Assembly: GCA_007376345.1 (NCBI GenBank)
Contig: VMGA01000010.1
Span: forward strand, 1 to 35,093
Reading direction: 5' to 3'
DNA: 35,093 bases
Origin: Microgenomates group bacterium Gr01-1014_16
Lineage (GTDB): Bacteria; Patescibacteriota; Microgenomatia; CAZETR01; Amesbacteraceae
The notes beneath the pieces are model-generated. The model saw nothing but the letters and a program-made list of their open reading frames with translations. It was not told the origin of the DNA and made no database searches. Positions 1 to 35,093 of this stretch are shown here, one piece after another. The translations under genes were made by a program, and so were the position numbers. The stretch's first letter is position 1; each line of letters starts with the position of its first letter.

Positions 1-2
1 AT

Positions 3-1031
3 GCCAAAATCATTCATTACTGGGGAGCCAGCACTTCCAAAACAGCCCGGATCAAAAACATTTTTGCCGCCAGCCGGTTTTATTACTTTAAAAAACACTT
101 CGGTCTCCTCTCCGCACTGCTTGTCGAATTATTTTGTCGCCCTTCTTACCTCCTACTTCTTACCACTTTTATCTTAGGCGTTTATCTCCGTTTTACCGAA
201 ATTCCCAGATATTTGGCCTTTATCGGCGATCAAGCTTGGTTTTATCTCTCCGCCCGCGACGCCCTTATCTCCGGCAAATTTCCTCTTTTAGGGATTACAT
301 CCAGTATTACTTGGCTGCATCAAGGTCCTCTTTACACTTTCATGCTTATGCCTTCATTTATTTTTTCCAACTTCAGTCCCGTCGCCCCAGCCTATTTCAC
401 CAGTTTTCTCACCTCGGTCAATATAATCCTCATTTATTACCTGGCCGCCAAATTATTTAATCGCACGGCCGGTCTGGCTGCAGCCTCAATTTTCGTCGTC
501 CAGCCGTTTATCGTCCTCCAATCCCGCTTTCCCTACCACACTACCCCGGTATTCCTGTTTATTACAATCTTTTTCTTGTTAAAGGACCGTCCTTTTTGGG
601 CGGGCTTATTCTTAGGTCTTCTATATCAACTGCATTTATTGACTTTTATATTTTGGGTATTTATGAAACCCAAAATGCTCCCCGGATTTCTGTTGGGAAT
701 ATTACCCTTTCTTGTCGTCGGTCCCATTCAAATCTTCGGCATTTTTGTCTGGCTGGCCAAGCACTTTGTCACTGGCTTTTCGGGCAGTTACATTTCTGGT
801 GCCTATTGGGTCGTCCTCACAATACCAATTATTCTTGCTATCTCATTTCTCATCTCTCGTTTCTCCAAAAAATGGGCATATCTAATTACATTATTCATAA
901 TTCTCTATTCATTATTCAACCAGCAATTTACTAAAATGACCGGTTTCCAAGACGCTCTCAAAAACCCCGAAAGCAACGAATACATCTCCTGGTGGCTTGA
1001 AAGGCCACGCCTTTTTAATATAGTTAGATAG
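3..1031 (+). CDS. Glycosyltransferase-like C-terminal segment continuous in frame with an ArnT/PMT-like multi-pass membrane glycosyltransferase; 5' end outside window
   Basis: The frame of ORF 213..1031 stays open back to position 3 (AKIIHYWGASTSKTARIKNIFAASRFYYFKKHFG...FILGVYLRFTEIPRYLAFIGDQAWFYL); many hydrophobic segments; 3' end runs into a REP-like hairpin. Confidence 0.6.
   Translation, partial: AKIIHYWGASTSKTARIKNIFAASRFYYFKKHFGLLSALLVELFCRPSYLLLLTTFILGVYLRFTEIPRYLAFIGDQAWFYLSARDALISGKFPLLGITSSITWLHQGPLYTFMLMPSFIFSNFSPVAPAYFTSFLTSVNIILIYYLAAKLFNRTAGLAAASIFVVQPFIVLQSRFPYHTTPVFLFITIFFLLKDRPFWAGLFLGLLYQLHLLTFIFWVFMKPKMLPGFLLGILPFLVVGPIQIFGIFVWLAKHFVTGFSGSYISGAYWVVLTIPIILAISFLISRFSKKWAYLITLFIILYSLFNQQFTKMTGFQDALKNPESNEYISWWLERPRLFNIVR
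1000..1014. repeat. REP-like hairpin AAAGGC-CAC-GCCTTT, upstream of RAYT transposase
   Basis: Perfect 6-bp stem; same sequence inside the transposase (1530-1544) and in inverted orientation downstream (1750-1763). Confidence 0.75.
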
Positions 1032-1043
1032 AGTATCCAAATT

Positions 1044-1733
1044 ATGCCAGCCAAAAATTCCAGAAAACAATTCGTTGAGAATTCTTATTACCACATTTAC
1101 AACCGGGGCGTCGAGAAGAGACAAATATTTATGGACGAGATGGATTATTCAGTATTTATTTCCTATATAAAAAATTATTTATTACCCAAAGATGAAGAAG
1201 CCTTGCAGCAAACATTCTCAAATGAAAAATCAACGCCTAAACAAAAAGCTGACGCTCTCAAACTACTAAAGTTAAACAATTTTTCAGGAACAATTACATT
1301 CATCGCTTATTGTTTGATGGGCAACCATTTTCATTTCTTGGTTAAACAAACCATTGCAGATGGCATAGATAGATTTATGAACTCATTGATGACTCGATAT
1401 ACTATGTACTTCAATCGCAGGCATAAACGTGTCGGCCACTTATTTCAAGGAAACTACAAGGCAGTATTAGTCGAGACCGAAGTACAATTGCTTCACCTTA
1501 CTCGATATATTCATCAAAACCCAGCTTCAAAAGGCCACGCCTTTCAAGATTATCGGTACTCTTCTTACCAACAATATGTCTCGCCCAATCGTGTTGAATG
1601 GACAAAGCCCAATGAAGTATTGTCATATTTTTCCAAGCAAGGATTTAATTCATACGCTTCATTTGTAGGAGACAATTACACTTACGACTCGCTTCTAATG
1701 ATCTCAGGACTAACACTTGACGAATCAAACTAG
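1044..1733 (+). mobile_element. REP-associated tyrosine transposase (Y1_Tnp / IS200-like)
   Basis: YYHIYNRGVEKRQIF, AYCLMGNHFHFLVKQ (HxH motif), YIHQNPASKG; flanked by REP-like hairpins. Confidence 0.9.
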
Positions 1734-1742
1734 ATCAGAACA

Positions 1743-1789
1743 TATCAATAAGGCGTGGCCTTTCAAAATAAATATCACGCCTATTGATA
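1743..1789. repeat. Downstream REP-like structure with two overlapping hairpins (AAGGC-GTG-GCCTT and TATCAATAAGGCGTG...CACGCCTATTGATA)
   Basis: Inverted repeat read directly from sequence; inner part is the inverted copy of 1000-1014. Confidence 0.7.
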
Positions 1790-1830
1790 CAAAGTTATTT
1801 TAATCTTGTGAATTCTGATAGAATTATTTC

Positions 1831-2352
1831 ATGCTAAACCAAAATCAGGAAAAATACTTGTCAACTATTCCCGCGGACAAAAAAGTGGTTATAAAACCCT
1901 ACGACCCCAAGTTAAAAGAGATTGCAGAGACAATAATTCGATCAGTCCACAGTATTGATCCCGATCTGGAAGTTTTGTTTATGGGAGCGGCAGAATTAGG
2001 AATCTCCGGGCAAGGCGACTTGGATTTATACATATTAAGTAAACCTAGTGAATTTGGAAAATATATATCAGGTTTAAAAGATGTGTTTGGTGAACCAGTA
2101 AAAGAAAAAGACACCTATGTAGCTTGGGAATTAATCAGAAACGAGATACCTGTGGAACTGTATTTAACTGATCCAGGTGATGAAATATATAACACTAGCA
2201 TGAAAGAGCAAATTGATATATTCAACATTCTAAAGTCTAATCCTGGCTTACTTAAAGAATATGAGGATCTGAAAATTCGTCTAAACGGCCAACTTTTCAG
2301 AGAATACCAAAGGCAAAAATATGAATTTTACAACCGAGTGCTGAGCCGGTGA
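1831..2352 (+). CDS. GrpB-like nucleotidyltransferase family protein
   Basis: VLFMGAAELGISGQGDLDLYIL resembles the GrpB/UPF0157 nucleotidyltransferase core. Confidence 0.6.
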   Translation: MLNQNQEKYLSTIPADKKVVIKPYDPKLKEIAETIIRSVHSIDPDLEVLFMGAAELGISGQGDLDLYILSKPSEFGKYISGLKDVFGEPVKEKDTYVAWELIRNEIPVELYLTDPGDEIYNTSMKEQIDIFNILKSNPGLLKEYEDLKIRLNGQLFREYQRQKYEFYNRVLSR

Positions 2353-2364
2353 TACAATTAGGCC

Positions 2365-3117
2365 ATGCTGACAGGCGTAGTCCTCACCCGCAACGAAGAA
2401 GCCAACCTAGACAAGTGTCTGACATCTCTAAAATTCTGCGACGAGATTTTGATTATCGATGACAATTCCACCGACAAAACCGCAGAAATTGCCAAAAACC
2501 ACGGCGCCAAAGTCGTCAAACACTCCTTAAACGCCGATTTTGCCACCCAACGCAACTTCGCTCTCTCCCAAATCAAATCCGGCCTGCCTGCCGGCAGGCA
2601 GGGTTGGATTCTTTTCTTAGACGCTGACGAGCTCGTTACTCCTGAACTCGCCTCAGAAATTACAAGGAGACTCCTTAAAGGAGACTCCTTTTTAGGCTAC
2701 CTCATTCCCAGACTGGATATTTTATGGGGAAAACAGCTTAAACACGGCGATACCAAAACCTCACTCCTCCGCCTGGCCCGCCATGGAGCAGGGGGGTGGG
2801 TTGGAAAAGTTCATGAAACTTGGCAAGTTTCCGGAACCACTTCAACTCTTAAAAATTCTCTTCTCCACTATCCCCACCCAACCATAACCGATTTTTTACA
2901 TCATATAAATTTTTACTCCACGCTCCGCGCTCAAGAACTTAAAAACCAAAATCATCGTACTAATATTCTTGAGATTATATTTTATCCAATATTTAAATTT
3001 TTATATCTTTGGATTTGGAAATTGGGATTTGCGGACGGAAATCAGGGATTTATGTCCGCTATGATGATGGCCTTTTACTCCTTTCTGGTTCGCGGCAAAT
3101 TATATTTGCAAAAATGA
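2365..3117 (+). CDS. Family 2 glycosyltransferase
   Basis: LTGVVLTRNEEANLDKCLTSL...ILIIDDNSTDKT...LFLDADE. Confidence 0.9.
   Translation: MLTGVVLTRNEEANLDKCLTSLKFCDEILIIDDNSTDKTAEIAKNHGAKVVKHSLNADFATQRNFALSQIKSGLPAGRQGWILFLDADELVTPELASEITRRLLKGDSFLGYLIPRLDILWGKQLKHGDTKTSLLRLARHGAGGWVGKVHETWQVSGTTSTLKNSLLHYPHPTITDFLHHINFYSTLRAQELKNQNHRTNILEIIFYPIFKFLYLWIWKLGFADGNQGFMSAMMMAFYSFLVRGKLYLQK
2583..2602. repeat. Perfect 20-bp palindrome CCTGCCTGCCGGCAGGCAGG inserted in frame in the glycosyltransferase (peptide LPAGRQG)
   Basis: Sequence is its own reverse complement; splits the conserved segment before the DxD-like motif. Confidence 0.85.
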
Positions 3118-4280
3118 CCTTTCTAGTCTATCTTCTTCTCGGATTTTCTGTCTTAATCGGTAATGTTTACAAATTTTCACTCTTTTCACCGGACATCCGC
3201 ATCTCTTTTCTCGACATCTCCGTCACGCTCATTACCATTATTTCATGGCGTCGTAACTATACTTCAACTATTAAACAATTTAGCCATCTAACCAAGCCAA
3301 TATTTATATTTTTTTCCGTCTGCCTTCTTTCTCTTATCCCCGCCTTCTTTCGCTACGGTCAAATTCCGGCTTTAGTTGGTCTCCTGTATTCCCTTCGTTG
3401 GCTCGTCTACAGTCTGTTTTTTATCAGCCTCTGTCTGCTCAAGATACCCATCCGCCGTCTTATTATCTTAATCTCCTGCATTCTCGTGTTCACCGGTCTA
3501 GCCCAGTACATATTTATTCCTGACACTCGCTTTCTTTTTGCTCTAAACTGGGATGACCACTTTAATCGGGTCATCGGAACTATTTTAGACCCCGGTTTTC
3601 TCGGACTCCTCTACGTTTTCATACTGCTTTTCACAAAAAATAAAGTCCTCTGGATCGCTTCTTTTATTGCGTTAGTTCTCACATACTCCCGTGCCAGTTA
3701 TCTGGCTTACATCGCCGGCTACGCCTTTTCAAAAAGATCATTTATTAAGATCCTGTTACTACTTACGATTACGGTTACACTTTTGCCGCGGCCGGGCGGC
3801 GACGGTGTCAAACTCGAACGCGTCTATTCTATTTTCTCCCGTTTTGGCTCATGGCAACAAGCCCTACGTATCTTTTCTGACCACCCGATACTTGGAGTTG
3901 GCTTCAACGTCTACCGCTATGCCCAACGTGACTATGGTTTCGAAAATGATCTCAAATGGCTAGTCAGCCACGCCAATGCTGGCTCCGACTCGTCCCTGCT
4001 TTTTATCCTCGCCACCACCGGCCTCCTCGGCTTCACCGTTTATCTCTGGTATTTCTATCGACTCACAACCCACAACCCACAACTTACACCCGCTGTCGTA
4101 GCTCTCCTCGTCCACTCCATATTTCTAAATTCCTTATTTTACCCCTTCGTCCTCCTCTGGCTGGCCCTGGTTATGGCCGATAATTTACAACCATCTCCTT
4201 CTCCGTCCGGTTCCCCGCCTCATCCACAGCCACGATCTTCAGCCGGTTCTCACCGGAAACGAGTGCCAATTGCCACTTAA
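3114..4280 (+). CDS. O-antigen ligase/polymerase-like multi-pass membrane protein
   Basis: ATGA overlap with upstream CDS; hydrophobic segments; YSIFSRFGSWQQALRIFSDHPILGVGFNVY is typical of the O-antigen ligase family. Confidence 0.8.
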   Translation: MTFLVYLLLGFSVLIGNVYKFSLFSPDIRISFLDISVTLITIISWRRNYTSTIKQFSHLTKPIFIFFSVCLLSLIPAFFRYGQIPALVGLLYSLRWLVYSLFFISLCLLKIPIRRLIILISCILVFTGLAQYIFIPDTRFLFALNWDDHFNRVIGTILDPGFLGLLYVFILLFTKNKVLWIASFIALVLTYSRASYLAYIAGYAFSKRSFIKILLLLTITVTLLPRPGGDGVKLERVYSIFSRFGSWQQALRIFSDHPILGVGFNVYRYAQRDYGFENDLKWLVSHANAGSDSSLLFILATTGLLGFTVYLWYFYRLTTHNPQLTPAVVALLVHSIFLNSLFYPFVLLWLALVMADNLQPSPSPSGSPPHPQPRSSAGSHRKRVPIAT

Positions 4281-4881
4281 ATTCTCCATTTGCGTTCACC
4301 GCGACCCATCTGTCATTAATAATCAGCCTGGCGTTGGAATCAGTCTTGCCCACCACCTCTACCCGGTTACTGTCCGTAACTTCGGCTCCATCATCAGGGT
4401 AATCTATGGCCAATTTTGGCGGTTCGGCCAAGTACTTCAGGTTTATCGGTCTGGACTCACCGCTTTTATTACCGGCCGGGTCTACAGCCACCGCGATAAA
4501 CAGATTACTACCATTGTCCAGCTTCACATCCCGCACCTCAAACCTGCCGTCGTCACCGGCCTCCACACTGCCCACTGATTTAGAATTTCGAGTTAGCACC
4601 ACCCTGGCCCCGCTCTCCGAATATCCCCAAATATTTTGCACCGCACTGTTAGTCGCCGAATAAGAAATTTCTACTGTAGGAGGAGCCGGCGGGATCAAAT
4701 CGGTTTTTCCTCCCCCTTGCCTGGCAGCGTTCATGTCACCGATAAAAACCGCCAACTTCACCAAGACCGGTATTCCAAACATTATTACCAACCCGATCAC
4801 TCCTATAGTGCCTAGAATCATCAAAGCCGCCATTTGAAAATTACGTTTTTCTTCAAGTCTGTTCAGTCTGCTCCTGTACAT
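4171..4881 (-). CDS. Membrane-anchored protein with Ig-like/glucodextranase-B-like repeats
   Basis: N-terminal TM, then VEVVGKTDSNARLIINDRWVAVNANGEFKWQLALVSGENRLKIVAVDEAGN. Confidence 0.75.
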   Translation of the reverse strand: MYRSRLNRLEEKRNFQMAALMILGTIGVIGLVIMFGIPVLVKLAVFIGDMNAARQGGGKTDLIPPAPPTVEISYSATNSAVQNIWGYSESGARVVLTRNSKSVGSVEAGDDGRFEVRDVKLDNGSNLFIAVAVDPAGNKSGESRPINLKYLAEPPKLAIDYPDDGAEVTDSNRVEVVGKTDSNARLIINDRWVAVNANGEFKWQLALVSGENRLKIVAVDEAGNRTEKEMVVNYRP

Positions 4882-4899
4882 CTGTTAAAATTATACAGC

Positions 4900-4971
4900 G
4901 CCGAGGTAGCTCAGTGGTAGAGCAAGTCTTTCGTAAAGATTAGGTCGTGGGTTCAAGTCCCACCCTCGGCT
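4900..4971 (+). tRNA. tRNA-Thr (anticodon CGT)
   Basis: GCCGAGG/CCTCGGC acceptor, anticodon loop TTCGTAA, T arm GTGGGTTCAAGTCCCAC. Confidence 0.92.
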
Positions 4972-5374
4972 CATCATCCCTGGCTTGGGCGGCAATCACC
5001 CTCCCGGCCACCACGATATCGTGCTTGGCCTGGGGCGAAAGCGCCAATTTTGTAATCTGTTTAAAGTTAAACCAAGCCAGATTTACCTCGTTGCGAGCCC
5101 TGTAGTCTCTCAGCTGATCGACCGGTGCATAAAAAATATAATAAGTTTTATGCAGAGAAGGATTAAAATAATCATAAACCGGATAAGTACGTTTTACCCC
5201 GGCTGTATTTACCAATACCCCCTTGACAATTTTCTCAAAAAAAGCTTGGGGATTCTTCATGTCACTCACGCCGCCAAACATCTCCCAATCCGAGTTAGGG
5301 GATTTTTGCAAAAGCAGAACCTGTTGAGATTCAGAATGGTACAAAAACCCGGCTACGTAATACGACTTGACCAC
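4940..5374 (-). CDS. NUDIX-like protein, C-terminus read antisense through tRNA-Thr
   Basis: SYYVAGFLYHSESQQVLLLQKSPNSDWEMFGGVSDMKNPQAFFEKIV; tail EPRVGLEPTT is the tRNA antisense reading. Confidence 0.6.
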   Translation of the reverse strand: MVKSYYVAGFLYHSESQQVLLLQKSPNSDWEMFGGVSDMKNPQAFFEKIVKGVLVNTAGVKRTYPVYDYFNPSLHKTYYIFYAPVDQLRDYRARNEVNLAWFNFKQITKLALSPQAKHDIVVAGRVIAAQARDDEPRVGLEPTT

Positions 5375-5416
5375 GCCCAGTAGTATATACCAACAAACTG
5401 TGATACACTAGCCCAA

Positions 5417-5782
5417 ATGGCAGCCAAACTTTTTGTAGGCGGACTATCCTGGGACACAACCGACGATTCTCTTAAGACTTTTTTCGCCCAGGCAGGCAAT
5501 GTAATTTCAGCCTCTGTCATTTCCGACAAATTCACCGGCCGCTCCAAAGGCTTCGGGTTTGTGGAAATGGGCTCCGAAGAAGAAGCCAAACAGGCCGTAG
5601 CCAAGCTCAACGGCCAAATGCTGGACGGGCGAACCATCGCCGTCAACGAGGCCAGACCCCAGGTTCCCAGAAGTAACGATTTCCGCCGCCCAGATCGCAG
5701 GCCGGCTCAAGGCAACTCCAGGGGTGGATTCAACCGAGACCGTTCCGATCGTGGCGGCCCCCACCGCTCCTTCTCCCATTAA
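5417..5782 (+). CDS. RRM-domain RNA-binding protein
   Basis: KLFVGGLSWDTTDDSLKTFF (RNP2) and RSKGFGFVEM (RNP1), Arg/Gly-rich tail. Confidence 0.95.
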   Translation: MAAKLFVGGLSWDTTDDSLKTFFAQAGNVISASVISDKFTGRSKGFGFVEMGSEEEAKQAVAKLNGQMLDGRTIAVNEARPQVPRSNDFRRPDRRPAQGNSRGGFNRDRSDRGGPHRSFSH

Positions 5783-5818
5783 AAACTTCTAAAAAACCTT
5801 CATTATGGAATTTTTTGT

Positions 5819-5924
5819 TGAGCTGATTTTTAAAAAAGTTCGCACTGATTTTCGGGATTCACCGTAATGCTGCAGCTCGCTGCGCTCGCTTTTGGCTCCG
5901 GCTCGGCTGCGGCCTCGCCTCCGC
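5819..5924. repeat. Left end of element 1; inverted repeat with 12638-12743
   Basis: By-eye alignment: 104/106 identical to reverse complement of 12638-12743. Confidence 0.9.
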
Positions 5925-6018
5925 CATTTTTTGCGCGCGCCGTGTGCGACTGCCGTCGCACCAAGACCGAGAATTTTAAGTACGAACTGAATTTTCAAGT
6001 AACACAAGTATTTTACAA

Positions 6019-6420
6019 CATTCCAGACAGCCCACCCACCCGAATACAAAGGGTGGCGGCGACCCCACTTCCGTTCGCAGGGCTCCCTAGGGGGACCCTT
6101 GCCCATGTTTCAGCTGTTCTAGCAACTCTTCGCAATCCCTTCCGAACTAAATGCAGTTCTACTAAGTCAGCTCACTCCAGCGGGGTATCCGCTTTTTCGC
6201 CCCCGCCTTCTTTATCCTTACCCCATCTCGGGTCCGGACGGCTTCGCGAGGACTCTCAACGGTTCGGGCCGGAGTTCTGATTCCTTAGAAAGACCCGGCC
6301 CTCACGTGGGTCGGGCCCGCTTCTTCGCAAGCCTTCAAAAATTCCAAGGGAGTTCCTGTCGCGGGCCCTCCTTTTTAGCTGGTGCTCTCCGATACTGGGG
6401 CGGGGGCGGCGGACGCCGCC
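6019..6420. ncRNA. Structured GC-rich non-coding module, copy A (orientation unresolved)
   Basis: Ordered conserved blocks shared with 15020-15397 (CATTCC..CCCACCC..GGCGGCGACCCCAC; CGCCCCCGCCTT; CTCGGGTCCG; GGGGCGGGGGCGGCGGACGCCGCC); hairpin GGGCCCGC/GCGGGCCC at a position where copy B has GTCCCGCC/GGCGGGAC. Confidence 0.55.
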
Positions 6421-6426
6421 ACAAAA

Positions 6427-7614
6427 TTATTCTTCTGCTTCCGTTAGCTCCAAAGGCTTGATCTCTTGAAGTTCTCTCCCTGTTACTGCTTGTAGTTCAC
6501 CATACATTCCATGAGTATTGTCAATAATCTTGCGTAATTCTTTTTCCTGTCTCGACCATTTTAGATTAAACCAACGTTTTTCTTTCTCAATATCTCCTTG
6601 CAAATTATTAAATGCTTCAACTATGGCCTCTATTCTATGTGTAAATTCTACACTTCTTAAATATTGATACAAAACTTCCATTTTTTCGTTTTTGCCCACA
6701 TTAGCCAGTTTTTCAAAGTGGATATGAATTAAATCAAAGCGAAGGGCAATTGCTAGCCCTCTGGCGGACTTTATAGTTGTTATCCAAACATTTTCCCTGT
6801 AAACAAAGGTCTCAATATCCTCCGGTGGGTTGGCGACTACTAAAACCGCAAGTTGTGCTCCAGCCGCCCTTTGATCTTCTCTCAATTTCTTGAGCCATTC
6901 ATCTTTCCACTGCGCATTTTTAGACTCCCACAAGATCATTCCACACTCACGACCAAGTTTATCAACAACTGTTTGGGAAATATCTGCACCTCGTTCTCCT
7001 TTTTTAACTTCAGATACTTTGTCTTCAGGAAACTCTCTCCTTAGTATTTGTTCAAGTTCTAATTCCATGACCTCACCTTGGATTTGTTGAGATCCCTGTT
7101 CTAACTTGCGTTTTAGATCATCATTCATCTTTAATGCCTCTTGAAGCTTCTTGTCTTTTTCAGCATCTTTAAGTTGATGATTTTCTTGAGCCTCTTTGAG
7201 TGCATTGTCTCGGATCTTAACTCTTTCCTCGTCGAGCTGTCGTTGTTTTTCGATCTCAAATTTTTGTTTGGCCTCCTCCAGTTCTCGCTTCTCTTTTCTT
7301 ATTTTTAACTCTTGCTCTTCGGCTCGTTCCGCTCGTTGCTTGAGTTCAAGTATTTGCTCTTCTTTATCTTTGAGTTCCTTGGTGACACTTTCCTGAGCTT
7401 CGAGTTTTGCTTTCTCAGAAACCTGTTTTTTAGCTTCCTCAAATTCCTTTTTCTTTAACTCTTCAAATTCTTGCCTTTCGCGCTTGATTTGTTCAATTTC
7501 CCCTCGGTGTTTCAACTGCTCTTCCTTCAGTAATTTTTCTTCGAGTTCATGTTTGTAAGCATCGGTAGGCTCAAAAAGTTTCCCGCATTGTGGACATTTA
7601 ATTTGTGTGGTCAT
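6427..7614 (-). CDS. DUF2130-family protein: N-terminal zinc-ribbon-like motif, coiled coil, PD-(D/E)XK-like C-terminus
   Basis: IKCPQCGKLFEPTDAYKHELEEKLL; GADISQTVVDKLGRECGMILWESKNAQWKDEWLKKLREDQRAAGAQLAVLVV. Confidence 0.85.
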   Translation of the reverse strand: MTTQIKCPQCGKLFEPTDAYKHELEEKLLKEEQLKHRGEIEQIKRERQEFEELKKKEFEEAKKQVSEKAKLEAQESVTKELKDKEEQILELKQRAERAEEQELKIRKEKRELEEAKQKFEIEKQRQLDEERVKIRDNALKEAQENHQLKDAEKDKKLQEALKMNDDLKRKLEQGSQQIQGEVMELELEQILRREFPEDKVSEVKKGERGADISQTVVDKLGRECGMILWESKNAQWKDEWLKKLREDQRAAGAQLAVLVVANPPEDIETFVYRENVWITTIKSARGLAIALRFDLIHIHFEKLANVGKNEKMEVLYQYLRSVEFTHRIEAIVEAFNNLQGDIEKEKRWFNLKWSRQEKELRKIIDNTHGMYGELQAVTGRELQEIKPLELTEAEE

Positions 7615-7618
7615 AAAT

Positions 7619-9226
7619 TCATGTTAAAGGAAACGCTTTGCTATTGCATGTTTGAATAGCGTCAAAAATTATTTTCATTTCATTTTCAAATTCCAATTGA
7701 GTCACTTTGCTTGCAACATCCTTTGCATAGGAAACCTTTCTATCATTAGGAATGTCATTCTTACTCTTCCGGTAAGCAGGCGGATAATATTCCTCAAGCG
7801 ATTCTGTTGTTAGTTCAAAAACTTGGTTTTTCTGAAAAAGATATGGGTATCCCTGTTTAAAAAGATCATATTTTATTTTTTGATTTTTATTGGGTTTATC
7901 AATAAGTACAACCGCTGTCTTCTTATAGATTGGATTATCAGAACCTGCCAACGGCGAAAACAATTTATGAACAGCAAGTAGAGTAGGCTCTTGTTCATCG
8001 ATATCCCCTCCTGCATAAATAATTTTTAAACCTCTGTGCGTCTCAGCATAGAACCGTTTAATTACACTGTTTATAAATTCAAATTCGCTCCTTCCCTCGA
8101 CTATCAAAAAATTTCGAGGTAATAATAAATCAGAAGGACTTCCTCCTAATAAATCGAATATCACATCTACTTTATCGACATCACCAACCTCGTTTATGTC
8201 TGTAATTCTGTTATTTTTTTCAACCTTAAATATTTTTTGATTCTCATTATTATCGACAACTAGTACAGAAGAATGTGTATTCACCAACACTTGATCTGTC
8301 TTACTAATATCAACAAGCGCCCGTTTCAATGCACGTTGGGCCGAGGGATGAAGATGTAACTCTGCCTCATCTATTAAAAACAGAAATGAACCGCCACCGA
8401 GCTGTTCCTTTCTGTAGTCCGCAAAGGCCTGGATAATTGAAAGCATAATCGCTCTTTGCATTCCATCACCTTTATCCTCAGCTTTTGTTTCAATCCCATC
8501 GTATACGGTTGTATCGAAGCTTTTAAGTAATTCATTAAAATGAGGAGGATTAACTCCAAATTTCACTCTTGTTCCATCAGGAAACTGTTTTTGAAGATAT
8601 ATTTCAACTTTAGCACCTAGTTTATTAAGTTCTTTTCTTACTTCGGAATCTTCGTTATCGAACAATTTAGCAAATTGTTTTTTGAAATCAATATAATCTT
8701 GGGAATTCTCAATAATTGCAGACAGCACGCCGGAAAGCATGACACCTATCGGGTTTTTGTCTTTGTATTTAGACACATCGTCTAGCCTTATTTTTGTATT
8801 AATATATTCGAGTTTTGGCAAAAACTCATTAATGGCCGTATCTAAACCCTGCGGGTTACCCTTATTTTCTCCATCAACGATATAAACTCTCTTATGATCA
8901 GAACTAGTCTTTTTGACAGAAAATGACCCCGAGTTACCCAGTAGATTTTTCAGTTTGGTTTTATTTGCATCAGTTTTTAACTTATTAATATCCGATTCTT
9001 CAATCCCATCAAAGAAAATTTCGACACTGACTTGATTACTCGGATCCCTATTATAATGCTCATCGTCACTTGATGAATTTGCATTAAAAAACCACTCTAT
9101 GGCTTCAAACAAGTTAGTCTTTCCATGATTATTTTGACCTACAAAAATATTAAAAGCCTTAATTTCAAGATTTTCAATTTTTCGGATGGAGCGGTAATTA
9201 TTAATGGAGACTTTTGTAATTTTCAT
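7619..9226 (-). CDS. OLD-family AAA ATPase with TOPRIM-like domain
   Basis: SINNYRSIRKIENLEIKAFNIFVGQNNHGKTNLFEAIEWFF (Walker A), FLFLIDEAELHLHPSAQR, LIVEGRSEFEFI (TOPRIM-like). Confidence 0.88.
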   Translation of the reverse strand: MKITKVSINNYRSIRKIENLEIKAFNIFVGQNNHGKTNLFEAIEWFFNANSSSDDEHYNRDPSNQVSVEIFFDGIEESDINKLKTDANKTKLKNLLGNSGSFSVKKTSSDHKRVYIVDGENKGNPQGLDTAINEFLPKLEYINTKIRLDDVSKYKDKNPIGVMLSGVLSAIIENSQDYIDFKKQFAKLFDNEDSEVRKELNKLGAKVEIYLQKQFPDGTRVKFGVNPPHFNELLKSFDTTVYDGIETKAEDKGDGMQRAIMLSIIQAFADYRKEQLGGGSFLFLIDEAELHLHPSAQRALKRALVDISKTDQVLVNTHSSVLVVDNNENQKIFKVEKNNRITDINEVGDVDKVDVIFDLLGGSPSDLLLPRNFLIVEGRSEFEFINSVIKRFYAETHRGLKIIYAGGDIDEQEPTLLAVHKLFSPLAGSDNPIYKKTAVVLIDKPNKNQKIKYDLFKQGYPYLFQKNQVFELTTESLEEYYPPAYRKSKNDIPNDRKVSYAKDVASKVTQLEFENEMKIIFDAIQTCNSKAFPLT

Positions 9227-9252
9227 ATATGTTCGACAAAATAACCTTGAAA

Positions 9253-9552
9253 TTATTTATCTCCGCACATCGGATTAAGTTGTAACCGTAAATAAGATTC
9301 AATATGCAGTCTTATTTGTTGATTAGCCTCTCGATAAATTGCGACGTAAATGGTCTGGCTATTGGCATTTCTTTGCCAGCAAGACCGTCTTTCGTGCCCA
9401 GAAATCCGTGTGCCTAATTGATCGGTTTCTCCAACATCCAACCATCGCTCGTTAGTGTAGATGGCGTAAACCCCGGCCACATCATTAAACGCTGTCGATA
9501 GCGGATAACCGGTTTCAAGTTGATACCCGGCAATATTTGTTGTCATAATCAC
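9253..9552 (-). CDS. Small GIY-YIG-like protein
   Basis: GVYAIYTNERWLDVGETDQLGTRISGHERRSCW; possible GTG start at 9552 or ATG at 9546. Confidence 0.6.
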   Translation of the reverse strand: MIMTTNIAGYQLETGYPLSTAFNDVAGVYAIYTNERWLDVGETDQLGTRISGHERRSCWQRNANSQTIYVAIYREANQQIRLHIESYLRLQLNPMCGDK

Positions 9553-9568
9553 TTACTCCTTCTCCCTC

Positions 9569-9608
9569 TTGACAAAGTTAGTAAAAAGGTAGTAAATGTA
9601 TACTAGTA
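9569..9608. promoter_or_regulatory. Divergent LexA-like/GIY-YIG control region with three TAGTA repeats
   Basis: TTGACA at 9569; TAGTA at 9579, 9590 and 9604; palindrome TACTAGTA at 9601-9608. Confidence 0.35.
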
Positions 9609-9617
9609 CTCCTATTT

Positions 9618-10220
9618 ATGAATGTCAACATGGAAAAGCCAATAACCCCAAAGCAAAAGATAGTTTTCGAATTTATCAAATCTTTCTCCAAAAAAAACGG
9701 GTTTGCTCCATCACTTCAGGAAATTGCCGATTATCTCAATAAATCTTTAAGTACGGCACAGCATTTCGTGGCGGAGTTACATAAGAAAGGCTATCTACAA
9801 AAGAGCGAAAACGTCGCTAGGAGTATTAGCACGCTGGGGGATACCTTCAAACAAATTTTTAAGCTCGGGTATATTGCCGCCGGTAATCCGATAGAGCCGA
9901 TCGAAAACCCAGAGCCGATCGACGTGCCCACATCGTTTCTGGAAAAGCCGGGTAACTATTACGCTCTTGAAGTTAAAGGCAACAGTATGATTGAAGACAA
10001 CATATTAGACGGTGACACCGTGGTAATTAGGCACACACAGATAGCAGAAGACGGCGATAGAATAGTTGCAATAACGGAAGACGGTGCGACCCTTAAAGTT
10101 TTTAGAAATAAAAACGGCAAAACGTACTTAGAGCCTAGAAACAATAATTTGAGTGCTATTTATCCAAAGCAATTGGAAATCCGAGGAAAATATTGTGGTT
10201 TAATACGAAAAGGAGAATAA
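9618..10220 (+). CDS. lexA: LexA-like repressor/S24 peptidase
   Basis: ITPKQKIVFEFIKSFSKKNGFAPSLQEIADYLN (wHTH), YIAAGNPI, YALEVKGNSMIEDNILDGDTVVI, EDGATLKVF. Confidence 0.9.
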   Translation: MNVNMEKPITPKQKIVFEFIKSFSKKNGFAPSLQEIADYLNKSLSTAQHFVAELHKKGYLQKSENVARSISTLGDTFKQIFKLGYIAAGNPIEPIENPEPIDVPTSFLEKPGNYYALEVKGNSMIEDNILDGDTVVIRHTQIAEDGDRIVAITEDGATLKVFRNKNGKTYLEPRNNNLSAIYPKQLEIRGKYCGLIRKGE

Positions 10221-10243
10221 AATGATTATACCTGCCGACTTTT

Positions 10244-10648
10244 ATGGGAGATATATTCACAAAGGAAAAAAGAAGCGAAATAATGTCTCGGATTACCGGG
10301 AAAAATACGACACCGGAACTTACAGTAAGAAAAATTCTCCGAAAAATGGGGTACAAGTACCGCTTAAACGCCCACAACTTGCCGGGAAAACCGGATGTGG
10401 TTATTCATTCGGAGAAACTTGTTATTTTTGTCAACGGCTGCTTTTGGCATAACCATAAGGGGTGTAAAAGAAGCTCGTTACCGAAAACTAATACTGAATT
10501 TTGGAAAGACAAGATTAATAAAAATGTTGAAAAACAAAAACAAAGCATTAAAGCACTTAAAAAATTAGGTTGGAAGATTTTAGTGCTTTGGCAGTGTAAA
10601 ATTAACAACAATAATGCATTATTGAAAACTTTGTCTCAAAACCTATGA
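10244..10648 (+). CDS. vsr: Very short patch repair endonuclease (Vsr)
   Basis: RSEIMSRITGKNTTPELTVRKILRKMGYKYRLN...LPGKPDVV...VFVNGCFWHNHKGCK. Confidence 0.95.
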   Translation: MGDIFTKEKRSEIMSRITGKNTTPELTVRKILRKMGYKYRLNAHNLPGKPDVVIHSEKLVIFVNGCFWHNHKGCKRSSLPKTNTEFWKDKINKNVEKQKQSIKALKKLGWKILVLWQCKINNNNALLKTLSQNL

Positions 10649-11775
10649 AAAAAAATAAAAAAACACACTCCAATAAACCCGTCTTGATAGATTTGTTTGC
10701 CGGGGCTGGTGGGTTATCTATCGGATTTGAACAAGCCGGATTCAAATTAGTCGCAGCCACAGATTGGGATCATTGGTCTTGCGAAACATTGAGAGCCAAT
10801 CATAGAAATGTTTTTGTGGCCGAAGGGGATATAAACGAAGTAGACCTGAATGACTTTGCCGGTAAACTTTCTGCCGATGAAGTCGACCTAATAGTAGGCG
10901 GACCGCCTTGTCAAGGGTTTAGCGCGTTGGGGAAGAGATTGAAAAGTGACCCTCGGAATCAGCTTTGGCAACAGTATATGAGATTCGTTGAGTATTTCAA
11001 CCCGAAAGTTTTCTTAATGGAAAACGTTCCCGAACTTCTAAAGAGTGAGGAATATGTTCAAATTAAAAGAGCCGCGGAAAAACTTGGGTACCAAGTAAGG
11101 GAAAAGATATTATTTGCGCCTGATTACGGTGTGCCCCAAAAAAGAAGAAGGGCCATAATTTTGGGGAGCAGAATAGGTGAACCTAAATTTCCGAAACCCA
11201 CCCACTTGTTACCCGGCCAATTAACCTTGGATAACTACAGGTGTGTCCCGTGGAAAAGTGTCAGAGATGTTATAGGGGATCTCCCGTTAGAGCCGGACGG
11301 AAACAACTGGCATGTTGGAAGAAACCCTACTGAAAAATCTCTTAAAAGGTATAAGTCTGTCCCTCCCGGAGGAAATCGTTTTAATCTGCCGCAAGATCTT
11401 ATGCCTGATTGTTGGAAAAGGAAAAAAACCGGCTCAACAGACGTTTTCGGCAGGTTAGAGTGGGACAAGCCGTCGCTAACGATCCGAACGGAATTTTTCA
11501 AACCAGAAAAAGGAAGATATCTTCACCCGGAAGCTCACAGGCCGATAACTATCAGGGAAGCAGCCAGACTGCAAACTATTCCAGATAGCTACGTATTGAA
11601 GGGATCACATCTGGAGGTGGCTAAACAAATAGGAAATGCCGTACCGTGCGAATTGGCTAGAAACATTGGAGAGGAATTGCTAAAACTCTTTAGCACCGAT
11701 TCGGATAGCATCAAGGAGAAGAGAATTTACCGATCGACCGGTTTTGAGAGACTTCTCGCTTACCAACAACCTTAA
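10645..11775 (+). CDS. dcm: DNA (cytosine-5-)-methyltransferase
   Basis: DLFAGAGGLSIGFEQAGF, GGPPCQGFSALGKR, MENVPELL, QIGNAVPCELA. Confidence 0.95.
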   Translation: MKKNKKTHSNKPVLIDLFAGAGGLSIGFEQAGFKLVAATDWDHWSCETLRANHRNVFVAEGDINEVDLNDFAGKLSADEVDLIVGGPPCQGFSALGKRLKSDPRNQLWQQYMRFVEYFNPKVFLMENVPELLKSEEYVQIKRAAEKLGYQVREKILFAPDYGVPQKRRRAIILGSRIGEPKFPKPTHLLPGQLTLDNYRCVPWKSVRDVIGDLPLEPDGNNWHVGRNPTEKSLKRYKSVPPGGNRFNLPQDLMPDCWKRKKTGSTDVFGRLEWDKPSLTIRTEFFKPEKGRYLHPEAHRPITIREAARLQTIPDSYVLKGSHLEVAKQIGNAVPCELARNIGEELLKLFSTDSDSIKEKRIYRSTGFERLLAYQQP

Positions 11776-12279
11776 ATCGTCTGGAAGGTTTACTGAAACA
11801 ATTTTGTTTTTAATCGTTTCCGGATAAGCGGCAAGAGATTTTTTTCCAGCATTACATCTGCTACACAAAGTCCACAAATTTTCTTCCACAGTTTTTCCTT
11901 GTTGCCTTAATGGAGTTATATGATCAACCTCCAGATTCACTACATGCCCGTCATCATATTTTTCTCCTCCCTTGTGGCCGCATAGTTGGCACACATAGCG
12001 GTCACGCTCCAAGACTTTCAGCCTTAACTTCAGGTTAATATATCCGTCTGTCTGAACACCTTTCTTATTAACAGACTTCAAGGTATATCCGCTAGGGCTA
12101 CTGCTATAACGTATATCCCAACCCTCCGCTCTTAATTCTCTTATCCTGCGTGCGTAATTATGTTGCCCCGACACTTCAATCAGCTTCTCGTTCGGAACAA
12201 GCTTCCTCATATTTTCATACAACACGTCGAGTAATTTTTGCCAAACTCCGTTTTTATCGCTTTTGGGAACTCTTTTCAT
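11680..12279 (-). CDS. HNH endonuclease, probable cognate restriction enzyme
   Basis: RYVCQLCGHKGGEK...NLEVDHITPLRQQGKTVEENLWTLCSRCNAGK; 96-bp tail-to-tail overlap with dcm. Confidence 0.88.
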   Translation of the reverse strand: MKRVPKSDKNGVWQKLLDVLYENMRKLVPNEKLIEVSGQHNYARRIRELRAEGWDIRYSSSPSGYTLKSVNKKGVQTDGYINLKLRLKVLERDRYVCQLCGHKGGEKYDDGHVVNLEVDHITPLRQQGKTVEENLWTLCSRCNAGKKSLAAYPETIKNKIVSVNLPDDLRLLVSEKSLKTGRSVNSLLLDAIRIGAKEF

Positions 12280-12280
12280 A

Positions 12281-12493
12281 TCATATTCCCTTAAAGAGTT
12301 CCGATAACTCCAGTCCTAAAACTTTTGCAATCTTCTCAATATTTTCCAGCGAAACGTTACGTGTCCCTCGTTCCAAATCGCTTACATAAGTCCTATGCAG
12401 ACCGGATCTGAAAGCCAACTCCTCCTGGGATAGCCCCTTAGCTTTTCTCAATTGTCTCAGCCTCTTACCATATTTTCTTTTTATGTCGATCAT
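12281..12493 (-). CDS. XRE-family HTH regulator, C-protein-like
   Basis: YGKRLRQLRKAKGLSQEELAFRSGLHRTYVSDLERGTRNVSLENIEKIAKVL. Confidence 0.88.
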   Translation of the reverse strand: MIDIKRKYGKRLRQLRKAKGLSQEELAFRSGLHRTYVSDLERGTRNVSLENIEKIAKVLGLELSELFKGI

Positions 12494-12539
12494 AAGTTAC
12501 TGTTACTTATTGACTACATTTTACTTTTTGTATATTCTT

Positions 12540-12551
12540 AGTCTACAGACT
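12540..12551. promoter_or_regulatory. Candidate C-box operator AGTC-TACA-GACT
   Basis: Perfect dyad about 47 bp upstream of the C-protein-like start, followed by TATAAGTGAC. Confidence 0.45.
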
Positions 12552-12588
12552 ATAAGTGACGTATTGTATCAAAATATATCATTTATTG

Positions 12589-12611
12589 AAAATTTTTGCG
12601 TTTTCTTTTTG
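12589..12611. repeat. Left arm of perfect 23-bp inverted repeat bracketing the recombinase 1 leader
   Basis: AAAATTTTTGCGTTTTCTTTTTG is the reverse complement of 12841-12863. Confidence 0.9.
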
Positions 12612-12637
12612 AGAGAACGAGTCCGAGCCGATGTTTC

Positions 12638-12838
12638 GCGGAGGCGAGGCGACAGCCGAGCCGGAGCCAAAAGCGAGCGCAGCGAGCTGCAGCATTACGG
12701 TGAATCCCGAAAATCAGTGCGAACTTTTTTAAAAATCAGCTCAGAAAGTGAGTGGTCGGTGGCCCGCAGGGCCACAGTCTGCGCGGTGGGGGTCACGCAG
12801 AGCCTAGCAAAGCCCTTTTTGTAGTTCACCCTGAGTTG
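12638..12838. repeat. Internal inverted copy of the predicted circle junction (attP) of element 1
   Basis: 12638-12743 is the reverse complement of the left end; 12743-12838 is the reverse complement of the right end. Confidence 0.75.
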
Positions 12839-12840
12839 TA

Positions 12841-12863
12841 CAAAAAGAAAACGCAAAAATTTT
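12841..12863. repeat. Right arm of 23-bp inverted repeat, just upstream of recombinase 1
   Basis: CAAAAAGAAAACGCAAAAATTTT. Confidence 0.9.
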
Positions 12864-12881
12864 AAGTAAAACTAACTGCCT

Positions 12882-14558
12882 ATGAAATACATTGCTTATT
12901 GTAGAAAAAGTACTGACGAAAAGGATCGCCAAATCCTTAGTATTGAGTCCCAAATCCAGGAGATTCGGGACTTTACTCAAAGACAGCATTTAGAGATTAT
13001 AGAATTTGCAGTCGAAGCCAAAACCGCTAAAATTCCCGGTCGGGAAGTCTTTGAGCAAGTGTTAAGGAGAATTGAGAAAGGAGAGGCTCAAGGCGTAGTT
13101 TCCTGGCACCCGGATCGATTGGCCAGAAATAGTATTGACGGCGGCAAGATAATCTATCTTCTGGATACCGGTAAACTAATTGACCTTAAATTCCCATCGT
13201 TTTGGTTTGAAAATTCACCTCAAGGCAAGTTTGTATTAAATATCGCTTTCGGCCAATCTAAATACTATGTGGACAACTTATCCGAGAATGTCAAACGTGG
13301 TTTAAAACAACTTCTGCGCAATGGAATCTGGCCAGCCAAACCGCCCTACGGCTATATTTATAATAAATCTGCTAAGAAGCACGAGATTGACCCGATAAAA
13401 TCCAAACTCATCAAAAAGGCTTTCCACAAGTATGCCATTGCAGAATGGAATCAAACGCAAATATCCAAAGTATTGTTTGAACAAGGTTACAAACGGAAAA
13501 ACGGTAAATCACTTAGCTTAAATGAAGTTGTCCGTTTTCTAACCAACAAATTCTATATCGGTCTGTTTAAATACAATAGTGAATGGTACGAGGGAACTCA
13601 CGACCAATTTGTCCCCAAGGATCTTTTTGATGAAGTCCAAAGAAAACTCAACCAAAACAAACGCAACTTTGCCAACCGTAAATTCAACTTTTTAGGGCTA
13701 ATTAAATGTGGTGAATGTGGAGCGAGTATTACCGCTGAACACAAATTCAAGTTTTACAAACGCACTCGTGGCAAAGTTGAGTATATTTACTACCGGTGTA
13801 CTAAAAAGTTGAGACATTGTGGCCAAAAGTACATTCAGGAACCGAATCTCGAGCAACAACTTCGCAAAACCATTTCTGATGTGGCTTTACCCCCAACTTG
13901 GGCGGATCAGTGGATGAAATGGTTGGAAAGAGATGAGTTAATCGAAGAACAAACTGCCAGTGGCAAAGTAATAAGGTTACAGAGTTTAGTGAAAACACAC
14001 GATGAAAAGTTGAACACACTTTTAGACGGATATCTGGATGGAACGATTGAGTCCGAAACCTACAAGAGCAAGAAGAATCAATTGTTTGAGGAAAAGGTCA
14101 AGCTTCACGAAGAAATAATCAAACTTGAGAGTCAGGGTTCCACTTGGCTCGGACCAATGCGAGAATTTATACAAACCGCGAAGAATGGGGACAAAATGGC
14201 GCGCGCAAAAAATAATGGCGAAGAATTAGCAATCTTCGCCAGAAACATCGGCTCGGACTACTTTTTAACTGACCGGCAACTCAGGGTGAACTACAAAAAG
14301 GGCTTTGCTAGGCTCTGCGTGACCCCCACCGCGCAGACTGTGGCCCTGCGGGCCACCGACCACTCACTTTCTTCGTTGGCGGCCGCCAGTTTCTGCCATT
14401 CCCATCCGGATCCGCAGTACGTGCTGGCCAGCCCCCACAGCGTCTCGCCTCTGGTTATCTCGTGGGTGACCACCTTCAGCTCCGCTTTCGGCAAATTCAA
14501 TTTCATGCCGATCTCCAACAAACCAGGATTAGACAGAGCATCTTTATTTTCGGCATAA
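12882..14558 (+). CDS. Large serine recombinase 1; native part probably ends near the element right end, ORF then reads antisense into the LysM gene
   Basis: MKYIAYCRKSTDEKDRQILSIESQIQEI (resolvase Ser), HPDRLARNSIDGG, zinc-ribbon CGECGASITAEHK...YYRCTKK; ~similar to recombinase 2 up to NYKKGF. Confidence 0.92.
   Translation: MKYIAYCRKSTDEKDRQILSIESQIQEIRDFTQRQHLEIIEFAVEAKTAKIPGREVFEQVLRRIEKGEAQGVVSWHPDRLARNSIDGGKIIYLLDTGKLIDLKFPSFWFENSPQGKFVLNIAFGQSKYYVDNLSENVKRGLKQLLRNGIWPAKPPYGYIYNKSAKKHEIDPIKSKLIKKAFHKYAIAEWNQTQISKVLFEQGYKRKNGKSLSLNEVVRFLTNKFYIGLFKYNSEWYEGTHDQFVPKDLFDEVQRKLNQNKRNFANRKFNFLGLIKCGECGASITAEHKFKFYKRTRGKVEYIYYRCTKKLRHCGQKYIQEPNLEQQLRKTISDVALPPTWADQWMKWLERDELIEEQTASGKVIRLQSLVKTHDEKLNTLLDGYLDGTIESETYKSKKNQLFEEKVKLHEEIIKLESQGSTWLGPMREFIQTAKNGDKMARAKNNGEELAIFARNIGSDYFLTDRQLRVNYKKGFARLCVTPTAQTVALRATDHSLSSLAAASFCHSHPDPQYVLASPHSVSPLVISWVTTFSSAFGKFNFMPISNKPGLDRASLFSA
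14277..14372. repeat. Right end of element 1; 96-bp inverted repeat with 12743-12838
   Basis: Identical to reverse complement by eye. Confidence 0.92.
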
Positions 14559-14818
14559 ATATCCACCCAGTTGTATCCTGATCCGTAAGCTTTCTCGGCA
14601 ATTTTCCACAAATTGTCACCGGCTTTAACAGTATATGCGGCCGGTAATTGATCCCCTGTAGGCACCTCACCATCAGATTCGACTTCGGTCTGATCAGAAG
14701 ATGTCTGTTCCCGGTCAACTTTATTGACAGATTTGAAATAGTTAAACAGCAAAGCACCTACCAAAACAACCACTCCGATCCCCAACATCCGGCTAAAAGT
14801 CGTTTCGTTGATTTTCAA
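14291..14818 (-). CDS. LysM protein with C-terminus replaced by element 1 right-end sequence
   Basis: TM then YTVKAGDNLWKIAEKAYGSGYNW...LEIGMKLNLP and HEITRGETLWGLASTYCGSGWEWQKLAAANE; residues after NE are element-encoded. Confidence 0.85.
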   Translation of the reverse strand: MKINETTFSRMLGIGVVVLVGALLFNYFKSVNKVDREQTSSDQTEVESDGEVPTGDQLPAAYTVKAGDNLWKIAEKAYGSGYNWVDIYAENKDALSNPGLLEIGMKLNLPKAELKVVTHEITRGETLWGLASTYCGSGWEWQKLAAANEESEWSVARRATVCAVGVTQSLAKPFL

Positions 14819-14891
14819 TTTGTATTCAAAACCTCCGTTCCAGGCAGATCTTTTGGCTGAATATATATCTCTTCACTCCATTTTGCAATGG

Positions 14892-14948
14892 GCGGGGTCT
14901 GTACGAAAAAGTTCGAACCTGCTTTACCTCGTAATGTCGCAGCTCCCT
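14892..14948. repeat. Left end of element 2; inverted repeat with 20117-20173
   Basis: 57/57 identical to the reverse complement by eye. Confidence 0.92.
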
Positions 14949-15019
14949 TTTTTACGCGCGCGCTTGTCCCGCTTCGGCGGGACAGAACCCACGAACCAAT
15001 TAACGAAAACCATTATACT

Positions 15020-15397
15020 GCATTCCGACTCAACCCACCCGCCCCCGGATATGGAAGGCGGCGACCCCACGCCTCCCGCCGCAGTCGCCCTCGGTCAGCG
15101 TCTGCGGGCGGTGGCGGATCCCCGTTCGACTTGCTCACGGCTGCCACTTCTTTACAACCTTTCACAGCTTTCACAGGTCAAAGTACATTTCCACCTCATA
15201 GGTAAAAGCGATGGTCGGCGTGGGGTGATTCCGCTTTCGCCCCCGCCTTTTATATCGTACCCCATCCTCGGGTCCGCACGGCTCCGCGAGGACACTCCAC
15301 GGCTCACTGCGGCTCGCTGGGGTCGTCCCGCCTAATTCGGCGGGACTCCTTTTAGCAGCTAATCCCCGAATCTGGGGCGGGGGCGGCGGACGCCGCC
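15020..15397. ncRNA. Structured GC-rich non-coding module, copy B (orientation unresolved)
   Basis: Homologous block order to 6019-6420; hairpin GTCCCGCC/GGCGGGAC (15325-15332/15339-15346); ends GGGGCGGGGGCGGCGGACGCCGCC. Confidence 0.55.
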
Positions 15398-15466
15398 AAT
15401 TTATAAATCGGATTCAAACTAATACCTTCTGTGAGCCCCTGTGGTGCCGTTTACCGGCCATTTTCC

Positions 15467-15494
15467 TTGACAACACTACAGATAGTGGTACACT
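15467..15494 (+). promoter_or_regulatory. Promoter with operator-like dyad in the spacer
   Basis: TTGACA (15467-15472), 16-bp spacer, TACACT (15489-15494); dyad CACTA-CAGA-TAGTG in the spacer. Confidence 0.6.
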
Positions 15495-15549
15495 TTATTT
15501 AACAACAAAGTATCTCAAAAGATACATAGACAAATTAGGGATTGATCCG

Positions 15550-15578
15550 CCCCGGTTTGCAGAAAGACTGGGGTTTTT
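15550..15578 (+). terminator. Terminator/attenuator-like hairpin in the leader of the small ORF at 15595
   Basis: CCCCGGTTTGCAGAAAGACTGGGG followed by TTTTT, about 20 nt before the start codon. Confidence 0.5.
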
Positions 15579-15594
15579 ATTAACTATTTGAATT

Positions 15595-15837
15595 ATGTCA
15601 ACTTTAGGCAATAGACTTATCAAATTATTTACGAATCTAAAATGGACAACTCCCAGAGTGGGTTTGGCAAATCATGGGAGAAAGTGGTGTCCGCCACCAG
15701 GTGTAACTACAAGCTATCCGGGGCAACAACCATTTATCTTGATGCCACGAAAAGTCAACGAGAATGTTATTAAATACATCATCCAAGAGCTAAAGAGGTT
15801 CGGGTATGCCAAGAAAGATCTAGAGGACGAACTCTAA
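15595..15837 (+). CDS. Small protein, possibly HicA-like toxin
   Basis: PFILMPRKVNENVIKYIIQELKRFGYAKKDLEDEL resembles a HicA C-terminus; tail-to-tail with a HicB-like gene. Confidence 0.4.
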   Translation: MSTLGNRLIKLFTNLKWTTPRVGLANHGRKWCPPPGVTTSYPGQQPFILMPRKVNENVIKYIIQELKRFGYAKKDLEDEL

Positions 15838-16199
15838 GCGGTTACAAGTCTTGCTCGAAAAACTGGCTCAGGTGGATATACCACTGTTCCATCGTCTAAT
15901 TTCAAAGTAAGCGTATCAGGAAGCTTCCTCGCGCGGTATCTGGGAACGTCAAAATAGGTAAGAATAGAGTCAAAAATAGCCTCTCTAAGTTCTGATTCGT
16001 TTTCTCCACTTGCTATTAGACCAGGGTAATCTACCGATTCTACCCAAATTAAACCCCGATCTCGGTGAGTCTTAAATTGAAGATCCAGTTTAAATGGGGG
16101 TAAGGAAGGGGGTCGATTTCGCAAGATATCAAACAAAACGAAATCCTTCAAATCTAACAATAAATCTATCAATTTATATTTTACTATACTCATATTCAT
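15834..16199 (-). CDS. HicB-like antitoxin-fold protein
   Basis: RDRGLIWVESVDYPGLIASGENESELREAIFDSILTYFD. Confidence 0.6.
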   Translation of the reverse strand: MNMSIVKYKLIDLLLDLKDFVLFDILRNRPPSLPPFKLDLQFKTHRDRGLIWVESVDYPGLIASGENESELREAIFDSILTYFDVPRYRARKLPDTLTLKLDDGTVVYPPEPVFRARLVTA

Positions 16200-16420
16200 A
16201 TTAATTCACATTATAATACTACGTCACTAGTATCGGGCCAGGAAGTTTGGTTGTCAATCGTCTTCTGTGTGCAGTCAGACAACTGATCGAAAAAGAGCCA
16301 TTGTACTGGGATTATATACCTGATGAGTATTTTAGTCCAGATTACCAAAAAAATAAACCCTAACACCTGGAATCTCAAAGAATAACGGTGAAAGAGTATC
16401 GCGAAGTGTAAAATTAAGCC

Positions 16421-17293
16421 ATGGCAGCAACTTTGTGGCATTCGCAAAACTTCATTGGTAATCCCAGTCTCGTCTCCAAACTACTTGGAATGACGGATAT
16501 AAACTCGTCTGATTTCGTGATTGAAATTGGTCCCGGAAAGGGCGCAATAACTGGACAGTTGGTCAGATCGGCTGGTTCAGTGTTGGCAATTGAAGCTGAC
16601 TTGAATCTCGCGAACAAACTTAACATCCAGAATGTCAAGGTAATTCAAGGAGATTTCTTAAAACATGCTCTCCCAGATCAAGTATACAAAGTCGTCGCAA
16701 ATATCCCCTTCAACTTAACCGCCGAAATAATTAGGAAGTTGTTTTTGAGCGATGAGAACAAGCCTGAGGCTGCTTTTCTAATCATGCAGAATGAAGCAGC
16801 CCAAAAGTTTGCCGGAGTACCCAAAGCTACCCTTTCTTCTATTTTGATTCAAGTTGAGTACGACACCAGGATACTGACTAAAATCGACAAAGGAGAATTT
16901 GTTCCCACTTCCAAAGTCGACGCCGCCTTTATTTCGTTTATAAAAAGGGGTCAACCATTGGTTAACCGGACATATTCTCGAGAATTCGCAGACTTTGTTG
17001 CCTACGGCTATAAATATTTTCGATGGAATGAGCCGTTGATAAGCGTCTTTGATAGATTATTTACCAATTCCCAGAAAGAAAATCTGGAGAAAAAATTTCA
17101 ATTAACCGGCCAAAAAGTTTCCGACTTAGAAGTGTTTAAATGGATCGGACTATTTAATGATCTGGTGGATCAAGTGGCAACAGAAAAGTGGGATATATTC
17201 CGTGGAACAATGGAAAAATTAACTGAAGAACAATCACGGCTACAAAAACGACACAAAACTCAAACAAATCTTGGGAAAACTAATAAATCGTAG
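16421..17293 (+). CDS. rRNA adenine N6-methyltransferase, Erm/KsgA family
   Basis: LWHSQNFIGNPSLVSKLL, VIEIGPGKGAITGQLV, VVANIPFNLTAEIIRKLFL. Confidence 0.88.
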   Translation: MAATLWHSQNFIGNPSLVSKLLGMTDINSSDFVIEIGPGKGAITGQLVRSAGSVLAIEADLNLANKLNIQNVKVIQGDFLKHALPDQVYKVVANIPFNLTAEIIRKLFLSDENKPEAAFLIMQNEAAQKFAGVPKATLSSILIQVEYDTRILTKIDKGEFVPTSKVDAAFISFIKRGQPLVNRTYSREFADFVAYGYKYFRWNEPLISVFDRLFTNSQKENLEKKFQLTGQKVSDLEVFKWIGLFNDLVDQVATEKWDIFRGTMEKLTEEQSRLQKRHKTQTNLGKTNKS

Positions 17294-17316
17294 TAAACTT
17301 TTTATATCTACACTGG

Positions 17317-18003
17317 ATGAAAACCCGCCTACCAAAATCAAAAGGGGATTGGAAAACTGCAGTCGCTGTTGGTGCTACAGCGTTAATAGCCTCAGGTGGA
17401 TTATGGTGGATTGGTGATAGGAATAAAATTCCTGTTCCGGCCTACAAAATGCTCCGGGTCATAGACGGCGACACCTTTGAAACTACCGAACGTCAATTAA
17501 TCCGACTCTCCGGCGTCAACGCTCCGGAATTGGCAAATTGTTATGGCCAAGAGGCTAAAAGCACATTACAAAAATTAATTACTAACAAAAATCTTTATCT
17601 CAAAGTTATTTACCGCGACGGCAGCAATCGCCTGATCAGCCACGTTTATACCGATAAAGGGTTAGTTGCAACTCAGCTCGCTCGGGAAGGCACTGTATAC
17701 GACTTCGGTAGGGGTCTAGATGACCCTGAATTTGACCAAGCTGTAGATTATGCAAAGTCACACAAAATCGGAATTTTCAGCCCCAAATGCACACAGACAA
17801 TCAATACTGCCAATCCCAAGTGTGCCATCAAAGGCAATGTTCGCACTCCAGACTCCAAGCTATATCGTTTTCCGGGATGTGGAAATTACACAACCACGTT
17901 AGTTCAATTGTCATTAGACGATCGCTGGTTTTGTACCGAAAAAGAAGCTCAATCAGCCGGTTTTTCCAAAGGTTCAGACTGTTTTAACCAGAGTTGGAAA
18001 TAA
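17317..18003 (+). CDS. Thermonuclease (SNase-family), N-terminally anchored
   Basis: MLRVIDGDTFETTERQLIRLSGVNAPELANCYGQEAKSTLQKLI. Confidence 0.92.
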   Translation: MKTRLPKSKGDWKTAVAVGATALIASGGLWWIGDRNKIPVPAYKMLRVIDGDTFETTERQLIRLSGVNAPELANCYGQEAKSTLQKLITNKNLYLKVIYRDGSNRLISHVYTDKGLVATQLAREGTVYDFGRGLDDPEFDQAVDYAKSHKIGIFSPKCTQTINTANPKCAIKGNVRTPDSKLYRFPGCGNYTTTLVQLSLDDRWFCTEKEAQSAGFSKGSDCFNQSWK

Positions 18004-18249
18004 GTAGAATTATCTGACAGGAAAATTAATGTGATAATGCGCAAAAACCAAATAGGTGTCGTATCTGATTTCTTCTTCAATTACTTGATCCATAACCACC
18101 AGAAAGTCCAGTGCCTAAAATTTTCTTAATTTCTAATTTCATTCTAAGGTCTATTTTACTCTTTAACCACCATATAAATCGAGGAACCATCCAATTTATG
18201 CTCTGTCTCATTTCTATCGCAACTCACGCTTAGCAAGGAATACAAAGTA

Positions 18250-19011
18250 TCAAATCTCACAGGAAGGAACCAATTGTAAGTTTTCTTCCTCTACCAGGCT
18301 TAGGAAATAGTCCGAAAGTAAAAAGTTAACGTCGTCTAGTCGCTCTTGGATAAATGAAGTTAAACCCTTTTCAAAATCAGTTGAATACCCCGGATGAAAA
18401 AATATCTCAATTGATTTTATTTGTCCTAATTGTTTGAGAAAAGCTAAATCCTGTTTATAAGCGGTGTATATGTCCTTGGGAAAACCATATCTAAAACCAA
18501 GAATTGCGTCGGCGGTTCTGCCAATGTTTAAGCCTTTTGGAGTCTCATCGGCTTTAAGAGTGAAATGGCCAAGAGTGTTAGAGCGCTCACCCCTGCGAGC
18601 ATAACAGATATTCCTGACACAATAATCGGCAATATACCTGACAATTTTTGAATTTAATGAGATTTGTTTGTGCCCAATGATGTGTTTAGGGGTAAAACCG
18701 ATTAGTTGTTCAAATAGACGAACCTCTTCCTCAAAAGCAGCGATTAATTGCTCGGGAGTCCAGTTCAGTAAGATATCATCGTAATCTTTTCCTCTCAAAA
18801 CCTTGCCATCCTTGGAAATTCGACAAAGTGAGAAATGTAGTCCCACGTTTTGCACGCTGTTGTTTTTGATGTAATTAACAGCGTTCATGGAACCATAACA
18901 ATCAACCATGAGGGAAAGTTCAGTTATCCGACCTTTTTCATAAGCCTCAATTATGGCTCTGTTAGTGTTTTCAGTAAATCCGAAGTCGTCTGCCGTTGTT
19001 AGTGTCTTCAT
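18250..19011 (-). CDS. YdjC/ChbG-HpnK family carbohydrate deacetylase
   Basis: LTTADDFGFTENTNRAIIEAYEKGRITELSLMV; VGLHFSLC; IFFHPGY. Confidence 0.88.
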   Translation of the reverse strand: MKTLTTADDFGFTENTNRAIIEAYEKGRITELSLMVDCYGSMNAVNYIKNNSVQNVGLHFSLCRISKDGKVLRGKDYDDILLNWTPEQLIAAFEEEVRLFEQLIGFTPKHIIGHKQISLNSKIVRYIADYCVRNICYARRGERSNTLGHFTLKADETPKGLNIGRTADAILGFRYGFPKDIYTAYKQDLAFLKQLGQIKSIEIFFHPGYSTDFEKGLTSFIQERLDDVNFLLSDYFLSLVEEENLQLVPSCEI

Positions 19012-19928
19012 GTGTTGTTTTTGGCCTCCACCTTATTCATGAGAATTACTGAAGCTACAATCAACAAACCACCTAAAATTTCTTTTAATGCCGGAGTCTC
19101 TGAAAAAACAATTAGTCCAATCAAAACCGCAAAGGCCGACTCTAGAGTCAAAATATTACTTGCGTGTACAGCTTCTACTTTTTGGAATCCATACTGGGAA
19201 AGAAAATTGTTTAGGACATTGAAGAAGCCTGATGCCAAGACAGCAATAATAATACCCAAACTCCAGCCACTTGACGGTAATGACTCTCCTGCCAAAATTG
19301 AAGCTAAAAATAATATTATTGAACCGATTAATAAAATTAGCGACGTAATTTCTTTGTTTGTCAGTAAGTTGGAGTGCCATTTTCGAGTAACATAAGCAAA
19401 AGAAAAGAAAACCGCGGATATGAGAGCGTAAAAGTCTCCTTTTACCCACGACAATAAGTTTGAATAGTCCTGAGCCGAAATCAGCATTACCCCACCAAAA
19501 GCCAGAATAATTAACAGAACCTTTTTAATTGTCAGTTTTTCCTTGAATAGTAAAAAGCCGAAAAATGCCGTTAGAGGAAGAGAACCGATAAATGAAACAT
19601 TGCTGTATTTGGTAAGTAGTAATGCCCTAGTGAACAGGTTGACACCAAGTATGTAAAACGAGATAGACCTAAGAGTTAACAAAGACCATTCTTTTAGAGT
19701 TATTCTTCTAAGTTTTGACAAATCTAGTGACTTGTTAAAAAAAATTAAACTCATCAGAAATGCAGCAAACATTCGAAGATAAATTTGTTGAAATATAGCA
19801 AAAGACGTGTTGAGGTATCTCACAAAAATACCCATAATTGCATAAATGAAAGCCAGCCACACCAGAACAATTACCCCTTTGTTATGGTCAGACAAAACTT
19901 TTAAGCGATTAATGATCTTGTTACTCAT
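19008..19928 (-). CDS. EamA/DMT family transporter
   Basis: About ten hydrophobic segments, two-fold repeat, LLFKEKLTIKKVLLIILAFGGVMLI; ATGA overlap with the deacetylase. Confidence 0.85.
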   Translation of the reverse strand: MSNKIINRLKVLSDHNKGVIVLVWLAFIYAIMGIFVRYLNTSFAIFQQIYLRMFAAFLMSLIFFNKSLDLSKLRRITLKEWSLLTLRSISFYILGVNLFTRALLLTKYSNVSFIGSLPLTAFFGFLLFKEKLTIKKVLLIILAFGGVMLISAQDYSNLLSWVKGDFYALISAVFFSFAYVTRKWHSNLLTNKEITSLILLIGSIILFLASILAGESLPSSGWSLGIIIAVLASGFFNVLNNFLSQYGFQKVEAVHASNILTLESAFAVLIGLIVFSETPALKEILGGLLIVASVILMNKVEAKNNT

Positions 19929-20008
19929 TGGATCATTTTATGCTTTCGATTATCAAATTGGAATAACTATTGACTTCGGGTTAGATTAGGTAATAATTAA
20001 ATAAGTAC

Positions 20009-20035
20009 CTTAAAAATTTTTGCGTTTTCTTTTTG
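20009..20035. repeat. Left arm of ~23-26 bp inverted repeat bracketing the recombinase 2 leader
   Basis: Near reverse complement of 20286-20311 (one substitution, one extra A). Confidence 0.85.
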
Positions 20036-20116
20036 CCCTAATGGGGTTCGGCCGATGTTTAGCGGAGGCGCGGGCGCAGCCGCGCCGGCCTGGCCTGCCG
20101 AAGCTGAAAGCGAAGG

Positions 20117-20271
20117 AGGGAGCTGCGACATTACGAGGTAAAGCAGGTTCGAACTTTTTCGTACAGACCCCGCATTTCGAGATATGCAACAGCCGGGTTC
20201 AGCCCGCCCGACTGGCGGGCGTAGGAAAATACGGCATCAAAGCCTTTTTTATAATCCAGCGAATTTTGCCG
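20117..20271. repeat. Internal inverted copy of the predicted circle junction (attP) of element 2
   Basis: 20117-20173 is the reverse complement of the left end; 20169-20271 matches the right end (98/103); overlap is CCCGC, complement of core GCGGG. Confidence 0.8.
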
Positions 20272-20320
20272 GATTGGAGAAAGTACAAAAAGAAAACGTA
20301 AAAATTTTAAGAGACTGACC

Positions 20321-21847
20321 ATGAAATACATCGCCTATTGCCGCAAATCCACCGACGAGAACAGCCGCCAGGTGTTATCCATCGAATCCCAAATCGCCGA
20401 ATTAACAGAGTTTGCTCAAAGAGAAAGTTTAGAGGTGGTGGAGTTTGTCACTGAAGCCAAAACGGCCAAGGAACCCGGTCGGGAGAAATTCAAAGCGATG
20501 TTGGCAACTATCGCGTCCGGCAAGGCTAACGCAATTTTAGCTTGGCACCCCGACAGGCTAGCCAGAAATTCCATAGACGGTGGAAATATTGTTTACTTGC
20601 TGGATATAGGTAAACTGCTCGACCTGAAATTTCCCTCTTTTTGGTTTGACAATACTTCCCAAGGCAAATTTATATTGGCAATCGCCTTCGGCCAATCCAA
20701 ATACTACGTCGATAACTTAAGCGAGAATGTCAAAAGGGGATTGCGCCAAAAATTGCGTCTGGGCATCTGGCCCAGCCATGCTCCATTAGGCTACAAAAAT
20801 GATCTAGTCACACACGAGATCCTTGTCGACGATCAAAAATCAAAATTAGTGAACAAGGTATTTACCCTGTTTCTCAATGAAAAGTCATTCGTGAAAATAT
20901 CCAAGTTTTTGTTAGAACATGGAGTTACAGGGAAAAACGGCAAACCTCTGCACCTCACCCGGATTCGGCGCATGCTCACCAATCCCTTCTACATTGGCAA
21001 GTTCTTCTACAAATGCGAGTGGCATCAAGCCAGCCACAAACTATTCCTCTCAAAGCAACTATTCGACCAAGTCCAAGAGGGGGTAAAGGCAATATCTAGA
21101 CAAACATATCACTCGCACCGGTTTGCTTTTTTGGGTTTAGCCAAATGCCGCGAATGTGGTGCCACCATCACGGCTGAACGGCATATCAAACACTACAAGC
21201 ACGGCGGCTCCCAGAAGTTTGTTTACTACCGCTGTACCAAAAAATCCGGTCCATGCACCCAGCCATATCTCCCCGAACTCGAATTTGAACACCAGGTGCG
21301 CCGCATTATCTCCGACGTCGCCTTACCGGAGAATTGGGGTCAACAATGGCTGAACTGGCTGGACCAAGACGAACAGCTGGAAAAATTAAAATCCGCCGAC
21401 CAAATCAATAAACTCACACTCCAAATCAATGACATTGACGCCAAACTCGAATCTTTGCTGGACGGTTTCCTCGACCAAGTCGTCGACAGTCCGAGTTACA
21501 AAACCAAGAAAAACCAGCTATTTGAACAGAAAGGCAAACTGGAGAGGGAAATTGGTCAACTCCAAAGAGATGGTTCGAGTTGGCTCGAACCAATGCGAGA
21601 GATAATAAAGACGGCGGTGGATGGGGACAAAAGCGCGCGCGTAAAAAATAATTCCGATGAACTGTTATCCATCGGAAAAAACATCGGCTCGAACTACTTT
21701 CTCCACCAACGGCAAATTTCGCTGGATTATAAAAAGGGCTTTGATGCTGTATTTTCTTACGCCCGCCAGTCGGGCGGGCTGAACCCGGCTGCTGCATATC
21801 TCGAAATGCGGGCCCGACCGGATTCGAACCGGCGGTCTCTTCCTTGA
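20321..21847 (+). CDS. Large serine recombinase 2; ORF tail reads antisense into tRNA-Asp
   Basis: MKYIAYCRKSTDENSRQVLSIESQIAEL, HPDRLARNSIDGG, CRECGATITAERHIK; tail RPDSNRRSLP is the tRNA antisense reading. Confidence 0.93.
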   Translation: MKYIAYCRKSTDENSRQVLSIESQIAELTEFAQRESLEVVEFVTEAKTAKEPGREKFKAMLATIASGKANAILAWHPDRLARNSIDGGNIVYLLDIGKLLDLKFPSFWFDNTSQGKFILAIAFGQSKYYVDNLSENVKRGLRQKLRLGIWPSHAPLGYKNDLVTHEILVDDQKSKLVNKVFTLFLNEKSFVKISKFLLEHGVTGKNGKPLHLTRIRRMLTNPFYIGKFFYKCEWHQASHKLFLSKQLFDQVQEGVKAISRQTYHSHRFAFLGLAKCRECGATITAERHIKHYKHGGSQKFVYYRCTKKSGPCTQPYLPELEFEHQVRRIISDVALPENWGQQWLNWLDQDEQLEKLKSADQINKLTLQINDIDAKLESLLDGFLDQVVDSPSYKTKKNQLFEQKGKLEREIGQLQRDGSSWLEPMREIIKTAVDGDKSARVKNNSDELLSIGKNIGSNYFLHQRQISLDYKKGFDAVFSYARQSGGLNPAAAYLEMRARPDSNRRSLP

Positions 21848-21881
21848 CAGGGAAGCGCGCTAACCGCTACGCTACGAGCCC
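21809..21881 (-). tRNA. tRNA-Asp (anticodon GTC)
   Basis: GGGCTCG/CGGGCCC acceptor, anticodon loop CTGTCAA, T arm CCGGTTCGAATCCGG, G73. Confidence 0.92.
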
Positions 21882-21918
21882 AACTCGTTCATTTTACTAT
21901 ATTTGCTAATATTGAGAC

Positions 21919-22335
21919 ATGGTCAGAACAAAAATACGGGTTTCAGGATTGATTTTTGATTCCGGCAAAATCCTTCTTATTCACCGTTTCAAAAACGGAG
22001 ATGAATATTGGACTGTTCCCGGTGGGGGAGTTGAGGAAGGTGAAAGCCTGATTGAGGCCATACACAGGGAAATTATGGAAGAGACAAATTTAACAATTAC
22101 CGAACTAACTCCGGCATTCGAATATTTTCAGCAAAGTTTCCAGGAACCGTGTCCGTTCTTTCTTTGTAAAGTCACCGGCAAGCCGAAAATCGGAGACGGT
22201 CCCGAGAAAATTGCGCATTCAACCGACAACCAATATATTTTAGAGTGGGTTGACATGAATAATTTTTCAAACCTAACATCCGTTTACCCGTCTGCGGTCA
22301 AAGAAATTCAGCAAACATATGAAAACCTCGCGTAA
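21919..22335 (+). CDS. NUDIX hydrolase
   Basis: GGGVEEGESLIEAIHREIMEETN NUDIX box. Confidence 0.95.
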   Translation: MVRTKIRVSGLIFDSGKILLIHRFKNGDEYWTVPGGGVEEGESLIEAIHREIMEETNLTITELTPAFEYFQQSFQEPCPFFLCKVTGKPKIGDGPEKIAHSTDNQYILEWVDMNNFSNLTSVYPSAVKEIQQTYENLA

Positions 22336-22336
22336 T

Positions 22337-24112
22337 ATGACCAATTTGGAGATTGCCAAGTTGCTGCGATCGGTAGCTGCGGCGCTAGAACTGTCGTCTG
22401 GTGATAATAGATTCAGGATTATCGCTTATGACCGGGCCGCAGATGCCATCGAGCACGCTTCCTCCGAAGCCAAAGACCTCTGGGACGACGGCGAACTGAA
22501 AAATCTCCCCGGAGTGGGGGAGGCGATCTCCTCGCATTTGGATGAATTGTTCAGGACGGGCAAAGTCCGCCATTTTACCTCGATTTTCAAATTTTTTCCT
22601 CCGGCGTTATTTGAACTTTTAGAGGTTCCGGGCATCGGGCCGAAAAACGCCTACAAGCTCTGTAATGCTCTGGGCATAACTTCAGGACATTCTGCTATAT
22701 CCAAGCTAAAAAAAGCCGCCACAAATGGCCAGATCGCCAAAATTGAGGGTTTTGGCGAGGACTCCCAAGCCAAAATCTTATTGGGAATCACCGAATTTCA
22801 AGGCCGATCCAAAAGACAATTGCTCCCCGCAGCTCAAATGATTTCGGACTCAATTATTGATTGGCTCAAAAAACTGCCCCAAGTTAAACAGATAAATACT
22901 TTAGGTAGCTTGCGCCGTCAGGCCAGCACCGTAGGCGATATAGACATCTCCGTTGCCTCGGATCATGCCAAAATAGTCATCGACCACTTCACCACGTATC
23001 CCAAAAAGAGACGCGTTCTCGAAGCCGGCGAACACACCGCATCCCTAATTCTTCCAAATGACATCCAAGTGGATCTCATGGTTCAGCCTCCGGAGTCTTA
23101 CGGTTCTCTGCTCCAGCATTTCACCGGCTCCAAGCACCACAATATTCTTCTCCGCGAATACGCTCTCAAAAAAGGACTGTCCTTATCAGAGTATGGTATC
23201 ACCCCCCGTCCCCCTCTTAAATTAAGAGGGGGTGGACGAAGTCCGAGGGTGATATGTTTCGACTCCGAAGAAAAATTCTATAATTTCTTAGGCCTGGACT
23301 GGCTGCCCCCGGAACTACGTGAAGGCAAAGACGAAATCAAATTTGCCCAATTACACCAATTACCCAAATTAGTCGAATTATCTGATATCAAAGGCGATCT
23401 ACAAATCCATAGCAGCATCGACGTCGAGCCGTCCCACGACCTTGGAACATCCTCCCTCTCTGAATTATCAACAAAGTGCATCGAACTAGGTTACGAATAT
23501 TTTGGATTAACCGAGCATAATCCTTCCTTTTCCAGGCACACCGTCAAGCAAGTAGAAGAACTGATCAAGAAAAAAACAGAAATCATTCGCAATTTCCAAA
23601 GTAAAATTCACATTTTTAACGGCCTGGAAATAGATATTCAGCCGGATGGCCGCAGGGCTCTGCCGGATTCATGTCTGGACATGCTCGATTATGCCTGTGT
23701 GTCTATTCATAGCAGTTTTCGCCTAAACCGCAAAGCTATGACCGATCGGGTTTTGGCCGCCCTAGACCATCCCAAAGTCAAATTCTTTGCCCATCCCACG
23801 GGACGTTTGTTAAATGAAAGAGAAGGCGTTGAACTAGATTGGGATCGGATTTTTGATTTTTGCCTGAAAAATAATAAGTGGCTGGAAATAGATGCCTGGC
23901 CAAACAGGCTAGATTTACCAGACGTTATAGCTCACGAAGCTGTGAAAGCCGGAGTGAAAATTGTCATCGACACCGACAGCCACGATGCCGCCCATTTGGA
24001 ATATATGCGTTATGGAGTTTCTGTCGCCCGCCGCGCCTGGTGCACTAAAAGTGATATACTCAACACGTTGCCATTATTAGAGATGAAAAAATTATTGTTA
24101 GGAGGTGAATAA
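22337..24112 (+). CDS. polX: DNA polymerase X family with PHP domain
   Basis: NLPGVGEAISSHLDEL, VPGIGPKNAYKL, GSLRRQASTVGDIDISV, C-terminal PHP (SSIDVEPSHD, LTEHNPSF); ORF track start 22319 also possible. Confidence 0.92.
   Translation: MTNLEIAKLLRSVAAALELSSGDNRFRIIAYDRAADAIEHASSEAKDLWDDGELKNLPGVGEAISSHLDELFRTGKVRHFTSIFKFFPPALFELLEVPGIGPKNAYKLCNALGITSGHSAISKLKKAATNGQIAKIEGFGEDSQAKILLGITEFQGRSKRQLLPAAQMISDSIIDWLKKLPQVKQINTLGSLRRQASTVGDIDISVASDHAKIVIDHFTTYPKKRRVLEAGEHTASLILPNDIQVDLMVQPPESYGSLLQHFTGSKHHNILLREYALKKGLSLSEYGITPRPPLKLRGGGRSPRVICFDSEEKFYNFLGLDWLPPELREGKDEIKFAQLHQLPKLVELSDIKGDLQIHSSIDVEPSHDLGTSSLSELSTKCIELGYEYFGLTEHNPSFSRHTVKQVEELIKKKTEIIRNFQSKIHIFNGLEIDIQPDGRRALPDSCLDMLDYACVSIHSSFRLNRKAMTDRVLAALDHPKVKFFAHPTGRLLNEREGVELDWDRIFDFCLKNNKWLEIDAWPNRLDLPDVIAHEAVKAGVKIVIDTDSHDAAHLEYMRYGVSVARRAWCTKSDILNTLPLLEMKKLLLGGE
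23197..23254. repeat. Palindromic element inserted in frame within polX
   Basis: Outer stem TATCACCC/GGGTGATA, inner 11-bp stem CCCCCTCTTAA/TTAAGAGGGGG, plus hairpin GGAC-GAA-GTCC; peptide ITPRPPLKLRGGGRSPRVI. Confidence 0.8.
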
Positions 24113-24674
24113 ATTGTCATTACCATTATTACTTTTAATTATTCCAGTTGTAGTTCTGTTTTTTGTCATTGGCGTCTACAACGACCTGATATCCCTCAAG
24201 AACCGGATCAAAGCTTCGATTCAGGAAATCGGCAACCAGCTCAAGCGCCAGGCTGACTTGATTCCCAATCTTGAAGATTCTGCCAAGGCTTATCTCAAAC
24301 ATGAGAAAGATATTTTAAAGATGCTCTCCGATGCCAGAAAGCTAAGTGATGCAGGCAAGGACGCCTCCGACAAAGTTTCTCAGCTGTTGCCAAAACTTCA
24401 GGTCATTGTCGAAAGCAATCCCCAACTCAAAGGGGCAGACGTTATTACCGGTCTCATGGACGAACTTCGGGACACCTCGGATAAAGTCATGTACTCCCGT
24501 CGGACGCTCATCGACATTACCGCTGATTACAACATCAAGCTGCAAACTTTCCCGACCAATTTGGTAGCCAACGCCTTCGGTTTCCAATCCGAAAAAGGCC
24601 TGGAAACACCGACTACAGGAGCTCATCTGACAGTTTCAGAATCAGAAACTAAAACGCCGAAAGTGAGTCTGTAA
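24105..24674 (+). CDS. lemA: LemA family protein
   Basis: GVYNDLISLKNRIKASIQEIGNQLKRQADLIPNL; GTG start after AGGAGG. Confidence 0.92.
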   Translation: MNKLSLPLLLLIIPVVVLFFVIGVYNDLISLKNRIKASIQEIGNQLKRQADLIPNLEDSAKAYLKHEKDILKMLSDARKLSDAGKDASDKVSQLLPKLQVIVESNPQLKGADVITGLMDELRDTSDKVMYSRRTLIDITADYNIKLQTFPTNLVANAFGFQSEKGLETPTTGAHLTVSESETKTPKVSL

Positions 24675-24675
24675 C

Positions 24676-25602
24676 ATGGTTAATGTCTACGAATCAGTCG
24701 ACGCAAACAAGCGCAAAAGTGCGCTTGTGGTCGTATTCTTCACATTATTCATAATTCTTGCTTCATTCTTCATTGCCAAGGGCATGGCCGCCTATTACGG
24801 TTACGAATCAACTGGCCTCGAATTCACCGGCATTGCCCTGGTCATTTCCGGTGTCATGAGCTTCGCCTCGTATTACTGGAGCGACAAAATCATTCTCGGC
24901 CTCTCGGGAGCACGTCCTGCCGATCGTAAACGCGACTTCAACTTTTATACTGTTACCCAAAACATGAGCTTGGCAGCCAGCCTCCCCATGCCCCGGTTAT
25001 ACGTTATCGAGGATACCGCCATGAATGCTTTCGCGACCGGGCGTGATCCGACCCACGCCGTAATTTGCGCCACTACCGGCATTTTGAACAAACTCGACCG
25101 CACCGAACTGGAAGGGGTCATTGGCCACGAACTCTCTCACGTTGCCAATTACGATATCCGCCTCATGTCTATCGTCACAGTTCTCGTTGGGTTGATAACT
25201 CTTTTGGGTGATTGGTTTCTACGTGCCTCTTTTTTCGGTCGTTCGTCCCGTGACCGCGACGATAGAGGAGCCGGGGTAATATTCATTGTTGTAGGACTGC
25301 TTTTTGCCCTTTTGTCACCTATAATCGCCCAACTCATTCAGTTAGCTATCTCCCGCCGCCGGGAATTTCTGGCCGACGCCAGTTCAGTCAAGCTCACCCG
25401 CCAGCCTTCCGGCCTCATTTCCGCCCTCAAAAAACTCGGGGTCGATCACGAGCCTCTGGAAGCCGCCAACAAAGCCACCGCCCATCTCTATATTGTTAAC
25501 CCACTTAAGAATCTCCACGATTCAGTTGGCTGGTTCGCCGGCCTCTTCAACACCCACCCCCCATTATCGGAGCGAATCAAAACTCTTGAACTAATGATGT
25601 AA
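24676..25602 (+). CDS. htpX: M48 family metalloprotease HtpX
   Basis: VIGHELSHVANYDIRLM zinc motif; MPRLYVIEDTAMNAFATGRDP. Confidence 0.95.
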   Translation: MVNVYESVDANKRKSALVVVFFTLFIILASFFIAKGMAAYYGYESTGLEFTGIALVISGVMSFASYYWSDKIILGLSGARPADRKRDFNFYTVTQNMSLAASLPMPRLYVIEDTAMNAFATGRDPTHAVICATTGILNKLDRTELEGVIGHELSHVANYDIRLMSIVTVLVGLITLLGDWFLRASFFGRSSRDRDDRGAGVIFIVVGLLFALLSPIIAQLIQLAISRRREFLADASSVKLTRQPSGLISALKKLGVDHEPLEAANKATAHLYIVNPLKNLHDSVGWFAGLFNTHPPLSERIKTLELMM

Positions 25603-26665
25603 TCGAGTGAAAACACATAAAACCACATGAACAATTTCATTACTCATAGCCTATAGCAATGTTCGGGCATCGATTCTGAAAAATTTAATTTACACAGGAA
25701 ACTTCAGACAACAGTCTTCAATATTTTTACAAAAAACAAGTAAATTATACCGTCAACAACAAGCTGGAAAACACCTGTCAAAACAAATCAATTTCAAAAG
25801 AAGCGGTTAGGAGAAATCCGCATACTTTCACACCAATCTTATCACTGGACTTATCGGAGTATTTATCAGGATTTCGTGGTCAAGTGAGGAGTATAGTAGT
25901 GACCCAACCACATGCACAGAGGAACTAATTCAAAGTTAACCGCAAATTTATCGAAACAATTGCTAGGAAGCAACCCTGGTTTCAAAAAAGTGTTATGAAT
26001 TGAACTTTTCCAAACAAAATGAGAGACGTAGGACAATATTAGATCGAATTATCCGTATTTAGCACTCGTCTCAGAAGATCGCCAAACACCTAACACTCAA
26101 ATACATAACCACTTATAGGCCCAAATACTAAAATTTAAAATCGTCAAAATGTGACACTTCAAAAACTCGCTTTATGACAACAAAACCGATAATTATGACC
26201 AAAATTTGTATAACTAGTTCTAAAACATTGCACAAAGGCTCTAAGAAAGGATCACACTGTTGGACCAATTGAAGAAAACAACCAGATCGCACAAATATAT
26301 CTAAGAATTAGCTACAATTAATCCTTTAGTAACAGTTAACCCCAATGGGACAGACCATCCAAAAAACTAAAGCTACGCCCAAAATATCACGGTCCGTAAT
26401 GTACTCAATTCTCTGAAAACAAACGCATACTTTTCAGAGGCTCTGGCTTCACCTTCCAACACAAATTTCGCAAAGGAATAGATAAAAAATAAACCGGATA
26501 CTTAAAAGCATTATTTATTTTCATGGTCAGACTTTACACGAAATTGAGACAAAAGGTGTCACAGCTATCGTCAATCAATAAACATTATAGTAACAATTCA
26601 TTCCCATAACCCTTTACACGCATCAAATCCCTGCATTCAAAGCAAAATGATGCTAAACTAGCCTC

Positions 26666-26929
26666 ATGGATGTCGCTCACGTAGCCAAACTGGCCAATTT
26701 ACCTCTCAAACCCGGTGAAGTAGAAAAGTTTCAAAAACAATTTGAAGAGACTCTGAAAACAATAGCCGTTATCAACGAACTGGATACAAAAGGCGTCGAA
26801 CCCACGTCTCAAGTCACAGGTTTAGTCAACGTAGTCCGCCAGGACGAAGTTGACCCAAGTCGAATACTTCCCCCACCCATGACAAATAACGGTTACTTCG
26901 CAGTTCCCTCAATCTTCGATGCTCAATAA
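26666..26929 (+). CDS. gatC: Asp/Glu-tRNA(Asn/Gln) amidotransferase subunit C
   Basis: VAHVAKLANLPLKPGEVEKFQKQFEETLKTI; overlaps gatA. Confidence 0.93.
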   Translation: MDVAHVAKLANLPLKPGEVEKFQKQFEETLKTIAVINELDTKGVEPTSQVTGLVNVVRQDEVDPSRILPPPMTNNGYFAVPSIFDAQ

Positions 26930-28277
26930 ACTTTCACTCACGCAGGCTCTTGATGGCCTTAAGAAGAAAAAGTTTTCGAGTGCAGAGTTGGTACAGACAT
27001 GTCTGGATCAGATTGCCAAAGTCGATCCAAAAATTCACGCCTTTCTTCACATCAACCAAAATGCAATCCAAGAAGCCAAAACAGCTGACATCTCCAAGCC
27101 TTTGGGTGGAATTCCACTTGCCGTCAAAGATAATTTCCTGACCGTCGGACTTCCAACCACTGCCTCTTCCAAAGTTCTTGATGGTTACCTGCCCCATTAT
27201 GAATCCACAGTCACGCGCAAACTCAAAGAGGACGGAGCCATAATCATCGGTAAGTCCAATATGGACGCCTGGGCGCATGGCTCGTCCACTGAAACTTCCG
27301 ACTACGGCGTGACCCGCAATCCCCGCAATCCAGATTATTTACCCGGCGGGTCTTCAGGTGGGTCAGCGGCAGCGGTTGCAGCTGATATGTGTACTGCTGC
27401 AATCGGCAGTGAAACCGCTGGCTCAATCCGTCAACCAGCGGCCTGGTGCGGCGTCATCGGCTTTAAACCCACTTACGGCCGGGTTAGCCGCTACGGAGTC
27501 GTCGCCATGGCCAGTTCCACCGATTCTCCCGGACCGATCACCAAAACCGTCGAAGATACCGCCATTCTCACTCAAATAATTGCCGGTCACGACCCCCTCG
27601 ACGCCACCTCTTCACCAATTCTCGTTCCCGATTATTTTAAAAATTTAAAATTAAAAAATAAAAATTTACATATCGGCATTCCTAAAGAATATATGGAGGT
27701 TATGCAACCACAAGCTAAAGAACTAGTACTCAAAGCCGCCAGAAAACTTGAGGAACTGGGTCATTTTGTCGAAGAAACCTCTCTCATCCACCCCAAATAC
27801 TCAATTGGTGTCTATACCATAATTCAAAGAAGCGAAGTCTCATCCAATCTGGCCCGTTACGATGGAATACGCTACGGCCACGACCGATCTCATTTTGGCG
27901 AGGAGGCAAAACGTCGGATCATGCTGGGAACATATGCTCTGTCGTCTGGTTATTACGACCAGTACTACATTCGAGCTCAGAAAGTGCGCACATTGATTAT
28001 CCAGGATTTTCACAAAGCTTTTCATAAATATGATTTACTCATCGATCCCGCCTCACCTGGGCCAGCGCTCAAAGTCGGAGCAACTGCCGATGATCCGATG
28101 TTCGGTGAAATGCAGGACATACTAGTCGAACCCAGCAGTATCGCAGGCCTAACCGGCATCAGCGTGCCATGCGGGTTGGTTAATGGGTTGCCAATCAGTT
28201 TTGGTGTGATCGGACCTCAGTTCGCCGAAGAACTGGTTTTACAAGTTGCGTATCAATATGCAAAACCAAACATTTAA
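26919..28277 (+). CDS. gatA: Asp/Glu-tRNA(Asn/Gln) amidotransferase subunit A
   Basis: GIPLAVKDNF, PGGSSGGSAAAVAADMCTAAIGSETAGSIRQPAAWCG amidase signature. Confidence 0.97.
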   Translation: MLNKLSLTQALDGLKKKKFSSAELVQTCLDQIAKVDPKIHAFLHINQNAIQEAKTADISKPLGGIPLAVKDNFLTVGLPTTASSKVLDGYLPHYESTVTRKLKEDGAIIIGKSNMDAWAHGSSTETSDYGVTRNPRNPDYLPGGSSGGSAAAVAADMCTAAIGSETAGSIRQPAAWCGVIGFKPTYGRVSRYGVVAMASSTDSPGPITKTVEDTAILTQIIAGHDPLDATSSPILVPDYFKNLKLKNKNLHIGIPKEYMEVMQPQAKELVLKAARKLEELGHFVEETSLIHPKYSIGVYTIIQRSEVSSNLARYDGIRYGHDRSHFGEEAKRRIMLGTYALSSGYYDQYYIRAQKVRTLIIQDFHKAFHKYDLLIDPASPGPALKVGATADDPMFGEMQDILVEPSSIAGLTGISVPCGLVNGLPISFGVIGPQFAEELVLQVAYQYAKPNI

Positions 28278-29496
28278 ATCACTTCTCAAAAACCCCAACT
28301 TCGTCCGGCTCTGGACTTCGCAGCTTCTGTCCCAGTTGACCGTCAATCTGGTCAACTTTCTCATGCTCACCCGTATCTTTGCTGCCACCGGCTCGACTAT
28401 TGCCGTCGCCCTGATTTGGATTTCCTGGTCTTTACCGGCCCTCATCTTTGGCCCCTTTTCAGGAGCTCTGGTAGACAGCTTTAGCCGCCGGCTGATGATG
28501 ATCGTCACCAATTTGCTCCAGTCCGCGGTTATCGCTTCTTACTTTCTCATCAAAGATCATTTTTTTGCTCTCTATCTGATAGTTTTTGCCTACTCTTTAT
28601 TTGACCAGCTTTACATTCCCAGCCAGCAAGCCAGCCTACCGGCATTAGTGGACAAAAAATTGCTTTCCGCTGCCAACGGCATATTTCTCCTTACTCAACA
28701 GGGTTCGTTCCTATTGGGTATGGGGTTGGGCGGCATTTTATTAAGCTTATTGGGAGTCGATTTTACTATTATTTTGTCTTCACTAGCTTTATTTATAGCT
28801 GCAGTTTCTGTTTACTTTTTACCCCACGACTCACCCCTGGTTTCTGCCTGGGACAAAAGTCTGGGTCAATTTTGGCATGAATTTCACCAGGGATTGAATT
28901 TTGTCAAAAACCATCGCTCGGTTCTGCTGCCACTCATTTTACTTGTTGGCTTGCAGATATTTATTTCAATTATCGCTATTTCACTACCATCTTACACCAA
29001 GAATTCACTTGGTCTTGACCTCAAACACGCTGGTATTACCCTCCTTGTGCCGGGTGCGCTTGGAGCCTTGCTTTTTACTCGCTCATTACCCAAACAGCTT
29101 CTCCAACAGCGCAAAAAACCAATAGTTCAAAATGGATTTTTACTTGGCTCAATTTCACTGATATCTTTGGCTTTACTGCCATTTTTACCCAGAGGTAAAT
29201 TAATAATCTCAGTCTTGATCTCCATGGGATTAGGTGTATCCCTGACTGCCATTATGGTTCCAACTCAGACTTTGCTCCAAGAAAAAACTCCACCTTGGTT
29301 TCGTGGTCGTATTTATAGCTCACTCGGATTTCTCATGACTGTTGCCACCTCACTACCCCTCATATTAGCTGCTGCTCTCACCGACATATTAGGCACATCC
29401 GCGATTATGATTATAATGTCACTTATATTGTTCGCCACTTATTTGTTTATAAATAAAAGGGGGGATCATGTCCTGGCAAACGGTTTTGGGCTTTGA
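28258..29496 (+). CDS. MFS transporter
   Basis: Multi-pass; FGPFSGALVDSFSRRLMMI; ORF track start 28246 possible; overlaps gatA and gatB. Confidence 0.88.
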   Translation: MQNQTFKSLLKNPNFVRLWTSQLLSQLTVNLVNFLMLTRIFAATGSTIAVALIWISWSLPALIFGPFSGALVDSFSRRLMMIVTNLLQSAVIASYFLIKDHFFALYLIVFAYSLFDQLYIPSQQASLPALVDKKLLSAANGIFLLTQQGSFLLGMGLGGILLSLLGVDFTIILSSLALFIAAVSVYFLPHDSPLVSAWDKSLGQFWHEFHQGLNFVKNHRSVLLPLILLVGLQIFISIIAISLPSYTKNSLGLDLKHAGITLLVPGALGALLFTRSLPKQLLQQRKKPIVQNGFLLGSISLISLALLPFLPRGKLIISVLISMGLGVSLTAIMVPTQTLLQEKTPPWFRGRIYSSLGFLMTVATSLPLILAAALTDILGTSAIMIIMSLILFATYLFINKRGDHVLANGFGL

Positions 29497-30739
29497 AGTC
29501 CACATCGAACTTGGCACGAACACGAAGATGTTCTGTGCCTGTCCCGCAGGCCATTTCGGCCAGCCCCCCAATACCCAAACTTGCCCGGTTTGCCTGGGCC
29601 TCCCCGGAGCCCTACCGGTTCCCAATGCCAAAGCCATCGAATGGTGCGTCAAATTAGGCCTGGCTCTGGGCTGCGAAATTAATCTTTTCTCCAAGTTCGA
29701 CCGCAAAAACTACTTCTACCCCGACCTGGCCAAAGGTTACCAAATCAGCCAATACGACCTGCCTTTTTGCCACCACGGCGAACTTCTCGGCCGCAAAATC
29801 ACCCGCGTTCATATGGAAGAAGATACGGCCAAATTACTTCATTCCAATTTTCCCTCTCCTAGATTAGGAGAGGGTGCCCAAAGGGCGGGTGAGGTACAGA
29901 AAAAAAACACATATATCGACTTTAATCGCTCCGGAGTACCGCTGGTTGAAGTTGTTACCGAACCGGATTTCACCTCCAGCGATGATGCCCTGATCTTTCT
30001 CAAAGAACTTCAAGCCATCGTCCGTACTCTTGGAATTTCTACAGCGGATATGGAAAAAGGCTCCATGCGCCTCGAAGCTAATATTTCAGTCAAACACCCC
30101 AACTCCCCTAAGCTACCCAACTACAAAGTCGAAGTCAAAAACGTCAACTCATTTAGATTTATTAAAAAAGCCATCGATTTTGAAGTCACGCGCCAATCGA
30201 ACCTTCTCGATTCCGGTATTACACCAAAACAAGAAACCAGGGGGTTTTCAGAATCCAAGGGCGAAACCGTCAGCCAGCGCTCCAAAGAAGAAGCGCATGA
30301 TTACAGATACTTCCCCGAACCCGATATTCCGCCTCTGCAATTTACTCAGGATCAAGTTGAGCAGTGGCGATCCCAATTGCCAATTTTGCCCGCCCAAATC
30401 CGTCAGGATTTAATTTCTAAATACAATTTGTCTCCCCAATACACCGCCATTATCAGCTCCGACAAAGTCATGTATACCGCCTTCATGAAAAATCCATCCA
30501 AAGCTCTGGCCGATTCCCTAGTCAACAAACGACCCATCAAATCAGAAGTTGCAGTCGTATCTGATGACCAACTTCGCTCTGTTGCTCAAAAAGTCGTTTC
30601 AGCTAACCCCAAAGCCATTGCCGACCTCAAATCCGGCAAACAACAAGCCCTCTTTTTCCTTATCGGTCAAATCAAAAGGGAACTCGGAGACATCGATGTC
30701 TCCTTGACTCAAAAAGTAATAGGTGACATCATCAAGTGA
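29468..30739 (+). CDS. gatB: Asp/Glu-tRNA(Asn/Gln) amidotransferase subunit B
   Basis: WQTVLGFEVHIELGTNTKMFC, CPVCLGLPGALPVPNAKAIE, YFPEPDIPPL. Confidence 0.97.
   Translation: MSWQTVLGFEVHIELGTNTKMFCACPAGHFGQPPNTQTCPVCLGLPGALPVPNAKAIEWCVKLGLALGCEINLFSKFDRKNYFYPDLAKGYQISQYDLPFCHHGELLGRKITRVHMEEDTAKLLHSNFPSPRLGEGAQRAGEVQKKNTYIDFNRSGVPLVEVVTEPDFTSSDDALIFLKELQAIVRTLGISTADMEKGSMRLEANISVKHPNSPKLPNYKVEVKNVNSFRFIKKAIDFEVTRQSNLLDSGITPKQETRGFSESKGETVSQRSKEEAHDYRYFPEPDIPPLQFTQDQVEQWRSQLPILPAQIRQDLISKYNLSPQYTAIISSDKVMYTAFMKNPSKALADSLVNKRPIKSEVAVVSDDQLRSVAQKVVSANPKAIADLKSGKQQALFFLIGQIKRELGDIDVSLTQKVIGDIIK
29852..29874. repeat. Palindrome CCCTCTCCTA-GAT-TAGGAGAGGG inserted in frame in gatB
   Basis: Perfect 10-bp stem; encoded peptide FPSPRLGEGAQRAGEV. 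Confidence 0.85.
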
Positions 30740-30780
30740 CCTGAAACTGCGGCTGGGCCGCTGAGAACGTAAGGTAAAAT

Positions 30781-33700
30781 ATGGCCGGCAATTTTGTTCA
30801 TCTTCATGTTCATTCCGAATACTCGCTCCTAGACGGCCTCTCCAAAATAAAAAACCTGGTTAAGCGCGTCAAAGAATTAGAAATGACCGCCGTCGCCCTC
30901 ACCGATCACGGGGCCATGTTTGGCGCCATCGAATTTTACAAAGAGTGTGTCAAAGAAGGCGTCAAGCCCCTGGTCGGCATGGAGGGTTATATCGTCTCCA
31001 AAGATCTGCACGAAAAAACCGGTCAGTCTGAAAATAATCATCTCCTACTTATTGCCAAAAACTTCATCGGCTACCAAAACCTGATGAAACTTTCGTCAAT
31101 AGCTCATCTGGAAGGCTTTTATTACCGCCCCCGGTTCGACAAGCCGACCCTGCAAAAATACTCAGAAGGACTTATTTGTACTTCAGCTTGTCCCAAAGGG
31201 GAACTCGGACAGTTACTAATCAACGGCAACTATGCTGCCGCCAGGGAAACCGCGTCCTGGTTTGCCGAGGTGTTCGGGTCACAAAATTATTATTTGGAGA
31301 TCCAGCGTCACAATTATAAAGATTATTTTGACCAGGCAAAACCAAACCCCAAAGTCCTGGACTCGCTGGTCAAACTGCAAAAAGAGACGGATATTTGGGT
31401 CAAAGATACCTCCAAATTAAGCCGCGAGTTGGGTCTTCCCCTGGTCGCCACCAACGATGCCCACTATCTGCACCAATCCGACGCCACAGCTCAGGACGCC
31501 TTGGTCTGCATTTCCACCGGCAAAAACATTTCCGATACCAACCGTCTGAGATATATTGACGCTCCCACTTTTTATCTCACCTCCGGCTCGGAAATGTCTT
31601 CCCTATTTCCTGATTTTCCCGATGCCTTATCCAACTCCTTAGCTATTGCCGGACTTTGCGATCTCAAAATAGAGTTGGGTAAATCTCTTTTTCCCAAAGT
31701 ATCAATTCCGTCTGATGATCCCAATGATTACTTAAAACGCCAAGTCTACGAAAAACTCCCCAGCAGATATTCCAGCCCTGATGACGTCCTCAATAAAAGA
31801 GTTGACTACGAATTAAATACTATCATCACCAAAGGCTACTCTCCTTATTTTTTGCTGCTTTCAGAATTGGCCAATTGGTGCACGGATCGGGGAATAATAA
31901 TAAACACCCGGGGCTCAGCTGCCGGCTCGGTCGTCTCTTACATCCTCGGCATCACTACCATTGATCCCATCAGGTACGAACTACCCTTCGAACGGTTCTT
32001 GAATCCCTTCCGACCCAGCTCCCCGGATATCGACCTGGATATTGCCGACGACAGGCGGGAAGAATTAATCGGCCATATCACCGAAAAATACGGCCGGGAC
32101 AAGGTCGCCCAAATCTGCACTTTTGGCAAAATGCTCGCCCGCGCCGCTGTCCGTGACATCGCCCGAGTCCTGGGTCATCCCTACAGTGTTGGCGACCGGA
32201 TCGCCAAAGTTATTCCCTTAGGCAATCAAGGTTTCCCAATGACCATCGACAAAGCTCTTTTTGAATCGCCTGAATTTAAGTCCATGTACGATTCGGACGC
32301 GACTGTCAAACAAATCGTTGATCTTGCCCGCCAAATAGAAGGTAACGCCCGTCACGCCTCGGTTCATGCCGCTGGTGTGGTGGTTTCTCCGACCACTATG
32401 ACCGACTACACCCCGCTTCAACTAGAGCCCAAAGGCACCAAAGTCATTACCCAATACGACATGCACTCGATAGCCGACGAGTACGGGGGCGTGGGCTTAG
32501 TCAAAGTGGATATCTTAGGCATCCGCAATTTATCAATTCTTGGCGCCGCCCGCGATCTCGTCGAAAAGCAAAGACAAGTAAAAATAGATTTGGACACGAT
32601 TCCCATCGACGACAAAAAAACTTTCTCCATGTTGTCCCGGGGTGAAACCATGGGTACTTTCCAGCTCGGCGGTTCCGGCATGACAAAATGGCTCAAGGAA
32701 CTCAAGCCAAATCGTGTCGAAGATTTAATGGCCATGGTCGCCCTTTTCCGCCCCGGTCCCATGGCCAATATTCCCGAATATATCGCCCGCAAAAACAAAA
32801 AAAGTCCGGTCACCTATCTCCACCCCAAAATGGCCGATTATCTCGACAAATCATATGGAATTTTAGTCTACCAGGAAGACATTATGTTTACAGGTATGGC
32901 TTTGGCCGGCTACAACTGGGAAACTATCGACAAACTTAGGAAAGCCATTGGAAAAAAACTTCCCAAGGAGATGGCCCTGCAGCACGAAGTTTTTGTGGAA
33001 GGCTGTATGAAAACATCAAAAATGTCCAAAGACGAAGCCGAAAAGCTTTGGGAACTATTTGTCCCGTTTCAGGGTTACGGCTTCAACAAAGCCCACGCCG
33101 CTTCCTATGGCATAGTTGCCTACCAAACAGCCTATGTCAAAGCCCACTACCCCGTTGAATATATGACTGCCTTGCTGACCGCCGAGGCAGGCGATACCGA
33201 AAAGATTGTCGAAGCCATTGATGAGTGTCGCCGCATGAAAATCAAGGTTCTCGCTCCGGACATCAATCAATCAAACATCGGGTTCACTATAGATGACGAC
33301 GCCATCCGCTTCGGTTTTTCGGCCATCAAAAATGTCGGCGAAGTCGCCATCAATGTAATTCTCGAGGCCAGAACGGAGCCATTCAAATCCCTAACCGACT
33401 TTTGTCTGCGGGTGGACAGCCAAAAAGTCAATCGAAAAGTTTTGGAGAGCCTGATCAAAGCCGGTGCTATGGACTCATTTGGGAACCGGGCTTCCATGCT
33501 GGCCGGCCTGGACAAGATTCGCGATCTGGGCTTATCTATTTCCAAGCTTAAAAGCTCGGGCCAGGTAGGTCTATTCTCCGATCTCCCTGAGACCCCCGAT
33601 CTCCCCAACCTCCCCGAGTATGATAAAGCCAAAAAACTTTCCCTGGAAAAAGAATTACTTGGCTTTTACTTGACCGAACATCCCCATCAGGACAAACTTG

Positions 33701-34314
33701 CCCAAACTCAATCCCTCACCACCCACTCATTAGGTCAGTTGTATTCTGAAGATCTCACCGGCCAAATCGTCACTATAGCCGGGATTATAGAAACTTGCCG
33801 CAATGTCATGACCAAGTCCGGAAACCTTCCTATGTGCTTTGCTAAGCTATCGGACCTCGGCCGTTCTATTGAAGTAGTAGTTTTCCCCAAAGCTTATGCT
33901 GTTTCACCAACTATTTGGCAGCCGGACAACGTGGTAATTATTCGCGGCAAAGTCGAAACAAAATTATCAGATAAATCCGTTGATGAGTCCGAAGAAATCA
34001 GTCCCGAATTAACTCTCATCGCCGACTCCGTCGCCCTCTTCGAAGGCGCAGACACAAAATTAACTTCGTCGAATGGTCAAATGAAAAATGTTCAAATGGT
34101 TAAATCGAGCGCCGTCTCGATATATATCCCCAAAGGTACACCTCAATCAAAATTAATTGAACTCAATTCGCTGCTCCAAAATCACAAAGGCTCCCAGCCG
34201 ACCGATCTCATCTTTGCCAACGGCAGCTCTTCCCGCTCTATTCCACTTCCTTACGGCTTGGCCTGGTCAGACGAGTTACAATCCGAAATTGCTAAAATCC
34301 TCGCTTCAGGCTAA
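30781..34314 (+). CDS. dnaE: DNA polymerase III subunit alpha
   Basis: FVHLHVHSEYSLLDGLSKI (PHP), RGSAAGSVVSYILGIT, PSSPDIDLDIADDRREE. Confidence 0.98.
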   Translation: MAGNFVHLHVHSEYSLLDGLSKIKNLVKRVKELEMTAVALTDHGAMFGAIEFYKECVKEGVKPLVGMEGYIVSKDLHEKTGQSENNHLLLIAKNFIGYQNLMKLSSIAHLEGFYYRPRFDKPTLQKYSEGLICTSACPKGELGQLLINGNYAAARETASWFAEVFGSQNYYLEIQRHNYKDYFDQAKPNPKVLDSLVKLQKETDIWVKDTSKLSRELGLPLVATNDAHYLHQSDATAQDALVCISTGKNISDTNRLRYIDAPTFYLTSGSEMSSLFPDFPDALSNSLAIAGLCDLKIELGKSLFPKVSIPSDDPNDYLKRQVYEKLPSRYSSPDDVLNKRVDYELNTIITKGYSPYFLLLSELANWCTDRGIIINTRGSAAGSVVSYILGITTIDPIRYELPFERFLNPFRPSSPDIDLDIADDRREELIGHITEKYGRDKVAQICTFGKMLARAAVRDIARVLGHPYSVGDRIAKVIPLGNQGFPMTIDKALFESPEFKSMYDSDATVKQIVDLARQIEGNARHASVHAAGVVVSPTTMTDYTPLQLEPKGTKVITQYDMHSIADEYGGVGLVKVDILGIRNLSILGAARDLVEKQRQVKIDLDTIPIDDKKTFSMLSRGETMGTFQLGGSGMTKWLKELKPNRVEDLMAMVALFRPGPMANIPEYIARKNKKSPVTYLHPKMADYLDKSYGILVYQEDIMFTGMALAGYNWETIDKLRKAIGKKLPKEMALQHEVFVEGCMKTSKMSKDEAEKLWELFVPFQGYGFNKAHAASYGIVAYQTAYVKAHYPVEYMTALLTAEAGDTEKIVEAIDECRRMKIKVLAPDINQSNIGFTIDDDAIRFGFSAIKNVGEVAINVILEARTEPFKSLTDFCLRVDSQKVNRKVLESLIKAGAMDSFGNRASMLAGLDKIRDLGLSISKLKSSGQVGLFSDLPETPDLPNLPEYDKAKKLSLEKELLGFYLTEHPHQDKLAQTQSLTTHSLGQLYSEDLTGQIVTIAGIIETCRNVMTKSGNLPMCFAKLSDLGRSIEVVVFPKAYAVSPTIWQPDNVVIIRGKVETKLSDKSVDESEEISPELTLIADSVALFEGADTKLTSSNGQMKNVQMVKSSAVSIYIPKGTPQSKLIELNSLLQNHKGSQPTDLIFANGSSSRSIPLPYGLAWSDELQSEIAKILASG

Positions 34315-34360
34315 AATGGTCATCGGACCATCCTGAGCGAAGTCGAAGGATCCACCAATT

Positions 34361-34681
34361 ATGGCCAATAGCGCAATCATCAAAGACATCACATTCCACG
34401 TCGGGGACATAGTCCGTGTCCATTACAAAATTCTCGAAGGTGAAAAAGAACGCACTCAGATTTTCGAAGGCCTGGCCTTGTCAATTCGGGGCAGGGGAGA
34501 CAATAGGACTTTTACGGTGCGTAAAATTGCCTCAGGTAACATCGGTGTAGAGAGAATCTTCCCGCTAAATTCTCCCTGGATAGTCAAGCTTGAGGTCAAA
34601 AAAACCGGCCATGTCCGTCGGGCCAAGCTCTATTACGTCCGCGACCAATCCGCCCGCCAAGTTTCTCAAATCCAAAAATGA
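34361..34681 (+). CDS. rplS: 50S ribosomal protein L19
   Basis: [61 protein letters not shown]. Confidence 0.97.
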
Positions 34682-34693
34682 TATATTGGACAC

Positions 34694-35002
34694 ATGGCCT
34701 CTCTAACTGTCCGGGGAGTTCTGCAGGCGGATATTGTGGAAGCTCGGTTTCCGTTTTCTGGGCAAATCGCTTTGGTCGTTAAGAAAACCGGGAATTCTGT
34801 CCACAAAGGTAACCTTCTCGCGGCTTTGGATAAGAAGTATCTACAAACGGAGTTAGATCTTCAACTGGGCCACTACGAACAAATCCGCGCCCAATTCGAA
34901 ATTTTTTCAAAAAATTATCCCAACCCCTCCGATGACATTTTAAAATTTCAAAAATCCATCGAACAGTCCCAGCTAAATGCATCCTTAAAAGAAGTGGCTT
35001 AA
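34694..35002 (+). CDS. HlyD/membrane-fusion-like N-terminal fragment, possibly interrupted near window end
   Basis: RGVLQADIVEARFPFSGQIALVVKKTGNSVHKGNLLAALDKKYLQTELD. Confidence 0.5.
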   Translation: MASLTVRGVLQADIVEARFPFSGQIALVVKKTGNSVHKGNLLAALDKKYLQTELDLQLGHYEQIRAQFEIFSKNYPNPSDDILKFQKSIEQSQLNASLKEVA

Positions 35003-35093
35003 TATACATTTAGCGTTGGTAAAAACGGGTGTTTTATCCCAATTGACGGTCTAATCTCGTTCGGGAGTTAGATCTTCCAAACTCCTGCAGTCT

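Follow-up and report, generated by a model that had tools for sequence, protein, structure and literature searches.

Why should an integrated element carry, just upstream of its recombinase gene, an inverted copy of the junction that its own circular form would contain? The question was raised by a stretch of 35,093 nucleotides (contig VMGA01000010.1, positions 1 to 35,093, of Microgenomates group bacterium Gr01-1014_16), here called the window. The source genome comprises 1.03 Mb in 69 contigs, where seven recombinase matches were found.

Two elements and their internal junction copies

The window contains two elements of the same design (Table 1), the second of which spans 14892-21812. Their recombinases, R1 and R2, scored above the Pfam cut-offs for all of the Resolvase, Recombinase, and zinc-ribbon domains and are hence large serine recombinases. 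The best named NCBIfam matches were the SCCmec Ccr and cyanobacterial XisF serine recombinases, a comparison by sequence score only in which the equivalog cut-offs were not reached (XisF, 96.9 against 375 for R1; CcrB, 119.7 against 900 for R2). When position 5819 was joined to 14373, the frame of the host LysM-domain gene was restored and ended in AAANETKNSIMKVF followed by a stop codon. The core common to element and host was 1 base only for element 1 and 5 bp (GCGGG) for element 2. In the circular form of element 1, the left arm l supplies the final 15 residues of the recombinase (ELIFKKVRTDFRDSP, then a stop codon).

Four inverted pairs of at least 40 bp were found in the window, two in each element. 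In element 1, the blocks l' and r', which have base 12743 in common, make up P', an internal copy of the attachment site attP, and R1 sits between P' and the right end. The preliminary description had read these blocks as reverse complements of the left and the right end. A recount returned the same 104 of 106 and 96 of 96 positions, and the block, when reverse-complemented, indeed runs from right end to left end in the order of a circle junction. Judged by their lengths and identities, such repeats cannot be of chance origin.

Table 1. Coordinates of the features of elements 1 and 2 in the window.
Feature	Position	Strand	Remark
Left end, arm l, element 1	5819..5924	+	inverted-repeat comparison
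M1', element 1, just inside l	5926..5941	+	16/16 reverse complement of R1 codons 14198-14213
Cargo, element 1	6427..12493	.	DUF2130, OLD-like ATPase, LexA, Vsr, C5 methylase, HNH, HTH
S5, 5' arm of P'-bracketing stem, element 1	12582..12611	+	28/30 with S3
M2', element 1, abuts l' directly	12620..12637	-	18/18 reverse complement of R1 codons 14242-14259
l', inverted left-end copy, element 1	12638..12743	-	104/106 against 5819-5924
r', inverted right-end copy, element 1	12743..12838	-	96/96 against 14277-14372
S3, 3' arm of bracket stem, element 1	12841..12870	+	ends 11 bases before R1 start codon
Recombinase R1	12882..14558	+	Resolvase, Recombinase, and zinc-ribbon domains; integrated frame terminates in host DNA
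M1 within R1	14198..14213	+	codons around ARAKNN
M2 within R1	14242..14259	+	codons around NIGSD
Right end, arm r, element 1	14277..14372	+	3' part of R1 as far as crossover
Host LysM-domain gene	14291..14818	-	integration site of element 1 at its 3' end
Left end, arm l, element 2	14892..14948	+	
M1', element 2	14948..14965	+	18/18 reverse complement of 21631-21648
Cargo, element 2	15595..19928	.	Erm/KsgA-like methylase, SNase-like nuclease, YdjC, EamA, small ORFs
S5, element 2	20013..20035	+	22/23 with S3
M2', element 2	20051..20060	-	10/10 with 21679-21688
l', element 2	20117..20173	-	57/57 against reverse complement of 14892-14948
r', element 2	20169..20271	-	98/103 against reverse complement of 21710-21812
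S3, element 2	20286..20308	+	
Recombinase R2	20321..21847	+	53% identical to R1; circle tail GLYEKVRTCFTS, then stop
Right end, arm r, element 2	21710..21812	+	
tRNA-Asp	21808..21881	-	integration site of element 2 at its 3' end

A family of elements with attP inside the recombinase gene

Relatives were drawn from the recombinase family and from a genome collection that covered Microgenomates lineages, Saccharibacteria, Parcubacteria-type genomes, and a few other bins, and the locus of each was compared with itself to find inverted copies. Nearly all loci showed an inverted copy of the recombinase 3' end upstream of the recombinase. In a tree of 102 recombinases built with a quick method, P' was present in 77 of the 91 members of the main clade, across many CPR lineages, so that homologous elements do carry it. 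The remaining members of this clade included seven cut by contig ends, two with the left-end part only, and five without P', and among the distant homologues outside the clade P' was missing in nearly all. Because dozens of assemblies show the arrangement, the complete chromosome CP011210.1 among them, an assembly artefact is ruled out, and neither of the refuting outcomes named in the preliminary description applies. Elements 1 and 2 are therefore members of a family of small integrative elements of CPR bacteria, about 2.3-9.7 kb in size, which by their gene content and ends appear to be mobilised by a large serine recombinase. No close relative was found among the plasmids, phages, and viral contigs searched for free or viral forms. 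The literature search, with preprints and most subscription journals outside its coverage, returned no description of the arrangement.

Several loci departed from the common layout. The locus L034:5120-6770 (duplicated as L009) runs from the left end straight into S3 and the recombinase and then a tRNA, with neither P' nor cargo, and is perhaps a reduced, minimal element; apart from this left-end layout, no flipped (direct) copies of P' were found next to the recombinase. In L101:3926-11497, two elements are arranged in tandem, with the right end of a distant recombinase abutting the left end of the next element. At the start of the contig of L075 (1-1162), P' lies within a perfect inverted repeat of 448 bp, explained either by a fold-back in the assembly or by a palindromic intermediate that really exists. 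L104, considered as a circle, was instead found to have a longer arm ending at a tRNA-Val.

As in tRNA-integrating genomic islands, the right end was located at the 3' end of a tRNA gene in 58 of the 77 elements with enough flank, and the tRNA was antisense to the recombinase in every such element; element 1, in its LysM gene, is an exception. The core shared by element and host was mostly 4-5 bp in the other elements, as read from the sequences of the predicted attP x attB exchange. After integration, the recombinase frame passes the right end and continues in host DNA, while the frame read through the junction held in P' ended in a conserved tail, [IVLCA]R[TS]x[FM], in 54 of 68 elements, a pattern matched by only one integrated frame. 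This tail (..xIRTxF) is encoded by the left end and joined across the circle junction, and the P' junctions of the two window elements give tails ending in SLSELIFKKVRTDFRDSP and EMRGLYEKVRTCFTS. The comparison of these frames indicates that attP lies within the 3' end of the recombinase gene, and that integration swaps the native tail for host-encoded residues.

Permutation, orientation, and identity of the P' copy

Besides l' and r', two shorter complementary segments were identified. M2', placed between S5 and l', is reverse-complementary to codons around VGSN in the recombinase gene of the same element, and M1', just inside the left end, matches in the same manner the codons around ARAKNN. 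Both fitted their own gene better than those of other elements, with mean scores of 15.2 against 11.0 for M2' (54 elements) and 15.4 against 11.6 for M1' (41 elements). The neighbour of M2 is r in the gene (median gap 2 nt) but l in P' (median gap 0 nt; 35 elements), and P' is thus circularly permuted. The order in the circle is M1-x-[M2.r.l]-M1', and that of P' in the same sense is S3c-[r.l.M2]-spacer-S5c; in the locus L097, the permuted segment reached about 100 nt.

An inverted repeat, S5/S3, mostly of about 12-30 bp, brackets P' in 55 elements. Its two arms covary, with 51 distinct stems and as many as 27 changes in both arms at a single position, and the pairing of S5 with S3 was 0.835 within an element, compared to 0.703 with the S3 of other elements and 0.33-0.54 when the arms were slid. 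A hairpin-like segment (AATGCCCTCATTGG..ACCAGTGAGGGCATTT) precedes S5 in many elements, for example L092, L081, and L066, but not in all, and Rfam returned no convincing match for it.

In 42 elements the distal left end could be located, in each case upstream of P', which means that the recombinase faces outward. Against these 42 stands one probable case of the opposite orientation, L090, whose recombinase has the full tail FEKIRTEFAKN and reads into l, M2, and the S5 complement. A tRNA-Trp lies on its 5' side, whereas the relative L096 has the same tRNA on the 3' side. L090 is probably an inverted state, but its r and r' differ and it may be a chimera. Its contig was binned as Desulfobacterales and is probably misbinned, the recombinase being nested among CPR ones on the tree.

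P' might serve as an inversion switch, where integration would truncate the recombinase (off), and a rare recombination between r and r' would flip the gene into P' so that the tail is regained (on) and excision can follow. L090 is probably in that state, and r and r' would provide about 100 bp of homology. Nevertheless, we consider such a switch unlikely. The single case, itself possibly chimeric, is outnumbered 42 to one, and characterised serine integrases recombine only attP with attB unless a further factor is present, which excludes the pairing of attR or attL with attP (PMC3783163). The presence of l' and M2', the circular permutation, and the stems would also be left unexplained by inversion. 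It was suggested in the preliminary description that attR could recombine with the internal site to invert the recombinase gene, and attL to invert the cargo. Neither found support as a main function: the stem around P' in 55 elements and the upstream left end in 42 indicate that the recombinase is almost never inverted, and the outward orientation together with the pairing rule (PMC3783163) makes regular inversion unlikely, while a rare reactivating inversion is possible.

The ends of an element (P) and its P' were about 98% identical, and this identity was flat from the crossover to about 100 bp on each side. Between different elements, the ungapped identity over the attP region was only about 25-40%. 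The two copies have therefore evolved in concert, being homogenised within each element. Their mismatches comprised 63 G-T and 77 A-C pairs with no excess of G-T, and similarly 4 G-T and 3 A-C among the 1,003 pairs of the bracket stem. A lack of base-pair preference is as expected of neutral decay after copying, and the lack of a G-T excess over A-C suggests DNA rather than RNA pairing. The identities of the r and l copies were weakly correlated across elements (Spearman 0.36-0.38, p of about 0.03), as would be expected if both arms were reset together. In a few elements (L076, L092, and L083), l matches while r has been replaced, so that r and r' differ; these are probably chimeras.

In most elements, P' is located directly upstream of the recombinase start codon, where it could act as an operator: the recombinase would bind its own attP copy and repress itself, and the copy would have to follow the specificity of attP, since binding specificity and operator would need to co-evolve. 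However, the attP half-site bound by an integrase is 25 bp (PMC3783163), and binding alone would not hold 200 bp identical. A fixed sigma-70 promoter before S5 was sought and rejected, being placed no better than in shuffles (best score 8.87 observed, 8.39 shuffled), and permutation and stem complementarity would be left unexplained. Repression by this route thus seems rather unlikely.

The same position raises the idea of an RNA device, where P' would form a structured 5' leader that pairs with the 3' end of the mRNA; as only transcription from the circle would give a complete 3' end, expression would respond to whether the element is integrated. The leader is complementary to the 3' end of the recombinase mRNA, S3 ends near the start codon, and the leader folded better than shuffles (z -3.3). 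These features are set against the missing promoter, a G-U excess found nowhere, and Rfam searches that returned two tRNAs only for the window (E up to 0.5) and, for the other loci, tRNAs only plus matches below the gathering score. Without a G-U excess or an Rfam family, RNA pairing was rejected as the reason for the copies, and the device as a whole is improbable. Still less credible is a passive origin, where P' would be regenerated without function by copying around a hairpin or a small circle at each mobilisation. The circular permutation does resemble a trace of circle copying, but the clade-wide retention of P' over many CPR lineages and the covarying stems point to selection.

A possible pairing of P' with the element ends, known systems, and cargo

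We tentatively prefer, while placing it somewhat below an even chance, a reading of P' as a splint: by base pairing, it would allow a double-stranded attP, and with it the recombinase gene, to be rebuilt from a single strand of the element. The pairs formed within that strand would be l and l', r and r', M2 and M2', M1 and M1', and S5 and S3. From the layout, the five pairings could coexist in a double-stranded ring of about 235-330 bp with a complete attP, from which two stems would emerge, one on each strand at different points, and in which both element ends would abut exactly at the crossover. An element in a linear or single-stranded stage, for example during DNA uptake or replication, might in this manner rejoin its ends without error. 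The rejoined ends would restore the recombinase gene for a new integration, and P' and the ends would be homogenised at mobilisation and decay later. A broader proposal, namely a class of serine-recombinase elements in which, on a single DNA strand, the two ends pair with a circularly permuted splint inside the element and so rebuild attP, and whose recombinase gene is restored after each integration, is doubtful at present.

Among the models considered, the splint alone would explain at once why P' is inverted, why it has the full arms, why the permutation is exact, and why there are stems. It is supported by the conservation of P' in 77 of 91 recombinases, the flat identity of about 98%, the exactness of the permutation, the own-gene fit of M2' and M1', the covariation of S5 and S3, the lack of a G-T excess, the correlation between r and l identities, and the conserved tail reached through P' in 54 of 68 elements. 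There is also a precedent for the single-strand folding of inverted att copies in the phage CTXphi, where attP1 and attP2 on one strand pair into a double-stranded site (PMC3089051).

Several points weaken the splint. A linear or single-stranded intermediate was unseen, and among the cargo genes examined, none was recognised as coding for a replication or transfer protein. Because serine recombinases cleave both strands, a folded attP would be unusable in the way that XerCD uses that of CTXphi, and the winding of two closed loops requires a free end. Ordinary gene conversion could also produce the concerted evolution, the correlation between r and l is weak, and L076, L092, and L083 exist despite their differing r and r'. 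A standard fold prediction, with pseudoknots excluded, yielded the nested P:P' hairpin alone and not the ring of five pairings.

The elements resemble known large serine recombinase elements in their Resolvase, Recombinase, and zinc-ribbon domains and in the short core shared with the host. They differ in that the recombinase gene contains attP and has its missing tail encoded at the other end of the element, in the conserved inverted and permuted attP copy, and, for the two elements of the window, in that no separate directionality factor was identified. An attachment site inside the recombinase gene is also found in the suicidal SSV-type tyrosine integrases of archaea, where integration disrupts the gene, and self-disrupting recombinases were described in a review as exclusively archaeal (PMC8371274). 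Unlike these, R1 and R2 have serine recombinase domains rather than a tyrosine recombinase fold split into N and C parts; the CPR elements exchange only the last residues, leaving the catalytic part whole, and they keep a spare of the lost 3' end. CTXphi shares the inverted att copies able to pair on one strand but relies on the host tyrosine recombinases XerC and XerD, has its copies about 90 bp apart, and is a phage with a known single-stranded genome, whereas the CPR elements carry a serine recombinase gene between the copies and are known here from sequence alone.

If the proposed reading holds, the self-disrupting integrases, so far described from archaea only, would have a bacterial counterpart in this family of serine-recombinase elements. 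A built-in spare of the lost gene end bears on how self-disrupting elements move again, and the exact permuted complementarity leads to clear, testable predictions. With each element also comes a recombinase together with the att site that matches it.

Little is known of how CPR bacteria transfer genes, and in these bacteria the cargo of the elements comprises restriction, defence-like, and other genes. The predicted cargo of element 1 is of the restriction-modification or defence type. At 10244-12279, the Vsr endonuclease, C5 methylase, and HNH protein likely form a restriction-modification unit, which is adjoined by the OLD-like ATPase and the LexA-type repressor. In element 2, the rRNA adenine dimethylase at 16421-17293 was closer to Erm than to KsgA, scoring 190.3 against an Erm cut-off of 212. 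Additionally, GC-rich noncoding stretches were observed near the left ends of elements 1 and 2 (6045-6421 and 15030-15398, respectively), for which Rfam gave no match. The two stretches have two repeats in common (82% over 71 nt and 86% over 49 nt) and folded better than shuffles (z of -2.8 and -3.5), possibly as structured RNA.

Follow-up and report, generated by a model that had tools for sequence, protein, structure and literature searches.

Serine integrases are understood to act by double-strand cleavage and exchange. Inverted recombination sites that flank genes on a circle are found in the yeast 2-micron plasmid (FRT sites), and SSV-type archaeal elements encode tyrosine recombinases whose attP lies inside the int gene, integration cutting int in two. 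In serine integrase systems, the distance of the zinc-domain motif from the core is 5 bp greater in attP than in attB (PMC3783163). CTXphi has two inverted att sites that are able to pair on one strand (PMC3089051). Here, we analyzed a 35,093-nt stretch of DNA, the window (contig VMGA01000010.1, Microgenomates group bacterium Gr01-1014_16), which contains two integrated elements, each with a serine recombinase gene and an inverted internal copy of its own attachment site.

Architecture of Element 2

Element 2 is 6921 bp long (14892..21812, + strand), and is bounded by an L arm and an R arm. Its left end, attL (14892..14948, + strand), consists of the L arm, a P′-type half, with a GCGGG core and a TTCGAAC motif. 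Its right end, attR (21710..21812, + strand), is formed by the R arm, which lies within the 3′ coding end of int. A complete inverted attP copy with the structure rcL|rcR, hereafter attP2, is located between them at 20117..20271 on the − strand. Positions 20117–20173 are identical to the reverse complement of the left end, 14892–14948 (57/57), and positions 20169–20271 match the reverse complement of the right end, 21710–21812, at 98 of 103 positions. The two halves overlap by CCCGC, the crossover core (20169..20173, − strand), whose reverse complement, GCGGG, is present at both outer junctions and which is common to attL, attP2, and attR. The initial annotation had described an internal inverted site built of two halves with these identities and this overlap, and our re-alignment agrees. 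A repeat finder returned the same arm pairs, and an exact match of 57 nt is far above chance expectation in 35 kb. Read on the opposite strand, 20117–20271 is R followed directly by L, the junction expected upon circularization of element 2. The L and R ends differ, and the sole inverted repeat of each is at the internal site; an IS-like transposon with terminal inverted repeats was thus ruled out, because the two ends are not repeats of each other. The five R-arm mismatches would fit a slow decay of the pair in a resident copy.

The int gene (20321..21847, + strand) encodes, in its integrated form, a large serine recombinase of 508 aa (Pfam Resolvase, Recombinase, and Zn_ribbon_recom). Both int products of the window scored above the cut-offs for PF00239, PF07508, and PF13408, corresponding to the Resolvase catalytic domain, the Recombinase domain, and the zinc ribbon. 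The site at the int 3′ end, attP1, straddles the end of the gene: the R arm provides the last int codons, and is followed by the core and by the L arm. In integrated element 2, the C-terminus of Int is encoded by the antisense of a tRNA-Asp gene; the native C-terminus, read from attP2, is ...RGLYEKVRTCFTS, and the C-terminus expected for int on the circle, from the internal copy, is ...AYLEMRGLYEKVRTCFTS. The tRNA-Asp(gtc) gene (21808..21881, − strand; detected by ARAGORN and Rfam) is the integration target (attB side), with its 3′ end at the core. Same-family relatives without the element have the gene order LysM–tRNA-Asp–NUDIX–PolX, seen most clearly in locus L241, and loci L239, L248, and L249 agree in part with an element-free LysM–tRNA-Asp–(NUDIX)–PolX order. 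This places element 2 at the tRNA-Asp 3′ end.

Two short motifs mark the interior of the element. The P motif is found between attP2 and int (20286..20308, + strand), with an inverted copy on the cargo side of attP2 (20013..20035, − strand), and the X motif (ATCGGCTCGAAC; 21683..21694, + strand) lies just inside R. The cargo comprises genes for an rRNA adenine dimethylase family protein (PF00398, KsgA/Erm type; 16421..17293, + strand), an SNase-like protein (17317..18003, + strand), a YdjC-like protein (18250..19011, − strand), and an EamA transporter (19008..19928, − strand).

Element 1 and the Rest of the Window

The initial annotation also held that elements 1 and 2 share their topology, and the arm pairs of element 1 confirm this. 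Its left end (L arm, 5819..5924, + strand) is 98% identical to the reverse complement of 12638–12743, and its right end (R arm, 14277..14372, + strand), which lies inside the 3′ end of int, is 100% identical to the reverse complement of 12743–12838. The attP2 of element 1 (rcL|rcR) thus covers 12638..12838 on the − strand, upstream of the gene for its large serine recombinase (12882..14558, + strand). The spacing between the R arms is 1438 nt in either element, while the attP2 halves of element 1 share an overlap of just 1 bp, as opposed to the 5 bp (CCCGC) of element 2.

Element 1 (5819–14372) is not inserted at a tRNA gene, and its right end enters a LysM gene (14291–14818) truncated at its 3′ end. 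The non-tRNA position, together with the 1-bp core, suggests that the target was unusual or that a rearrangement followed. Relatives L248 and L249 have a tRNA-Gly gene just downstream of LysM. The cargo of element 1 (6427–12279), which looks like a defense island, codes for a C5 DNA methylase, a Vsr endonuclease, an HNH protein, a LexA-like repressor, an AAA ATPase, and a DUF2130 protein. The left-end regions of elements 1 and 2 share GC-rich (82–86%) non-coding repeats, at 6195–6421 and 15235–15398, respectively. An ORF at 1044–1733 (within 997–1766 of the window), which we take to encode a protein resembling REP-associated (Y1) transposases, is flanked by 38-nt imperfect inverted repeats. 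The genome from which the window comes contains three further int copies of the family and one copy with interrupting stops (G000, contigs C50, C44, C27, and C43).

Conservation of the Layout

A class-level search revealed close relatives of the integrase in 85 of 374 genomes; a second search was phylum-wide. In the class set, 108 integrase loci were examined, and an R-arm pair was counted when at least 40 nt long. An inverted R arm was present just upstream of int in 96 of the 108 loci, and in 48 the L arm was also located. The R pairs (n = 96) had a median length of 98.5 nt and 99.0% identity, 41 of them being 100% identical, and the L pairs (n = 48) had a median length of 101 nt and 99.2% identity; identical arms extended ~100 nt on each side, and up to 334 nt. 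In three loci (L122, L136, and L149), the L pair was kept and R′ no longer matched the 3′ end of int. Relatives from the phylum-wide search also carried the inverted copy, and hosts named in a GTDB scan included Daviesbacteria, Woesebacteria, Gottesmanbacteria, Levybacteria, and Amesbacteria.

The layout was found in the single-contig genomes G029, G045, G064, G075, G111, G131, G192, and G317, as well as in CP055307.1, which is titled a complete chromosome. An assembly artefact is excluded: dozens of independent genomes show the layout, some of them assembled as a single contig. The initial annotation had also argued against a simple assembly duplication. Its proposal that the topology is a conserved design, which it had made dependent on orthologous elements keeping the layout, is supported, since they do keep it. 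The presence of the layout in both elements of the window is part of a Patescibacteria-wide trait, rather than a coincidence of two elements. In the open-access literature, to which the search was confined (subscription papers being outside it), no description of this architecture was found.

In a tree of 145 integrases (a fast tree, with some long outgroup branches), all 120 copy-bearing integrases fell into one clade of 130 members, with a support of 99. Among the 125 classified clade members, 5 had no copy. All 15 integrases outside the clade were without a copy, and in some of them int ran into tRNA genes. As judged from this tree, attP2 has a single origin in the integrase clade and has almost never been lost. 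In more distant relatives that are inserted at tRNA genes, int runs into the tRNA gene and no R copy is present; thus, attP1 is the older site.

Target Sites and Site Usage

The R end abuts a tRNA gene at its 3′ end in 83 of the 96 relatives with an R pair, and 15 isotypes are represented. In 44 of 48 elements, the TTCGAAC motif is 4–5 bp further from the core in the L half of attP than it is in the T-arm of the tRNA gene. The internal copy is P-type by this spacing, which matches the published 5-bp attP/attB shift; its designation as attP-like in the initial annotation is borne out. That annotation had missed the position of the right end within the int coding sequence, the tRNA-Asp target, and the concerted evolution of the copies. 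From motif and spacing, the recombinase appears to read the tRNA T-arm as an attB half-site. Large serine recombinase sites share a core of at least the 2-bp crossover. In 42 of 48 elements, the junctions have an overlap of 3–7 bp in common; it is GCGGG in element 2 and just 1 bp in element 1.

In all tRNA-anchored elements (83/83), the site used was attP1, at the int 3′ end, and int was convergent with the tRNA gene; a tRNA gene on the other side, upstream of int, was found in none of the 83. The orientation of the cargo, as followed by the P and X markers, is nearly fixed, with about one inversion among 38 elements. L050 is the sole element with the X motif, along with P, at the outer left end rather than beside attP2, and is a probable case of cargo inversion. 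The orientation of int and cargo leads us to reject an equivalent second attP, and a two-step transfer of linear DNA via attP2 is rejected on the reasoning that it would yield an orientation never observed. The idea, put forward in the initial annotation, that the internal site itself works in recombination is not supported by these counts. Thus, attP2 is not interchangeable with attP1, since 83 of 83 tRNA cases used the int 3′-end site: either the two are not equivalent in nature, or the products of attP2 use do not survive. Use of attP2 would put int under the tRNA promoter, and selection against this outcome is possible.

Concerted Evolution and Cargo Exchange

For 78 of 79 R pairs and 41 of 41 L pairs, the two copies within an element resembled each other more closely than their best match among other elements. 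This likeness within elements holds even among integrases that are ~90% identical, and mismatches show a fairly even distribution along the R arm. The cleanest explanation of copy identity, as far as sequence comparison goes, would be that one site is repeatedly overwritten with a copy of the other. The copying appears to be non-crossover, because reciprocal recombination would also invert int or cargo, and such inversions were hardly ever seen. Pure compensatory selection for pairing is unlikely, since the arms are ~24% diverged between nearest elements and ~1% mismatched within one.

Among proteins recognized in the elements, no second one was common to more than 9 of 48 (an HTH family); a host-encoded or unrecognized directionality factor may exist. 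Locus L055 (G057:C1), a contig of 4636 bp, has identical 51-bp ends, an intact R|L junction, a full-length int, and an N gap at attP2, and carries Vsr and C5 methylase genes in addition to int; it is a candidate circular form of a family member. Cargo is diverse across the family, including restriction-modification genes, enzymes, and membrane proteins. Elements L142 and L150, from different families, share cargo that is 93% identical over 5.2 kb, with different integrases and tRNA targets; therefore, modules have been exchanged. Patterns derived from element 2 Int revealed no relatives in IMG/VR, and among the matches listed for phages and plasmids, recombinases were at most 27% identical to Int; on these searches, carriage of the family by phages or plasmids was rejected.

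Motifs Flanking attP2

In 55 of 80 elements, attP2 is flanked on either side by inverted copies of the P motif (around AAAACGCAAAAATTT), at medians of 144 and 121 nt from the attP2 core. One P motif faces int and the other faces the cargo, with attP2 midway between them; the gene on the cargo side is often divergent. P and X were found beside the inner L arm in 37 and 34 of 48 elements, and beside the outer L arm in 3 and 1 of 48, respectively. A σ70-like −10 element (TATAAT-like) was not enriched at the inner end of R′ over shuffled sequences, and an int promoter carried by this end was rejected on that basis.

Discussion

We tentatively favor a role for attP2 as a putative Int-binding control site that is kept matched to attP1 by non-crossover copying. 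Int bound at attP2 would feed back on the expression of int (and cargo), and this feedback could work in both the circular and integrated states, attP1 itself being split on integration. Breaks made by Int at one copy would probably be repaired from the other, by non-crossover repair centered on the core. Since a control site must hold the sequence that Int currently recognizes, attP2 would have to follow attP1. A control site is favored by the symmetry of the P motifs, with int on one side and an often divergent cargo gene on the other. It is disfavored by the distance from core to int start, which at 91–699 nt is loose for an operator, and by the extent of arm identity (~100 nt on each side), which far exceeds the ~50-bp footprint of Int. 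The proposal also needs an extra cause for the lack of attP2 use, such as an effect of the flanks, occlusion, or selection against int behind a tRNA promoter.

Single-strand folding of the CTXphi kind, with L pairing with rcL and R with rcR on one strand, is a strong rival, although in our estimate rather unlikely, for all that it would account for the inversion, the copy identity, and the single usable site. It would yield a double-stranded attP on ssDNA, or splint the ends for recircularization without a directionality factor, and strand polarity would set which site is used. In CTXphi, attP1 and attP2 are inverted and pair in ssDNA to make attP(+) (PMC3089051); the architecture here is the same, and all pairs are inverted. 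The joined arms of element 2 fold, as their sequence leads one to expect, into a pair of stems that adjoin at the core (−199 kcal/mol), the identity of the arms reaches well past the Int footprint, and no common directionality factor was found among proteins encoded by the 48 elements. By analogy, such folding would thus explain much, but it is in conflict with the double-strand chemistry of serine integrases: cutting of both strands on a folded single-stranded circle would, we reason, break the chromosome into hairpin ends. Moreover, the loops are long (1.4 kb, and 0.6–9.7 kb), and a rolling-circle initiator and a single-stranded form remain hypothetical for these elements. That a family of serine recombinases acts on folded ssDNA, for example after natural transformation, achieving mobility without a directionality factor through one usable site, we regard as unlikely; if true, pairing of the spare attP with the element ends would reconstitute a double-stranded attP on a single strand, or would splint recircularization.

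We consider it improbable that attP2 is neutral and survives from an ancient head-to-head duplication, its identity to attP1 maintained through repair conversion alone. Single origin and concerted evolution would require no function; yet there are just 5 losses among the 125 classified members of a phylum-wide clade whose cargo is highly variable, and P motifs are placed on either side of the site. Still less probable, and close to the view of the initial annotation, is a second active attP that would allow integration by either site, or a 2-micron-like inversion switching int or cargo. Such a site should be complete, P-type, and nearly identical to attP1, as attP2 is, and L050 looks cargo-inverted, but among known serine integrases, attP does not recombine with another attP (PMC3783163), none of the 83 tRNA-anchored elements used attP2, and cargo orientation, as followed by the P and X markers, is nearly fixed. 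An activity of attP2 in the chromosome, by which an integrated element would recombine with new tRNA sites without excision, is very unlikely: an intact P-type site does persist in the integrated element, and the 48 elements have no recognized directionality factor in common, but int would be left between two tRNA genes, an arrangement seen in none of the 83 elements.

Whichever role attP2 has, the elements form a widespread and apparently undescribed family of gene-carrying elements in Patescibacteria, the candidate phyla radiation, whose genomes are tiny. To our knowledge, few mobile elements are known from this phylum. Reading of the T-arm as a zinc-domain motif could make these integrases useful for tRNA loci. 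A phylum-wide inverted spare attP whose evolution is concerted with that of the used site is not what one would expect of serine integrases, and provides a clean test case for the use of an internal site in control, repair, or single-strand folding by these enzymes.

The elements resemble the phiC31, Bxb1, and Listeria LI/A118 systems in the domain order of Int and in the attL/attR/attP/attB logic, and also in the position of the zinc-domain motif, 4–5 bp nearer to the core in attB than in attP (PMC3783163). They differ from these systems in that attP lies within the 3′ end of int, that many tRNA 3′ ends are targeted, and that upstream of int they keep a second attP, complete and inverted. As in SSV-type elements, attP is located within int, so integration alters int; in contrast to them, a serine recombinase is used, int is not cut in two, and an inverted second attP is present. 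The circle would, like the 2-micron plasmid, hold two inverted recombination sites flanking genes, but no sign of flipping was seen (0/83 for int, ~1/38 for cargo) and one site is used. The closest architectural parallel is provided by CTXphi. However, CTXphi relies on host tyrosine recombinases (single-strand exchange by XerCD at dif), whereas the elements described here have a serine recombinase of their own and are inserted at tRNA genes; and the loop of CTXphi is ~90 nt, while here the loop is the int gene, with arms of ~100 nt on each side.
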